Below are positions 1-46,393 of a stretch of 46,393 nucleotides of DNA, one piece after another. Position numbers and translations under genes: made by a program. Position 1 is the stretch's first letter; each line of letters begins with the position of its first letter. The stretch comes from Pseudomonas cannabina (GTDB taxonomy: Bacteria; Pseudomonadota; Gammaproteobacteria; Pseudomonadales; Pseudomonadaceae): positions 1-46,393 of the forward strand of contig NZ_FNKU01000004.1 of the NCBI RefSeq assembly GCF_900100365.1, in the 5' to 3' direction. The notes beneath the pieces are model-generated. The model was not told where the DNA came from. It searched no databases and saw nothing but the letters and a program-made list of their open reading frames with translations.

Positions 1-15
1 TACGAGCAGCCCTAA

Positions 16-1186
16 TTAAACTACAGAGCCTTCTAGTTTTGCCACTATCATTTCGGCTATTGGAATAGCCGAAGTAGCTGCAGGTGATGGCGCATTACAC
101 ACGTGCAGCATTCTGGATGTTTGTACAAACAGAAAATCTTGTACAAATCCTCCTTTGTTTGTGACGGCCTGTGCGCGTATGCCTGCGTCCGAAGATTTTA
201 AGTCTTCAAGGTTGAGAGAGGGATAATACTGTCGGCATTGCTCTAGGTAGCTTTTCTTGCAGGCCGAGTTTCTAATTTCGCTGACACCCGAGCGTAAGTT
301 TTTTCCCAGAAGCTTCCAAAAACCTGGATACAAACTATATTCCAAAACATCGCGCGCATTAAATGCAAGTTTTTTGTAGCCTTCGCGCGAAAGCCCAAGC
401 ACAGCATTGGGCCCAACCGTAACCCCTCCATCAATCATGCGAGTTAAATGGATCCCGAGAAATGGAAGCCCTGCTTCTGGTACTGGGTAAATCAGGTGAT
501 TGATGCTATTATTTTTTTCTGGCGGTAAACGAAAGTATTCACCACGAAAAGGTATGATCTGAAAATCGACATTCAGCCCAGCCATTGCAGCTAGACGATC
601 AGACTGTAAACCCGCGCAAACTACAATTTTTTTAGACTTCCAGGATAACGCTTCTGATGACACCGATACGTGGCTCTCATGCTCCTGAATTGCAGCTATC
701 GTTTGACCTAAGGAGGCGCTGATTTATTCGATTTTTCGTCCCTGCAACGCTCTGGAGGCCTTGATTTATCTGGGGGCAACAGCTGGGTTTTAGAATAAAT
801 CAGCGTCTCCTTAGCGCCTGAGCGTCAAGTCGTTCAACGTTGAGCCCATTCTTTCTGGCTCGCTCCTCAAGATTGCTGAGCAAGGCAAGCTGCCGAGGAT
901 TAGATGCAACAAGCATTTTCCCGCAAACTTCAAATGGGATCTTGTGTTCGGTACAGAATGCTTTGCTCAGTTCTGCCCCGCGCTTGCACAGTCGGGCCTT
1001 CAAACTGCCAGGCTCGTAATAGACCCCAGCATGGATGACCCCGCTGTTGTGGCCAGTTTGGTGCTTTGCTATCGCGGCCTCTTTTTCCACGAGCACCAAC
1101 GACGCGCCTGGATGAGCCTTAAGCAGTTGCATGGCTGTGGCCAGCCCCACAATCCCACCCCCAATCACACAAAAATCGTAAATCAT
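16..1186 (-). pseudogene. lhgO: L-2-hydroxyglutarate oxidase, interrupted by a MITE with an internal deletion
   Basis: LhgO is an FAD enzyme that oxidises L-2-hydroxyglutarate to 2-oxoglutarate. The N-terminal part (1186 down to about 815) starts MIYDFCVIGGGIVGL, the FAD-binding Rossmann motif, and contains HQTGHNSGVIHAGVYY. ATG 1186 is preceded by an AAGGA ribosome site. The C-terminal part (about 707 to 16) contains PFRGEYFRL, HLTRMIDGGVTVGPNAVL and CNAPSPAATSAIPI, all typical of the family. A 99-bp MITE sits between the parts. Compared with E. coli LhgO as I remember it, roughly 35-45 residues are missing exactly at the insertion point, so the protein cannot be restored by excision. It lies between a GntR regulator and, across the window ends, an MFS transporter gene on the same strand. 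Confidence 0.88.
712..810 (+). mobile_element. MITE-A copy 1 (99 bp), inside lhgO
   Basis: A 99-bp non-coding element with near-perfect terminal inverted repeats, GGAGGCGCTGATTTATTC and its complement with one mismatch. Three more copies lie at 5603, 27310 and 45749. The outer ten bases match the ends of the IS5-family element at 5706-6914, the likely source of transposase. The flanks are CTAA on the left (708-711) and TTAG on the right (811-814). Both fit a YTAR target but are not a direct repeat, unlike copies 3 and 4. Confidence 0.9.
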
Positions 1187-1205
1187 GAAAGTCCTTTTTA
1201 TATCT

Positions 1206-1220
1206 GGTTGTCTGACAACC
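1206..1220. promoter_or_regulatory. GntR-type operator upstream of lhgO
   Basis: A perfect 15-bp palindrome, GGTTGTC-T-GACAACC, 20 bp upstream of the lhgO start. Its core TTGTCTGACAA recurs at 1979-1989 before the regulator gene. FadR-subfamily GntR proteins bind short palindromes of the TNGTNNNACNA type, so the neighbouring regulator is the probable binder; that step is inference. Confidence 0.65.
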
Positions 1221-1261
1221 AAAATGAACGGCGACAGGTACCGGTGTCCTCACGGATACCG

Positions 1262-1963
1262 CTACTCCATCACATCTATATTGAGGCGTAGAGCGGCAGA
1301 ATTCAGATGCAAGCGTGCGCAGTTAGCGGCTTCAACCGGGTTGCCACTTTTGATCGCATCGTAAATTTCACGGTGCTCGCGGTTGGCACCGCTTGGACCT
1401 ACCGCAAGCTTTGACGAGTTTTCCCACGCCATGAAACGAGCCCGGATGAGCTGGCTTTCTAGAAAGTCATGGAATGCAGCCAGGTATTCGTTTTTGCAGG
1501 CAGCTACGATGGCCCTATGAAATTCCACATCCGCCTTTGAAGATGCTTCAAAATTGCCGGCATTACCTTCCATCAGTGAGATGGCGTCAGACAGCCGCTC
1601 CAAATCTTTCGTCGTGTGCCGTTGCGCAGCCAGTGACGCCGCTTGTATTTCAATGCACGAGCGCAATTCAAACAGCTTAGCGAGATCCGCTGTATGGCTC
1701 TCGCTGCTTGGCAGCCTAAAAACCGTTCCAGAGGGATTTTGAGAAACAAAAGAGCCGTTGCCCCGACGAATAACTAGCACGCCATCGGCTTTCAGCTGTG
1801 AAATGGCCTCGCGCACGACCGAGCGGCTGACGCCGAACTGATCAGCCAGCTCATGTTCTGTTGGCATCTTCGAGTCGGCTGGGAGCCCCCCACTCGCTAT
1901 TTCTTTGCGTATCGTTGACACGACACCTTCAACAAGGGATTGAGGTCGTGAGAAGCTGAGCAT
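1262..1963 (-). CDS. GntR family (FadR subfamily) transcriptional regulator
   Basis: About 233 residues: an N-terminal winged helix-turn-helix (MPTEHELADQFGVSRSVVRE, then a wing) followed by an all-helical FCD ligand-binding domain (SCIEIQAASLAAQR, DVEFHRAIVAACKN, EHREIYDAI). I take ATG 1963 (MLSFSRPQSL) as the start because it leaves the TTGTCTGACAA palindrome at 1979-1989 in the leader; an earlier in-frame start would place the operator inside the gene. It lies upstream of lhgO on the same strand, with a second copy of the palindrome between them. It probably represses both itself and the lhgO/MFS operon in response to a hydroxy- or keto-acid. The ligand is not known. The gene itself looks intact although its targets are broken. 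Confidence 0.88.
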   Translation of the reverse strand: MLSFSRPQSLVEGVVSTIRKEIASGGLPADSKMPTEHELADQFGVSRSVVREAISQLKADGVLVIRRGNGSFVSQNPSGTVFRLPSSESHTADLAKLFELRSCIEIQAASLAAQRHTTKDLERLSDAISLMEGNAGNFEASSKADVEFHRAIVAACKNEYLAAFHDFLESQLIRARFMAWENSSKLAVGPSGANREHREIYDAIKSGNPVEAANCARLHLNSAALRLNIDVME

Positions 1964-1978
1964 AATGTTTTTGTCCTG

Positions 1979-1989
1979 TTGTCTGACAA
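1979..1989. promoter_or_regulatory. autoregulatory GntR-type operator
   Basis: The palindrome TTGTC-T-GACAA lies 16 bp upstream of the preferred gntR start and shares its core with the site at 1206-1220. Two copies of one palindrome, each just before a gene of the same locus, support a shared regulator. Confidence 0.6.
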
Positions 1990-2410
1990 TAAGGCTAAGA
2001 AATATAGGATCCAAATTCCACTTTTCCCGACGAATGGCTGTGGGTGAGATTATGTTGATTCTCGCTTAGCGCGCACCGGCAGCAAGCGCGGAGCTGGGCA
2101 GCCCACAGCCACAGCATTGAATTGATGCTGTTGCGTCTTCATTTTCATGGACACTAAAAAGATGCCGCAGCCCAGAACGGGCTGGGCTGGGCGTGGACGA
2201 TACAGGGATATTTTCACTAACTGTCTATGCAGTTCACCGACTCAGGCGCGCTATCAAAATCGCTTCGCTAACCAATGGGCGGCATTGCTTGAGAAACTCG
2301 ATCAACTGCCGGGCTGGAATGTTGCATAGCTCGACTACGGGCGTGCGGCGAATAATGTTATATTCTTGACCTGACATTTCGTACACCTTTTGCGGGGTTT
2401 CGGTTTGTCA

Positions 2411-2444
2411 CGAGTGCCAAGGTGGTAGAAGCCCTTGGCACTCG
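2411..2444. other. long hairpin in the 2.0-2.45 kb gap
   Basis: CGAGTGCCAAGG (2411-2422) and its exact complement CCTTGGCACTCG (2433-2444) form a 12-bp stem with a 10-base loop, just beyond the end of the par operon. The sequence after the stem is T-rich only on the plus side (GACTTTCTT), so it may be a weak plus-strand terminator or an RNA-stabilising structure. I see no convincing gene in the rest of 2015-2450; a 60-codon plus-strand frame at 2147-2329 has no recognisable features. Confidence 0.5.
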
Positions 2445-2450
2445 ACTTTC

Positions 2451-2741
2451 TTACTCGCTGGATTGCCAGCCCTTCTTTTTCATGTAGTCCTTCATTGCCT
2501 CCTTGAACGCACCTACCTGCGATATATCATTGCTCGCGCAGAATGTGCGGAACTCACGCCTGAATGCTTGATCGAGCTTAAAGCCTAAGTCCACCAGTTT
2601 GTCGTCTGCCGCTACCTTAGTATTGTTGCCAACTGCTGCCGTGTCGGCGGCTGATTTTGGTGGCTCACCCAAATCGCGACGTGGTGGTTTGGGCACCTTG
2701 ACGACAGGGGCTTCGCCGGGCTTGGAAGTCTTGGTAGACAT
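2451..2741 (-). CDS. small partition partner protein (ParG/ParB-like, tentative)
   Basis: About 96 residues from the start MSTKTSKPGEAPVVK. The first 50 or so residues are rich in Pro, Lys and Ala and probably disordered. The C-terminal half (KLDQAFRREFRTFCASNDIS, then an EAMKDYMKKKGW helix) resembles the ribbon-helix-helix fold of small ParG/Omega-type partners. It follows parA on the same strand with an 80-bp gap that itself contains TTAGCTAA-type repeats. The context suggests it binds those repeats as centromere and operator and recruits ParA. The assignment rests on context and size; no family was identified with certainty. Confidence 0.6.
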   Translation of the reverse strand: MSTKTSKPGEAPVVKVPKPPRRDLGEPPKSAADTAAVGNNTKVAADDKLVDLGFKLDQAFRREFRTFCASNDISQVGAFKEAMKDYMKKKGWQSSE

Positions 2742-2784
2742 AGCGTTGAGTCCTAAATTAGCGGTGACCTCATAATAACACATC

Positions 2785-2816
2785 ATTAGCTAATTCGCGC
2801 TTTAGCTAATTAGCTT
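2785..2816. repeat. par-type repeats between parA and its partner gene
   Basis: Two copies of the TTAGCTAATT motif (ATTAGCTAATT and TTTAGCTAATTAGCTT) lie in the 80-bp gap between the two partition genes. The same word is repeated upstream of parA at 3495-3616 and in the palindrome at 3778-3815, consistent with operator or centromere sites. Confidence 0.6.
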
Positions 2817-2821
2817 TTATG

Positions 2822-3472
2822 CTATTTAGTGAGTCGGCTGAAGTGATCGACAGCTGATTGGATGACTTCCATTGCCTTGGCGCGTGGGCTCCGAAATGAG
2901 GTTTCGGTTACAGAGCGGCCCTTGTTCATTGCGTCTGCATAGCAATCTTGGTGCTGGATTGAACCAGCGAGTGTGGCGAAGCGCGTTTTTCCCAGGTACT
3001 CGCGTGCGGCATCAGTTGCCGCATCGCGTTTTGTAGCCTTGCATAGGGCAAACACTATGCGGTCTACCGGCACGCCGTGCAGATCGGCCAAGGTGTTGGC
3101 AAGCGCAATTTGTGGGTCGAGGTCGTCTAAAGTTAGGCCCGTTGGCAGTATCAGCAAGTTGCTGGCCTTGGCGATCTTCACAGTTTCTTCGGTGGCGTTC
3201 GCCGGGCCGTCGAAAATGTATAGATCGGCATCTCCGGCGCGACTGACTGCGGTGGCCACATTGCCAAAGAGCTGTACCGGAATAGCGGGTTCGATGTTAG
3301 CCAGCAGACGGCGCTGCTGCCAGTTGGTAGCTGTAGCTTGTTTTGTGTCGAGGTCGATAATCTTAGTTTCCCAACCTGCTGCCGTGTAGGTGGTAGCAAG
3401 TGCGCGCGCGATTGTAGATTTCCAAGCGCCGCCTTTTTGAGAGATGCAGCCGATAGCAAGAGGGGGTAGCAT
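2822..3472 (-). CDS. parA: ParA family partition ATPase
   Basis: A 216-residue MinD/ParA-type ATPase without an N-terminal DNA-binding domain (type Ib size). The deviant Walker A motif KGGAWKST is at residues 13-20, the A' region is IIDLDTKQATATNW at about 38, and Walker B is DLYIFDGPA near 83. These proteins bind the nucleoid when ATP-bound and move plasmid copies apart together with a centromere-binding partner, here probably the downstream small protein. Repeats of TTAGCTAA lie upstream and downstream of the gene. The start ATG 3472 is preceded by AAGGAAG at a reasonable distance. Confidence 0.88.
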   Translation of the reverse strand: MLPPLAIGCISQKGGAWKSTIARALATTYTAAGWETKIIDLDTKQATATNWQQRRLLANIEPAIPVQLFGNVATAVSRAGDADLYIFDGPANATEETVKIAKASNLLILPTGLTLDDLDPQIALANTLADLHGVPVDRIVFALCKATKRDAATDAAREYLGKTRFATLAGSIQHQDCYADAMNKGRSVTETSFRSPRAKAMEVIQSAVDHFSRLTK

Positions 3473-3494
3473 TTGCGGGGCTTCCTTTTTATCG

Positions 3495-3616
3495 AATTAG
3501 CTAATTAGCTAAGATTAAGCAAAGTATAGCCATGATCTGGATGAGTGCAAGCAGATTATTGATTTAGCTAAATAGCTAAATAGCTAAATAGCTAAAGGCA
3601 TTAACCCACTTAGCTA
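3495..3616. repeat. candidate centromere: TTAGCTAA/TAGCTAAA repeat cluster
   Basis: Upstream of parA there is AATTAGCTAATTAGCTAA at 3495-3512, then four phased TAGCTAAA units at 3563-3596 with a regular 8-bp period, and another TTAGCTA at 3610-3616. The word also occurs between the par genes and in the core of the 38-bp palindrome further upstream. Clustered short iterons next to a type Ib parA are the usual form of a parS or operator region. Confidence 0.7.
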
Positions 3617-3777
3617 TGCCGATAACAGCAATTGGCCATTCATCTTATGGTCGGTTGGTTGCTCCATTGCAGCCTCGGCCGCCAGCGCTACGTAACGCTC
3701 CTACGGCTCTTAATGTTGTGGCCTTGGACTGGCGCAAGGCCATGCCCGGCTCGACCAAGTAGACGCCTTTCTCAGAG

Positions 3778-3815
3778 TCGCGATTGTGCTAATTAGCTAA
3801 TTAGCACAATCGCGA
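3778..3815. repeat. perfect 38-bp palindrome with a par-motif core
   Basis: Each half is the exact complement of the other with no spacer: the left arm ends GTGCTAATTAG and the right arm begins CTAATTAGCAC. The core reads TTAGCTAA, the repeat word of the par locus. It lies in a gene-free stretch (3600-4054) between parA and the toxin-antitoxin genes. The rest of that stretch holds only a small GCCTTG/CAAGGC inverted repeat near 3721-3740 and the antitoxin operator. Confidence 0.75.
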
Positions 3816-4002
3816 AATGACCTATTCCTGTGCTTAGCGCCGAAAGGACACAAAGGTGTAGCGGTGCAAAATGATACGGCTCAAATGGGTAGCTCTTTTC
3901 TACATGGCTCTTTAGGATTGCTTTCTGGAGAAATGAGCCACCCCTGATAGACTCTGTCCCTTTGGGTATACCTAAATGGACCAATCAAGCATTCTTGATT
4001 TA

Positions 4003-4029
4003 TGGTATCAAAAGCATATAGTGATACCA
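4003..4029. promoter_or_regulatory. operator of the toxin-antitoxin operon
   Basis: An 8-bp inverted repeat, TGGTATCA (4003-4010) and TGATACCA (4022-4029), lies 25 bp before the antitoxin start. FitA/VapB antitoxins with ribbon-helix-helix domains bind inverted repeats in their own promoter; this position and geometry fit. Confidence 0.6.
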
Positions 4030-4054
4030 CTGATGAAAAACTGGTAACTACCAA

Positions 4055-4312
4055 GTGGCAAACGTGAACGTAAGAAATCTACCCGATGAAGTGCATCGGG
4101 CAATCCGCATCCAAGCTGCCCTGCACGGGCGCAGCACCGAGGCCGAAATACGCGACATCTTGGAGCGGGCGGCGAGACCCGAGGGACGTGTGAAACTTGG
4201 CTCGTTCTTGGCGTCTATTGCCCGCGAGGTTGGTGGTCTGACCGATAAAGAACACACCTTGTTTGAGAACACGCGCATCACGTCTCCGGCCCGTGCGGTG
4301 AGCTTTGAATGA
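4055..4312 (+). CDS. FitA/VapB-like antitoxin (plasmid stability)
   Basis: An 85-residue antitoxin. The N-terminal ribbon-helix-helix has strand VNVRNLPDEVHRAIRIQA and helix STEAEIRDILERA, the pattern of FitA/StbC-type DNA-binding antitoxins. The C-terminal tail would wrap the toxin. It overlaps the toxin gene by 4 bp (ATGA), so the two are translationally coupled. The inverted repeat at 4003-4029 is the likely autoregulatory operator. In P. syringae plasmids this pair is usually annotated as stability genes; post-segregational killing is the expected role. Confidence 0.87.
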   Translation: MANVNVRNLPDEVHRAIRIQAALHGRSTEAEIRDILERAARPEGRVKLGSFLASIAREVGGLTDKEHTLFENTRITSPARAVSFE

Positions 4313-4728
4313 TCCTGCTCGATACGAACGTAATTTCAGAACCGCAGCGCCGAGAGCCCAATGCCCACGTCCTTGACTGGATCGACGCACAAGCGCTGGA
4401 AACGCTTTATCTGTCCACCATCACGGTAGCCGAGTTGCGTGCTGGTATCGCGCTGATGCCTGTCGGAAAACGCCAGGATAGCTTGCGTGAAAACCTGGAA
4501 AAGCACCTGCTGCCGATGTTCGCCAATAGGGTGCTGTCGTTCGATATGACTTGTACGAAGGCTTATGCCGAGCTGCTGGCCAAGTCCCGCGCAGCCGGGT
4601 TGGCGGTCGAAACGGCAGATGCCTTCATTGCAGCCATCGCCCTCGCCAACGGCTTCACCGTCGCCACCCGTGACACTGGCCCTTTTGAGGCTGCCGGGTT
4701 GAACGTCATTAACCCCTGGGAAGCGTAA
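4309..4728 (+). CDS. PIN-domain toxin (FitB/VapC-like ribonuclease)
   Basis: A 139-residue PIN domain. The acidic residues expected to hold the metal ions are visible: D5 in LLDTNVIS, the Glu of VAELRAGI, the Asp of ETADAFIAAIA and the Asp of ATRDTGPF. VapC-type toxins cut tRNA or rRNA and are neutralised by the partner encoded just upstream with a 4-bp overlap. The family length is normal and nothing looks damaged. With parA and the recombinase next door it forms a plasmid-maintenance block. Confidence 0.9.
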   Translation: MILLDTNVISEPQRREPNAHVLDWIDAQALETLYLSTITVAELRAGIALMPVGKRQDSLRENLEKHLLPMFANRVLSFDMTCTKAYAELLAKSRAAGLAVETADAFIAAIALANGFTVATRDTGPFEAAGLNVINPWEA

Positions 4729-4768
4729 ACGTAGTGTTGAATCAGGAACGTATCTAAAGGATTACAGT

Positions 4769-5401
4769 ATGACGACTCTCAACGTTGCGCGGGTGTACCT
4801 GCGTGTCAGTTCCGAAGACCAGGACTTGCAGCGCCAAGAAGCGATTATTGGCAATGCTCGAGAGTCAGGCTACTACGTAGCTGCGGTCTATCGCGAGAAG
4901 GCCTCGGGCGCTCGATCCGACCGTCCCGAGCTGTTGCGCATGATTGAGGACCTGCAACCGGGTGAAGTCGTCATTGCGGAAAAGATCGACCGAATCAGCC
5001 GTCTTCCTCTGGTCGAAGCAGAAAAACTTGTGGACGCGATCAGGGCTAAGGGCGCACGCCTGGCAGTGCCTGGAATCGTCGATCTATCGCAATTGACCGA
5101 GGCGTCCCGTGGTGTCGCCAAGGTGGTGTTGCAAGGCGTACAAGACATGCTGTTGCGTGTGGCCTTGCAAATAGCGCGTGACGACTTCGAGGACCGGCGA
5201 GAGCGACAGCGCCAAGGCATCGACTTGGCCAAGGGCGCCGGTCGATACGCTGGGCGTAAACCGGATACCAAAATGCATGAACGGGTCATCGCTCTTAAAA
5301 GCGGTGGATGTAGCATTGCGGAAACTGCAAGGCTGGCCGGGGTCAGTGTCAGCCAGGTAAAGCGTGTCTGGGCACAGAACCAGGCTAAAGTTAAGGTCTG
5401 A
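4769..5401 (+). CDS. serine recombinase (resolvase/invertase family)
   Basis: A 210-residue site-specific recombinase. The catalytic domain begins VARVYLRVSSEDQDLQRQ with the nucleophilic Ser near residue 14, followed by ASGARSDRPELLRMI, and EKIDRISR near residue 71. The C-terminus has a Hin-like helix-turn-helix (CSIAETARLAGVSVSQVKRV). ATG 4769 follows AAAGGATTACAGT. Being next to the toxin-antitoxin and par genes, it may resolve plasmid multimers. It could instead be a transposon resolvase, because mobile elements start 100 bp downstream, but no Tn3-type transposase is present. I found no clear res site. Confidence 0.88.
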   Translation: MTTLNVARVYLRVSSEDQDLQRQEAIIGNARESGYYVAAVYREKASGARSDRPELLRMIEDLQPGEVVIAEKIDRISRLPLVEAEKLVDAIRAKGARLAVPGIVDLSQLTEASRGVAKVVLQGVQDMLLRVALQIARDDFEDRRERQRQGIDLAKGAGRYAGRKPDTKMHERVIALKSGGCSIAETARLAGVSVSQVKRVWAQNQAKVKV

Positions 5402-5498
5402 ATGTAGCAAGAAACCTCGTTTTCACGCACGGTCTCCCGGGCGTCGCGCGTTTGATGTTTCGTTGCTCCCTGACGTGCCCCAACCGATCGCCGTTTAA

Positions 5499-5598
5499 GG
5501 AAGGTCTGAAAAAGCCTTTTCTTCAAAAGTCGAAGCCAGTAAATACAGGCGCTCCAGCCCGGTTCCTCTCCAAAAAAATGGGCTTTTTCAGAGGATAC
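5499..5598 (+). mobile_element. MITE-B copy 1 (100 bp)
   Basis: A 100-bp element nearly identical to 9252-9352. Its ends carry an imperfect inverted repeat: GTCTGAAAAAGCC on the left and GGCTTTTTCAGAG on the right. It is flanked by TTAA on both sides (5495-5498 and 5599-5602), a YTAR target duplication typical of IS5-group elements. No coding capacity. The right TTAA is also the left flank of MITE-A copy 2. Confidence 0.8.
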
Positions 5599-5602
5599 TT
5601 AA

Positions 5603-5701
5603 GGAGCCGCTGATTTATTCGATTTTTCGTCCCTGCAAGGCTCTGGAGGCCTTGATTTATCTGGGGGCAACAGCTGGGTTTTAGAATAAATCAGCGTCTC
5701 C
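5603..5701 (+). mobile_element. MITE-A copy 2 (99 bp)
   Basis: Same 99-bp element as 712-810 in the same orientation, with GGAGCCGCTG at the left end (one change) and CAGCGTCTCC at the right. It begins immediately after the TTAA of MITE-B and ends immediately before CTAG, which is followed directly by the IS5-family element. Its own flanks (TTAA and CTAG) therefore do not match each other. Confidence 0.88.
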
Positions 5702-5705
5702 CTAG

Positions 5706-6914
5706 GGAGGCGCTGCAAAAATAGCCAACTGTCCCCACCCTTGGCACACTAAGTTCCTTCAACAGCCTCCCTCTCCGTGAGCGTTACGCGCGTGCAGAAG
5801 ACCTTCTCCGAACTCGAATATACCGGCAAGAAAAAGCAGACTCGCCGAGATCGCTTCCTGGCTGACCTTGAACAGTTGGTGCCCTGGGCCCTGCTGGAGG
5901 CGCAAGTGGCGCCGTTTTATAGCAACACCGCAGGCAAGCGCGGACGCCCTGCGATAGGGGTGTCGCGCATGTTGCGCATGTACGTCGTGCAGCAGTGTTT
6001 CGGTTTCTCCGATGAAGGTTGCGAAGATGCCGTCTACGACAGCCAGGCCATCCGCGGTTTTATGGGTATCGACCTGGGTCGCGAGTCTGCACCGGATGCC
6101 ACCACCTTGCTGCGTTTTCGCCGCTTGCTGGAAGTCCATCAGCTAACCCGGCTGCTGTTTGAAACGATTAACCAGCATCTGGCCAGCCGGGGGCTGCTGC
6201 TCAAGGAAGGCACTATCGTCGACGCTACTCTGATCGCCGCGCCGCCCTCGGTCAAGAACCGAGAAGGCAAGCGTGATCCTGAGATGCATCAGGCCAGGAA
6301 AGGCAATCAATGGCACTTTGGGATGAAGGCCCACATTGGTGTAGACGCCACGTCGGGGCTGGTGCACAGCGTAGTAGGGACGGCCGCTAACGTGGCGGAT
6401 GTCACCCAGGTTGGCCAGTTGCTTCACGGTGACGAAACCTATGTTTCGGGTGACGCTGGATACACCGGTGCGGCCAAGCGACCGGAGCATGCTGAACGGG
6501 ACGTTATCTGGTCGATTGCAGAACGGCCAAGCAGTTACAAGCAGCACGGCGAAGGCAGCGTGCTGTATCGGGTCAAGCGCAAAATTGAATATGCCAAGGC
6601 GCAACTGCGTGCCAAGGTCGAGCACCCCTTCCAGGTAATCAAGGTGCGCTTCAATCATCGCAAGGTTCGCTACCGTGGGCTGGAAAAGAATACAGCGCAG
6701 TTGTTCAGTTTGTTTGGGTTGGCCAATCTGATGCTGGCCAAGCGGTATTTACAACAGACGGCAGGATAAATCCGTCTGAAAGGCGGGACTGGCCCGCCTT
6801 TCAGCAAAATGAGGGCAGAAATCTGCTCGAGAAACGTAAAATAAGGTCGGCAGGTTGAAAAAAACCGGCTTGGAAATGGGGACGGTGCGAACGGGTTAAT
6901 TGTTCAGCGTCTCC
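5706..6914 (+). mobile_element. IS5-family insertion sequence, complete
   Basis: The element runs from GGAGGCGCTG (5706) to CAGCGTCTCC (6905-6914), 1209 bp in total, with one intact transposase gene. It is flanked by CTAG on the left (5702-5705) and TTAA on the right (6915-6918). The right TTAA matches the TTAA to the left of the adjacent MITE-A copy, so MITE plus IS together look like one inserted unit. The terminal ten bases are the same as those of the four MITE-A copies. Confidence 0.85.
5777..6769 (+). CDS. IS5-family transposase
   Basis: A 330-residue DDE transposase, full length for the IS5 group. Visible landmarks are QCFGFSDEGCEDAVYDS in the N-terminal domain, GTIVDATLIAAPPS, HIGVDATSGLVHSV, the second acidic motif VSGDAGYTGA, and the C-terminal Glu region VEHPFQVIKVRFNHRKVRYRGLEKN. 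The frame opens with GTG at 5777, a plausible start for an IS gene. It probably also mobilises the MITE-A elements, whose ends match those of this IS; that is inference from the shared ends. Confidence 0.92.
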   Translation: MSVTRVQKTFSELEYTGKKKQTRRDRFLADLEQLVPWALLEAQVAPFYSNTAGKRGRPAIGVSRMLRMYVVQQCFGFSDEGCEDAVYDSQAIRGFMGIDLGRESAPDATTLLRFRRLLEVHQLTRLLFETINQHLASRGLLLKEGTIVDATLIAAPPSVKNREGKRDPEMHQARKGNQWHFGMKAHIGVDATSGLVHSVVGTAANVADVTQVGQLLHGDETYVSGDAGYTGAAKRPEHAERDVIWSIAERPSSYKQHGEGSVLYRVKRKIEYAKAQLRAKVEHPFQVIKVRFNHRKVRYRGLEKNTAQLFSLFGLANLMLAKRYLQQTAG

Positions 6915-6973
6915 TTAAGAACGCTTTGGCCAGCTGCGCCAAATAAAGCTTTGGCGTTGACCTACGTTTGCAT

Positions 6974-7002
6974 GGAACCAAATCCGTCCCAAAGGCCACA
7001 CA
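6974..7002 (+). promoter_or_regulatory. hrp box (HrpL-dependent promoter) of avrD
   Basis: GGAACC (6974-6979), a 16-base spacer, then CCACACA (6996-7002) matches the P. syringae hrp box consensus GGAACC-N15/16-CCACNNA exactly. It lies 93 bp upstream of the avrD start. HrpL, the ECF sigma factor of the type III secretion regulon, would read this promoter during plant infection. Confidence 0.93.
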
Positions 7003-7095
7003 GAGCCACCATTTTTATAAAAATTGGTAGCTGTATAGCTTCCGCAGTCGAAAAACTTCAAAAGCAGCAAAGAATGGTTTATAAGGAATGTATCC

Positions 7096-8031
7096 ATGCA
7101 AGACCTTAGTTTTAGCAATATAGAAAATCATTTGGGACCCGCTAAAGATCGTTTCTTTGGCGATGGTTTCAAACATGTGGAGTATAGTGCTAGACATGTT
7201 AACCTCACCGAAAGTGCAGTGGACGCAAATATAACTATTAGCTACCCAGCCAATTGGTCAAAAAAGAACGGTAGTAGTGAACTAGTACCGCACTTAAGCA
7301 CCATTGACGCGTTGACAATTTCAACTAATTTAATCCAGGATATTCTACTGAATAGCTTCAAAAGCATTGATCACTGCTGGGTGAAAAGAATATCTATCAA
7401 GGCCGGAAATAAACCTGAAGAAGATCTACGTAATATCAATGCGAAAATAACTAAAGAAAGCCAAGGATTGGACTCCCAAGGCGATGCGTATTTAATTTTC
7501 GGTGGCAACGTTGGCACGATGAAAGTTCAGTTGGAGGTCATCATGGCAGCCGCTCACGAAATCGAAACCGTTAAGGATAGTGCCGAAAAAAGTTGTTATT
7601 CTCTACATTTTAAAAATCGCACTCAACTCATCGACGATATTATTTTTTACTCGCCACTCAACGCCATATCAACACTTTTTGTCGCTTATGATAAAGAGCG
7701 CCATTTTTCACCTAGCGGAATCGAGGCTAATTACCCTAACATTATGAACCCCGTAGATGCACTTGTCAGTCACGCACAAATAGCGCAAGCACTTCTTTAT
7801 AAACTCGATGGTTTGACTCGTGGTGAATCAAACACCTTATTGATGAGGAGCTTTAATATTATCGCCGAGAATCCCGCAAAGCGCATAGCGGCGACTCGAT
7901 TACTAGTAACCGAACTAAAGCGTGCTAATATTGTTTCAGTAAAGGATAAAAGCTGGCGAGTAGCGGAAGTGGCTGGATATATGAATGGTATCACCCTTTC
8001 TGGTTCAGTTGCGCATCTATTACCCCTTTAG
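7096..8031 (+). CDS. avrD: avirulence protein D, syringolide biosynthesis enzyme
   Basis: A 311-residue protein recognised as AvrD (start MQDLSFSNIENHLGPAKDRF), at the family's usual length. AvrD is not an exported effector. It directs synthesis of syringolides, acyl glycosides made from a beta-ketoacyl unit and a xylulose-derived unit, which soybean carrying Rpg4 recognises. The start is preceded by AAGGAATGTATCC. A textbook hrp box sits upstream, so expression should be HrpL-dependent. The surrounding DNA is visibly richer in A and T than the transfer genes, which fits acquisition by transfer. Remnants of further operon genes follow at 8141-8372 and then a truncated IS3 element. The IS5-family element ends 60 bp before the promoter. 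Confidence 0.93.
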   Translation: MQDLSFSNIENHLGPAKDRFFGDGFKHVEYSARHVNLTESAVDANITISYPANWSKKNGSSELVPHLSTIDALTISTNLIQDILLNSFKSIDHCWVKRISIKAGNKPEEDLRNINAKITKESQGLDSQGDAYLIFGGNVGTMKVQLEVIMAAAHEIETVKDSAEKSCYSLHFKNRTQLIDDIIFYSPLNAISTLFVAYDKERHFSPSGIEANYPNIMNPVDALVSHAQIAQALLYKLDGLTRGESNTLLMRSFNIIAENPAKRIAATRLLVTELKRANIVSVKDKSWRVAEVAGYMNGITLSGSVAHLLPL

Positions 8032-8140
8032 TATATTTCGGAAAAACAGCTGCTGATTCCCGAAAAAATTAAACTTTATCAGTAGCTTATTCTATACATC
8101 ATAGGTAGATTATTTCGCGAATAGTACACAGGGGTGCAAC

Positions 8141-8272
8141 ATGAACATTCGTATTGCCGCCTTGGGAAACGCTCTGTCGTCTTTTGAGGTCACAAATGAA
8201 GGCTTTGATAACTGCGCGTCATATAGAAGTTCTGTGCATCTAATAATAATGCTAAGTGACGACGCTCGATGA
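8141..8272 (+). CDS. 43-residue ORF, possible remnant of a beta-ketoacyl synthase III
   Basis: A short frame starting MNIRIAALGNALSSFEVTNE with AGGGGTG just upstream. This opening resembles the N-terminus of FabH-type ketoacyl-ACP synthases (IxGxGxxLPxxxVTN), but the protein stops after 43 residues and the catalytic domains are absent. Its stop overlaps the next start (ATGA at 8269-8272), so the two are translationally coupled. A ketoacyl synthase would make sense next to avrD because syringolides contain a beta-ketoacyl chain. The family call is tentative; it may be an internally deleted gene or an unrelated small peptide. Confidence 0.45.
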   Translation: MNIRIAALGNALSSFEVTNEGFDNCASYRSSVHLIIMLSDDAR

Positions 8273-8372
8273 TCATTGTCATTATCCGACATGGTGAAAC
8301 GCCACAAAATTTGCTTGGCGTTTTTCAGGGACAGTCTGATCCTGAGCTGGATAACGTAGGGATAGATCGGTT
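8269..8372 (+). pseudogene. histidine phosphatase (phosphoglycerate mutase-like), N-terminal fragment
   Basis: The frame begins MIIVIIRHGETPQNLLGVF and continues QGQSDPELDNVG, the phosphohistidine RHG motif and following region of the histidine phosphatase superfamily. After about 35 residues it runs into the truncated IS3 element, so about four fifths of the protein is missing. It overlaps the preceding 43-residue frame by ATGA. As part of the avrD operon it could have removed a phosphate from a sugar-phosphate intermediate; that role is inference. Confidence 0.75.
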
Positions 8373-8596
8373 CAAGGAAACCAGACCTTGCGCATGCCAT
8401 ATACATGGAAGTGCTCATCCCAGACTCGCTGGATGTGCTCACCCAGTTCCTGGTCACGCTGCGCACGCGCTGACTGCTGGCTGGGGTCAGCCTGCTGAGC
8501 AGCGTACCGGTAGTACGTCGACGGGGCGATTGGCAACACCTTGCAAATCGGCACGACCCCGTAAGACTGGCGGTTTTCATCAATAAACGTCTTCAT
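8373..8596 (-). pseudogene. IS3-family transposase orfB, N-terminal fragment
   Basis: It starts [20 protein letters not shown] and continues IAPSTYYRYAAQQ and VWDEHFHVYGMRKVW, the region that precedes the DDE catalytic core in IS3-family OrfB proteins. The reading frame leaves the IS sequence at about 8373 and ends after a few foreign codons. It overlaps orfA by 4 bp, the usual arrangement for the programmed -1 frameshift that makes OrfAB. Confidence 0.85.
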
Positions 8597-8916
8597 CGTT
8601 TGAATGGGCGGTCGAGCTCCGCCTGGGCAAAATAGGCTGAGGCCTTACGCAATATCTCGTTAGCTTGACGCAACTGACGGTTCTCACGCTCCAACAGCTT
8701 GACTCGCTCACGTTCGACTGTGCTCAGCCCATCACGCTGGCCGCTGTTGCGCTCAGATTGGCGAACCCACAGCCGTAATGTCTCGGGCGTGCAGCCGATC
8801 TTGGGGGCAATGGCACTGAGGGTGGCCCACTGCGACTCGTACTCAGGAAGGTGTTCGAAAACCATCCTGATGGCCCGCTCACGGACCTCTGGGGAGTACT
8901 TCGGTAGTTTTTTCAT
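8593..8916 (-). CDS. IS3-family transposase orfA
   Basis: A 107-residue OrfA with a helix-turn-helix ([20 protein letters not shown], then [14 protein letters not shown]) and a leucine-zipper-like C-terminal helix ([20 protein letters not shown]). This is the normal IS3-family OrfA layout and length. The gene is intact but its orfB partner is truncated, so the element is inactive. Confidence 0.88.
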
Positions 8917-8993
8917 CGCTCCATCCTCTCAAAGGTTGGAGTCTCCGAGAAACCCGGGGCGGTTCAATACCTTGGGCCAGCAACTCTCCACCC

Positions 8994-9206
8994 TTATGGG
9001 CAAGGAGTAATACAAGCCATGGGAGTACAGCAGACGGATGGCTGCGGTTCAGCTGCGATCGTGTCTCCTTGGTTTTGAGAGCCAGCCATATTATTAGCGC
9101 CATCGTCGGCATGAACAAGGGGTGCTTGCAGAGAAATGACAGTAAGACCGGCTAAGGCCGCAAACTTGATTTTAGAGAAAGTGCAATTAAGTTTCATAGT
9201 ATCCAT
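8994..9206 (-). CDS. small exported protein of unknown function
   Basis: 70 residues. After a short basic N-terminus there is a hydrophobic stretch (FAALAGLTVISLQAPLV) and a likely signal peptidase I site after VHA, leaving a mature peptide of about 37 residues that ends CCTPMACITPCP with four cysteines. It ends 25 bp from the IS3 terminal repeat, so the C-terminus may have been altered by that insertion. The start could be MDT at 9206 or MKLNC four codons later. No family recognised. It may be a remnant. Confidence 0.5.
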   Translation of the reverse strand: MDTMKLNCTFSKIKFAALAGLTVISLQAPLVHADDGANNMAGSQNQGDTIAAEPQPSVCCTPMACITPCP

Positions 9207-9251
9207 CTTGTCTGATCAGAAAGTTTGAAAAAATTGGAAATCTTCCATTAG

Positions 9252-9352
9252 GGAAGGTCTGAAAAAGCCTTTTCTTCAAAAGTCGAAGCCAGTAAATACA
9301 GGCGCTCCAGCCCGGTTCCTCTCCAAAAAAATGGGATTTTTCAGAGTATACA
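9252..9352 (+). mobile_element. MITE-B copy 2 (101 bp)
   Basis: The same sequence as 5499-5598 with a handful of differences. The ends are GGAAGGTCTGAAAAAGCC and ATTTTTCAGAGTATACA. It is flanked by TTAG at 9248-9251 and TTAG at 9353-9356, again a YTAR target duplication. No transposase with these ends was found in the window. Confidence 0.8.
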
Positions 9353-9548
9353 TTAGTGGTAAGTTAAGTACAACAGTTCCGTGCATAGGAGAATCCCGGC
9401 CAGGCACACCAACCCCTCAACTCGGCGTCAGGCCGCTCACCAGCACCCTGTCAGAGAACTGGGCAGCCTGCGGCTGCAAATTGTGGGATTTTGAAATCGG
9501 TTATCATAGCCGAAATCGAGTCGATCCCTCCTCAGCACAGGCTTACAC

Positions 9549-9830
9549 ATGGCGTCAGAGACCAAAAAACGTAAACGGGCGAGCCGGGCAAAAGCCAAGG
9601 CAAAGCAGACCCGTCTCCAACGCGCCGGGCATACCACCTTCGTTCCCGATACCGACTTTTTCTTCGATATCGATCCTTTGGGTGATGTCGATCTTTGTAG
9701 TTGCTGCCAGACAACGTATCTGAACGACATGTTTCCCGACGCTTCTTGCGTAAGCGTTTCGATGAGAGAAGGGCCAGGCGGATTCGCCATCACCGCCGTC
9801 ATTCACCACGATGAGGAGCCGCCCTGCTGA
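9549..9830 (+). CDS. hypothetical protein overlapping the IS801-like transposase start
   Basis: 93 residues: a very basic N-terminus (MASETKKRKRASRAKAKAKQ) followed by an acidic middle (FFFDIDPLGDVD) and a CSCC motif. Its end overlaps the start of the IS91-type transposase by 20 bp in another frame. IS91 itself carries a small gene overlapping its transposase, so this may be an accessory frame of the IS801-like element; alternatively it belongs to the plasmid backbone. I do not recognise the protein. The 190 bp before it (9357-9548) hold nothing identifiable. Confidence 0.4.
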   Translation: MASETKKRKRASRAKAKAKQTRLQRAGHTTFVPDTDFFFDIDPLGDVDLCSCCQTTYLNDMFPDASCVSVSMREGPGGFAITAVIHHDEEPPC

Positions 9831-11040
9831 CGTGGCCTCTGCACCGCCTGCTTACAAACCTCGACCGCTCAAAAACCTCTTCACGGCCAACGGCTGCTGG
9901 GCAGATTTGCTGGAGGCCGGCGGTCTGCGCCAAATCGAAGTGGAGTCGATCAGCAAAATGCTCGCCTGCGGCACCTCGATACTGGGCGTCAAACACTACA
10001 CCTGCGGCAACGACAGCTGCCCGCACGTCAAATACCTGTGCAACACCTGCCATTGCCGGGCCTGTCCTTCCTGCGGCAAAAAGGCCACCGACCAGTGGAT
10101 CGCCGTGCAAAACAACCGTCTGCCCGACTGCCCCTGGCAGCATCTGGTGTTCACGCTGCCCGACACGCTGTGGTCCCTGTTCTTCTACAACCGCTGGCTG
10201 CTTGATGCGCTGTTTCGTCTGGCGGCCGATAACCTGATCTACACCGCCAAGCGGCGCGGTTTGCGCGTCGGGATTTTCGGGGCGCTGCACACCTATGGAC
10301 GGCGGCTCAACTGGCATCCCCACGTCCACCTGTCGGTGACCGCGGGCGGCCTGGATGAGCAGGGCGTCTGGAAAAATCTGTCGTTCCACAAAGAGGCCCT
10401 GCGGCGGCGCTGGATGTGGTTGGTGCGCGATTACCTGCTGGGACAGCCGCTTTCGCAATTGACGATGCCGCCGCAGCTGGCCCACATCCACTGTGAAAGC
10501 GACTGGCACCGTCTGATACTGACCGCTGGCGGCCAGCACTGGCACATCCACTTGTCGAAGAAGACGGAAAACGGGCGAAAGACCGTCAATTACCTGGGCC
10601 GCTACCTGAAAAAACCGCCCATCTCGGGCAGTCGTCTGGCGCATTACACCTCCGGAGCCACGTTGAGCTTTACCTACCTGGATCACCGCACGCAGACCTA
10701 TCAGCAGGAAACGCTGAGCCAGGCCGACATGCTGCGCCGGGTGGTGCAGCACATCCCGGAAAAGCATTTCCGGATGATCCGGTATTTTGGTTTTCTGGCC
10801 AATCGGGTGTGTGGGAAATACCTGCCGAAGGTGTATGAAGCATTGAAGATGGCGACGCCAGGACCGACACCGAAGCTGTATTTTGTGCAGATGGCCAAAG
10901 CCTTTCTAAACGTCGATCCGTTCCGTTGCGTGCTGTGTGGCGCGCGGATGGTATACACGGCGGCAATCAGCGGGCTGACGGTACAGGGACTGGTCCTCAA
11001 CGCTCAGGCGATCGCGCAGATGAGGTACGTGAAGCCCTGA
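9811..11040 (+). CDS. IS91-family transposase (IS801-like)
   Basis: A 409-residue HUH rolling-circle transposase, the size known for P. syringae IS801. The N-terminus has a zinc-binding cluster (HYTCGNDSCPHVKYLCNTCH, then CRACPSCGKK). The HUH metal site is in LNWHPHVHLSV and the catalytic tyrosines are in VNYLGRYLKKPP. These enzymes move by one-ended rolling-circle transposition without inverted repeats or target duplications, so I cannot fix the element's outer ends from this sequence alone. It lies just downstream of the repA 3' end, separated by about 280 bp, so the insertion avoided repA. Confidence 0.9.
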   Translation: MRSRPADVASAPPAYKPRPLKNLFTANGCWADLLEAGGLRQIEVESISKMLACGTSILGVKHYTCGNDSCPHVKYLCNTCHCRACPSCGKKATDQWIAVQNNRLPDCPWQHLVFTLPDTLWSLFFYNRWLLDALFRLAADNLIYTAKRRGLRVGIFGALHTYGRRLNWHPHVHLSVTAGGLDEQGVWKNLSFHKEALRRRWMWLVRDYLLGQPLSQLTMPPQLAHIHCESDWHRLILTAGGQHWHIHLSKKTENGRKTVNYLGRYLKKPPISGSRLAHYTSGATLSFTYLDHRTQTYQQETLSQADMLRRVVQHIPEKHFRMIRYFGFLANRVCGKYLPKVYEALKMATPGPTPKLYFVQMAKAFLNVDPFRCVLCGARMVYTAAISGLTVQGLVLNAQAIAQMRYVKP

Positions 11041-11319
11041 CAGGGGGAAGGTGCGTCCGCACCTAGGCTTCGCGGTGAAATAACCTGCATTAACGCTGAT
11101 TTATAGGGATTTTCACTGCATAAGTAACGCATCAGCGTCTTCCTACACATCGCTATGAAGGCATGACGCCTCCTTCCAAGCGTCAGCTTGATGCATAGGC
11201 ATTTTGAAATTCCTATGCATGTACAGTTAACGACTAAGCGCCTCAACACGTCAACTCAAGCCGACCAGCAGCACGCAAAGCCACCGCTGCACGCACTGAA
11301 TTCATACGCGCACTCCCCA
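11041..11319. other. gap downstream of repA: IS end and putative replication origin
   Basis: No gene. The left part should contain the 3' end of the IS801-like element, including a GGTGCG/CGCACC hairpin at 11050-11063. The right part holds a 9-bp inverted repeat, ATGCATAGG (11191-11199) and CCTATGCAT (11212-11220), then sequence leading into the repA stop. In ColE2-related replicons the origin lies just downstream of repA, so 11220-11319 is the natural place to look; that is inference from the family. Confidence 0.4.
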
Positions 11320-12632
11320 TCATGAACCATCCTCATGTTCTGTTTTTAAGGGCTCTCCGGGTTGCGGCCCCTGCGGGACCGCAGATATCTGATGTACACC
11401 GGATTGCACACCCAAGACGCGATCATTTGCAGGCTGCCCAACTGGGCCCGGAACGGGTGGGGTAGTGGGTGAACGATCTTGCCGAGGTGGTACGGACACA
11501 GCCTTACGGCTGGCCCTGAGAACGCTCACAGTGGCCGGTTGGGCGACTTCAGTGAGGATGTGCGTGTAGCTGGCCACCGTTCTCACCGAAACTCCGGCGA
11601 GCGTTGCAATCGCAGAACGCACCAGTGCCTTGCCCTGGTCTTGAAGCTGCCTGCACGCTGCTCGGATCTTCGATTCTGTGGCTTTGTGCCGCAGCTCATT
11701 GGTGCGCCTGGCCGCCAGGCTCTGCCGTTCGGTGAGCGACAAGCTGCCATCGAGCTGCATGGCCCCCGGTGGCAACGGCGATCACCGGTGTAGCGATCCC
11801 ACGTCCAGCGGCCTACGGATTTGACCGTGGCGCGTATCGACGACAGCGGCAGGTTTTCCGAAAACCCCTGCTTTAGAAAGCTGTTGTGGTTGTACGCATA
11901 CGCATCGAGCGAGCGCATGAAAGACTCAAACGAACCCAGCTCGCGCTCGCGATTGACGATGCTGTACGCAAAATAACGCAGCTGCTCAAACAGGATGCAG
12001 TGGCGCGAATGGCTGACCTGGTCAAGCTTGGGGCCTGTGGCCCAAGGCTTGACGGTCAACTCCACAGCGCTTGCCAGTTCGCCCAGTTCGTACACGTGGT
12101 TGTGAAATTCGGTCGTCTCCCACCAAGGGTGACCGGGTGTTTTGGCCACAGGGCCACCGTGGTAGTCCACATCGGCATCAAGGCGAGCGGCAAACGCGGC
12201 ATAGATCGCCTTCATGTACTGAATCGGCTTGGCCCGTGCGTTCTCGGTGGTGCACACGGACGGGACGGCATAAAACAACTGGGAATGGCCGCTTTTGCGG
12301 TTGCGCACCATCAGGTTCGGCGCGGGCAACCCGGCATCGTCCCAGGCCAAGGCGTTGGCATGGTCCAGGTCGAATACCAGCCACGACACCATGCCGGGGC
12401 GATTGACCTGCATATAGGGATAACGCAGCGCGTATTCACGAGGACGGACGCGAGTCGCGGTTTTGTCGTCGCTGCACCGCGCCAGATACGGCGCTTCCAG
12501 CAATAACCGGTTGAGCGCAGTGCCGTCTTCAAAGAAGCGGGCCGGAGGCAGGTGGGTGCTGATGGCCATCGGATCGGCGTTGGCCGTGTGCGAGGATGCG
12601 AGAGAAAGGCTGAGCGCGTGGTCGAGGTTCAT
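11320..12632 (-). CDS. repA: ColE2-related replication initiator RepA (pPT23A type), frame broken by one base
   Basis: RepA opens the origin and primes replication in ColE2-type plasmids. The first frame (12632 to about 11768) begins MNLDHALSLSLASSHTANAD and contains VSWLVFDLDHANALAW and GRWTWDRYTGDRRCHRG. The second frame resumes with AMQLDGSLSLTERQSLAARR and a helix-turn-helix (SAIATLAGVSVRTVASYTHI). The break is in a run of five C at 11763-11767 (G on the coding strand); one more base would join the frames and give exactly 437 codons, the size I recall for pPT23A RepA. The start ATG overlaps the stop of a leader peptide. A working plasmid needs this protein, so a sequencing error is the simplest explanation, but real damage or frameshifting is possible. 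Confidence 0.85.
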
Positions 12633-12751
12633 GCTTCACCGCCCTGGCCAGAAAGTTGGCCAACGGCGTGAAAGGGTGTGACGCAAGGGGTCAACTGGGG
12701 GGGCAGGGTGCGGTCATCGAGGACGCACAGCCGCTGAAGAATCTTTTCCAT
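12629..12751 (-). CDS. leader peptide translationally coupled to repA
   Basis: A 40-codon frame starting MEKILQRLCVLDDRTLPPQL, with GGTGGA before the ATG, whose TGA stop overlaps the repA ATG (ATGA at 12629-12632). repA itself has only a weak ribosome site (GGTGAAGC), so repA translation probably depends on ribosomes finishing the leader. Leader peptides upstream of repA have been described for pPT23A-family, ColE2-related replicons. Confidence 0.7.
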   Translation of the reverse strand: MEKILQRLCVLDDRTLPPQLTPCVTPFHAVGQLSGQGGEA

Positions 12752-12796
12752 AAGTCCACCGTTCAGCGGTGAACTGAAGGCTTCACTTTTGACGGC

Positions 12797-12825
12797 TTGC
12801 ACAAAGCCGCAGTGAACGCCATAAT
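12797..12825 (+). promoter_or_regulatory. predicted promoter of antisense RNA I
   Basis: TTGCAC (12797-12802), a 17-bp spacer and CATAAT (12820-12825) form a good sigma-70 promoter on the strand opposite to repA. Transcription would start near 12832 and meet the terminator at 12888-12920. Confidence 0.6.
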
Positions 12826-12831
12826 CAGCTC

Positions 12832-12920
12832 ACGTTATGTGTGTTGAACAGGTATTCCGCTCTTCAAACGGCCTGTTCAAGATTTTCCAAAAAGCCCCGC
12901 CGGCAAGCGGGGCTTTTTGG
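12832..12920 (+). ncRNA. predicted antisense RNA I controlling repA
   Basis: A predicted transcript of about 90 nt, opposite in direction to repA and located upstream of the repA leader peptide. It would fold into a first stem, TTGAACAGG (12844-12852) with CCTGTTCAA (12872-12880) and a 19-base loop, followed by a GC-rich terminator stem and T run. Two stem-loops and a strong promoter are typical of plasmid copy-number antisense RNAs, and ColE2-type rep genes are regulated in this way. It has not been shown experimentally here. Confidence 0.55.
12888..12920. terminator. bidirectional terminator upstream of repA
   Basis: The stem AGCCCCGC (12893-12900) with GCGGGGCT (12907-12914) is bounded by A and T runs, giving a U tail in both directions. 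On the plus strand it ends RNA I; on the minus strand it separates repA from the gene at 13031-13258. Confidence 0.8.
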
Positions 12921-13030
12921 TTTCTGCGATTCGTGAATCTACATCGTCGCTTTCCTGCAAATAAAACTGTGCCGGATAGTAACATGGGGCCCTCGCTTTT
13001 CGCCCTACAAAATCCGCTGCTTTCAACGAG

Positions 13031-13258
13031 CTAGGACGCTTTCCTGGCCACCACCGGTCTTTCATCGCTCGATTTGTTCAGCAGCCGTGGGTAAAGCCCG
13101 CGCCGGAACCGCTGAAAATCAGCCGCGTCAAGCCAGTCGGCACTGGCCTCCCATGCGTCCCCAGACACACCGTCGAGCCGATCCTGGCTGATCAGCAGAG
13201 ACCCTTCGTCATTGCGGCCATTGTCGTTGCGAATGAATTCACAAAGGTGGTTTGTCAT
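13031..13258 (-). CDS. hypothetical protein near repA
   Basis: 75 residues from MTNHLCEFIRNDNGRNDEGS. The body is mixed and soluble (RLDGVSGDAWEASADWLDAA, then DFQRFRRGLYPRLLNKSS), with a basic C-terminus and no membrane segment. I chose ATG 13258 because AAGGA lies about 9 bases before it. It sits between a GntR gene and the repA control region on the same strand. No family recognised. Confidence 0.5.
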   Translation of the reverse strand: MTNHLCEFIRNDNGRNDEGSLLISQDRLDGVSGDAWEASADWLDAADFQRFRRGLYPRLLNKSSDERPVVARKAS

Positions 13259-13315
13259 TGTTGTCATTCCTTGTTCGCGTTTCAGTGCCAATACCTGGAT
13301 GCAGAACTGCCAGAC

Positions 13316-13774
13316 CTACAGCGCCTCACTGGAGCATCCGCTCGGGGTTGGACGCAGTCGGCCCAGGACGCGCAGGATTTCGTTTTCAAAGGCGACTTTT
13401 GCTTCGAGGTCGCCCAGCTGCGTATGCCGTTCTGCCACGCACCTCAGCAAGCCAGGCAGGTGACCGTGCCGGGGCAACTCCTGGCCGTTCGTGACCCGAT
13501 AGCCTTTGTGATACGCCGTCGCGATGTAGCCCTGCGTCTCCAGCGAACGCAGGGCTTCACGCACCGGCATCCGGCTGACCTGGAAGGCATCGGCAATGGC
13601 TTGCTGCGTGAGCCGTTCACCCGGTTCAAGTCGTCCGTTCATGATGGCTGCGCGCAGCGCTTCTTCAATGGTCTCGCGGGGCAGCGCTATCGGCTGTGCC
13701 AGACCGTGGGCCAGGTGCTCAAGCACCTGCTGAGCGTGCAGTTTTTGCGTTCTGTGGTTAATCATGTCCTTCAC
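13316..13774 (-). CDS. short GntR family regulator lacking a full ligand domain
   Basis: 152 residues. A GntR winged helix-turn-helix occupies about residues 25-95 (RAAIMNGRLEPGERLTQQAI, then ADAFQVSRMPVREALRSLET). The C-terminal 55 residues (RHGHLPGLLRCVAERHTQLG, then DLEAKVAFENEILRVLGRLR) are too short for a complete FCD domain. It is therefore either a truncated FadR-type gene or a plasmid-specific short form. It lies between repA-linked genes and the transfer region on the same strand. Targets are unknown. Confidence 0.75.
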   Translation of the reverse strand: MKDMINHRTQKLHAQQVLEHLAHGLAQPIALPRETIEEALRAAIMNGRLEPGERLTQQAIADAFQVSRMPVREALRSLETQGYIATAYHKGYRVTNGQELPRHGHLPGLLRCVAERHTQLGDLEAKVAFENEILRVLGRLRPTPSGCSSEAL

Positions 13775-13896
13775 CTCTTTAACGGATGCAAACTGCCCCC
13801 TGCGCCGTAGCGCTGGGCTCAGCGCTGCACATGATTGAGGGGGTTGTGATGCGTATCAGGAACCGCTTGAGAGCCCCGAAGAGCTGGGCGGGTCGA

Positions 13897-14040
13897 TCAG
13901 TCGATCATCAGGCTGGCTTTCTTGCCAGTGGCCGCATATTCCTGCCAATGCGCGATAGCCTGTGCCTGCTTATGGCGTGGGTAGCGAGTGCGAACATAGC
14001 CCTGTGCCGTGTGAAGAATGACTAGATATTCCATCGACAT
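13897..14040 (-). CDS. small hypothetical protein
   Basis: 47 residues starting MSMEYLVILHTAQGYVRTRY, continuing PRHKQAQAIAHWQEYAATGK. CAAGGGGC precedes the start. It is compact and amphipathic with no membrane segment or known motif. The upstream 60 bp are AT-rich and look like a promoter region. Function unknown. Confidence 0.5.
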   Translation of the reverse strand: MSMEYLVILHTAQGYVRTRYPRHKQAQAIAHWQEYAATGKKASLMID

Positions 14041-14110
14041 GCCCCTTGGACTTTGCGTCTTGATGGGGCAATTGTGAAGTATATTTCGCAAAAGATAAAG
14101 AAATATATTT

Positions 14111-14281
14111 CTATTTTAGGATTGCCGGGAGCGCCATCACGGCATCGTCGTAGTACCTGGGCCGGTCTCCATCCGCAATGATCTGATGCACTCGGCGTTT
14201 GCTCATGGCCCAGCGTACGGCCAGCAGCTCAGGCTCCCAGCCTCTACGTTTGATTTCAGCCTTGAAGGCTTCTGGTGCCAT
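14111..14281 (-). CDS. small helix-turn-helix protein
   Basis: About 56 residues from MAPEAFKAEIKRRGWEPELL. The pattern RRGWEPELLAVRWAMSKRRV followed by HQIIADGDRPRYYDDAVMAL resembles a single Cro/CI-type helix-turn-helix, with a DNA-reading helix at about 22-33. An in-frame upstream start exists, but the extra residues look like untranslated leader. It lies just downstream of the relaxase gene on the same strand and could regulate transfer or replication genes. Confidence 0.55.
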   Translation of the reverse strand: MAPEAFKAEIKRRGWEPELLAVRWAMSKRRVHQIIADGDRPRYYDDAVMALPAILK

Positions 14282-14377
14282 CGGCACAAGCTCTTTGACT
14301 TCCAATTGGATTATCCGGATGAGAAATATGCTTCTATAGTAGTGGCTCACTGTAGGTGCGTCGAATGGTTTCTGGGA

Positions 14378-14401
14378 ACCACCTCCAGGCAAGGAGGTGG
14401 T
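14378..14401. terminator. hairpin downstream of the relaxase gene
   Basis: ACCACCTCC (14378-14386) pairs perfectly with GGAGGTGGT (14393-14401), 14 bp beyond the relaxase stop. No T run follows on the minus strand, so it may be a Rho-dependent end or an RNA-stabilising hairpin. Confidence 0.45.
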
Positions 14402-14414
14402 GTAACCGGACGGC

Positions 14415-17400
14415 TCAGTCCACGCTCATGCCGTCATCTTCATCCGGCGATGACAGCTCCGGTGTGCCGGCTGCTGCGGCCTGCCCCTTGGGCGTGGTCT
14501 CTGCCACTTCCCGCTCAGGCGCGGTCGGCTGCGCTGACCATTCGCGGCGGTTGACCGTTTTGTCCGTGACAGTGCCGTCCTCTTCGATGACCTGCACCAC
14601 GACAGGCTGAGTGCCCAGGTCTTGCAACCGTACCTGGTCGCCTTGCTTCAGATTCGAATCCTTCATGGCATCTTCCAGCCCTACGCCCCACACCGTGCGG
14701 GGTCTACCCCCCTCGGGCTTGAGCGTCACGAAGTAGCTCATCTGGTTGTCGTCCTTGTGCTGATAGGGTGCTTCCCCGTGCTCGATCAGCGTGCCCTCGA
14801 TGACTTTGCCCCTGACCGGGGCTGTCTGGCCCGTTGCTGGTTGAGGTGCAGGGAACAAACGGTCTTCCACCTCATTGACTATTTGCGCAGCCATCGCCGT
14901 GAGGTGGTCTAGGTCATCGATCAACTTAGGCGAGTTTTCGACTTGCTTGTAAGCGGCCACGATGCTGGCTTTGAACGCTTCACGATAGCTGTCGTTTTCC
15001 ATGTAGGCCGTCAGCATGGCAGCGGCTTCTGGGGTCTTGTCATCCGTCGCAATAATCCAGATGGCGTGGTCCTCACCTCGCAAGCCCATGACCGTATCTG
15101 ACGCTCTGACATCCGCTTCGGACATCGGGAAATCCCGACGCCATTGCGCTTCACGCCTGACCAGCTCGCTGGGGCTCTGCAGGTCCGGGTCGTTGGCCTG
15201 AGCAGGCTTCGCGGCTTCTGGACTCGCAGGCGCTGGGCTGGTGGACGCGGTCGGACTCACCGGCTCGGGCGCAGCGTCTGAAGGCGTTGGCACGTTGGCC
15301 TGCGCTTCAGACGTTGACGTTGCTGCGGAATCCGCAGCCGGTTGCGCACGCTGCGCCTGCCACTGTGCAAACGCCTGGTCGCCCTTGGGCACGCCACGTT
15401 CTGGAATGCCCAGGGTGATCGCCACCGTCTCCACAAATGCAACGCGCTCTGGTTCCGGCACGGTGTCCAGCTGGGTGGCCAGCGCCTGGCTAACCTGCTC
15501 AGCCGTTTTGCCTTCGCCATACAGTGCTTCGATGGACACCGTAACGCCCATCCGATCCGCCTGGTCCCGCACGTCCCGTGTGGCGTCATCAACGTGCCGA
15601 GGCAAGTCGGTGGCAGGACCAATGCTCTGGCCACCACGCTCAATGTCCAGCTCTGCACGACGAGCCGCAAGGCTTTGGTTCATGGCCTTGTCAGTGAAAT
15701 GAACGTCCAGACCGTTCTTGGCCACGGCCTCGATCACCAGCTTTTTGAATTCGGCGGTGCCGGTGATGGTCAGTGTGCTGCCGAACCGCTCCCGGGCAAG
15801 CTGGAGGGCCACCGACACCCCGGATTCGGTAATGCCCGTGCGGCGCATGGAGATAGTTTTGCCCGTGTCCACAAACAAAGTCTTGTCGGTCTGCTTGTCC
15901 AGGTAATGCACGTTCTGGCTGAACTTGGCTTTGCGTGTGTAAAGATCCTTGGCGCTGAGGTCGCGGGCCCGCTGACTGGCGGCGGCGGGATCAACCTGTT
16001 TGGCAAAGCGATCCATGACACGCTTCACACGGTCACGCACGCCTTCTGGGCCAGGCCCTCTTGCACCGCTGATGCTGAAGCCTGGGTCTTCCTTTTCATC
16101 GTCTAAAAGATTGCGTATGGCTGCACTGCCCATGAGATTTACCTCGATGTTGGGTTTCGGGTTACGGAACTGTTCACGTGCTTTGAGCCGTTCGAAGGTC
16201 AGCACGGAAACCAGCTGCGCCTTGTCCTGGCGGGTTAAGCGTTGATCGGAGAACACGGCGCGCCTGAGCGCGTAATACTGCTGATCGATCCGGCGTATGG
16301 CCCGGCGATGAGCCGGGGCAATCTGGTTGTGCTGCGCTTCCCGCGTGAAATACGCGGCCACCGTCGAGGCCTGCCTGTTAACGGTCAGGGCCTTGATCGA
16401 GGCGCGCTTGAACACCAGCGCCTTGTCTGCGGGCCGCTTGAGCGGATCGAACAGCATCCGGGCGCGCTGCTCGATGTCAGCCACCGTGGCGACCCGGTGG
16501 GGGTTCTTGGCGTAGGGCGGGACGACAGAACCAGGCCGCCATTGGCGGGGAGGGCGAGGCTTGCCGGAAGTCCTTGGCCTACGCCCGGCAGTGGATCGTC
16601 CAGGCGTTGCTGTCGCAGTCGCTGCCTTGGGCATCGACGTGACGGAAGGTGCTCTGTAGAACACCAGCGCGTTGTCAGAAGGCTTCTTGAGCGGATCAAA
16701 CAGGCGTCGGCCTCGCTCCTCGATGTCAGCGATGGTGGCGACACGGTGAGGGTTCTTGGCATACGGCGGGATTATTCGTCCAGCTCGTACTCGGGCGTTT
16801 CGGGGCTTTCCAGCTCCGGCCCGGCGTCGGCCTGTAGCGCCTGCTGGCGTTGCTGTTCCCGTTGCTTCCTGAGAAACGGCGGCAGGCCCGCTTCCTCCTC
16901 TTCCTCGCTCAGCTGTGGACCCGTTCCGTCTTCCTCGTCCTCCTCCTGGTACAGGTGGTCGCAATCCAGAATCTCCTCCTGGTTGCGACTGTCCCAGGTG
17001 AACGTGTGCATCACTGGGCAGTAACAGCGCACCGTCACGGCTTCGGGCCGATCCGGCTTGCCGGTGATCTGCCACATTGCTGACGGACAGGTCTTGCAGG
17101 CCATCGGCAGGTGCGGCAGTGCGTCGCCCCGCAGTTTCAGCAGGACTTCGCTGGTGATCTCTCTGTCGTTGCCCGGTGTGTACTGAGTCATGGGATTCTC
17201 CATAAGTTTGATAAAACCTGGCTTCGCGTTCGGCCAGTAGCCGAACACGATCTTCAGGGGAGGCTTCGGAATAGGCTTTGCGAAACTTGGGGGTGGCCTT
17301 GTTGACGTACTTGATTTCCCTCGCGCGCTGCGGCCAGGCGAGCAAGCGCTCCTGAATCACACTGGCTTCAAGCGGTGGTTTCTTCAGTTCACGCCTGACA

Positions 17401-18188
17401 ATGAAGTCATCCTGAAAGATGGTGTCTTTCAGATTCGTGCCCTTTGCGTCACCCGGCAATTTGACCGAAATATATTCAGTGTCCTTACCTTCGTTACGGA
17501 TGCGTGTCTCACCGTGTTCAGCTACCAAGGCATAAAAGTCAGCCCGTGTAGTCACACCCCGTTCAATTATCTGCTTGACCAAATCCTGTTTGAACTGGCG
17601 GTTCTTGCCGTAAAAGTCATCGCCTTTATAGCGAGACAGGACACTGGCCGCGTCGGCGATGTCCGCACGGACATTCTCACGCGGCGAAGACAGGCCATAC
17701 TTCTGGTTGATGTGTTCCTGAAAAGCTTCAAAGTACTTTTCATGATTCTTGTACACATCAACCGGATTGGCCTCATTGCCGCTTAGCAGGTTGATGCGCG
17801 GGATAATGATGTGGATGTGTGGCTTGCGGTCAATGACCTCACCGGTTTTCCTGTCAGTCACCGTTTTCATTTTGGGCAAATGCGCTTCGGCATACAGATT
17901 GAACTCTTCTGGCTTATACGCATGCATGAAAAAGTTCTTGAAGTCGGTCGTGATAGATTTAAGCAACTCAGGCGAAACGGTGTCTTCTTTGAAACTGAGT
18001 GTAAAAGTAAGATACCGGTCCTGACCGTAATCTGGGATACTTTCGTAGATGGCCCTGGTCAGACTGAGCTGCCCCTCAATGATCAAGCGATGGTCCAGTT
18101 CATCACGGGTGAACTCCCGACCTGACTTATTGCCTTTTTCTAAGTACTCCTGCGCCCCGGTGTTATAGCCACTGACTCTAATCAGCAT
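14415..18188 (-). CDS. conjugative relaxase with LPD7-type domain (TraI-like)
   Basis: A 1257-residue relaxase that would nick oriT and lead the DNA strand into the recipient. The N-terminal nuclease domain has tyrosines near residues 8 and 15 (LIRVSGYNTGAQEYL) and the metal site RKPHIHIIIPRINLL with H124 and H126. Residues about 333-472 are an odd Arg/Gly/Ala/Pro-rich stretch that is the shadow of a gene nested in another frame. Two tandem repeats (PPYAKNPHRVAT, then a DIE..R...LFDPLK core) follow. Further on, DTGKTISMRRTGITESGVSV with FGSTLTITG matches the LPD7 accessory domain, and the C-terminus is Ala/Pro/Ser-rich. The start overlaps the MobC-like gene by 11 bp. Confidence 0.88.
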   Translation of the reverse strand: MLIRVSGYNTGAQEYLEKGNKSGREFTRDELDHRLIIEGQLSLTRAIYESIPDYGQDRYLTFTLSFKEDTVSPELLKSITTDFKNFFMHAYKPEEFNLYAEAHLPKMKTVTDRKTGEVIDRKPHIHIIIPRINLLSGNEANPVDVYKNHEKYFEAFQEHINQKYGLSSPRENVRADIADAASVLSRYKGDDFYGKNRQFKQDLVKQIIERGVTTRADFYALVAEHGETRIRNEGKDTEYISVKLPGDAKGTNLKDTIFQDDFIVRRELKKPPLEASVIQERLLAWPQRAREIKYVNKATPKFRKAYSEASPEDRVRLLAEREARFYQTYGESHDSVHTGQRQRDHQRSPAETAGRRTAAPADGLQDLSVSNVADHRQAGSARSRDGALLLPSDAHVHLGQSQPGGDSGLRPPVPGGGRGRRNGSTAERGRGGSGPAAVSQEATGTATPAGATGRRRAGAGKPRNARVRAGRIIPPYAKNPHRVATIADIEERGRRLFDPLKKPSDNALVFYRAPSVTSMPKAATATATPGRSTAGRRPRTSGKPRPPRQWRPGSVVPPYAKNPHRVATVADIEQRARMLFDPLKRPADKALVFKRASIKALTVNRQASTVAAYFTREAQHNQIAPAHRRAIRRIDQQYYALRRAVFSDQRLTRQDKAQLVSVLTFERLKAREQFRNPKPNIEVNLMGSAAIRNLLDDEKEDPGFSISGARGPGPEGVRDRVKRVMDRFAKQVDPAAASQRARDLSAKDLYTRKAKFSQNVHYLDKQTDKTLFVDTGKTISMRRTGITESGVSVALQLARERFGSTLTITGTAEFKKLVIEAVAKNGLDVHFTDKAMNQSLAARRAELDIERGGQSIGPATDLPRHVDDATRDVRDQADRMGVTVSIEALYGEGKTAEQVSQALATQLDTVPEPERVAFVETVAITLGIPERGVPKGDQAFAQWQAQRAQPAADSAATSTSEAQANVPTPSDAAPEPVSPTASTSPAPASPEAAKPAQANDPDLQSPSELVRREAQWRRDFPMSEADVRASDTVMGLRGEDHAIWIIATDDKTPEAAAMLTAYMENDSYREAFKASIVAAYKQVENSPKLIDDLDHLTAMAAQIVNEVEDRLFPAPQPATGQTAPVRGKVIEGTLIEHGEAPYQHKDDNQMSYFVTLKPEGGRPRTVWGVGLEDAMKDSNLKQGDQVRLQDLGTQPVVVQVIEEDGTVTDKTVNRREWSAQPTAPEREVAETTPKGQAAAAGTPELSSPDEDDGMSVD
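16410..16521 (-). repeat. internal relaxase repeat, second copy
   Basis: Encodes PPYAKNPHRVATVADIEQRA and then MLFDPLKRPADKALVF. It is closely similar in DNA and protein to 16659-16770, about 250 bp apart. Together they form a tandem duplication within the relaxase gene. Confidence 0.8.
16659..16770 (-). repeat. internal relaxase repeat, first copy
   Basis: Encodes PPYAKNPHRVATIADIEERG and then RLFDPLKKPSDNALVF. It begins directly after the stop codon of the nested gene at 16772-17191. Confidence 0.8.
16772..17191 (-). CDS. acidic CxxC protein nested out of frame in the relaxase gene (TraH-like position)
   Basis: A 139-residue frame starting MTQYTPGNDREITSEVLLKL, entirely inside the relaxase gene in another frame of the same strand. 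GGAGAATCCC sits directly before the ATG. It reads like a real protein: ACKTCPSAMWQITGKPD and VRCYCPVMHTFTWDSRNQEE have the cysteine pairs of a zinc-ribbon, and the C-terminal half is strongly acidic (YQEEDEEDG, LSEEEEEAG). The relaxase frame over the same bases is low-complexity. RP4 encodes TraH, an acidic relaxosome-stabilising protein, inside traI in the same manner, so I propose an analogous role. The sequence similarity to RP4 TraH is untested. Confidence 0.75.
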   Translation of the reverse strand: MTQYTPGNDREITSEVLLKLRGDALPHLPMACKTCPSAMWQITGKPDRPEAVTVRCYCPVMHTFTWDSRNQEEILDCDHLYQEEDEEDGTGPQLSEEEEEAGLPPFLRKQREQQRQQALQADAGPELESPETPEYELDE

Positions 18189-18903
18189 ATTCTATACCTG
18201 CTAATAAAATCGTTTCGATGACCACAAGCGATTCATACCATTTGTCTCTCACACTGTCGGCAATAAGGCCCCTATCACTGGCTGATTTAGCGATATAAGC
18301 CAACTGAGAAATGTTGTTACCGGCTTTGTTGACGATGAATACTATTCTTTTCCTAAACCCGGTAAACTCTCTAAACACCGGTTTTTGATTTAAAATAAGC
18401 TCTCTAAAAAAGGCTGATGCAGAACAGCCCGCCCGTTTGATCATGTCATTAAACTGGGCCATTTCGTCTTGGGTGAGTCGAAACCGGATGATATGAACTT
18501 TTTTGCCAGATACGTTAGGTGAGCCACGGTTGCCGTTATGGACTGGCCTTGACGGCTTTGGTGGGTCAGTCTCGGGCAATACCGTGAGCAATAGTTGTTG
18601 AATAGCGTTCAGCTTATTAAGCCAGTGGAGATACTGCTTTTGATAAAGCGTGCCGTTGTAAGGTGCCGAGTTTGCGGAGTAGGCAACTTTGTTTAGAGCA
18701 TGTCCGGACTTTTCGAATACCTGCTGCATCCGCTTCTTGTCGATTGCGGACTGCTCAAAGGTTGGCGAGCGGCTCATCACCAGGTCGCGAAAGAATCGGG
18801 CGGGCTTTAGACCGGATTGCGCGATGGGCTCGGCAAACCGGGCGAACTGTTCATCCGTGAAACGGCATGACACGGGGCATGATTTGGTCACTTTTTTGGC
18901 CAC
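18178..18903 (-). CDS. MobC/TraJ-like relaxosome protein with two tandem modules
   Basis: About 241 residues from GTG 18903, chosen because AGGAGGTGATTTT precedes it. It contains two copies of one module: residues about 10-110 (SCRFTDEQFARFAEPIAQSG, FFRDLVMSRSP, then GHALNKVAYSANSAPYNG) and about 140-235 (IRFRLTQDEMAQFNDMIKRA, FFRELILNQKP, then GNNISQLAYIAKSASDRG). Each matches MobC/TraJ accessory proteins: an N-terminal ribbon-helix-helix and a C-terminal NxxQLA motif. Such proteins bind next to nic and load the relaxase, usually as dimers, so this may be a single-chain dimer. It overlaps the relaxase start by 11 bp. Confidence 0.8.
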   Translation of the reverse strand: MAKKVTKSCPVSCRFTDEQFARFAEPIAQSGLKPARFFRDLVMSRSPTFEQSAIDKKRMQQVFEKSGHALNKVAYSANSAPYNGTLYQKQYLHWLNKLNAIQQLLLTVLPETDPPKPSRPVHNGNRGSPNVSGKKVHIIRFRLTQDEMAQFNDMIKRAGCSASAFFRELILNQKPVFREFTGFRKRIVFIVNKAGNNISQLAYIAKSASDRGLIADSVRDKWYESLVVIETILLAGIEYAD

Positions 18904-18979
18904 AAAATCACCTCCTGAGGGCACCTGGATGACGACAACCAACAACGACAAAGACAACGCTTTCCCGCTCTGCGGGGTT

Positions 18980-19000
18980 CCAAAGGGGTATCCCCTTTGG
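18980..19000. other. oriT-like inverted repeat
   Basis: CCAAAGGGG (18980-18988), spacer TAT, CCCCTTTGG (18992-19000) is a perfect 9-bp inverted repeat, 77 bp upstream of the MobC/relaxase operon, between it and the divergent TraK-like gene. That is where oriT lies in RP4. The nick would be expected just beside one arm, for example in the GGCACGTCG that follows. The exact site cannot be read from sequence alone. Confidence 0.6.
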
Positions 19001-19106
19001 CACGTCGATTGGATACGAAAAAGGCGAAGCTCTTTTTTGTAGACAATCGGTAACGTGCCTGTTTTGCGAATTCGGATTTCGAGTACGGTTCCAGAAGACA
19101 AGTGCA

Positions 19107-19275
19107 CACTGCATTTGCACTGCACTCGCACTGCAAAATAACTGCACCTACACTGCATCCCACTACACTTTCACTGCATTATCACTGCGCGCGCACTGCA
19201 CCTCACTGCATTTGCACTGCACCTACACTGCACCTACACTGCATTGCACTGCACTTTCACTGCATCCCCACTGCA
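19107..19275 (+). repeat. array of about 16 CACTGCA repeats beside oriT
   Basis: The heptamer CACTGCA (14 exact or nearly exact copies plus two or three variants such as CACTACA) recurs every 10-12 bp, mostly 11, over 169 bp. The spacers are short and variable (CCTA, TTTG, TCC). An 11-bp phase puts the sites on one face of the helix. The array ends 23 bp before the TraK/StbA-like gene, whose product is the likely binder. Confidence 0.85.
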
Positions 19276-19298
19276 AACCCTGATGAAAAGGAACATTT

Positions 19299-19706
19299 AT
19301 GGCCAAATCAACCATTGCTGACACCCTAAACAGAATGGCCAACGCACAGAACGGTCGCAGTGTGGCCAGCCGCCTTCGTGACATTTTCCCTGACATCGAA
19401 AGAGCGCTTGAGGCAGGGGTGAGCCGCACAGCCATTCTGAAAGCGCTAGAAGATGATGGATTGGCAATCACCATGAAAACATTCGAAAGCGCTCTGTACA
19501 GAATCCGCCGTAGCACTAAGATAAGTGAGGCAAATACAGGCATCGCTGGAAGTTCAGAATCACATAGTGCGAGTCAGAAACTAACAACATCTCAACAGCC
19601 TGAAGGTAAGCCTCACCCTTTCGCAGGGCTCGGCGGTAACGGCAGAGACAGCAATGCAGTGCACCACTCTGTTCCTGACAAAGACCGAATATACGGACGA
19701 AAATAG
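19299..19706 (+). CDS. TraK/StbA-like oriT-region binding protein
   Basis: 135 residues. The N-terminal half is a helical DNA-binding domain (VASRLRDIFPDIERALEAGV, then SRTAILKALEDDGLAITMKT and FESALYRIRR). The C-terminal half is polar and ends HSVPDKDRIYGRK. Size, fold pattern, position divergent from traJ/traI across oriT, and a proline-containing tail all fit RP4 TraK (134 residues) and R388 StbA. Those proteins bind arrays of short direct repeats near oriT and are needed for transfer or plasmid stability. The CACTGCA array directly upstream would be its target and would let it control its own promoter. AAAAGGAAC precedes the ATG. Confidence 0.72.
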   Translation: MAKSTIADTLNRMANAQNGRSVASRLRDIFPDIERALEAGVSRTAILKALEDDGLAITMKTFESALYRIRRSTKISEANTGIAGSSESHSASQKLTTSQQPEGKPHPFAGLGGNGRDSNAVHHSVPDKDRIYGRK

Positions 19707-19710
19707 TCAG

Positions 19711-19734
19711 AAAAGGGGTTAACTCACCCCTTTT
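19711..19734. terminator. bidirectional terminator between traK-like and traM
   Basis: AAAAGGGGT (19711-19719) pairs with ACCCCTTTT (19726-19734) around a 6-base loop, with T or A runs on both sides. It lies between two convergent genes, and the traM stop codon falls inside it. Confidence 0.85.
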
Positions 19735-20362
19735 TACTCATCAGCTCTAACACCTGTTTTTTAACGTTATTGGGCAAACTATCAATCGCCTGACTCTGTT
19801 TTTTTGACTCTCCATACCAATAGTTGGCGCTTTCCTGACTGTCCTGCGCAAAATTGTACAACATCACCCCCCCAATAGAAGCCGTCATCACAATTAAAGC
19901 AAGGGCAACAGAAAGACAAACATTCGTAATTAACAGCTTGGTATCTCGCAAACTCGCTGACAGTTCGTTTATTTTGCCTTCCGCCTTTGCAGCCACTGAT
20001 TGCAGCGCCTGAGTAGACCCCGTCAATACAGCAGAGGTATCAGCAACCACAATTTCCTTGAAACGTTGATGCGCATTTTCAATTTCAAGTTTGGTTAAAG
20101 CACTCAACATGCCTTTGGTCTCGTCTCGTAAAGACCCTACAGTCCTTTCCGAATCTTCAACAGCGAGCACAATTTTCTCAATGACCGTATTCATCGCGCG
20201 TGGAACATCACGAACCACCTCTTCCAGTGAATCACTCACACTGTCGAGCATCATCTTATTGGCAAGCACTACGGAAAAGATGGGATCTTGTTCGGACAGG
20301 CGAATCCCATGTTCGGAGAATACTTCATTACGAATTTTCTGATTCAGCTCTTTATCATTCAT
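19724..20362 (-). CDS. traM: TraM-like conjugation protein
   Basis: About 212 residues. The N-terminus is soluble (NQKIRNEVFSEHGIRLSEQD, PIFSVVLANKMMLDSVSD), followed by a long helical, coiled-coil-prone middle. One transmembrane segment (ITNVCLSVALALIVMTASIG) is near residue 150, with a short polar tail after it. The start of the sequence (EHGIRLSEQDPIF with LANKMML) is the signature of TraM proteins that follow traL in RP4-like transfer modules. Its start overlaps the traL stop (ATGAATGA), as expected for coupled genes. The exact role in transfer is not known. Confidence 0.78.
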   Translation of the reverse strand: MNDKELNQKIRNEVFSEHGIRLSEQDPIFSVVLANKMMLDSVSDSLEEVVRDVPRAMNTVIEKIVLAVEDSERTVGSLRDETKGMLSALTKLEIENAHQRFKEIVVADTSAVLTGSTQALQSVAAKAEGKINELSASLRDTKLLITNVCLSVALALIVMTASIGGVMLYNFAQDSQESANYWYGESKKQSQAIDSLPNNVKKQVLELMSKKG

Positions 20363-21131
20363 TCGAGTTTCCATCCTCACGGGAAAAAACCACATCCAAT
20401 TGACGATAAACATCATTAAACACATTGAATATTCTTGACTTAGGCATCAAGCCAAAGTCAGTGGAGACTTTAACTTCACGGTAAGTCATGTGCCGCTCAG
20501 TCATCAGTCGAATATCAGTAATAAAGTCATCACCATTTCTTTGAACGATTGTGACAACCCCTTGAATGATCGGCAAGGCCTCTTGAAACCATTCATTCTG
20601 CTCCAGGGTTTTGCCATCAAAAGTAGGCTTACCCCAAAACTCGTTTACCCAAACAACAATTTTTGCATTGGATTGGGTGCTTCGCACCAGGTCAATCAAG
20701 GAAATTAGTCCGGCTGCCGTGTCGTCTTTCGATTGGCCACCGGTGACGACACAGTGTATGAATACCTGTTTACCGTATTCCTGCATTGTTTCAAGAACAC
20801 AATTGGATTTTATGAACTGCGCGAACGGTAAAAACGTCGAGGCTCCGTTATCGACAACCGACACCCTGTCGCTCAGCAGAATGGACTCAAAGAGCGGATC
20901 AAAAAGGCGCTGCATCACGATCCCGTCTTCAGCAATTTTGATCAGTTGAACGTTTAACGCAGCAATTTGGTAAAAGGTGCTGTTTACCGGGTCAGTATCC
21001 CCGCACGCTGGCTCATGGCCGCGTTCAATCATGTACTGCGCGAGAATGGATGACGCGAAGGACTTACCCACGCCGCCTTTCCCTTGAAGAATCCAGTGGG
21101 TAGTATTTTCCATCGGCATAAGGTTGTTCAT
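20355..21131 (-). CDS. traL: TraL-like P-loop ATPase
   Basis: About 258 residues from MNNLMPMENTTHWILQGKGG, with TAGGAAACACT before the ATG. The Walker A motif QGKGGVGKS is near residue 16. Motifs shared with RP4 TraL follow: CGDTDPVNSTFYQIAALNV, VVDNGASTFLP, and FIHCVVTGGQS. TraL is a ParA/MinD-related nucleotide-binding protein needed for full transfer efficiency. Here traL-traM run toward the TraK-like gene, whereas in RP4 all three run in one direction. The 286 bp upstream (21132-21417) hold no gene that I can see. Confidence 0.88.
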   Translation of the reverse strand: MNNLMPMENTTHWILQGKGGVGKSFASSILAQYMIERGHEPACGDTDPVNSTFYQIAALNVQLIKIAEDGIVMQRLFDPLFESILLSDRVSVVDNGASTFLPFAQFIKSNCVLETMQEYGKQVFIHCVVTGGQSKDDTAAGLISLIDLVRSTQSNAKIVVWVNEFWGKPTFDGKTLEQNEWFQEALPIIQGVVTIVQRNGDDFITDIRLMTERHMTYREVKVSTDFGLMPKSRIFNVFNDVYRQLDVVFSREDGNSNE

Positions 21132-21417
21132 AGTGTTTCCTATGGTCGAGTTGAGGCGATCAATCGCCTGAATAGAATGGTTTGTGGCGTAGAGTTTCAA
21201 CACCAAGGGCGCTGCCCTTGTCATCCCGCAACGGCCGCGTTGACCTCGGGAGCGCGGGGTGGTGAAGCTACCCCACACTCCCAAGGTGAGCCTTTTCTGG
21301 ACGGGGTAGCGTCAAGTGTGCGCTGCGCCCGTACTTCCGTTCGCCGCGACGATAGAGCGCGTCACGACGAGCCGGGAGCGCGGCACCTGACGTGGGCAAG
21401 ATCGCTGTGTGGGTGGG

Positions 21418-22023
21418 TCAGACAAGCATCCAGTTGAACCGGTAGGGGTCCATGAAGGGGATATCGTCATCTCCGGCTCCAAAATCCCCGGCGGGTTGCG
21501 GCGCAGGCGCTTTGGCCTGAGTTTGCTTGCCTGATGCACGTGGCGGTTTTGGTGCCGCTTTGCCCTTGCCGGACGGTTTTTCCGATGCCGCCTGCTGGGG
21601 TGCTTGCTGCCGTGGGGTTTCGTGGTGGTCGCTGCCACTGCTGTCGTGGCCGTTCTGCCCTTGTTGAGCGTCGCCCTGTGGACGGCCACCGAGCAGCTGC
21701 ATGGTGCCCTGCATGTCCACGACGATTTCCGTGGTGTAGCGTTTAATACCGTCTTTCTCCCATTCGCGGGTTTGCAGCTTGCCCTCGATGTAGACCTGCG
21801 ACCCCTTGCGCAGGTATTCACCAGCGATTTCAGCCACCTTGCCAAACAGCGACACGCGGTGCCATTCGGTCTTTTCGACCTTCTGCCCGCTCTGCTTGTC
21901 AGCCCACTGCTCGCTGGTGGCCAGGCTCAGGTTGGTTACCGCCGTGCCGTTGGGCAGGTAACGACAGTCAGGGTCTTGTCCGCAGGTGCCTACCAGGATC
22001 ACTTTATTGATGCCACGCGCCAT
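21418..22023 (-). CDS. ssb: single-stranded DNA-binding protein
   Basis: 201 residues. An OB fold covers about residues 1-110 ([73 protein letters not shown]). A disordered Gln/Ala/Lys/Pro-rich linker follows. The acidic tip DDDIPF is present, but the protein continues another eleven residues ([11 protein letters not shown]), unusual because SSB normally ends at the tip. Plasmid SSBs coat the incoming strand in the recipient and can suppress SOS induction. It heads the ssb-topB-trbM gene group. Confidence 0.93.
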
Positions 22024-22050
22024 GATTGCGCTCCTTCTGCAATGAGTTCG

Positions 22051-22335
22051 TTAAGGGGTGTCTTCGTTCGGGTCAAACACGAATATCGTGCTCAGAAGCT
22101 CACGGCCACGGGTTGTGGTCTCCTCGGCAGGGCCCAGCATCAATGCCGTTGAACCGTCTGCCGACAACTCAAACTCGGCAAAACAGGTGTCGCAATCCAC
22201 TGGACGCCAGGTCATGTCCCACGCTCTGACGTTGACGATATCGACGGTTGCGGGTGTTTCGCAGTTGGGGCAGTGCGCCGTCATCGTTTCGCCGTCTGGC
22301 CACTGCGCTGCCTTGGGCTGTTGTTCCTCTGGCAT
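22051..22335 (-). CDS. small zinc-ribbon-like hypothetical protein
   Basis: About 94 residues starting MPEEQQPKAAQWPDGETMTA. The pairs HCPNCETPATV and VDCDTCFAEF form a CxxC...CxxC zinc ribbon, followed by an acidic C-terminus (FDPNEDTP). ATG 22335 is chosen because AAGGAGG lies 8 bases before it; a TTG two codons earlier is less likely. It sits between topB and ssb, and a DNA-metabolism or regulatory role is plausible, but no family is recognised. Confidence 0.6.
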   Translation of the reverse strand: MPEEQQPKAAQWPDGETMTAHCPNCETPATVDIVNVRAWDMTWRPVDCDTCFAEFELSADGSTALMLGPAEETTTRGRELLSTIFVFDPNEDTP

Positions 22336-22361
22336 AGCCAAAGCCTCCTTAGGAGAGAGGG

Positions 22362-24527
22362 TTACGCGCGCGTGGGTTTGCGACTGAACACGAATTCCAG
22401 CTTGGCTTCGTGATTGAGCTTCAGGGCCGCTTCAAAGGACTTGCCGGTTTTCTTGCTGTGAAAACCCTTCAGCACGCCGGTCTTGCCATTCGTCAGCAGC
22501 GCCTCGATCTGGCCGGGCGACAGCATCTTGCCGCTGACTTCCGGATGGAACTTGAAAGCGCAGGCGCGACAGCCGATCACTCGCGGGGTGACGGCCAGTT
22601 CACCGCCGCACATGGGGCACTGAGCGTTCAGGCTGTCCAATATCGGCTTACCATCACCTTGCACGTTGCCCAGATCGACGTTATGCACCTGGTGGGCAAT
22701 GAAGTCCTCCAGTTCGTCCAGGAACGCGTCTACGGTCAGTTCACCGGCCTCGATCATCTGTTGCTGTTCATGCCAGAGCGCGGTCATGTCCGGCGTGGTG
22801 GCAATCGCTGGCAATGCGGCGATGAACTCCAGCCCCAACTGGGTGGGGATCAGTTTTTTCTTCTCTACCGCGTAAAAACCACGTTCCTGAAGCTTGGCCA
22901 GCATCGCGGCGCGGGTCGCCGGGGTGCCGATGCCGCCGTTCTCGCCTTTCTTGCCCTGGTCGCGGTCGATCAGCAGCTGCTTGATGCGTGGGTCTTGCAC
23001 GTACTTGGCGACCCTCTGCAGGTCCTTGAGCAACGTGGCCTCGGTGTACAGCGGCAAGGGTTTGGTCTTTTCCTTGGCGACCGTAATGCCGTCGCATACC
23101 CCGGCGTCACCGACTTTCAGATCCGCCAGCGCATCGAAGGGACTCGCAACCTCGGCAGCGTCCGATGCGTCTTCGTCTTGCTCGTTCTCTTCAGTGACCT
23201 GCGCCGTCCAGCCGGGCTGCGTCACTTTGGTGGAGCGCGCAACGAAGGTGTGGCCGTTCACGCCAAACTTCACCTCGGCACTGAGGTAACGCTTCTCGGG
23301 CAAAAACTGCGCGACATAGCGTTTGACGATGGCCAAGTACACGGCGCGTTCATCGTCACTCAGCTGGGCAATGTCGATCTTCACTGCCGTGGGGATGATC
23401 GCGGTGTGGGCCGAGACCTTGCTGTCGTCGAAAGCCCGGCTTTTACGTTCCGAATTCACCTCGCTGAACATCCCGGCCAGGTCGGGCAGAGCTTCGCTCA
23501 GCAGGCTTAAGGTCTGCGGAGCCTCGGCAAACTGCTCATCGGACAGGTAACTGCAATCAGACCGGTTGTAGGTAATGGCCTTGTACTTCTCGCGCAGTGC
23601 CTGGGTCAGGGCCAGGGTTTTCTCGGCATCGATGCTGTGGGTCTTGCTCATGTACACCTGAAGGTCGAGCAACGCGAACGGCAAAGGTGCCGCCGTTTGC
23701 TTCTCTTCCACACGCGCCTCGATCACGTCTGCGGGCTTCATTCGGCACGCATCAGCCACTTGAGTGGCATACGCCTCGTCGATGATGCGGTTCTTGTCAT
23801 CGAGCGGGGCATCCGCGGCCACCACGAGGCGGCCCTGCGCACGACTGCTACCAAAGCCCAGGCTTGCCGCAACCGTGTAGTAAAACGCGCTGGCGTGGCT
23901 TTTGTTGGCCAGATAGCGGTTCACGATCAGCCCCAGGATCGGGGTCTGCACGCGGCCTACTGACAACACGCCTTTGACGCCCTTGGCCCTACCGGCCAGG
24001 GTGCAGGCGCGGGTCATGTTGAAGCCGTACAGCTGGTCACCGATGCTGCGGGCCAGAGCTTTCTGAAACAGGCCGTAAAACTCGCTGTTGTCGCGCAGGC
24101 CTTCCAGCGCTTTGCGGGCAGCATTGGCGTTCATGTCGTTGATCAGGATGCGTTTGACCGGCGCGGTGTTGCCGAAATGCACCAGGACCTCGTCGACCAG
24201 CAGCTGGCCTTCGTCGTCCGGATCACCGGCGTGGACGATTTCCGAAGCGCGACCGATCAGCTGCTGGACAATGCTCAGCTGGTCCTTGGTGCGTGCGATG
24301 GGCTGGTATTTGGCCGGGCGCAGTTTCAGGGGCAGGTCGGCCTGAACCCAGTTTTTATAATCGGGGTTGTGCACCTCGGGCGGGGCCAGTTCGAGCAGGT
24401 GGCCCACGCACCAGGTGACGATATCGTTGCTGCCGCACTCGAAATAGCCGTCCTTGCGTATGACGGTGCCCAGCGCTTCGGCAATGACCTGGCCCAGGGC
24501 AGGCTTTTCCGCAATGAATACTCGCAT
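22362..24527 (-). CDS. topB: DNA topoisomerase III
   Basis: A 721-residue type IA topoisomerase, typical of conjugative plasmids (TraE in RP4). The Toprim domain begins MRVFIAEKPALGQVIAEALG and includes HAGDPDDEGQLLVDEVL. SVGRVQTPILGLIVNRY follows, the active-site tyrosine lies in ITYNRSDCSYLSDEQF, and the C-terminus has a CPMCGGELAV...CRACAF zinc finger. It probably decatenates or unwinds transfer intermediates. AAGGAGAACACC precedes the ATG. Intact and of normal length. Confidence 0.95.
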   Translation of the reverse strand: MRVFIAEKPALGQVIAEALGTVIRKDGYFECGSNDIVTWCVGHLLELAPPEVHNPDYKNWVQADLPLKLRPAKYQPIARTKDQLSIVQQLIGRASEIVHAGDPDDEGQLLVDEVLVHFGNTAPVKRILINDMNANAARKALEGLRDNSEFYGLFQKALARSIGDQLYGFNMTRACTLAGRAKGVKGVLSVGRVQTPILGLIVNRYLANKSHASAFYYTVAASLGFGSSRAQGRLVVAADAPLDDKNRIIDEAYATQVADACRMKPADVIEARVEEKQTAAPLPFALLDLQVYMSKTHSIDAEKTLALTQALREKYKAITYNRSDCSYLSDEQFAEAPQTLSLLSEALPDLAGMFSEVNSERKSRAFDDSKVSAHTAIIPTAVKIDIAQLSDDERAVYLAIVKRYVAQFLPEKRYLSAEVKFGVNGHTFVARSTKVTQPGWTAQVTEENEQDEDASDAAEVASPFDALADLKVGDAGVCDGITVAKEKTKPLPLYTEATLLKDLQRVAKYVQDPRIKQLLIDRDQGKKGENGGIGTPATRAAMLAKLQERGFYAVEKKKLIPTQLGLEFIAALPAIATTPDMTALWHEQQQMIEAGELTVDAFLDELEDFIAHQVHNVDLGNVQGDGKPILDSLNAQCPMCGGELAVTPRVIGCRACAFKFHPEVSGKMLSPGQIEALLTNGKTGVLKGFHSKKTGKSFEAALKLNHEAKLEFVFSRKPTRA

Positions 24528-24563
24528 GGTGTTCTCCTTGTCAGGCTTGTCAGGATCTGGGGC

Positions 24564-24926
24564 TTAGCCCCGGACCTTGCCGAACTTGTCGTTGATTTTT
24601 TGGGTGTAGCTCTGATCAGCACCGGGGCAGCTGTTGAGGTAGTCCTGGCGCGCCGTGGCGGTCTGGCTCCATTTGATGTTCCCGTGCTTCTTGACCAGGA
24701 TGCTGAAGTAGTCCTGCTCGGCGCTGCGGCACTCGCTGCCACCGCTGTTGCCGGTGAACTTGCCGTAGAGGCACAGCACGGACTTGCACGGGTCACCGGC
24801 GAAGGCCGAGCCACTGCCCATCAGGCACACTGCGAACAGTGCGCAGAGCAGCGTTTTGCCGCGACCGGGCACGGCGTTGCCAGCGACATGACCCTGGCGG
24901 TCAGCCGTTTTGCTGAAGGTATTCAT
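24564..24926 (-). CDS. TrbM/KikA-like periplasmic protein
   Basis: About 120 residues from ATG 24926, with GCAGGAGCAACAC before it. A signal peptide (TLLCALFAVCLMGSGSAFA) ends near residue 44. The mature part, GDPCKSVLCLYGKFTGNSGG, SECRSAEQDYFSI, LNSCPGAD and INDKFGKVRG, has the cysteine pattern of the TrbM family. TrbM is a periplasmic component of RP4-type mating systems with a poorly defined role. It lies between topB and the coupling-protein ATPase gene. Confidence 0.8.
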   Translation of the reverse strand: MNTFSKTADRQGHVAGNAVPGRGKTLLCALFAVCLMGSGSAFAGDPCKSVLCLYGKFTGNSGGSECRSAEQDYFSILVKKHGNIKWSQTATARQDYLNSCPGADQSYTQKINDKFGKVRG

Positions 24927-24966
24927 GTGTTGCTCCTGCAAGCGTTTGGATGTGCCAGTGGGGGGA

Positions 24967-26649
24967 CTACATCGTTTCGGGGGTATCGTCAGCCTGCGCA
25001 GGCTCGGGATCCGGCTCGACCTCAACTGGCGGTGCCTTGTCCGTTGCGGCCTTAGCCACTTCGATTGCCTGAGCGTTGGTGTCTCTGGGATTCCAGCGCT
25101 GCCGTTGTTCGGCCTGCATGGGCTTGGTGTCTGCCACTGCCACCTTGGCTTCGACGGTGCGCACCGGTACGGTTAACGCGTCGATTTTGGAAGCATCGCC
25201 ACTCGGCACATCGGGCGTCGGCATACCCGCTCGCTCTTTGAACACGGGTTCTTCGTACCAGAAGATTTTCCGGGCTCGGATGTTGGCAGCGGGCGTCGTC
25301 TTTGTGGCTTCCACAAAAATCAGCTCTTCGCCGTAAGGCAGGGCGCTGACCTCCTGCGGCAACAGCAACGGTCGGGGCTGTTCGCTGTAACTGTCTGTTT
25401 GACCTCGAGCACCGATTTCATGCTTCTGTCTGTTCAACGACTGGTTATGGACGCGCACCGTTGTGTTACCCAGGCGCGTGCTGTACTCCTTGGCCAGCTC
25501 GACATTGCCGGTGCCGTAGACGATTTCGATGTGAAAGGCCTGCATGATGCCGTTGCCAGCCTCCCGGCCATACGTGCGCTCGCTGCGTAGCTGGTCCTTG
25601 CCCTGAAAAATGATGATGTAGCGAAGGCCTGCACCGCGTGTCAGCGCCGGGGCCATTTCCATGATCTCGATACGGCCCATGACCGCGATTTCGTCGATCA
25701 CGAACAACACCTGATACTTGAGTATCAACGTGCCGTCTGCGCAATGACCACCCTGCTCGGGCATCACATCGGTGTTCTGCTGAATGGCCTGAGTGAAGAA
25801 CAGGTTCATCAGCGGGCCGTATTTCTTGATGGCGTTACCGGTCACGCAAAAGTAGATGCTGATCTTCTCCTTACGCAGCTTGGTGAAGTCAATGTCGGTG
25901 TCTGAGACTGCCCAGGCCACCGTTTTCTCGGCATACATGGACAAGGCACCGCGCAGGATATCGACGGTGGTGGACCATCCGCTGCTCTTGTTCTTCGAGG
26001 CCTCGAACACGCCATTGAGCTCTCGAAGGGTTTCCACTGACAGCGCGTTGGGGCCAGTGCTGTGTTGCTCGATGGCTTGCTGCGCCCACACACCGAGCCC
26101 GGTGCCCAGTGACGCCACCTCATAGGCCTGGGGCAAGGTCAGCTTCATACCATTGAGCTTCATGCCTTCCATTTCCATCAGGTACAGCAAGATGGCCGCA
26201 AACACGTTGGCAGCCTTGTTGTACCACTCCTGGTTCTTGGGGTTGTCCGAGACGAACAGCACACCCGCCAGCGTGCGTATCTGCCCCAAGCGGTACAGCG
26301 GGTCGCGGCTGAGTGCACTCAGCGGGTTCCAGCGGTGCGTCTCCAGAAGCTCCGGCGAAAAGCGGTAGACCTTGTGTCCGGCTGCGGCCCGAAAACCTGC
26401 CGTGTCCCTCCAGTTTTCAAATTTGGGGTCGTTCACCACCACCGAATCGGGGTAGCTCAATAGATTGGGGGTAACGACTCCCACCGTTTTGCCGGTGCCA
26501 GGGGGCGCGGCCAGCATGACGAATGTCTGGCCATAGCTGGCTAAAAAGGTGTCCTTGGTGGGGTGCTTGCCAATGAGGATCGCGGGATGCTCCTCGATCC
26601 GTTCTTGGGGATTGTCCGGGCTGATGGGTTTGGATTTAGCTCTGGCCAT
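24967..26649 (-). CDS. virD4: type IV coupling protein, ATPase part (VirD4/TraG), without its membrane segment
   Basis: 560 residues. The Walker A motif PPGTGKTVGVV is at residues 49-59, followed by PNLLSYPDSVVVNDPKFENW and HRWNPLSAL. Walker B is VLFVIDEIAVMG, followed by IIIFQGKDQLRSERTYG. VirD4 proteins link the relaxosome to the secretion channel and normally begin with two transmembrane helices. Here the protein begins MARAKSKPISPDNPQERIEE and has none. The missing piece is at 31869-32234, more than 5 kb upstream, as a separate gene. The start overlaps the lipoprotein stop (TGATG). A truncated second copy of its beginning lies at 28471-28671. Whether the two parts work together is unknown. 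Confidence 0.88.
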   Translation of the reverse strand: MARAKSKPISPDNPQERIEEHPAILIGKHPTKDTFLASYGQTFVMLAAPPGTGKTVGVVTPNLLSYPDSVVVNDPKFENWRDTAGFRAAAGHKVYRFSPELLETHRWNPLSALSRDPLYRLGQIRTLAGVLFVSDNPKNQEWYNKAANVFAAILLYLMEMEGMKLNGMKLTLPQAYEVASLGTGLGVWAQQAIEQHSTGPNALSVETLRELNGVFEASKNKSSGWSTTVDILRGALSMYAEKTVAWAVSDTDIDFTKLRKEKISIYFCVTGNAIKKYGPLMNLFFTQAIQQNTDVMPEQGGHCADGTLILKYQVLFVIDEIAVMGRIEIMEMAPALTRGAGLRYIIIFQGKDQLRSERTYGREAGNGIMQAFHIEIVYGTGNVELAKEYSTRLGNTTVRVHNQSLNRQKHEIGARGQTDSYSEQPRPLLLPQEVSALPYGEELIFVEATKTTPAANIRARKIFWYEEPVFKERAGMPTPDVPSGDASKIDALTVPVRTVEAKVAVADTKPMQAEQRQRWNPRDTNAQAIEVAKAATDKAPPVEVEPDPEPAQADDTPETM

Positions 26650-26882
26650 CAGCGGCTCCCGGCTTGACGCTGAAGCGCCTGTTCGTTGTTGCTTTGCTGC
26701 TGAAGATCAGCCTGGAGTTTTTGCAGCTCGATGGACTGCTGCTGGTTGGCCTGGATCTGCTTGAGCGAGGCGCTGATGACTTCGAGCTGGTTCGTCTGTT
26801 GATCTAGCTGTGACTGAGTCGCGCAGCCAGTCAGGGACAGCATGAATACTGCGGACAGGGTCAGTGCGGTACGTACATTCAT
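26649..26882 (-). CDS. coiled-coil lipoprotein, copy 1
   Basis: About 77 residues from MNVRTALTLSAVFMLSLTGC. The lipobox LTGC ends a signal peptide and the cysteine near residue 20 would be lipidated. The remainder (QLDQQTNQLEVISASLKQIQ, then ANQQQSIELQKLQADLQQQS) is a Gln-rich coiled coil. It may anchor a partner of the secretion channel in the outer membrane. It is coupled to the VirD4 ATPase gene. A near-identical copy lies at 28671-28904 with the same upstream leader repeat. Confidence 0.75.
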   Translation of the reverse strand: MNVRTALTLSAVFMLSLTGCATQSQLDQQTNQLEVISASLKQIQANQQQSIELQKLQADLQQQSNNEQALQRQAGSR

Positions 26883-26900
26883 CGTCATATTTCCTTTGAG

Positions 26901-26988
26901 TAGGCACAGCCAAACGCCAGGCGGCTGGTAGCTGACTGTGTGGCGTTGCATGGGGAGGGTCTGAAAATGCGGGTGTATCAGGGGGCGA
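26901..26988 (-). repeat. leader repeat R, copy c
   Basis: About 88 bp shared with 28923-29011 and 31456-31541. It contains the inverted repeat AACGCCA (26913-26919) and TGGCGTT (26941-26947). It fills the gap between the end of an upstream gene and the ribosome site of lipoprotein copy 1, so it is a 5' leader, possibly an attenuator or RNA-processing site. Confidence 0.8.
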
Positions 26989-26997
26989 TGTGGCTAT

Positions 26998-27291
26998 TTA
27001 TTTGCGCAGTCCCCGCAATAATCCGAGTAGCAATTGATCGGCATCCATACCGTGGTTTTCCTTAGCGAACTTACGGCGTGGATCATCTGCTTGGTCCGCA
27101 GCCAGTTGCTCCAGATTGGCCTGGTCTTCGCTGCGCATCTCCTGCGCGTCGCCGCCGGTTGTCAGCAAATACTCCAGCGCTGCGGCTGGAATATCTTCAG
27201 GCTCTGCGAACCGGCATTCCCATTCGCTGCGTATCTCCTGTTCATCGCTTCCGGTGGCGTCACTTTTTGCTAACACTTTTTCGGTGGTCAT
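26998..27291 (-). CDS. chimeric small ORF (GHKL protein tail fragments)
   Basis: 97 residues. The first 12 (MTTEKVLAKSDA) and the upstream 20 bp match the beginning of the ORF at 31556-31822. The rest, TGSDEQEIRSEWEC and then two blocks ending DDPRRKFAKENH, matches the C-terminal tail of the GHKL protein at 29017-31443 (TGSDEQEIRSEWEC, DDPRRKLAKEYH). It looks like the product of recombination that joined the start of one gene to the tail of another. MITE-A copy 3 lies 19 bp before it. It may be expressed, but no independent function can be proposed. Confidence 0.55.
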   Translation of the reverse strand: MTTEKVLAKSDATGSDEQEIRSEWECRFAEPEDIPAAALEYLLTTGGDAQEMRSEDQANLEQLAADQADDPRRKFAKENHGMDADQLLLGLLRGLRK

Positions 27292-27309
27292 CTTAATATT
27301 TCCTCTTAG

Positions 27310-27408
27310 GGAGACGCTGATTTATTCTAAAACCCAGCTGTTGCCCCCTTATAAATCAAGGCCTCCAGAGCGTTGCAGGGACGAACAATCGAATAAATCA
27401 GCGCCTCC
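27310..27408 (-). mobile_element. MITE-A copy 3 (99 bp)
   Basis: Reverse-orientation copy of the 712-810 element with ends GGAGACGCTG and CAGCGCCTCC. It is flanked by TTAG on both sides (27306-27309 and 27409-27412), a clean 4-bp target duplication. It lies between the chimeric ORF and the 338-residue gene, 11 bp from the latter's stop. Confidence 0.9.
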
Positions 27409-27418
27409 TTAGGGTTTG

Positions 27419-28435
27419 TTAAAAGGTTTCATAGCGATCTACCCTCAAGCCAGGACTGAACTTGACCAATGCGTCGAGGCGTAAAGCAACTGCCGCCGCC
27501 ATGGCTAGCGCCTCAGACATATCGGGTACCCAGGGGGTGATGTCGTTCAATTCATAAGGTTGACCCGCCATGAAGGTAAGTGAAAAACTTCCCTCTGCGC
27601 CGTCCAAATCAAAGGCCAGATACTCGCCTCCCTTGAACCGGTACGGATGAAGGCAAGCGGTGATCTGTCCCTTGATCGCCAGCCGCGCTTGATTTGAAAT
27701 GTCTTCGATCCACATTTCAACATGCTCTAGATATGAGTTATTGCCATTCATATCCAAGCGGCTCACCTCCATGCTATCTGCACAACAGGATTGCTCGATG
27801 TGTATGGCTTCCCCAATGTGGTCGCCAAAAGCGAGTTCCAGCCACGAATCATTGGCGCTTTCCAGCGTTACGATATCGTGGTCCCTTTTTAAGGCATTGA
27901 TGATCCATCGCGTCCAGGGTTGACACACCTCGCTCACAGGCTGCGCTGCTTTGAGATGGGCCAGCGCTTCATACGCTTCATCCATCAACGGTCGATAACC
28001 TGGCAGGGCATCGAAGCGATAGCCTAAAGGAGCGCCTTCGAACTCAGCGAAACAGGTCAGACTTAACCCTAGCCCGCTTAACGGTCCAGAATACGGTTCA
28101 TTCGTCTCAAAGCCCCCCTCTACCATCCAATCACCCAACGCATCATCATGTTCGGGCGCTGCCACTGGGACGATCTGACACGCCAAGCGCTGCTTTAATG
28201 CGTAGACCTCGCTGTGTAAGAAATCTCGAATTTCGTTTTCGGTTCTTCTGAAAAATTCCTTTTCGCCTGCCTGCATCGCATCCTCTGCCGATAAGCAGGC
28301 TAGTCCCCCTTCTTTGCCGCAAACATAAAAAAACCAGAGTCCAGACGCCGAAAATTCTCCATCTTGAGCAGTGTCGAATTCGTCGGAGGTTCCAACAAAA
28401 ATTGCTGGGTTAGTCGTGTGCTTGATGATTGTCAT
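27419..28435 (-). CDS. hypothetical protein, 338 residues
   Basis: A soluble, acidic protein beginning MTIIKHTTNPAIFVGTSDEF and ending LVKFSPGLRVDRYETF. There is no signal peptide, membrane segment or motif that I recognise. Segments such as SWLELAFGDHIGEAIHIEQS and GGEYLAFDLDGAEGSFSLTF suggest a mixed alpha/beta fold. It is inserted between the truncated virD4 copy and MITE-A copy 3, so it lies in the rearranged zone and is probably cargo not required for transfer. An immunity, toxin or adaptation role is possible but unsupported. Confidence 0.7.
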   Translation of the reverse strand: MTIIKHTTNPAIFVGTSDEFDTAQDGEFSASGLWFFYVCGKEGGLACLSAEDAMQAGEKEFFRRTENEIRDFLHSEVYALKQRLACQIVPVAAPEHDDALGDWMVEGGFETNEPYSGPLSGLGLSLTCFAEFEGAPLGYRFDALPGYRPLMDEAYEALAHLKAAQPVSEVCQPWTRWIINALKRDHDIVTLESANDSWLELAFGDHIGEAIHIEQSCCADSMEVSRLDMNGNNSYLEHVEMWIEDISNQARLAIKGQITACLHPYRFKGGEYLAFDLDGAEGSFSLTFMAGQPYELNDITPWVPDMSEALAMAAAVALRLDALVKFSPGLRVDRYETF

Positions 28436-28470
28436 AATCGTATTCTCTTGTTTCCTCTAAGCATGCTTAA

Positions 28471-28671
28471 TCACATACGCTGTATGGAATCCTTGATGGG
28501 ATCGTGGACGACAACCGAATCGGGATAACGGAGCAAATTAGGAATCACCACCCCTACGGGCTTGCCGGAACCTGGCGGAGCAGCCACCAGAAACGAATCC
28601 TCCGCGGGGTGCTCCTCGATCCGTGCTTGGGGATTGTCCGGGCTGATGGGTTTCGATTTAGCCTTGCCCAT
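28471..28671 (-). pseudogene. truncated second copy of the virD4 start
   Basis: It begins MGKAKSKPISPDNPQARIEE, the same as the intact ATPase gene at 26649, but has an internal loss of about 20 residues (EEHPA joins EDSFLVAAPP). Walker A has changed to PPGSGKPVGVV (Thr to Pro), and it breaks off after YPDSVVVHDP. It is a non-functional duplicate. With the upstream lipoprotein copy and leader repeat it shows that a block of at least 500 bp was duplicated. Confidence 0.88.
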
Positions 28672-28904
28672 CAGCGGCCCCCTGCTTGACGCTGAAGCGT
28701 CTGTTCGTTGTTGCTTTGCTGCTGAAGATCAGCCTGGAGTTTTTGCAGCTCGATGGACTGCTGCTGGTTGGCCTGTATCTGCTTGAGCGAGGCGCTGATG
28801 ACTTCGAGCTGGTTCGTCTGTCGATCAAGCTGTGACTGAGTCGCGCAGCCGGTCAGTGACAGCATGAACACAGCGGACAGGGTCAGTGTGATTCGAACGT
28901 TCAT
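28671..28904 (-). CDS. coiled-coil lipoprotein, copy 2
   Basis: About 77 residues, MNVRITLTLSAVFMLSLTGC, nearly identical to the copy at 26649-26882 apart from a few changes (for example ITL for TAL, and a GGR end). The lipobox and Gln-rich coiled coil are preserved. It is preceded by leader repeat R copy b and coupled to the truncated virD4 remnant. Because the reading frame is intact it could still be expressed. Confidence 0.75.
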   Translation of the reverse strand: MNVRITLTLSAVFMLSLTGCATQSQLDRQTNQLEVISASLKQIQANQQQSIELQKLQADLQQQSNNEQTLQRQAGGR

Positions 28905-28922
28905 CGTGATATTTCCTTTGAG

Positions 28923-29011
28923 TAGGCACAGCCAAACGCCAGGCGGCTGGTAGCTGACTGTGTGGCGTTGCATTGGGGATGGTCTGAAAATGCAGGTGTA
29001 TCAGGCGGCGA
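28923..29011 (-). repeat. leader repeat R, copy b
   Basis: Near-identical to 26901-26988 with a few substitutions and one extra base. It lies between the end of the GHKL gene and lipoprotein copy 2, so copies a and b bracket the GHKL gene as direct repeats. Confidence 0.8.
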
Positions 29012-29016
29012 GGCGG

Positions 29017-31443
29017 CTACTTATTTGCACAGCACTCGCTTGAGTTATCGAGTAGCTGTTGATCGGCATGTCGCCACTTCAAATAGTCCTCGACACGCCA
29101 GAAACCGGCAGCGGCAGCATTGCGTTCAAGCACCCACCAGGTTTCGCCAGGCTCGACCATGACGTGGTATTCCTTAGCTAACTTACGGCGTGGATCGTCC
29201 TGTTCAGCAGCCAATTGCTCCTGATTGAACTGGTCGCTGCGGGCCTGCTCTTCGGCCAGCTCCTCTTCGGTGAAATAGTCATAGGGATCATCATCGAAGT
29301 CCGGCTGTCCGAACTGGCATTCCCATTCGCTGCGTATCTCCTGTTCATCGCTTCCAGTGGCCAGCAAATGACCGAGGTAGTCCAGGGCACCGGCTGGAAT
29401 GTCCGCTAACGGCATGTCCAGAATCCGGGCAACTTCGGGTTTCGCCTTCTCTGTGGCCTCATCAAGCGCCTGACTGATCCGCTCATATTCAGCCTCATCG
29501 GCTTCCCGTTTAGCGCGCAACCGCTCGCTGTTCGCCACCTGATCGGCCTTGGCCTGCTCGATGACCCTGTTCCAGTCGGGCGGCAGTGGGCAGACGCCCT
29601 TATCAATTAACCCGGCATTGATCCTGCTGAGCAAGGCCATGTCCTGCTCCGGCACCGGCGTGCTCACGATCGGATCCGCCGAATCGTCCTCGATGGCGTC
29701 CGATAAGCCGCGCTTCATACGTCCAGTGCCTACACGCCTCACCAGGTGAAGCTCTCCCCAAGCGCTGCCGGTCGCTTTCTTGCCTTCCATTTCCATGCTC
29801 GTGGTGTATTTCATCAACCACTTGTGCATGAACCGCTGACGCTCGGGTGCCATGCGCAGGGAAATGTCATGGAAACGCTGATAGAACGCTTCGTCATGCC
29901 CGCACGCCAGGCTGTCGCCCTGGTGCGCCACCTCGTGCTCGACCAGCCCGAAGATATAGGCCGCCGTTTTCATGGGCTCAGATTTAAGGCGTTGGACGAT
30001 AGTGCGGTTGATGGCCAGGTATGTTTTACCATCCGTCCACGCTTCACTGGTGTTCGATTCACCAAGCAACACCGCCAGGAGGTCTTTGCTATGCCGAACG
30101 GTGCCATCCTTCCAGCGTTCAGCCCCCACACACGCACCGGCATAGTGTTGCAGGCACCAGCGCAACGCTATCCAGGCCCGGCGCGTTTCTTTGTCCAGCG
30201 CCTTTTTCTCATCGACAATCGATGTTCGCTCGACATAAGCCTTCTTGACCGTCGCGAAAGCGGCGCACTGGGGCACCTTCAGGTCTCGGTACCAGTGACT
30301 GACGGCAGGTCTGGCATTGGCAATCACCCGTTCCAGCACATCTTCAAAATCTTCAACGCTATGGCAACCGAAGCGGTCGAGCGTTTGCGGATGCAGTACC
30401 TGGATGATGCGCTGCCCGGCAATGCCTTCGCCCTTGGGTATGTCACTGCCCTTTAAAACAACGGTGTAGGTGCCTTTGTGTTCACGAAACGCCTTGCCAA
30501 TAAAATCCATCAGGGTGATATGCCGTTTGCCTGGCAGAACCGTCATGACTTCTTCATGGCAGAATATTTTGGCCACATCAGCTGCACCGCTGAGCAACGA
30601 CAGTGCTGATCGCGCTCGACGTGCTTCTGTCTTGCGGCGTCCACCCAATTCCCCCGAGACCTTATCAGCCAGCGGACCGAACACCTTGGCGATGGCTTTC
30701 CAGACCGGGCAGGTCTTGCGCAGTATCTCACTACGAGAGACGTTGAGGGCAATCGCCCGCTTGGTCACGATCAGGCCTCCAGCCCCCCAGAGGTGCGAGG
30801 AATCGTGACGGACCAGCACGCCCTGGTTGTAGATCGAAACCGCGCCTTCTTCCTTGGCCCGGTAATAGGCGTATTCGTCTTCAAAGTCCCACTTTTCCGT
30901 TGCAGGATCGCGGGTAATGAGACGGCCATTAAGTTCAACGCTGATGCGGGTGTAGCGCACCAGGTCACGAATCTCCTGGACGGCAGACATCAACTCCAAA
31001 TCGTTGAGCGGTTCGTACCAGATGCCCTCGATGGAGCAACCCGGTGCGCCGTGTTCAAGATCGTCCAGCTCGTAGTTGTAGCCCATCGAGCGGGTGTCAA
31101 CGGTCATCTGCCAATCGTTGGAAGCCCAACGTGTTTTGGCGTGCGCCATGATCTGACCCCGGCCCAGGCGAAACCGGCCATAGGTGGCATCGCCTTCCTG
31201 GTGCGGTGTGCCAAAGCGTCCGAAGTAGCGCAGCACGTCATTGCGGCTGGCAAATCCGCGACCGTCATCAGCGCAGTGAAAGCCCTCTTTGGTCATGGTC
31301 AGGCGCAATGCGGTGGCATCGGCATCTACAGAGTTCATCACCAGCTCGATGATGGCCTTGCCGATCGATCCGGCCTGACTATGGATGATGTGTTGAATGA
31401 TTTCAGGGTCCAGCTCAAAAGGTAGCAGCACGGTACACCTCAT
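29017..31443 (-). CDS. GHKL ATPase with HEVAH zinc-peptidase-like motif
   Basis: 808 residues from MRCTVLLPFELDPEIIQHII. The N-terminal ATPase has the Bergerat-fold boxes: N box IIELVMNSVDADAT (E33, N37, D40), G1 CADDGRGF (residues 58-64), and a lid motif YGRFRLGRGQIMAHAK (88-103). This is the HSP90/MutL/MORC type, not a sensor kinase. Near residues 503-507 is HEVAH, followed by ACGHDEAFYQRFH, the pattern of a zinc metallopeptidase (HExxH plus downstream His). The tail (after about 640) is an acidic, charged helix region whose blocks recur in the chimeric ORF at 26998-27291. It lies inside the split virD4 region, bracketed by leader repeats a and b. A role in host defence, anti-defence or conjugation control is possible; the function is unknown. 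Confidence 0.8.
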   Translation of the reverse strand: MRCTVLLPFELDPEIIQHIIHSQAGSIGKAIIELVMNSVDADATALRLTMTKEGFHCADDGRGFASRNDVLRYFGRFGTPHQEGDATYGRFRLGRGQIMAHAKTRWASNDWQMTVDTRSMGYNYELDDLEHGAPGCSIEGIWYEPLNDLELMSAVQEIRDLVRYTRISVELNGRLITRDPATEKWDFEDEYAYYRAKEEGAVSIYNQGVLVRHDSSHLWGAGGLIVTKRAIALNVSRSEILRKTCPVWKAIAKVFGPLADKVSGELGGRRKTEARRARSALSLLSGAADVAKIFCHEEVMTVLPGKRHITLMDFIGKAFREHKGTYTVVLKGSDIPKGEGIAGQRIIQVLHPQTLDRFGCHSVEDFEDVLERVIANARPAVSHWYRDLKVPQCAAFATVKKAYVERTSIVDEKKALDKETRRAWIALRWCLQHYAGACVGAERWKDGTVRHSKDLLAVLLGESNTSEAWTDGKTYLAINRTIVQRLKSEPMKTAAYIFGLVEHEVAHQGDSLACGHDEAFYQRFHDISLRMAPERQRFMHKWLMKYTTSMEMEGKKATGSAWGELHLVRRVGTGRMKRGLSDAIEDDSADPIVSTPVPEQDMALLSRINAGLIDKGVCPLPPDWNRVIEQAKADQVANSERLRAKREADEAEYERISQALDEATEKAKPEVARILDMPLADIPAGALDYLGHLLATGSDEQEIRSEWECQFGQPDFDDDPYDYFTEEELAEEQARSDQFNQEQLAAEQDDPRRKLAKEYHVMVEPGETWWVLERNAAAAGFWRVEDYLKWRHADQQLLDNSSECCANK

Positions 31444-31455
31444 ATAGGTAAGGCC

Positions 31456-31541
31456 AGGCACAGCCAAACGCCAGGCGGCTGGTAGCTGACTGTGTGGCGT
31501 TGCATGGGGATGTTTGAAAATGCGGATGTATCAGGGGGTGA
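31456..31541 (-). repeat. leader repeat R, copy a
   Basis: The third copy of the 26901-26988 leader, here 13 bp upstream of the GHKL start. The AACGCCA/TGGCGTT inverted repeat is preserved. Copies a, b and c each precede a gene start, so three genes share one 5' leader. Confidence 0.8.
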
Positions 31542-31555
31542 CGCGAGCGTAATGC

Positions 31556-31822
31556 CTACTTGCGGGTCTTACTGGTGCCCTGTGATGGCTTCACCAGTCC
31601 GCACACACGGGCATAGCCTGACTCACTATTGGCGAGCGTGCTCCAGCTCCCCTTGTGGCCGGTGTTCAGCCTCTCGATAAACGCTTTTACCTCATCGTCG
31701 GTTTGCGCAGCCGCGAACTCGATGGTAGTGGTGAAGTTAGCCAAGATGGCTTCTGCTGATGCCTTCGAGAGCGCCAGTACGTCTTTTGCGTCACTTTTTG
31801 CGAGCACTTTTTCGGTGGTCAT
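31556..31822 (-). CDS. chimeric small ORF containing a VirB11 fragment
   Basis: 88 residues. It opens MTTEKVLAKSDA as does the ORF at 26998-27291. A helical, phasin-like stretch (LALSKASAEAILANFTTTIE) follows. Residues about 45-80 (FIERLNTGHKG, then SESGYARVCGLVKPS) copy the VirB11 segment FIEILNTGTKG...SEAGYARVCGLVKQS encoded at 32770-32890. The end (SKTRK and about 30 bp of DNA) repeats the end of the VirD4 membrane fragment at 31858-31890. It is a patchwork of neighbouring genes made by recombination. The VirB11 piece lacks Walker A, so it is not an ATPase. Confidence 0.6.
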   Translation of the reverse strand: MTTEKVLAKSDAKDVLALSKASAEAILANFTTTIEFAAAQTDDEVKAFIERLNTGHKGSWSTLANSESGYARVCGLVKPSQGTSKTRK

Positions 31823-31868
31823 CGTAATGCCTCGTCTGTTGTCTGAATACATGTAGTGAGCGTAAAGC

Positions 31869-32234
31869 CTACTTGCGGGCCTTACTGGTGTTCTTGTACT
31901 CGCCCTGGTACTCGAACTGGCGCAGCTCGCGGTCGTTGGCAAAGCGGGCATCACCGTGCAACGAAGTTTTGGGCTTCAAGCGCACGAAAACGGCCATCAA
32001 CGTAACGCCGACCGGCAGGAACGTCAGGGCTGCCGTCACACACCATGACCACGGCACGTACAGCATGCGCCGGTCGTTCCAGGGCAGTTTGCGGGCCTCC
32101 CATAGCGTGTCCCAAGACAGGCCCGCGAAGTGCCCTTGGGTCAGCTGCAAAAACATAGCTCCCCCTGCGTACAGGCCTGCCACGAAGAACACCAGCATCA
32201 ATGCGATGACCAGTAATGTCAGTCTCCACCACAT
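31869..32234 (-). CDS. VirD4 N-terminal membrane part, separated from the ATPase
   Basis: 121 residues with two transmembrane helices (LLVIALMLVFFVAGLYAGGA near 6-25 and CVTAALTFLPVGVTLMAVFV near 67-86), then KTSLHGDARFANDRELRQFE. The LHGxARFA motif normally follows the membrane anchor of VirD4/TraG coupling proteins and leads into the ATPase domain, but here the frame stops after SKARK. The ATPase domain continues at 26649-24967. Together the two parts would be about 680 residues, a normal VirD4 length. Its start overlaps the gene at 32219-32605 by 16 bp. Confidence 0.78.
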   Translation of the reverse strand: MWWRLTLLVIALMLVFFVAGLYAGGAMFLQLTQGHFAGLSWDTLWEARKLPWNDRRMLYVPWSWCVTAALTFLPVGVTLMAVFVRLKPKTSLHGDARFANDRELRQFEYQGEYKNTSKARK

Positions 32235-32605
32235 AAACGTCTCCTATCACCCTGCCGGGCGAGCGTGTGCTCGGCCTTCTGAACGTGAGCACGTGCAGCC
32301 TCGAAGGCTGCAAACGTCCTCGGATAAGGCTGGATCGCTTCGATCATCTTGAACACTTGCCCCAATGCATCACGGTTGTGCCGCTCGCGTTCTACAAGGG
32401 CTTTCTCCAGGCCGTGTGCAGGATTGCGCGTAATGCTGTTGTGCAGCGTGACGTAATCCATCTGGATGGCTTCGGCCACTGCGTAGAACTGTGAGTAATT
32501 GAGCAGCAGAACGTATGGCTGCGTGGGTGGCTTAGGCCTTTCTGCTAGGCGCTTACCGCTACCGCGTGTTGCAAACTTCCGAGTAAAAATCCGTTTCAAC
32601 CACAT
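32219..32605 (-). CDS. hypothetical protein between virB11 and virD4
   Basis: 128 residues: a very basic N-terminus (MWLKRIFTRKFATRGSGKRL) then a helical, soluble body (QFYAVAEAIQMDYVTLHNSI, ERERHNRDALGQVFKMIEAI). No signal peptide or membrane segment. It is packed tightly between virB11 (13-bp gap) and the VirD4 membrane part (16-bp overlap), so it belongs to the transfer operon. The family was not recognised. Confidence 0.6.
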   Translation of the reverse strand: MWLKRIFTRKFATRGSGKRLAERPKPPTQPYVLLLNYSQFYAVAEAIQMDYVTLHNSITRNPAHGLEKALVERERHNRDALGQVFKMIEAIQPYPRTFAAFEAARAHVQKAEHTLARQGDRRRLCGGD

Positions 32606-32618
32606 GACACACTCCTAT

Positions 32619-33674
32619 TTAGCGTCGTTGACGCTGACCATTGAGCAAGGCCAGCTTGTGTTCAGGTTCGTAATGCACTTCCAGGATGTCCGTCTTTTCC
32701 ATGTACACCACCACATCGAATGAGGTGCGGACCAGGCGCTCGATGTAAGCGTAGTCCAAGCCCTTGCCGACTTCCGACTGCTTTACCAGGCCGCACACAC
32801 GGGCATAGCCTGCTTCACTGTCGTTGGCGTGCGCCGTGGTCACGGTGCCCTTGGTGCCGGTGTTCAGAATCTCGATGAAGTGCCACACCTCGTCTCCAGT
32901 CAGCTCGGCCAGGAACAAGTGGTCGGGCTTCATTCGTAGCGCGCTGGCCACCAGCGCTTTGGGCGTCACCACATCGCTATAAAGCAGATGCACATGGTTG
33001 GGATGAAACGGCAGGGAGTCTTCCAGTGATTCCTGGATCGTGACCATGCGCCGGTGAGCCGGAAAGAGGTCGATCAGCGTCTTGCCGTAGGTGGTCTTAC
33101 CCGACCCTGGCCCGCCGAACACGATGATGTTCTGGAGATGGGCGACGGCAGTTTCCATGAACGAGTCCCAGTCGCCGGCAGCGTGAACGTCCTTCATGTC
33201 GCACTGCCAGGGCTTGAGGGTCACCACCGGTGAAGCGATGGCCTTGGCCCGGTCATAGCGGCCACTGTTGACGTAATCCTTATGGGTGAAGCGCAGCAAG
33301 GAGGGTTTGCGAAACGTCATCGACAGGGTGCCTTCCTCGCACGCCGGTGCCATGACGATCTGGCCCCGCTCCCCGCCAGGCAATTTAACGGTGTGAATCG
33401 GTGAATGAGGGGCCAGCACGCGGGATCTCAGCGCACAGAGTGCATTGGCCAGCCGCCAACACAGGCTGTAGGTGAGCCAGGGCGCGTCCTCGCGCACCCA
33501 GCCGTCTGGACCGTCTACCCAGATTTCAAAGGGCCGGTTAATGGCCACGTCCTGGGTGCCAGGGCGATTCAGGCGCTCGGTGACGCCTGCCTGGGCGAGA
33601 AAGTCCAGGACCAGCGTGTCTTCGGTCAGCCCTTGTTCCTCAGGGTCTTGCGAGTGATCTTGTTCTTGCGTCAT
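32619..33674 (-). CDS. virB11: VirB11 secretion ATPase
   Basis: 351 residues. Walker A GGPGSGKTT lies at residues 187-195. LAELTGDEVWHFIEILNTG with KGTVTTAHANDSEAGYAR corresponds to the Walker B and His-box region of VirB11. The N-terminal domain (DVAINRPFEIWVDGPDGWV) is normal for the family. VirB11 is a hexameric ATPase on the inner face of the membrane that works with VirB4 and VirD4 in pilus formation and DNA transfer. It lies 9 bp after virB10. Part of its sequence is copied in the ORF at 31556-31822. Confidence 0.95.
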   Translation of the reverse strand: MTQEQDHSQDPEEQGLTEDTLVLDFLAQAGVTERLNRPGTQDVAINRPFEIWVDGPDGWVREDAPWLTYSLCWRLANALCALRSRVLAPHSPIHTVKLPGGERGQIVMAPACEEGTLSMTFRKPSLLRFTHKDYVNSGRYDRAKAIASPVVTLKPWQCDMKDVHAAGDWDSFMETAVAHLQNIIVFGGPGSGKTTYGKTLIDLFPAHRRMVTIQESLEDSLPFHPNHVHLLYSDVVTPKALVASALRMKPDHLFLAELTGDEVWHFIEILNTGTKGTVTTAHANDSEAGYARVCGLVKQSEVGKGLDYAYIERLVRTSFDVVVYMEKTDILEVHYEPEHKLALLNGQRQRR

Positions 33675-33683
33675 GAATACTCC

Positions 33684-35032
33684 TTAGCGGTTCTCGAAAA
33701 CCGATGAAAAGTCGATGTCGCGGGCCACGATGACGGTGATGACCGTGCCCGGCAGCAGGTGCGCGGTGTCCGGGATGTTGATGGTGCTGTCCAGCGCCTT
33801 GTTGGCCATGCTCTCCACGTTCTGCTCGCTGTTGTTCACCGTGTAACCACCAGACCCTGAGCTTTTCTGCGTGGTGTTGGACGCGGCCTGAAGCGCGTCC
33901 TGGATGAACGACAACATCACTGCACCGCCAAAGCGCTGCATGTAGTGGCGATTGATCCAGGCTTCGGTCCCGCTGGCTCCCATGGGGCCTGCACCGAGGC
34001 TGTCAATCTTGGCCCGCACACCCGATTGGGTTTCGATTTCGGTCCAGGTGGTGAACACGCTGGTTTCGCCTGGCCCAACCTCAACCGTCTGTTCACCGGT
34101 GAGCTTGTCACCCGCCGCCGCAATCACCGTGGAGCCATCGGCGGAATACAGCGGATCGGTCAGACGACAATCCACCAGCCCTGGGTGGGTGCTGATGATT
34201 TCGTTGTACAGCGCGCAGCGCGTGTAGGTGTTGTGGCTGACCAGGTACTTGCGGTTCGGTGCCAGGTACGCCTTGGCCGGGGCAAAGGTGGTGCCGCCCA
34301 GGTCACTCAGACTGCTGCGTTTTCTGGAGGGCGATTCCCCCCCAAACCGCCGCTCGATCCGCCCTGAACGTCAGCCAGCAATGAAGGCGGCAGGGAAGAC
34401 TGATCGTTGGTCGGCTGTTGCGGCTGAGTATTCGCAGCGCCGGTGCCCAACGCATCTTCCGAGGTGACGAACATCGCAGCCCCCAGTTTGCGTTGCCGAG
34501 GGGTCTCCACGACCGGTGTGTTCTGCCCGGGCGGTGGTGGCACACTGGCGGCATGTCCCTGATCGATCGATCCGCGATTGGCATCCCTTTTATCCTTTTC
34601 CTCCTTCGCCAATCGGTCTCTTTCAGCGCGGGCTCTCCTGTCCTCTTCGGCTTTGTCAGCGGCCAGTTTGGCTTCCCGTGCCTTTTTCATGCTGTCGTCG
34701 CTAACCTGATTGACGTCCAGGGTCGCGTCCTTCTTGACGTGGGTTTCATCGACCTCGGAGCCGGTGGTTTTCATCTGGGAAATGGTGAAGTACCAGAGCC
34801 CTACGCCAGCCAGCAGCCCCACCAACCCCAGCGCGGCCAGGCTCAGGTAAAGCGTCTTCCTGTTTTGGGTATCGCCTGTGCGTTTGGTCCGCACGTCAAA
34901 GGCCCCACGGGCCTGGGTGCTGGCAGGCTCGGAGGCCGTTGCCTGTTCCGGGGTCGCTGCGGGTTCGGGTGGCCCGATGCTGTCCGGCCCTGGGGTGTTC
35001 GCCGGGGCTTGGTCGTTGTCATTGTTCTGCAT
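33684..35032 (-). CDS. virB10: VirB10 channel protein, frame broken by one base
   Basis: VirB10 spans both membranes and forms the core of the type IV channel. The first frame (35032 to about 34307) has a cytoplasmic tail, a transmembrane helix (LSLAALGLVGLLAGVGLWYF) and a charged, Pro-rich linker. The second resumes with SPSRKRSSLSDLGGTTFAPA and includes AYLAPNRKYLVSHNTYTRCA, the VirB10 antenna region HYMQRFGGAVMLSFIQDAL, and LPGTVITVIVARDIDFSSVF. The break is at a run of seven C (34337-34343; G on the coding strand). One more base joins the frames to exactly 450 codons. As with repA, this may be a sequencing error in a homopolymer or real damage. Confidence 0.88.
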
Positions 35033-35828
35033 GCTTGAGCTCCCGAATCTCGCCGGTGGTGGTCCCGTTGAAGTTGTACCCCGTGTTCACCTGAACGGTA
35101 GGCCGGGCCTCTACAACCAAGCCGTTTAGGCGGAACCGAAACAGCCGGCTGACCCCATGCACCACGACCACGTTCTGTTCGTTGTGCGCGTCGGCCAGGG
35201 TTTCAGTACCATCGGGCAATACCTGGTACAGCACCGGGCGCGGCCCGTTGCCGGTGAAACGGAAGCAGGTCAGCATGCCGTTGTCCCAACCCTCATAGGG
35301 CGCTATGGACCTGCTCTCTGCACTGGAGCGCTTCTGATAGGGGCCGTTTTGCACCGGGCCGTCGCAGGGGTTGCCGGGGTCACGGCGTACAGCGCCAGTT
35401 TTTTTCGGCGGCTCGGGGTAGGTGAAGCGCAGCGCGTAGGTCATGTCCGCAGCCCGAGTCACCAGTTTCAGTTCCAGCAGGTAGGTGTGCCGGTTGGTGT
35501 TGATCACCAGGTTGGTGTTGGGCTCCTGGTCGGTAATGGGCTTGATGGCCACCAGGTTACCGGCCTTGTTCGGGCCGATGGACCAGGCCTTGGGATCACC
35601 TGACACCATCAAGCCCGAGGCCTCATTGATCGTCTCATTGGCCGGAAGCTGAACCAGCGAGGTACGACCCACCGAGGCCTGGATGCGGTACACGTTGTCC
35701 GGGCTGTAAACAGCGGTCTGCACGCGCCGGTCCAGCGTCGAGCCGGTGCCCATGCTCTCGGCAAAGACCGGCAGGCCGGACGTCACAAGCAACAAGGCGG
35801 TGAGGCCTGAAACGGCTTTATTTACCAT
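35019..35828 (-). CDS. virB9: VirB9 outer-membrane channel protein
   Basis: 269 residues with a signal peptide (SGLTALLLVTSGLPVFA). The N-terminal domain includes YRIQASVGRTSLVQLPANET and NLVINTNRHTYLLELKL. The C-terminal domain has NGPRPVLYQVLPDGTETLAD and RFRLNGLVVEARPTVQVN. VirB9 joins VirB7 and the VirB10 C-terminus in the outer-membrane core ring. It overlaps virB10 by 14 bp and virB8 by 11 bp, so translation is coupled. Normal length and intact. Confidence 0.94.
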   Translation of the reverse strand: MVNKAVSGLTALLLVTSGLPVFAESMGTGSTLDRRVQTAVYSPDNVYRIQASVGRTSLVQLPANETINEASGLMVSGDPKAWSIGPNKAGNLVAIKPITDQEPNTNLVINTNRHTYLLELKLVTRAADMTYALRFTYPEPPKKTGAVRRDPGNPCDGPVQNGPYQKRSSAESRSIAPYEGWDNGMLTCFRFTGNGPRPVLYQVLPDGTETLADAHNEQNVVVVHGVSRLFRFRLNGLVVEARPTVQVNTGYNFNGTTTGEIRELKHAEQ

Positions 35829-36606
35829 TGGATACCCCCACTTCCTGGGTCATCGTATAGGCCTTGACCCCGAAGCCACGGGGGTTAAGCCATTGGTCAC
35901 CGGCTTTTTTGGCCGGGTTCTTGTAGTCGTAGGTCACCGTCGCCACCCAGGTCACCGGGGCCAACTGGGGATCGGGGACGCCGTTGCGGTCCAGCACGGT
36001 TTTGGTGAGTCGCACCTGGGCGGTGCCTTCCCGATCTTTGCGTTCCAGGAAGTTGATATTGTTGATATCCGTGCGTATTTGCCGGTTGGTCCCCAGCACT
36101 TCCAGATAGCCCTTGGAGGACAACTGGAAATTGCGGTATTCGGTAAATGTTTCACCGTAGGACATCAGCTCCACCATGCCGAACTCTGCGTCGTGGCTTG
36201 AGAAGTTGTAGCTCTCGCGAAACCGTACATAAGTCGAGAGCCAGAACTCGTCATCGATCTGCTCCGGTGGCTTGCCTTTGTCGTCGGCCCACACCACGTC
36301 CGTGTAGCCGGAGTTGTTGTCTACCCGTACCAGGCCAAGTTGCACGGTCTTGAGCGGGGTCAGGCCCATCACGGCGGCGATCGACATAAAGGTCAGCACA
36401 CCAAAGAAGCCCGCCAGGCGACGGGCGTTTTTGGTCTTGGCCTTCTCGTCGGCGGCGATGTTCTTCTCGAAATACCGCGCTGCGTGGATGAATGCCTGTT
36501 CAGCCAGGCTGATGTCTTGTGCGGTGGCCGCGTCGATGCTGGTACGGGCGGTCAGTTGCCGCTCCTGATCGATCACGTCCTGTTTGGATTTTCGAAACTT
36601 TTTCAT
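35818..36606 (-). CDS. virB8: VirB8 inner-membrane assembly protein
   Basis: 262 residues. A cytoplasmic N-terminus (KSKQDVIDQERQLTARTSID) leads to one transmembrane helix (LAGFFGVLTFMSIAAVMGLT) near residue 70. The periplasmic domain has the NTF2-like VirB8 fold pattern: STYVRFRESYNFSSHDAEFG, SYGETFTEYRNFQLSSKGYL and TWVATVTYDY. VirB8 nucleates assembly of the inner-membrane part of the channel. Intact. Confidence 0.93.
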   Translation of the reverse strand: MKKFRKSKQDVIDQERQLTARTSIDAATAQDISLAEQAFIHAARYFEKNIAADEKAKTKNARRLAGFFGVLTFMSIAAVMGLTPLKTVQLGLVRVDNNSGYTDVVWADDKGKPPEQIDDEFWLSTYVRFRESYNFSSHDAEFGMVELMSYGETFTEYRNFQLSSKGYLEVLGTNRQIRTDINNINFLERKDREGTAQVRLTKTVLDRNGVPDPQLAPVTWVATVTYDYKNPAKKAGDQWLNPRGFGVKAYTMTQEVGVSNGK

Positions 36607-36642
36607 AGATCACCTAAACGGGACAAACACGCGCTGCGCGGA

Positions 36643-36957
36643 TCAGTTCGCGGAGCATTTGGAGTCGTTGGGCGGGACCTCGGCGGGCTTTGCCGGGGAG
36701 GCGCTTGCGGCAGTTGCCGGGCGCTTTTGACTGGTGGTCTTGAGCGGCTGGGCCTGGGGCGCGGGGCTTGCCGCTGGCCGTACCTGGCCAAGCACGGGGC
36801 GCGTAGCCGGTATCACGGCGGCTGGTACAGGTGCAGGCTTGTGGGTGAAGGGCATGTCTTCCCACTGCCCTTCCGGTTCGGAAAGCTTGGGTGCAGAGCC
36901 ACACCCTGACAGCAAGGCAGCCGAAAGCAGCCCGCTCAAAGCAAGTTTGACATTCAT
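36643..36957 (-). CDS. virB7: VirB7-like lipoprotein
   Basis: About 104 residues from MNVKLALSGLLSAALLSGCG. The lipobox LLSGC gives an outer-membrane lipoprotein. The rest is Pro/Ala-rich (AVIPATRPVLGQVRPAASPA) and ends with a cysteine in NDSKCSAN. VirB7 normally stabilises VirB9. It is longer than the classic VirB7 (about 50 residues), but its place between virB6 and virB8 and the lipobox support the call. Confidence 0.78.
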   Translation of the reverse strand: MNVKLALSGLLSAALLSGCGSAPKLSEPEGQWEDMPFTHKPAPVPAAVIPATRPVLGQVRPAASPAPQAQPLKTTSQKRPATAASASPAKPAEVPPNDSKCSAN

Positions 36958-37030
36958 AGTGGAGTACCTGAGAGAAGCGAGGGTGTTGCGAGTAGGGAGA
37001 GGATGTAGCCGGTAACGATAAATCGGGGTG

Positions 37031-37963
37031 TTATTTGATGTTGTTGCGTCCCCTCCGCAGTTTGGAAATGCCGGCGGCGGCACCACGAGTCATGCCTCTT
37101 GCAGCACCAAATCCTGTAATTTTACTGATCATTCCGCCACCGGAAGGGCCACCGCCCATGATGGAGGCTGCTTGCTGAGGCAGTTCGATGACCAGCGCTG
37201 TGAACGTGCAGAAGACAATCAGGATGGTGAGATTCCCCTCCAGGGTGGTCGTCAACGTTCCATCTTTAATCATCATGGTGTTGATAAAGCCGATTTCGAT
37301 TGCCAGCACAACCGATATCAGGACCTGGGCCAACATGAAGCCTGCGATGGCTGAAACCCACCCCCAGAAATACTGCCGGGTCTGATCAAACAGCAGAAAG
37401 GCAATAAACAAAGGCCCTACGGCCACGACAGCCGTTGTCGACACCTTCAGTACAAAGAGCGTAGCCACGGCAGCCAGCAAGAACGGGATACCGCCCAGCA
37501 CGTAAAACACCACCCCCTGAATGCCCAACCAGATTTTAGCAAAACTGGTTGTTACGATATTGAATTCCATAGCCCCTATCAGGGCGCTCAGGTTCGACGC
37601 ATAAGTAACAATCAAACTGTCGATCTGGTTGGTTTGCGTGCCCTCCTGGCCGGACAAGATTCCCCCCATCCAGTTGGGAAAGCCGGTGATAAAGGGCACA
37701 ATCGTTTGTACGTACCAATGCACACTGAACGCACACGCGGTAATGGCAGCCATTTTCATAATTTCTTTGGCCACATCCTCGAAGGCAACGTTCATCCCCC
37801 GGTACAGCCATTGCATGTTGCGAAGCGTGAAGTGGATCAACCACATCGTCCCGAAGAGCGCTCCCAGCCCCAGCATCACCTTGGCCATCCCGGTGACCAA
37901 GGCGCTTTGCAGAGCAGCATCAACGAAATTGAACAACGTCTGGGCTATCTTTGTTACGTCCAT
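37031..37963 (-). CDS. virB6: VirB6 polytopic channel protein
   Basis: 310 residues with at least five hydrophobic segments, for example LVTGMAKVMLGLGALFGTMW, GVVFYVLGGIPFLLAAVATL, VSTTAVVAVGPLFIAFLLFD and LTILIVFCTFTALVIELPQQ. The motif FVLKVSTTAVVAVGPLFIAF with FDQTRQYFWGWVS is typical of the VirB6/TrbL family. It forms the inner-membrane part of the translocation path. The C-terminus is basic (SKLRRGRNNIK). It follows a probable entry-exclusion lipoprotein, as in pKM101. Confidence 0.92.
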   Translation of the reverse strand: MDVTKIAQTLFNFVDAALQSALVTGMAKVMLGLGALFGTMWLIHFTLRNMQWLYRGMNVAFEDVAKEIMKMAAITACAFSVHWYVQTIVPFITGFPNWMGGILSGQEGTQTNQIDSLIVTYASNLSALIGAMEFNIVTTSFAKIWLGIQGVVFYVLGGIPFLLAAVATLFVLKVSTTAVVAVGPLFIAFLLFDQTRQYFWGWVSAIAGFMLAQVLISVVLAIEIGFINTMMIKDGTLTTTLEGNLTILIVFCTFTALVIELPQQAASIMGGGPSGGGMISKITGFGAARGMTRGAAAGISKLRRGRNNIK

Positions 37964-37973
37964 GCCGCCTCCG

Positions 37974-38327
37974 TTATTTTGCTCGGGTATAGGTGATGTA
38001 ATCGAAATAGATGACGTTGCCTTCCAAACGCATGGTTACAAGACCATTAGCCATGCTTAAGACACTATCCGACTCCGCCTTGGCTTCAAATCGCTGCATG
38101 CTTTTTTCCCTTTTGCCATGCCCCAAAATATCATCTGTGGTTTCAAGGTTTACGTGAAACATTTCTCCGTCTTTGGAGATATCCATGACAAAGGTTGGCT
38201 TGCCCATTCTTTTCATGTTTTCTCCAGTCCATCGCCCAACAAATCCATCCCCTTTGCTATCGAAGCAACCCGACAGCGCCAGTGCAAACAACACCAAGCA
38301 AGAAAAAGCAGTCATTCTTTTAAACAT
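37974..38327 (-). CDS. probable entry-exclusion lipoprotein (Eex-like)
   Basis: 117 residues. The signal sequence and lipobox (FSCLVLFALALSGC) are followed by a small soluble domain (GFVGRWTGENMKRMGKPTFV, MFHVNLETTDDILGH). In pKM101-type systems the gene between virB5 and virB6 encodes the lipoprotein Eex, which blocks redundant transfer into a cell that already has the plasmid. This gene has exactly that position, size and lipobox, but such proteins diverge quickly, so the function is inferred from context. It is visibly more AT-rich than the flanking virB genes. Confidence 0.65.
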   Translation of the reverse strand: MFKRMTAFSCLVLFALALSGCFDSKGDGFVGRWTGENMKRMGKPTFVMDISKDGEMFHVNLETTDDILGHGKREKSMQRFEAKAESDSVLSMANGLVTMRLEGNVIYFDYITYTRAK

Positions 38328-38359
38328 AGGTCATCTTCCCTTTTGAATTTATTGGTGAA

Positions 38360-39046
38360 TCAATCGTAGCTGGGCCGCACGCTCGTTTTACCGTTCATGT
38401 AGTCACTGAACGCCTGGGCCCGTTTTTCGTTTTCCATTTTCTCTTGCTGCTGCTGGAGCATCTGCATGTTGGCCAGCCGCATCTGCTGGTTTTGCAGCTC
38501 GATCAGCTCCTGCTGGTAGCGCAGCTGTAAATCCTCCTTCTGCTGTGGGGTCGTCACCTCGTTCAGCCGTGCCCGCAGGAACTCGGCGTTCTTGACCCGT
38601 TCGGTGCTGGCGTTGTAATTGCGCTCCAGCGCATCGACCACCGACATCATCTGGTCGAATTTGGCCTGCACGCTGGCATTATCCGAGGTTAAGCCGTAGC
38701 GGTCACGCAAACTGGCGATGTCCCGTGCCGTGCCGTAGACATCGGCCCAGTCCCCCATGGGCATCACCTTGTTCAAGGCGGGATCGTTCAGGAACCCACC
38801 CAGCATGTCGTTGCCGGTGATGATGCTCTTGTAGTGGTTGTACTGCTGCGCTGTCTCGCGGATGGCGTCCTTGGCCGTGGTCAGTGCATCCATGGCCTGC
38901 TTAGCCTGGGCCAACGCATTCGCCCTCAGCGTGAGCAGGGTAGACGGGTCCAGGACCGGAACGCCTGGTACTGCTGCGTAGGTCGCAGGCAGGGCTGCCG
39001 TCCCTATGACCGCGCTCAGCGTGTAAACCAGCATCTGCTTTTTCAT
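38360..39046 (-). CDS. virB5: VirB5 minor pilin
   Basis: About 228 residues from ATG 39046, preceded by GGAGAATGCGTC. A signal peptide (MKKQMLVYTLSAVIGTAALP, cleaved after YA) is followed by a long helical protein (ALAQAKQAMDALTTAKDAIR) and a Gln-rich C-terminal helix (IELQNQQMRLANMQMLQQQQ). VirB5 caps the T-pilus tip and helps with host-cell contact. Its start overlaps the virB4 stop by 4 bp. Confidence 0.88.
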   Translation of the reverse strand: MKKQMLVYTLSAVIGTAALPATYAAVPGVPVLDPSTLLTLRANALAQAKQAMDALTTAKDAIRETAQQYNHYKSIITGNDMLGGFLNDPALNKVMPMGDWADVYGTARDIASLRDRYGLTSDNASVQAKFDQMMSVVDALERNYNASTERVKNAEFLRARLNEVTTPQQKEDLQLRYQQELIELQNQQMRLANMQMLQQQQEKMENEKRAQAFSDYMNGKTSVRPSYD

Positions 39047-41604
39047 GACGCATTCTCCATTTCGTTGTGTTCCTGAAGTGCTTTCCAGGCCTTCTGGAAG
39101 GCCGGCATCCAGCGCTGTGCATCCCGCGTGTTCATGGACTGGCGCAGGTTGTCGGCGTAGTCGAACGCAGGCAGCCATACAGCGGGATCGTCGGTGTTCA
39201 GCCATTGGCGAACGGCCTCGGCCACCAGAAAAGCGTCTACCCAGACCTTGGGATCGGTCGTGCCCAGGTGTTGCCGGATACGCTCGGCGACCGCCAGGTT
39301 CATTTTCGTGGCCGACAGCAACGGCAACCAGTACTTGAGTGGGCCGCCCAATTCCATCTTCAGCTTCACCGTCTGGTGCCCCTGCTGCACCACCATTTCC
39401 CGGCTGAGTTTCCCCATGTCACGCACCGCTTCGAACAGCTTGCCCGTGACGCCAAACTTGGCGTAACTCTTAGCCTGGGCGTTTTTGTTGGGCAGCCAGA
39501 TGGGCGTAATCACCTGCTGAATGACCGCCGGAGCATACTTCGTCGCCAGCGCTTGCTCGGGGTACTGGGTGTCCATGATCAGGATTTCCCCGCGCATACG
39601 ACCGCTCTGCAAGACCTCCTGGATGGCGTCTGCCGTGCTTTTGAATGACAGCGGTGCCCAATACTCGGCCACTACGTTCAACAGCAGATTGCCGGGGCGG
39701 GCTTCGTGCATTTCGCGTTTCATGTAGAACAGCGTGTTCAGAAACGCCTCCATGACCTCGGGGTGTTTCTCGGCATAATTGTTTTTGAGCAGCTGCGTGC
39801 AATCGAAAGCCAGACGCCGGTAGGTCTGCGCATCGAACTGGTTGACCGGCGAGTCCAGTACCCAGGCGTATTGCCCTACACGGCCCTCACCGGCCAGGCG
39901 ACACCATTTCGATAGCCGGGTCCGCAAGCAGTTTTCGCCTTGCTCGGGGATGTTTCGCAGCAGCAATGACATGCTGCGATTGCGCACGTTGGTGTGCGCC
40001 ATGACCGCCTCGATAGAGTCCTTGATCCTTTTCTGGTCAGCGTCATTGCTCTTGTCAGGTCCACCGGCGCAGCACAGCACCAGGTCAAACAGCATTTGCC
40101 GCAATGCAGGACTGTCGTGAAACTGGAACGGGTTGACGCCGGTGAAGTGCCCCAGCTGCACGGTGTAATACTCGGCCCCCAGTGCACACAGCAGGTGTTT
40201 CAGCGACTCGTTGTAGTCGATACCGAAAATCAGCGGATCGAAGCGGCTGAGAAAGGTCAGCAGGGTGGCCTCCGCAGTGGTTTTACCGACCCCCGTCTGG
40301 CCCGTGAAGACCGCATGCCCTGGCAGCATTTCACCGAGGTTGTTCTGACCGGGCGGGCTGTCGTGCACGTTGAGGACATACAACGCCTTGTTGGCCGTCA
40401 GCACCGGCATGACGCCTGTCCCGTCACCAATGGGGTTGCCCTTGACCTTGCCCGTGGGGGTGGAGTGCAGCGAAAAGCTGCACGCCAGGTTCTCGGTCGA
40501 TTTCATCATGGGGTACATGGCCTCGGTCACACCGGGGAACTGCGTGTACCAGGTGTCGATGTTGCTCATGGTCGAACGCACAAAGGTCGCGTCACGCACC
40601 GTAAACACCGACGCCATTTTCGTGCCGTTCTCGATGGCCTGGTCCGGGGTCTTGCCGAAGACGATCAGGGAGGCGTGATAGCGACCAAACGCCTTGTCGC
40701 CCAGGGTGATGGCCTCGATGGCATTTTCAAGCTCCTCGGTCTGCCTGGAATCGCGCTCGACCGAGCCCAGGTCCGCCACGTGCTTTTTGAATTTGTCCTT
40801 GGCCTTGTTGCGGTCCTCGAACAGAAACGTTTGCACCAGGGTGAACTCGAACTGCTGCTCGATGGCCTCGTCCCACATACCGGGGTAGGTCCCGCCACTG
40901 GGGTAGTCGCGCAGGTCAAAGGTCGTCGCAAAGCGCTGGCCACCCCGGTTGGGACGGTTCTCGACAAAATCATAGTTTTCGAAGTTGGTGACGCTATCAA
41001 TGATCGCGTCACCCAAGCGGGTGTCGCTGACCAGCACGTCTTTTTCGTGCCCGTTGATCAACAGGCTGAAGTAGCGCCCGATCTGTGAGAACAATGCACC
41101 GTGTTCGTTTTCCTCAAGGCCCATGATGACCGGGTCATATTCGGCCAGCAACGTAGAGGAAAGTGACAACAGGTCGCTCATACGCTCGATCCCTTCATCA
41201 ACCTCGCGGTACTTGAGGATCAGGGCAATGCTGTATCCAACCTGGAAGAAGGTGCCGTTGCGAAACGGTGCGGTGTAAGCGTCCACAAAGTCCTGAAGGG
41301 CGGGCAGCGGCAAGGTGTATTGCGTGTCCAGCTCGATGCCCGTCTTGGTGATGTAGGTTTGCAGCATCAGGTGCTTGCCTTCCTTTTTGCCCAAGGCCAG
41401 GAAGTAGCGGTTGAGGTTGTGAAACAGTTGGATCAGTTCTTCATCACTGCGGGTTTCGCTGGAAACCCCCTTCAACTGAATCAGACTCACCAGGCGATTG
41501 CCGGGCAGTGTCACCATGTGTTCGTGGACCGGATAGCGCATCAATGGCGCTTTCTTTTCCGGGGGCATAACGCTTTTGTGAAAATCGTGCGCCATAGAAT
41601 TCAT
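39043..41604 (-). CDS. virB4: VirB4 secretion ATPase
   Basis: 853 residues. Walker A GQTGVGKTTAEATLL is near residue 450, preceded by PGHAVFTGQ; FDPLIFGIDYNESLKHL is the second motif. The N-terminal half (LVSLIQLKGVSSETRSDEEL, GKKEGKHLMLQTYITKTG) matches the CagE/TrbE/VirB4 family. VirB4 drives pilus assembly and substrate movement from the inner membrane. The start (MNSMAHDF) lies 161 bp inside virB3 in another frame. Normal length and intact. Confidence 0.95.
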   Translation of the reverse strand: MNSMAHDFHKSVMPPEKKAPLMRYPVHEHMVTLPGNRLVSLIQLKGVSSETRSDEELIQLFHNLNRYFLALGKKEGKHLMLQTYITKTGIELDTQYTLPLPALQDFVDAYTAPFRNGTFFQVGYSIALILKYREVDEGIERMSDLLSLSSTLLAEYDPVIMGLEENEHGALFSQIGRYFSLLINGHEKDVLVSDTRLGDAIIDSVTNFENYDFVENRPNRGGQRFATTFDLRDYPSGGTYPGMWDEAIEQQFEFTLVQTFLFEDRNKAKDKFKKHVADLGSVERDSRQTEELENAIEAITLGDKAFGRYHASLIVFGKTPDQAIENGTKMASVFTVRDATFVRSTMSNIDTWYTQFPGVTEAMYPMMKSTENLACSFSLHSTPTGKVKGNPIGDGTGVMPVLTANKALYVLNVHDSPPGQNNLGEMLPGHAVFTGQTGVGKTTAEATLLTFLSRFDPLIFGIDYNESLKHLLCALGAEYYTVQLGHFTGVNPFQFHDSPALRQMLFDLVLCCAGGPDKSNDADQKRIKDSIEAVMAHTNVRNRSMSLLLRNIPEQGENCLRTRLSKWCRLAGEGRVGQYAWVLDSPVNQFDAQTYRRLAFDCTQLLKNNYAEKHPEVMEAFLNTLFYMKREMHEARPGNLLLNVVAEYWAPLSFKSTADAIQEVLQSGRMRGEILIMDTQYPEQALATKYAPAVIQQVITPIWLPNKNAQAKSYAKFGVTGKLFEAVRDMGKLSREMVVQQGHQTVKLKMELGGPLKYWLPLLSATKMNLAVAERIRQHLGTTDPKVWVDAFLVAEAVRQWLNTDDPAVWLPAFDYADNLRQSMNTRDAQRWMPAFQKAWKALQEHNEMENAS

Positions 41605-41932
41605 TCCATTGCGGGTTAAAGGGGGTCAGCAACAACGGTTTGCCGTACTTGAGGCTCAGCCAGAGACGTCGCCGCGCAAAGCGGATACGTCGCAGGTACT
41701 GCGGATCGATCAGGCCCACGACCCTCAAGGCGATGAGGGCAATCAGGAACGGGGAGACAACGACCAGGCCCCACACCCAGGACAGCAGGAAGGTTGCGGC
41801 CACACCGAAGACCAGGCCGCCCATCAGCAACCCCACCATGGGCATGATGGGAATGTTCCAGAACATCGCAGGCCGACTCATGGCGTTGTAGCTTTCGAAG
41901 GTCAGTTTCTTGAGTACTTCGTTACTGGCCAT
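41444..41932 (-). CDS. virB3: VirB3 inner-membrane protein, with a long overlap into virB4
   Basis: 162 residues. The first 110 or so are a normal VirB3: two adjacent transmembrane helices (IPIMPMVGLLMGGLVFGVAA and WGLVVVSPFLIALIALRVVG), then IRFARRRLWLSLKYGKPLLL. The usual protein would end soon after NPQWNEFYGARF. Here the frame continues 50 codons through the start of virB4 in a different frame, giving a hydrophilic tail (DALSGPRTHGDTARQSPGES). This is either a genuine extended VirB3 or an effect of virB4 overprinting. VirB3 works with VirB4 and VirB6 at the inner membrane. Confidence 0.87.
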   Translation of the reverse strand: MASNEVLKKLTFESYNAMSRPAMFWNIPIMPMVGLLMGGLVFGVAATFLLSWVWGLVVVSPFLIALIALRVVGLIDPQYLRRIRFARRRLWLSLKYGKPLLLTPFNPQWNEFYGARFSQKRYAPGKESAIDALSGPRTHGDTARQSPGESDSVEGGFQRNPQ

Positions 41933-41944
41933 AAGCGCTCCTGG

Positions 41945-42283
41945 TCAACCCGGCACGCCGGTGCCGAACACCTGCCAGGCCGCCGTGCCCAAGGCCACTG
42001 AGCCACCGACAACCAGCAGCACACCCACCTGTTGCAAGTAGTCCATGAAAGTGTGCGAGCGGTCGCCCGTGGAGCGAGCAATCAGCCATTGGGCACCTGA
42101 CCAGATCAGGCAAACCAGGCCCAGGGTTCCCGCCAGGGTGTAGAGGCCCAGGCGGATATTGCTGCCCCACTGGTTCAACGTGCTGAGCCAGTCAGCGGAA
42201 GCGATGCCGGGCAGACAAGCCAAGGCCACCAGCAGAATGCCCAGCTCGCCTTTGTTGGGCACAAGGGTACGTTTGATCATCAT
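41945..42283 (-). CDS. virB2: VirB2 major pilin
   Basis: 112 residues. A signal peptide (LGILLVALACLPGIASA) is followed by a mature part of about 80 residues with two hydrophobic helices (IRLGLYTLAGTLGLVCLIWS and VGVLLVVGGSVALGTAAWQV) around a polar loop (ARSTGDRSHTFMD). This is the standard VirB2/TrbC pilin layout. It overlaps virB1 by 4 bp and lies 12 bp before virB3. Confidence 0.92.
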   Translation of the reverse strand: MMIKRTLVPNKGELGILLVALACLPGIASADWLSTLNQWGSNIRLGLYTLAGTLGLVCLIWSGAQWLIARSTGDRSHTFMDYLQQVGVLLVVGGSVALGTAAWQVFGTGVPG

Positions 42284-42987
42284 TGATCCTCTTGAGGGTG
42301 ATTTGAAGGTTGTTCAGGGGGTGAAGCCGGAACAGCAGGTGCAGCGGATGGAGCAGAAACAGGCGGTGGGGCAGGCGGCAGATAGCGCGGGTACTGGCGC
42401 AGCACGTCCCAGCTTTCGTAGGTCGGCTCAACGGTGGACCCCGGGGCCTGAGCGCGCTGGAGCTGACTTGGCTCAGCTGAACCGCCTTCCAGAGCCGGGA
42501 CGGTCACGGTGGTACCGCCTGCATTAGCCAATACACGCTGCACATGGCTGCTACCGCTAAAAGCGGCCTCGGCCTTGAATCCGCGTTTAAGGTTGCCGCT
42601 GTAGTAGCAGGAAATGGTTTTGCGCAAAGCTCCCTGCGTATCCGGATCGGCTTTACTGGCCTTTACATAGCAGGCCTGTAGCTCTCGCTCTGCCATGCGC
42701 AGGTTGGTGCAGGGCTCAAATACAGGTTCGGGTCGGCTGACATCGAAATGCTGCCGGTTGATTTGGCCCAGGCCGATGCTGAAGTCAGCCCCCTCCGCGA
42801 CCAGCTTTTTCACCGCCAAAACGGCTTCATCCAGGCTTTGCGGTTGACGCGGCAACACTTTGCCGACCACGCCAATGGCATAGGGATTGAAGGAGGATTC
42901 TGTCTTGACGATGGGGGTAAGCGTGGCTGGGTGTATCGAGGGAGCGCATTGCATGGCCAGGGCCAGAAAGGCACTGGTGGTGAGCAT
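42280..42987 (-). CDS. virB1: VirB1 lytic transglycosylase
   Basis: 235 residues. The catalytic Glu is E30 in IVKTESSFNPYAIGVVG, with FSIGLGQINRQHFDVS and ALRKTISCYYSGNLKRGF completing the SLT fold. VirB1 opens the peptidoglycan layer for channel assembly. The C-terminus is Pro/Ala-rich (PPAPPPVSAPSAAPAVPASP) and probably disordered. The first residues (FLALAMQCAPSIHPA) may form a weak signal sequence. It is the first virB gene in the operon. Confidence 0.92.
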   Translation of the reverse strand: MLTTSAFLALAMQCAPSIHPATLTPIVKTESSFNPYAIGVVGKVLPRQPQSLDEAVLAVKKLVAEGADFSIGLGQINRQHFDVSRPEPVFEPCTNLRMAERELQACYVKASKADPDTQGALRKTISCYYSGNLKRGFKAEAAFSGSSHVQRVLANAGGTTVTVPALEGGSAEPSQLQRAQAPGSTVEPTYESWDVLRQYPRYLPPAPPPVSAPSAAPAVPASPPEQPSNHPQEDQ

Positions 42988-42999
42988 TGCAGGTTCCTT

Positions 43000-43242
43000 C
43001 TAGTCAGTAACAGTAAGAGGCGTGCCAGGTGCCGATTTTTTGGAATCTTCAATCAACTGCTCAACGGCCATTTCAAGAAAATTATCGATCAGATAGCGAG
43101 CGAGCTTTGAGGGTGAAATCTGCCTGGGGCTTTTGGTTTCATAGCTCACCCGTATCGCAGCTTTGTTCAGCGCCTCCACCCTGACCGCTCGGATATAAAC
43201 GCTTACTGTCTTGGTGGTTGCTTCATCTTCGGATGACGCCAT
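43000..43242 (-). CDS. small probable transfer regulator
   Basis: 80 residues from MASSEDEATTKTVSVYIRAV with AGGAGTTCCC before the ATG. A strand-like segment (KTVSVYIRAVRVEALNKAAI) and two helices (SPSKLARYLIDNFLEMAVEQ) suggest a ribbon-helix-helix DNA-binding fold, although this is not certain. It lies between the terminator at 43270-43301 and virB1, where pKM101-type systems carry small regulators such as korB. A role as repressor of the virB operon is inferred from position. Confidence 0.55.
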   Translation of the reverse strand: MASSEDEATTKTVSVYIRAVRVEALNKAAIRVSYETKSPRQISPSKLARYLIDNFLEMAVEQLIEDSKKSAPGTPLTVTD

Positions 43243-43269
43243 GGGAACTCCTGAAGGTTGTGAGAACGC

Positions 43270-43301
43270 AAAAAAACACCGCCTGGCTAGACCAGGCGGT
43301 G
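43270..43301 (-). terminator. strong terminator/attenuator at the head of the virB operon
   Basis: On the minus strand a perfect 10-bp stem (CACCGCCTGG, loop, CCAGGCGGTG) is followed by seven T. It lies between the RfaH-like gene and the first genes of the virB operon, so transcription from the upstream promoter must read through it to reach the virB genes. Confidence 0.85.
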
Positions 43302-43330
43302 AAAAGGGAAATCGTGGAAAGTGGTAAAGC

Positions 43331-43864
43331 CTAGGCGGCATTTACCATCGAGTAGCAAAGGGTGCCGGATCGTCTAACAAGGCGCTCCAACGCTGCGTCC
43401 TGGGCCAGGAGCGCAAAGAACGCTGCTCGGCGCGCAGCTTCAGATTTCATGTCGATGATCAGACGCAGCGTCTTTTCCAGCTCAGTCGGCAAATTACGAA
43501 ACTCGATGCAATCAAGCGCACGGTTGGAACGAACCAAAGCCGCTGCCTTTAATGCCTCTACTGTGCTGTCCTGCATGACACACGCTTGACCACCAAACTC
43601 ACAAGTTTGACCGCCGAACTGAACGAACCCATGAGCACCATTCAATGCTGTGATGGTGGTGGTATGCGTCACTTGGGGATCGAAGCGCAGCAGCAGATAC
43701 CCCGGAAACAAGCGCACCTCTTTCTCTATCGATGAGGGACGATCCGTGCGTTTGCGAGAGGTCTTTCTGGTGGGGGAGTACACCTCCACACCCAATCGCT
43801 CGATCGACGTGATAAGTGACTGGTAAACGGAGGAATTGTGCATCAAAACACGCCAATTTTTCAT
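43331..43864 (-). CDS. NusG-family antiterminator (RfaH/ActX-like)
   Basis: About 177 residues from ATG 43864 (MKNWRVLMHNSSVYQSLITS), preceded by AAGGATCCGATT. The N-terminal domain follows the NusG/RfaH pattern: GVEVYSPTRKTSRKR and KEVRLFPGYLLLRFDPQVTH. The C-terminal part does not resemble a KOW domain and is helical (DMKSEAARRAAFFALLAQDA). RfaH-type proteins ride on RNA polymerase and help it pass terminators in long operons, and R6K-type plasmids carry the paralogue ActX near the pilX genes. A strong terminator lies directly downstream, fitting that role. I did not find a classic ops site. Confidence 0.8.
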   Translation of the reverse strand: MKNWRVLMHNSSVYQSLITSIERLGVEVYSPTRKTSRKRTDRPSSIEKEVRLFPGYLLLRFDPQVTHTTTITALNGAHGFVQFGGQTCEFGGQACVMQDSTVEALKAAALVRSNRALDCIEFRNLPTELEKTLRLIIDMKSEAARRAAFFALLAQDAALERLVRRSGTLCYSMVNAA

Positions 43865-44028
43865 AATCGGATCCTTTTGATCAGGCGCTCTTTCGAATTC
43901 CCAAACCGCTGAGCGCAGGGGCGAGTGGTGTGCTGATGAAAACCAGCTCCATCTGTGACTGGGCCATGGGATGGCCAGCAGGTGATGGATTTGTAGATAA
44001 CAAAATAGAGCAAACACAAAAAAAATCA

Positions 44029-44060
44029 ACCAGAAATGAATAAAAATATCTATTTCTGGT
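44029..44060. promoter_or_regulatory. operator between the divergent RfaH-like and XRE genes
   Basis: A perfect 9-bp inverted repeat, ACCAGAAAT (44029-44037) and ATTTCTGGT (44052-44060), lies in the AT-rich gap between the two divergent genes. The XRE-type protein encoded at 44119 is the likely binder and would control both directions. Confidence 0.6.
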
Positions 44061-44118
44061 GTTTTTTTTTAGAGCGTCAGTGCTGATGCTCTCTGGCTCC
44101 AAAAAGGGATCAGAAATC

Positions 44119-44448
44119 ATGCGCGATTTTGTCGCCGCTCGCCTGAAGCTGCTACGCACAGGTAAGGGGCTGAAGCAGTCTGAAGTGGCAGAACTCATAG
44201 ACTGCGAGCCTAATACCATTAGCCGGTATGAAAGAGCTGAAACTATGCCTAACATCGAAGATCTGCTTAGGTTGGCAGACCTATTCGGAGTATCTCCGAT
44301 GGAGATACTTCCACCACAAGACTCTACAGCTCAACGTATCCATATGCTCCGACAAAACCTAACTGAAAAAGCTCTTCAACTAGAGACTATTGAAGACTTG
44401 GAACAGCTAATAAAACTTGCAGATGGCCTGCGTGATAAAAAGAAGTAA
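44119..44448 (+). CDS. XRE family transcriptional regulator
   Basis: About 109 residues from MRDFVAARLKLLRTGKGLKQ. The Cro/CI helix-turn-helix covers residues 5-60 (SEVAELIDCEPNTISRYERA, then MPNIEDLLRLADLFGVSPME). The C-terminal part (RIHMLRQNLTEKALQLETIE) is helical and probably dimerises. It is transcribed away from the RfaH-like gene and the virB operon, with an inverted repeat between them, so it is the probable master repressor of the transfer genes. A start 20 codons earlier is possible but would lie too close to the operator. Confidence 0.85.
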   Translation: MRDFVAARLKLLRTGKGLKQSEVAELIDCEPNTISRYERAETMPNIEDLLRLADLFGVSPMEILPPQDSTAQRIHMLRQNLTEKALQLETIEDLEQLIKLADGLRDKKK

Positions 44449-44450
44449 AA

Positions 44451-44870
44451 TCAAACATGTTCATACCGATTTAAAATATTTTTATACTTACATAAAATTT
44501 CTTCAATACGTAGCACCCTATAAAAGTGGGTCAATATCGAAAAGGCATCTAAAGGAATCAATCTAGTGTGAGCCCGAACAACGCTAAATTGCTTCTCGAA
44601 CTCCAAAAGATCTAAAAGCTCCTTAAATTCTTCTTGCATACCAAGGCGATCTTCTTTTGAAGAAGATCGCCTTTGCAAGTAATAGCACACACCAACCCAA
44701 CAGGATTGAGTAGCGTCTAATAAAGCGTATACATCACTTGCAACTTGGTCTATTGAAAAGATACCGCCAGACAAGAAAGATGTATAACTTTCTTCTAAAC
44801 GCATCACATCAACCAATTCTTTTAACTCAACTCTCACTTCATCTTTTTCAATTTCCATTATTTTCTCCAT
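44451..44870 (-). CDS. hypothetical protein
   Basis: 139 residues starting MEKIMEIEKDEVRVELKELV. It is helical, acidic and soluble (VASDVYALLDATQSCWVGVC, QEEFKELLDLLEFEKQFSVV, ILTHFYRVLRIEEILCKYKN). It converges on the XRE gene with a 2-bp gap. The sequence is visibly more AT-rich than the transfer genes, suggesting a separate origin. No family recognised. Confidence 0.6.
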   Translation of the reverse strand: MEKIMEIEKDEVRVELKELVDVMRLEESYTSFLSGGIFSIDQVASDVYALLDATQSCWVGVCYYLQRRSSSKEDRLGMQEEFKELLDLLEFEKQFSVVRAHTRLIPLDAFSILTHFYRVLRIEEILCKYKNILNRYEHV

Positions 44871-44915
44871 ACCCTGTACACGCAGTATCTATGAAAAAAG
44901 AGACAGACCTATTCA

Positions 44916-46380
44916 TCAGTTCTTGAAACTAGAACTCTTACCACCTTGATCAAATGCGCAAGCCACGACCAACAAAACCGCTGATAAATCAATATTAGTA
45001 CAACGCCATGTGTTGAGTGCTTTGGAGAATTTGAAACCAGCGATAACGCTCCAAGTGGTGCTAGGCCACCTGCGATGGCAGTTCCAATCTCTCGACCAGT
45101 ACCAACGCCTGACGATCTTGTGTTTGTAGGAAACTGGCGACTCAAGAAAGAGCCTTGAGGAGCGAACATCATCGGTGCAAGTACACCGGTTGCGAAGCCT
45201 ATAGCAATAAATATCCACAAACTCTGCCCTGTCTCCAGGAGTTGCATGAAGGTGTACGCAAATATCGCTGATAACGTTCCTCCAGCCATCAATACTTTCT
45301 TGCTGCTCCAGCGATCACACAAAGCACCAAAACAGGGAACCGAAAAAATTGCTATTAGACTGGCAATGGTTACAGAAAGTGAAGTGGTATTTGCAGATAC
45401 CCCTTTATACAACGTGAGATATGCAAGTGAAAAGGTTTTGAATATATAGCTTAGGGCGTTATACCCAATTGCAACAAGAAGAACTACTACTAGACCTTTG
45501 AAGTCTTTCTTAAGCAAAGTCAGCAAAGGCGCTTTTTCTATACCAGTGTTCGACGTGACCTTGGATTTGTTGTCGTCACTGATCTCCTGGAAGGCAATCG
45601 TTTCTGGAATGCTTCTGCGCACCCACAACCCCACCATCACAAGAACGATACTGGCAACAAATGGGATTCTCCACCCTCCGGCAAGCAAGAATGCTTCACC
45701 CTGCATCGTCAGAAGATAGACCGTCAGCGACGATAGAAGCAGACCTAGGGAGACGCTGATTTATTCTAAAACCCAGCTGTTGCCCCCAGATAAATCAAGG
45801 CCTCCAGAGCGTTGCAGGGACGAAAAATCGAATAAATCAGCGCCTCCCTAGGTTCAACCCTAGAGCGGGCCATGCGCCCTGGCTGCCGCGCTTGTTCTCG
45901 TCAGCATGCTCATACGCTGTGACAGCGGCTGCAGCGAGTTCCGCACCAGCGCCTAGACCTTGCAAGATTCGAATCAACACCAACGTTACTGGTGCCCAAA
46001 TGCCCAACGTGGCATAACCAGGGATGAGTCCAATAATTGTTGTGCAAACCCCCATTAGGCAAAAGGTCACCATCAACATACGTTTGCGGCCAAACTTATC
46101 TCCGAGGTGTCCGAAAAGAACACCTCCAAACGGTCTAGCTATGAATCCGATTGCGAAAGTCGAGAAAGACAGTAAAGTTGCATTTTGCGCATCAGTCAGA
46201 AGGATTAAAGAAAACTTTAGAAAAAACTGTGGCAGCCATTAATGCATACAGATAAAAATCATACCACTCCAGCATTGATCCAATGATGGTTGCAGCGGCA
46301 ACCTTCCGCAAACGATTTTTGCGCTCGACTGTAGTTTCATCTGGCATTAATTTAGTTTTTTCACTCATGGTCGTACCCAT
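44916..46380 (-). pseudogene. MFS metabolite:H+ symporter with three lesions
   Basis: A ProP/ShiA/KgtP-type transporter (metabolite:H+ symporter family). The start MSEKTKLMPDETTVERKNRL is followed by GSMLEWYDFYLYALMAATVF, IARPFGGVLFGHLGDKFGRK and ILQGLGAGAELAAAAV. Lesion 1: a duplicated CTGA (46192-46199) shifts the frame; removing one copy restores NPSDAQNATLLSFSTFAIGF. Lesion 2: MITE-A copy 4 at 45749-45847; removing it with one CTAG restores ALGLNLGLLLSSLTVYLL. Lesion 3: a frameshift near 45000, probably one base lost in a T run, before the normal C-terminus SAVLLVVACAFDQGGKSSSF. Across the window ends it lies 28 bp downstream of lhgO, so it probably imported the LhgO substrate or a relative. 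Confidence 0.88.
45749..45847 (-). mobile_element. MITE-A copy 4 (99 bp), inside the MFS gene
   Basis: Reverse-orientation copy with ends GGAGACGCTG and CAGCGCCTCC, flanked by CTAG on both sides (45745-45748 and 45848-45851). The clean duplication and exact restoration of the transporter reading frame on removal show a simple insertion. It is nearly identical to copy 3. Confidence 0.92.
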
Positions 46381-46393
46381 ACTATTATATTTA

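Follow-up and report, generated by a model that had tools for sequence, protein, structure and literature searches.

In the 46,393-nt stretch of Pseudomonas cannabina DNA analysed here (the window), a gene in the DNA-transfer region of a plasmid from this plant-associated bacterium encodes a protein in which an Hsp90-type ATPase is predicted, with good support, to be joined to a zincin-like metallopeptidase domain. Both active sites were conserved throughout the family, and the gene was found in conjugative elements, in 23 of 77 loci together with the topoisomerase gene topB. We propose, with a probability of about 0.42, that the product is an ATP-driven protease of these elements which acts on proteins held on DNA. 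The available parts of the open-licence literature searched yielded no description of a fusion between a GHKL/Hsp90-like ATPase and a zincin.

The protein and its predicted domains

The open reading frame has 808 codons from an ATG at 31443 on the minus strand; a TTG start at 31467 is possible and would give a product of 816 aa. A second full copy, 96% identical, is present on another contig of the same genome. Among the matches listed, homologues were named 'ATP-binding protein', 'hypothetical protein' and, in some rows, 'MutL'. The last name was rejected because the similarity is confined to the N and G1 region. The features of the gene are as follows.

29017..31443, minus strand: Hsp90-like ATPase/zincin gene (P0001), from its open frame, homologues and dN/dS
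30904..31443, minus strand: N domain, GHKL ATPase, residues 1-180, boundary approximate
31324..31347, minus strand: N box, residues 33-40 (E..MN..D); E33, N37 and D40 invariant in 39/39 alignment rows
31255..31269, minus strand: G1 box, residues 59-63 (DDGRG); D59, G61 and G63 invariant in the same 39 rows
31153..31164, minus strand: G2 box, residues 94-97 (GRGQ; G94-R95-G96-Q97); G94, R95 and Q97 invariant in the same 39 rows
30199..30903, minus strand: predicted Hsp90-like middle region, residues 181-415, from matches of predicted models to Hsp90 N-M; boundary approximate
30733..30747, minus strand: LNVSR motif, residues 233-237; LNxSR-like in 239/242 rows and as in the genome's own HtpG
29764..30081, minus strand: predicted zincin (minigluzincin-like) domain, residues about 455-560, from two predicted models and a profile against PDB
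29923..29937, minus strand: HEVAH, residues 503-507, from the HExxH pattern and alignment
29896-29898, minus strand: H516, candidate third ligand, from the pattern HExxH-x(5-18)-H-xxx-F
29017..29646, minus strand: charged, faster-evolving C-terminal tail, residues 600-808, from dN/dS and alignments

The sole Pfam match of the protein (E up to 1) was HATPase_c_3 (PF13589), which scored 29.3 bits against a cut-off of 25 and covered residues 36-117 of the 816-aa frame. With the N, G1 and G2 boxes all present in a predicted Bergerat fold, the domain was assigned to the GHKL ATPase superfamily, and the full ATP-binding site of the original prediction was confirmed. Weak NCBIfam matches to sacsin-N, BbrUII and MutL all fell below cut-off, and a PDB search with the single sequence gave no match at E up to 1.

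The ATPase is followed by a predicted Hsp90-type middle domain with the catalytic-loop arginine of the LNxSR motif. This residue, R237, was invariant in the 39-row alignment, and HtpG of the same genome carries the counterpart LNVSREIL. Foldseek TM-scores ranged from 0.16 to 0.51 among the rows listed; some full-length Hsp90 alignments reached the zincin region, at about 8-12 Å rmsd and with no sequence match there. Sequence similarity to HtpG was limited to the N domain, and the Pfam HSP90 family (PF00183) was not matched at E up to 1. The protein is predicted to share with Hsp90, HtpG and TRAP1 the N-domain ATPase, the middle-domain fold and the arginine motif, but differs from them in lacking PF00183 and in carrying a metallopeptidase-like domain at the place where the Hsp90 C-domain would be expected. 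It differs from MutL/PMS2 and MORC in that no nuclease domain was seen and that its middle region and C-terminus have no sequence match to them. The tail was absent or altered in the alignments of distant relatives.

HExxH was present in 121/121 close proteins (query included), and the extended pattern HExxH-x(5-18)-H-xxx-F in 248/248 family proteins, a count that is not fully independent since members were found through whole-protein similarity. Of 7994 candidates scored in the first database search, 333 proteins were retained, with motifs counted on the best 120; the second search, which included distant plasmid relatives, gave 801 proteins from 8000 candidates, of which the best 120 were taken. 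A total of 250 proteins were gathered and two non-family members set aside. Eight distant plasmid proteins were picked from tblastn matches blind to the motif, and all eight had the HExxH pattern, including five for which the match had stopped short of residue 503. Conservation in all 248 proteins rules out a chance origin of HExxH, and none of the homologues examined lacked it. Besides HEVAH, the further His residues noted in the original prediction were found at 516 and 525; the latter was variable (H in 225, E in 12 and other residues in 11).

Both models predicted three strands, a helix ending in HExxH, a loop and a second helix. This arrangement, with the motif at a helix end preceded by a small beta sheet and the candidate third ligand downstream, is the one that a zincin would show. 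A profile of 20 domain sequences was searched against 177,635 PDB sequences and gave four matches at E up to 10, each weak alone: the S. pombe WLM protease (5jig, E 0.065), two Spartan entries (E 0.39 and 0.43) and proabylysin (E 0.41), which we take to be a minigluzincin. HExxH and the downstream His were in register in the three alignments printed. The full protein had no Pfam match to SprT/Spartan or WLM, and profile comparison with SprT of the same genome gave nothing specific and was no better than that with an M48 protein. The PDB fold search contained no zincin among the rows listed because the Hsp90 part fills the lists. As the PDB matches are weak and the SprT and M48 comparisons unspecific, the domain is best described as a putative SprT/WLM-like minigluzincin and not as a member of either family. 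It has HExxH, the spacer, the third His and the F in common with the Spartan (SPRTN) and Wss1 WLM proteases, but no significant sequence score links them. To our knowledge, Spartan and Wss1 have no GHKL motor.

The original reading of an ATPase joined to a metallopeptidase is partly supported, by an HExxH that was never missing and by its predicted position at a helix end. We infer dimerisation, metal binding and catalysis, and judge enzyme activity to be likely.

The ATPase-zincin gene is under purifying selection. Against five P. syringae-group copies, dN/dS was 0.064-0.228 for the whole gene, 0.054-0.074 for residues 1-400 and 0.071-0.415 for the tail (600-808). For residues 455-560 it was 0.063-0.125 in four pairs, while the fifth pair was unchanged throughout. 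Comparison with a 63% identical relative (L038) gave 0.078 and 0.111 for the two domains, which are rough values with dS above 1.4.

Distribution and genomic context

The genome scan yielded 46 loci in Pseudomonas, Burkholderiaceae, Bordetella, Xanthomonas, Erwinia, Brenneria, Pectobacterium, Tenebrionibacter, Acidithiobacillus, Shewanella, Sulfurimonas, Paenibacillus and others. Among 199 Pseudomonas genomes, including that of the window, 14 had a match; four were at full length (one in two pieces) and the remaining 10 were short and N-terminal only. The gene is accessory. Homologues are also present on plasmid pA506 of Pseudomonas fluorescens A506 and on an element of P. psychrophila, and shorter relatives of 560 aa, such as P0150, occur. 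Four settings recurred: MPF_T plasmids; ICE replication modules of the PFGI-1/PFL_4669 type (ParA, ParB, STY4528, AcaB); ICE secretion clusters (TraC_PFL_4706, TIGR03752, TIGR03755); and large plasmids for which no transfer gene was annotated in the 6-8 kb inspected.

topB was found in 23/77 loci, which are partly non-independent, some being on one plasmid or contig. At the 22 topB loci with a family ORF over 900 nt, the two genes were on the same strand in 22/22 and adjacent in 11. topB preceded the gene by 10 nt in L002 and L040-L042 and by 275 nt in Paenibacillus agilis (L049), and followed it at 217-356 nt in L043, L045, L056, L067, L068 and L077. Direct adjacency was seen in 3 of about 7 arrangements, as grouped by eye, and the association may simply reflect that conjugative elements often carry topB anyway. 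A dedicated partner gene was rejected, as no cluster recurred as widely as topB; ssb came next, in mixed contexts.

Neighbouring genes were collected as 162 ORFs within 3 kb at 46 chosen loci, and 150 were scanned after L001, L007 and four short ORFs were dropped. Among the 25 of 59 families listed, the commonest were genes of DNA metabolism, methylation and conjugation: topoisomerase in 5 of 150, SSB in 3, DUF1525 in 3, cytosine methylase in 3, ArdcN in 2 and TraU in 2. In three related Pseudomonas elements (L066:9995-11577, L067:10004-12399 and L068:10004-12399) the gene was spread over two overlapping ORFs, and the first frame, of 347 codons, was the same in all three. This could be a shared frame break or a programmed shift, and a frame break is as likely as a split gene. 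On an Acinetobacter plasmid, a separate M48-type metallopeptidase gene (L006:7078-7818) lay directly upstream of the ATPase-zincin gene; it was rejected as a split form of the pair, as the neighbouring ATPase has its own zincin motif.

IMG/VR contributed 17 loci on contigs of up to 479 kb, L021 and L031 being on one contig. Eight of the 17 carried an ORF belonging to the NAD+ DNA ligase cluster, and seven carried one that is presumably RNase H, judged by sequence. In L019, L020, L023 and L025 the gene was located between the two, and their records yielded no terminase. Large terminase (PF03237, PF17289) and coupling protein (PF02534) were absent from the 13 IMG/VR records tested, with positive controls. 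Residence of these copies in phages is not established, given that no large terminase was present in the 13 records.

Possible functions

In the mechanism we propose, an Hsp90-type N-M clamp would close as a dimer upon ATP binding, dimerisation being assumed, and would stand where the AAA+ ring sits in known energy-dependent proteases, with the SprT/WLM-like minigluzincin C-terminal to the clamp. Through ATP binding and release, a protein substrate might be gripped, exposed and presented to the HExxH site. The likeliest substrates, speculatively, would be proteins on the DNA of the element during transfer, establishment or replication; candidates are relaxase or topoisomerase III adducts, SSB or proteins of the recipient. 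That the protein acts on DNA-bound proteins is an informed guess to be held tentatively, with counter-defence ranked next. The energy-dependent proteases known so far are driven by AAA+ motors, and no Hsp90-type clamp is known to carry a protease. A bolder reading, which we consider doubtful, is that the family is the first in which an ATP-driven protease has an Hsp90-type N-M clamp in place of an AAA+ ring, and that conjugative plasmids and ICEs spread it as their counterpart of Spartan, to strip proteins bound covalently or tightly to incoming or replicating element DNA. A conserved and widespread fusion of this sort would be a second way of coupling ATP to proteolysis, and conjugative elements could own a tool for the covalent protein-DNA intermediates of relaxases and TopB.

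Counter-defence is unlikely, yet it survives best among the alternatives. The protein would be a plasmid analogue of phage RIIA or ArdC that cleaves or blocks a defence protein of the recipient after transfer. In a Foldseek search of viral models, RIIA-type proteins (E 3e-7) ranked among the best matches, and RIIA has the same plan of a GHKL N-terminal domain followed by a variable C-terminal region; rIIA orthologues of this kind are placed among phage counter-defence factors in the accessible part of PMC7824862. However, PHROGs (E up to 0.1) gave no RIIA-named family and only phrog_6203, of unknown function, and the phage collection gave just two partial matches, both in records named Acinetobacter phage MD-2021a. 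ArdC is a plasmid-borne protein with a Spartan-like metalloprotease domain and an antirestriction activity that is independent of its protease activity; unlike our protein, it has an ssDNA-binding N domain in place of GHKL and Glu as the third ligand (PMC7213743, section available). The ArdcN domain (PF08401) had no match in the ATPase-zincin protein at E up to 1; ArdcN proteins are neighbours at two loci, which are probably L044 and L047. These ArdcN and cytosine methylase neighbours, as well as the sporadic mobile distribution, would suit counter-defence. Topoisomerase as the commonest neighbour among the families listed and the terminase-free IMG/VR records argue against it.

A chaperone or assembly factor is less probable still. 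Here, the Hsp90-like clamp would fold or assemble proteins of transfer (T4SS, relaxosome or TopB), and the zincin would be structural or regulatory and not a general protease. This would fit the predicted Hsp90-like N-M fold, the position of the gene (flanked by virB11 and virD4 on pPT23A-type plasmids, and inside an ICE secretion cluster elsewhere), and the precedent of ArdC, in which the protease site was dispensable for the function tested (PMC7213743, same section). In contrast, the Glu and three His kept in 248/248 proteins point to catalysis, and the gene occurs with unrelated transfer systems and in stretches with no annotated transfer genes.

The phage-defence role put forward originally, or one in abortive infection, with a GHKL sensor that would trigger the protease, is very improbable: defence proteins that join GHKL to an effector are known, and PADLOC models matched some neighbours (DpdF in 5 of the 150, plus numerous methyltransferase models, among the 25 of 85 families listed), but the only PADLOC match of the protein itself was REase_II, a type II restriction model, over the ATPase part at E 0.067, no defence partner was recognised in the clusters found at five or more loci (most of them unannotated), and the gene is often inside replication or transfer modules among neighbours mostly of DNA metabolism, methylation and conjugation. 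A known example, Shedu VcSduA, resembles our predicted protein in joining a GHKL ATPase to a catalytic effector, which the GHKL domain is proposed to control, but its effector is a nuclease and its system one of phage defence (PMC12137116, in the portion available). Prokaryotic MORC-like GHKL proteins occur in restriction systems according to the accessible text of PMC2292703, in which a word-start search found neither 'protease' nor 'peptidase'.

The locus in the window and in related plasmids

The features surrounding the gene are listed below.

32619..33674, minus strand: virB11, from a T2SSE match and alignment to annotated virB11
31456..31509, minus strand: leader repeat copy 1, immediately preceding the ATPase gene, from sequence comparison
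28924..28977, minus strand: leader repeat copy 2, preceding lipoprotein copy 1, from sequence comparison
28671..28904, minus strand: lipoprotein gene copy 1, 93% identical to copy 2
28471..28671, minus strand: virD4 5' remnant of 66 codons, a duplication relic, from a T4SS-DNA_transf fragment
27419..28435, minus strand: 338-aa cargo ORF, also in pPMA4326A
26998..27291, minus strand: 97-aa remnant similar to residues 695-762 of the ATPase tail, from sequence comparison
about 26902..26955, minus strand: leader repeat copy 3, preceding lipoprotein copy 2, limits by eye
24967..26649, minus strand: intact virD4 coupling protein gene, from Pfam
22362..24527, minus strand: topB (type IA topoisomerase), same transfer region, from alignment to the annotated pPla107-1 topoisomerase

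The order is virB11, two small ORFs, an 88-aa ORF, leader repeat, ATPase gene, leader repeat, lipoprotein gene, virD4 5' fragment, 338-aa ORF, 97-aa tail-like piece, leader repeat, lipoprotein gene, virD4 and topB. The ATPase gene is inside the transfer region, as originally described, with virB11 on one side and virD4 and topB on the other. The direct leader repeats, 54 nt long and 98% identical between copies 1 and 2, were likewise present on both sides, with a third copy in addition. The claim that the gene sits where virD4 is split did not hold: a full virD4 ORF is present, and the virD4 fragment is located past the duplicated lipoprotein gene and not at the ATPase.

Eleven further loci were compared with the window. 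In L001, L007, L032 and L034 the gene was located between virB11 with the small ORFs and a single virD4; insertion of the ATPase into virD4 was rejected, as the gene has the same position there with no virD4 fragment. In pPsv48B (L013) it was likewise between the virB11 side and virD4, but in two frames. L033, L035, L036 and L079 also had the virD4 fragment and second lipoprotein gene, L037 was too short for the comparison, and pPMA4326A (L014) had the virD4 fragment and the 338-aa ORF, with the ATPase absent save for a tail-like remnant. pPMA4326A was typed as conjugative by MOB-suite despite lacking the gene. pPsv48B transfers (PMC9791958, accessible part); it was not accepted as proof of dispensability, because both the ATPase and the metal motif are still covered by its first frame (543 codons). 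The spot appears to be a cargo site at which repeated leader and lipoprotein sequences have recombined, and the 'split virD4' would be part of that history and not of the ATPase.

The best plasmid matches were P. syringae-group plasmids, which presumably belong to the pPT23A type, given that this is how pPsv48B and other members of the list are described (PMC3191145 and PMC5424326, text available). The portions available of two descriptions of such plasmids (PMC9791958, PMC5424326) make no mention of the ATPase-zincin gene.

The 338-aa ORF had no Pfam match and was 99% identical in pPMA4326A, at the same cargo spot. The 88-aa ORF (31556-31822) shares 60% identity with VirB11 residues 254-301 over one stretch, and this small chimera was present in several related plasmids. 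virB10 appeared as two ORFs (34307-35032 and 33684-34175), as against one of 458 aa in pPla107-1, and its frame looks interrupted, by either a real defect or a sequencing error. Elsewhere in the window, a gene of the AvrD family was matched by Pfam at 7096-8031 and an ALIL pseudoknot (Rfam RF01497), a cis-regulatory element linked to insertion-sequence frameshifting, at 8522-8638.
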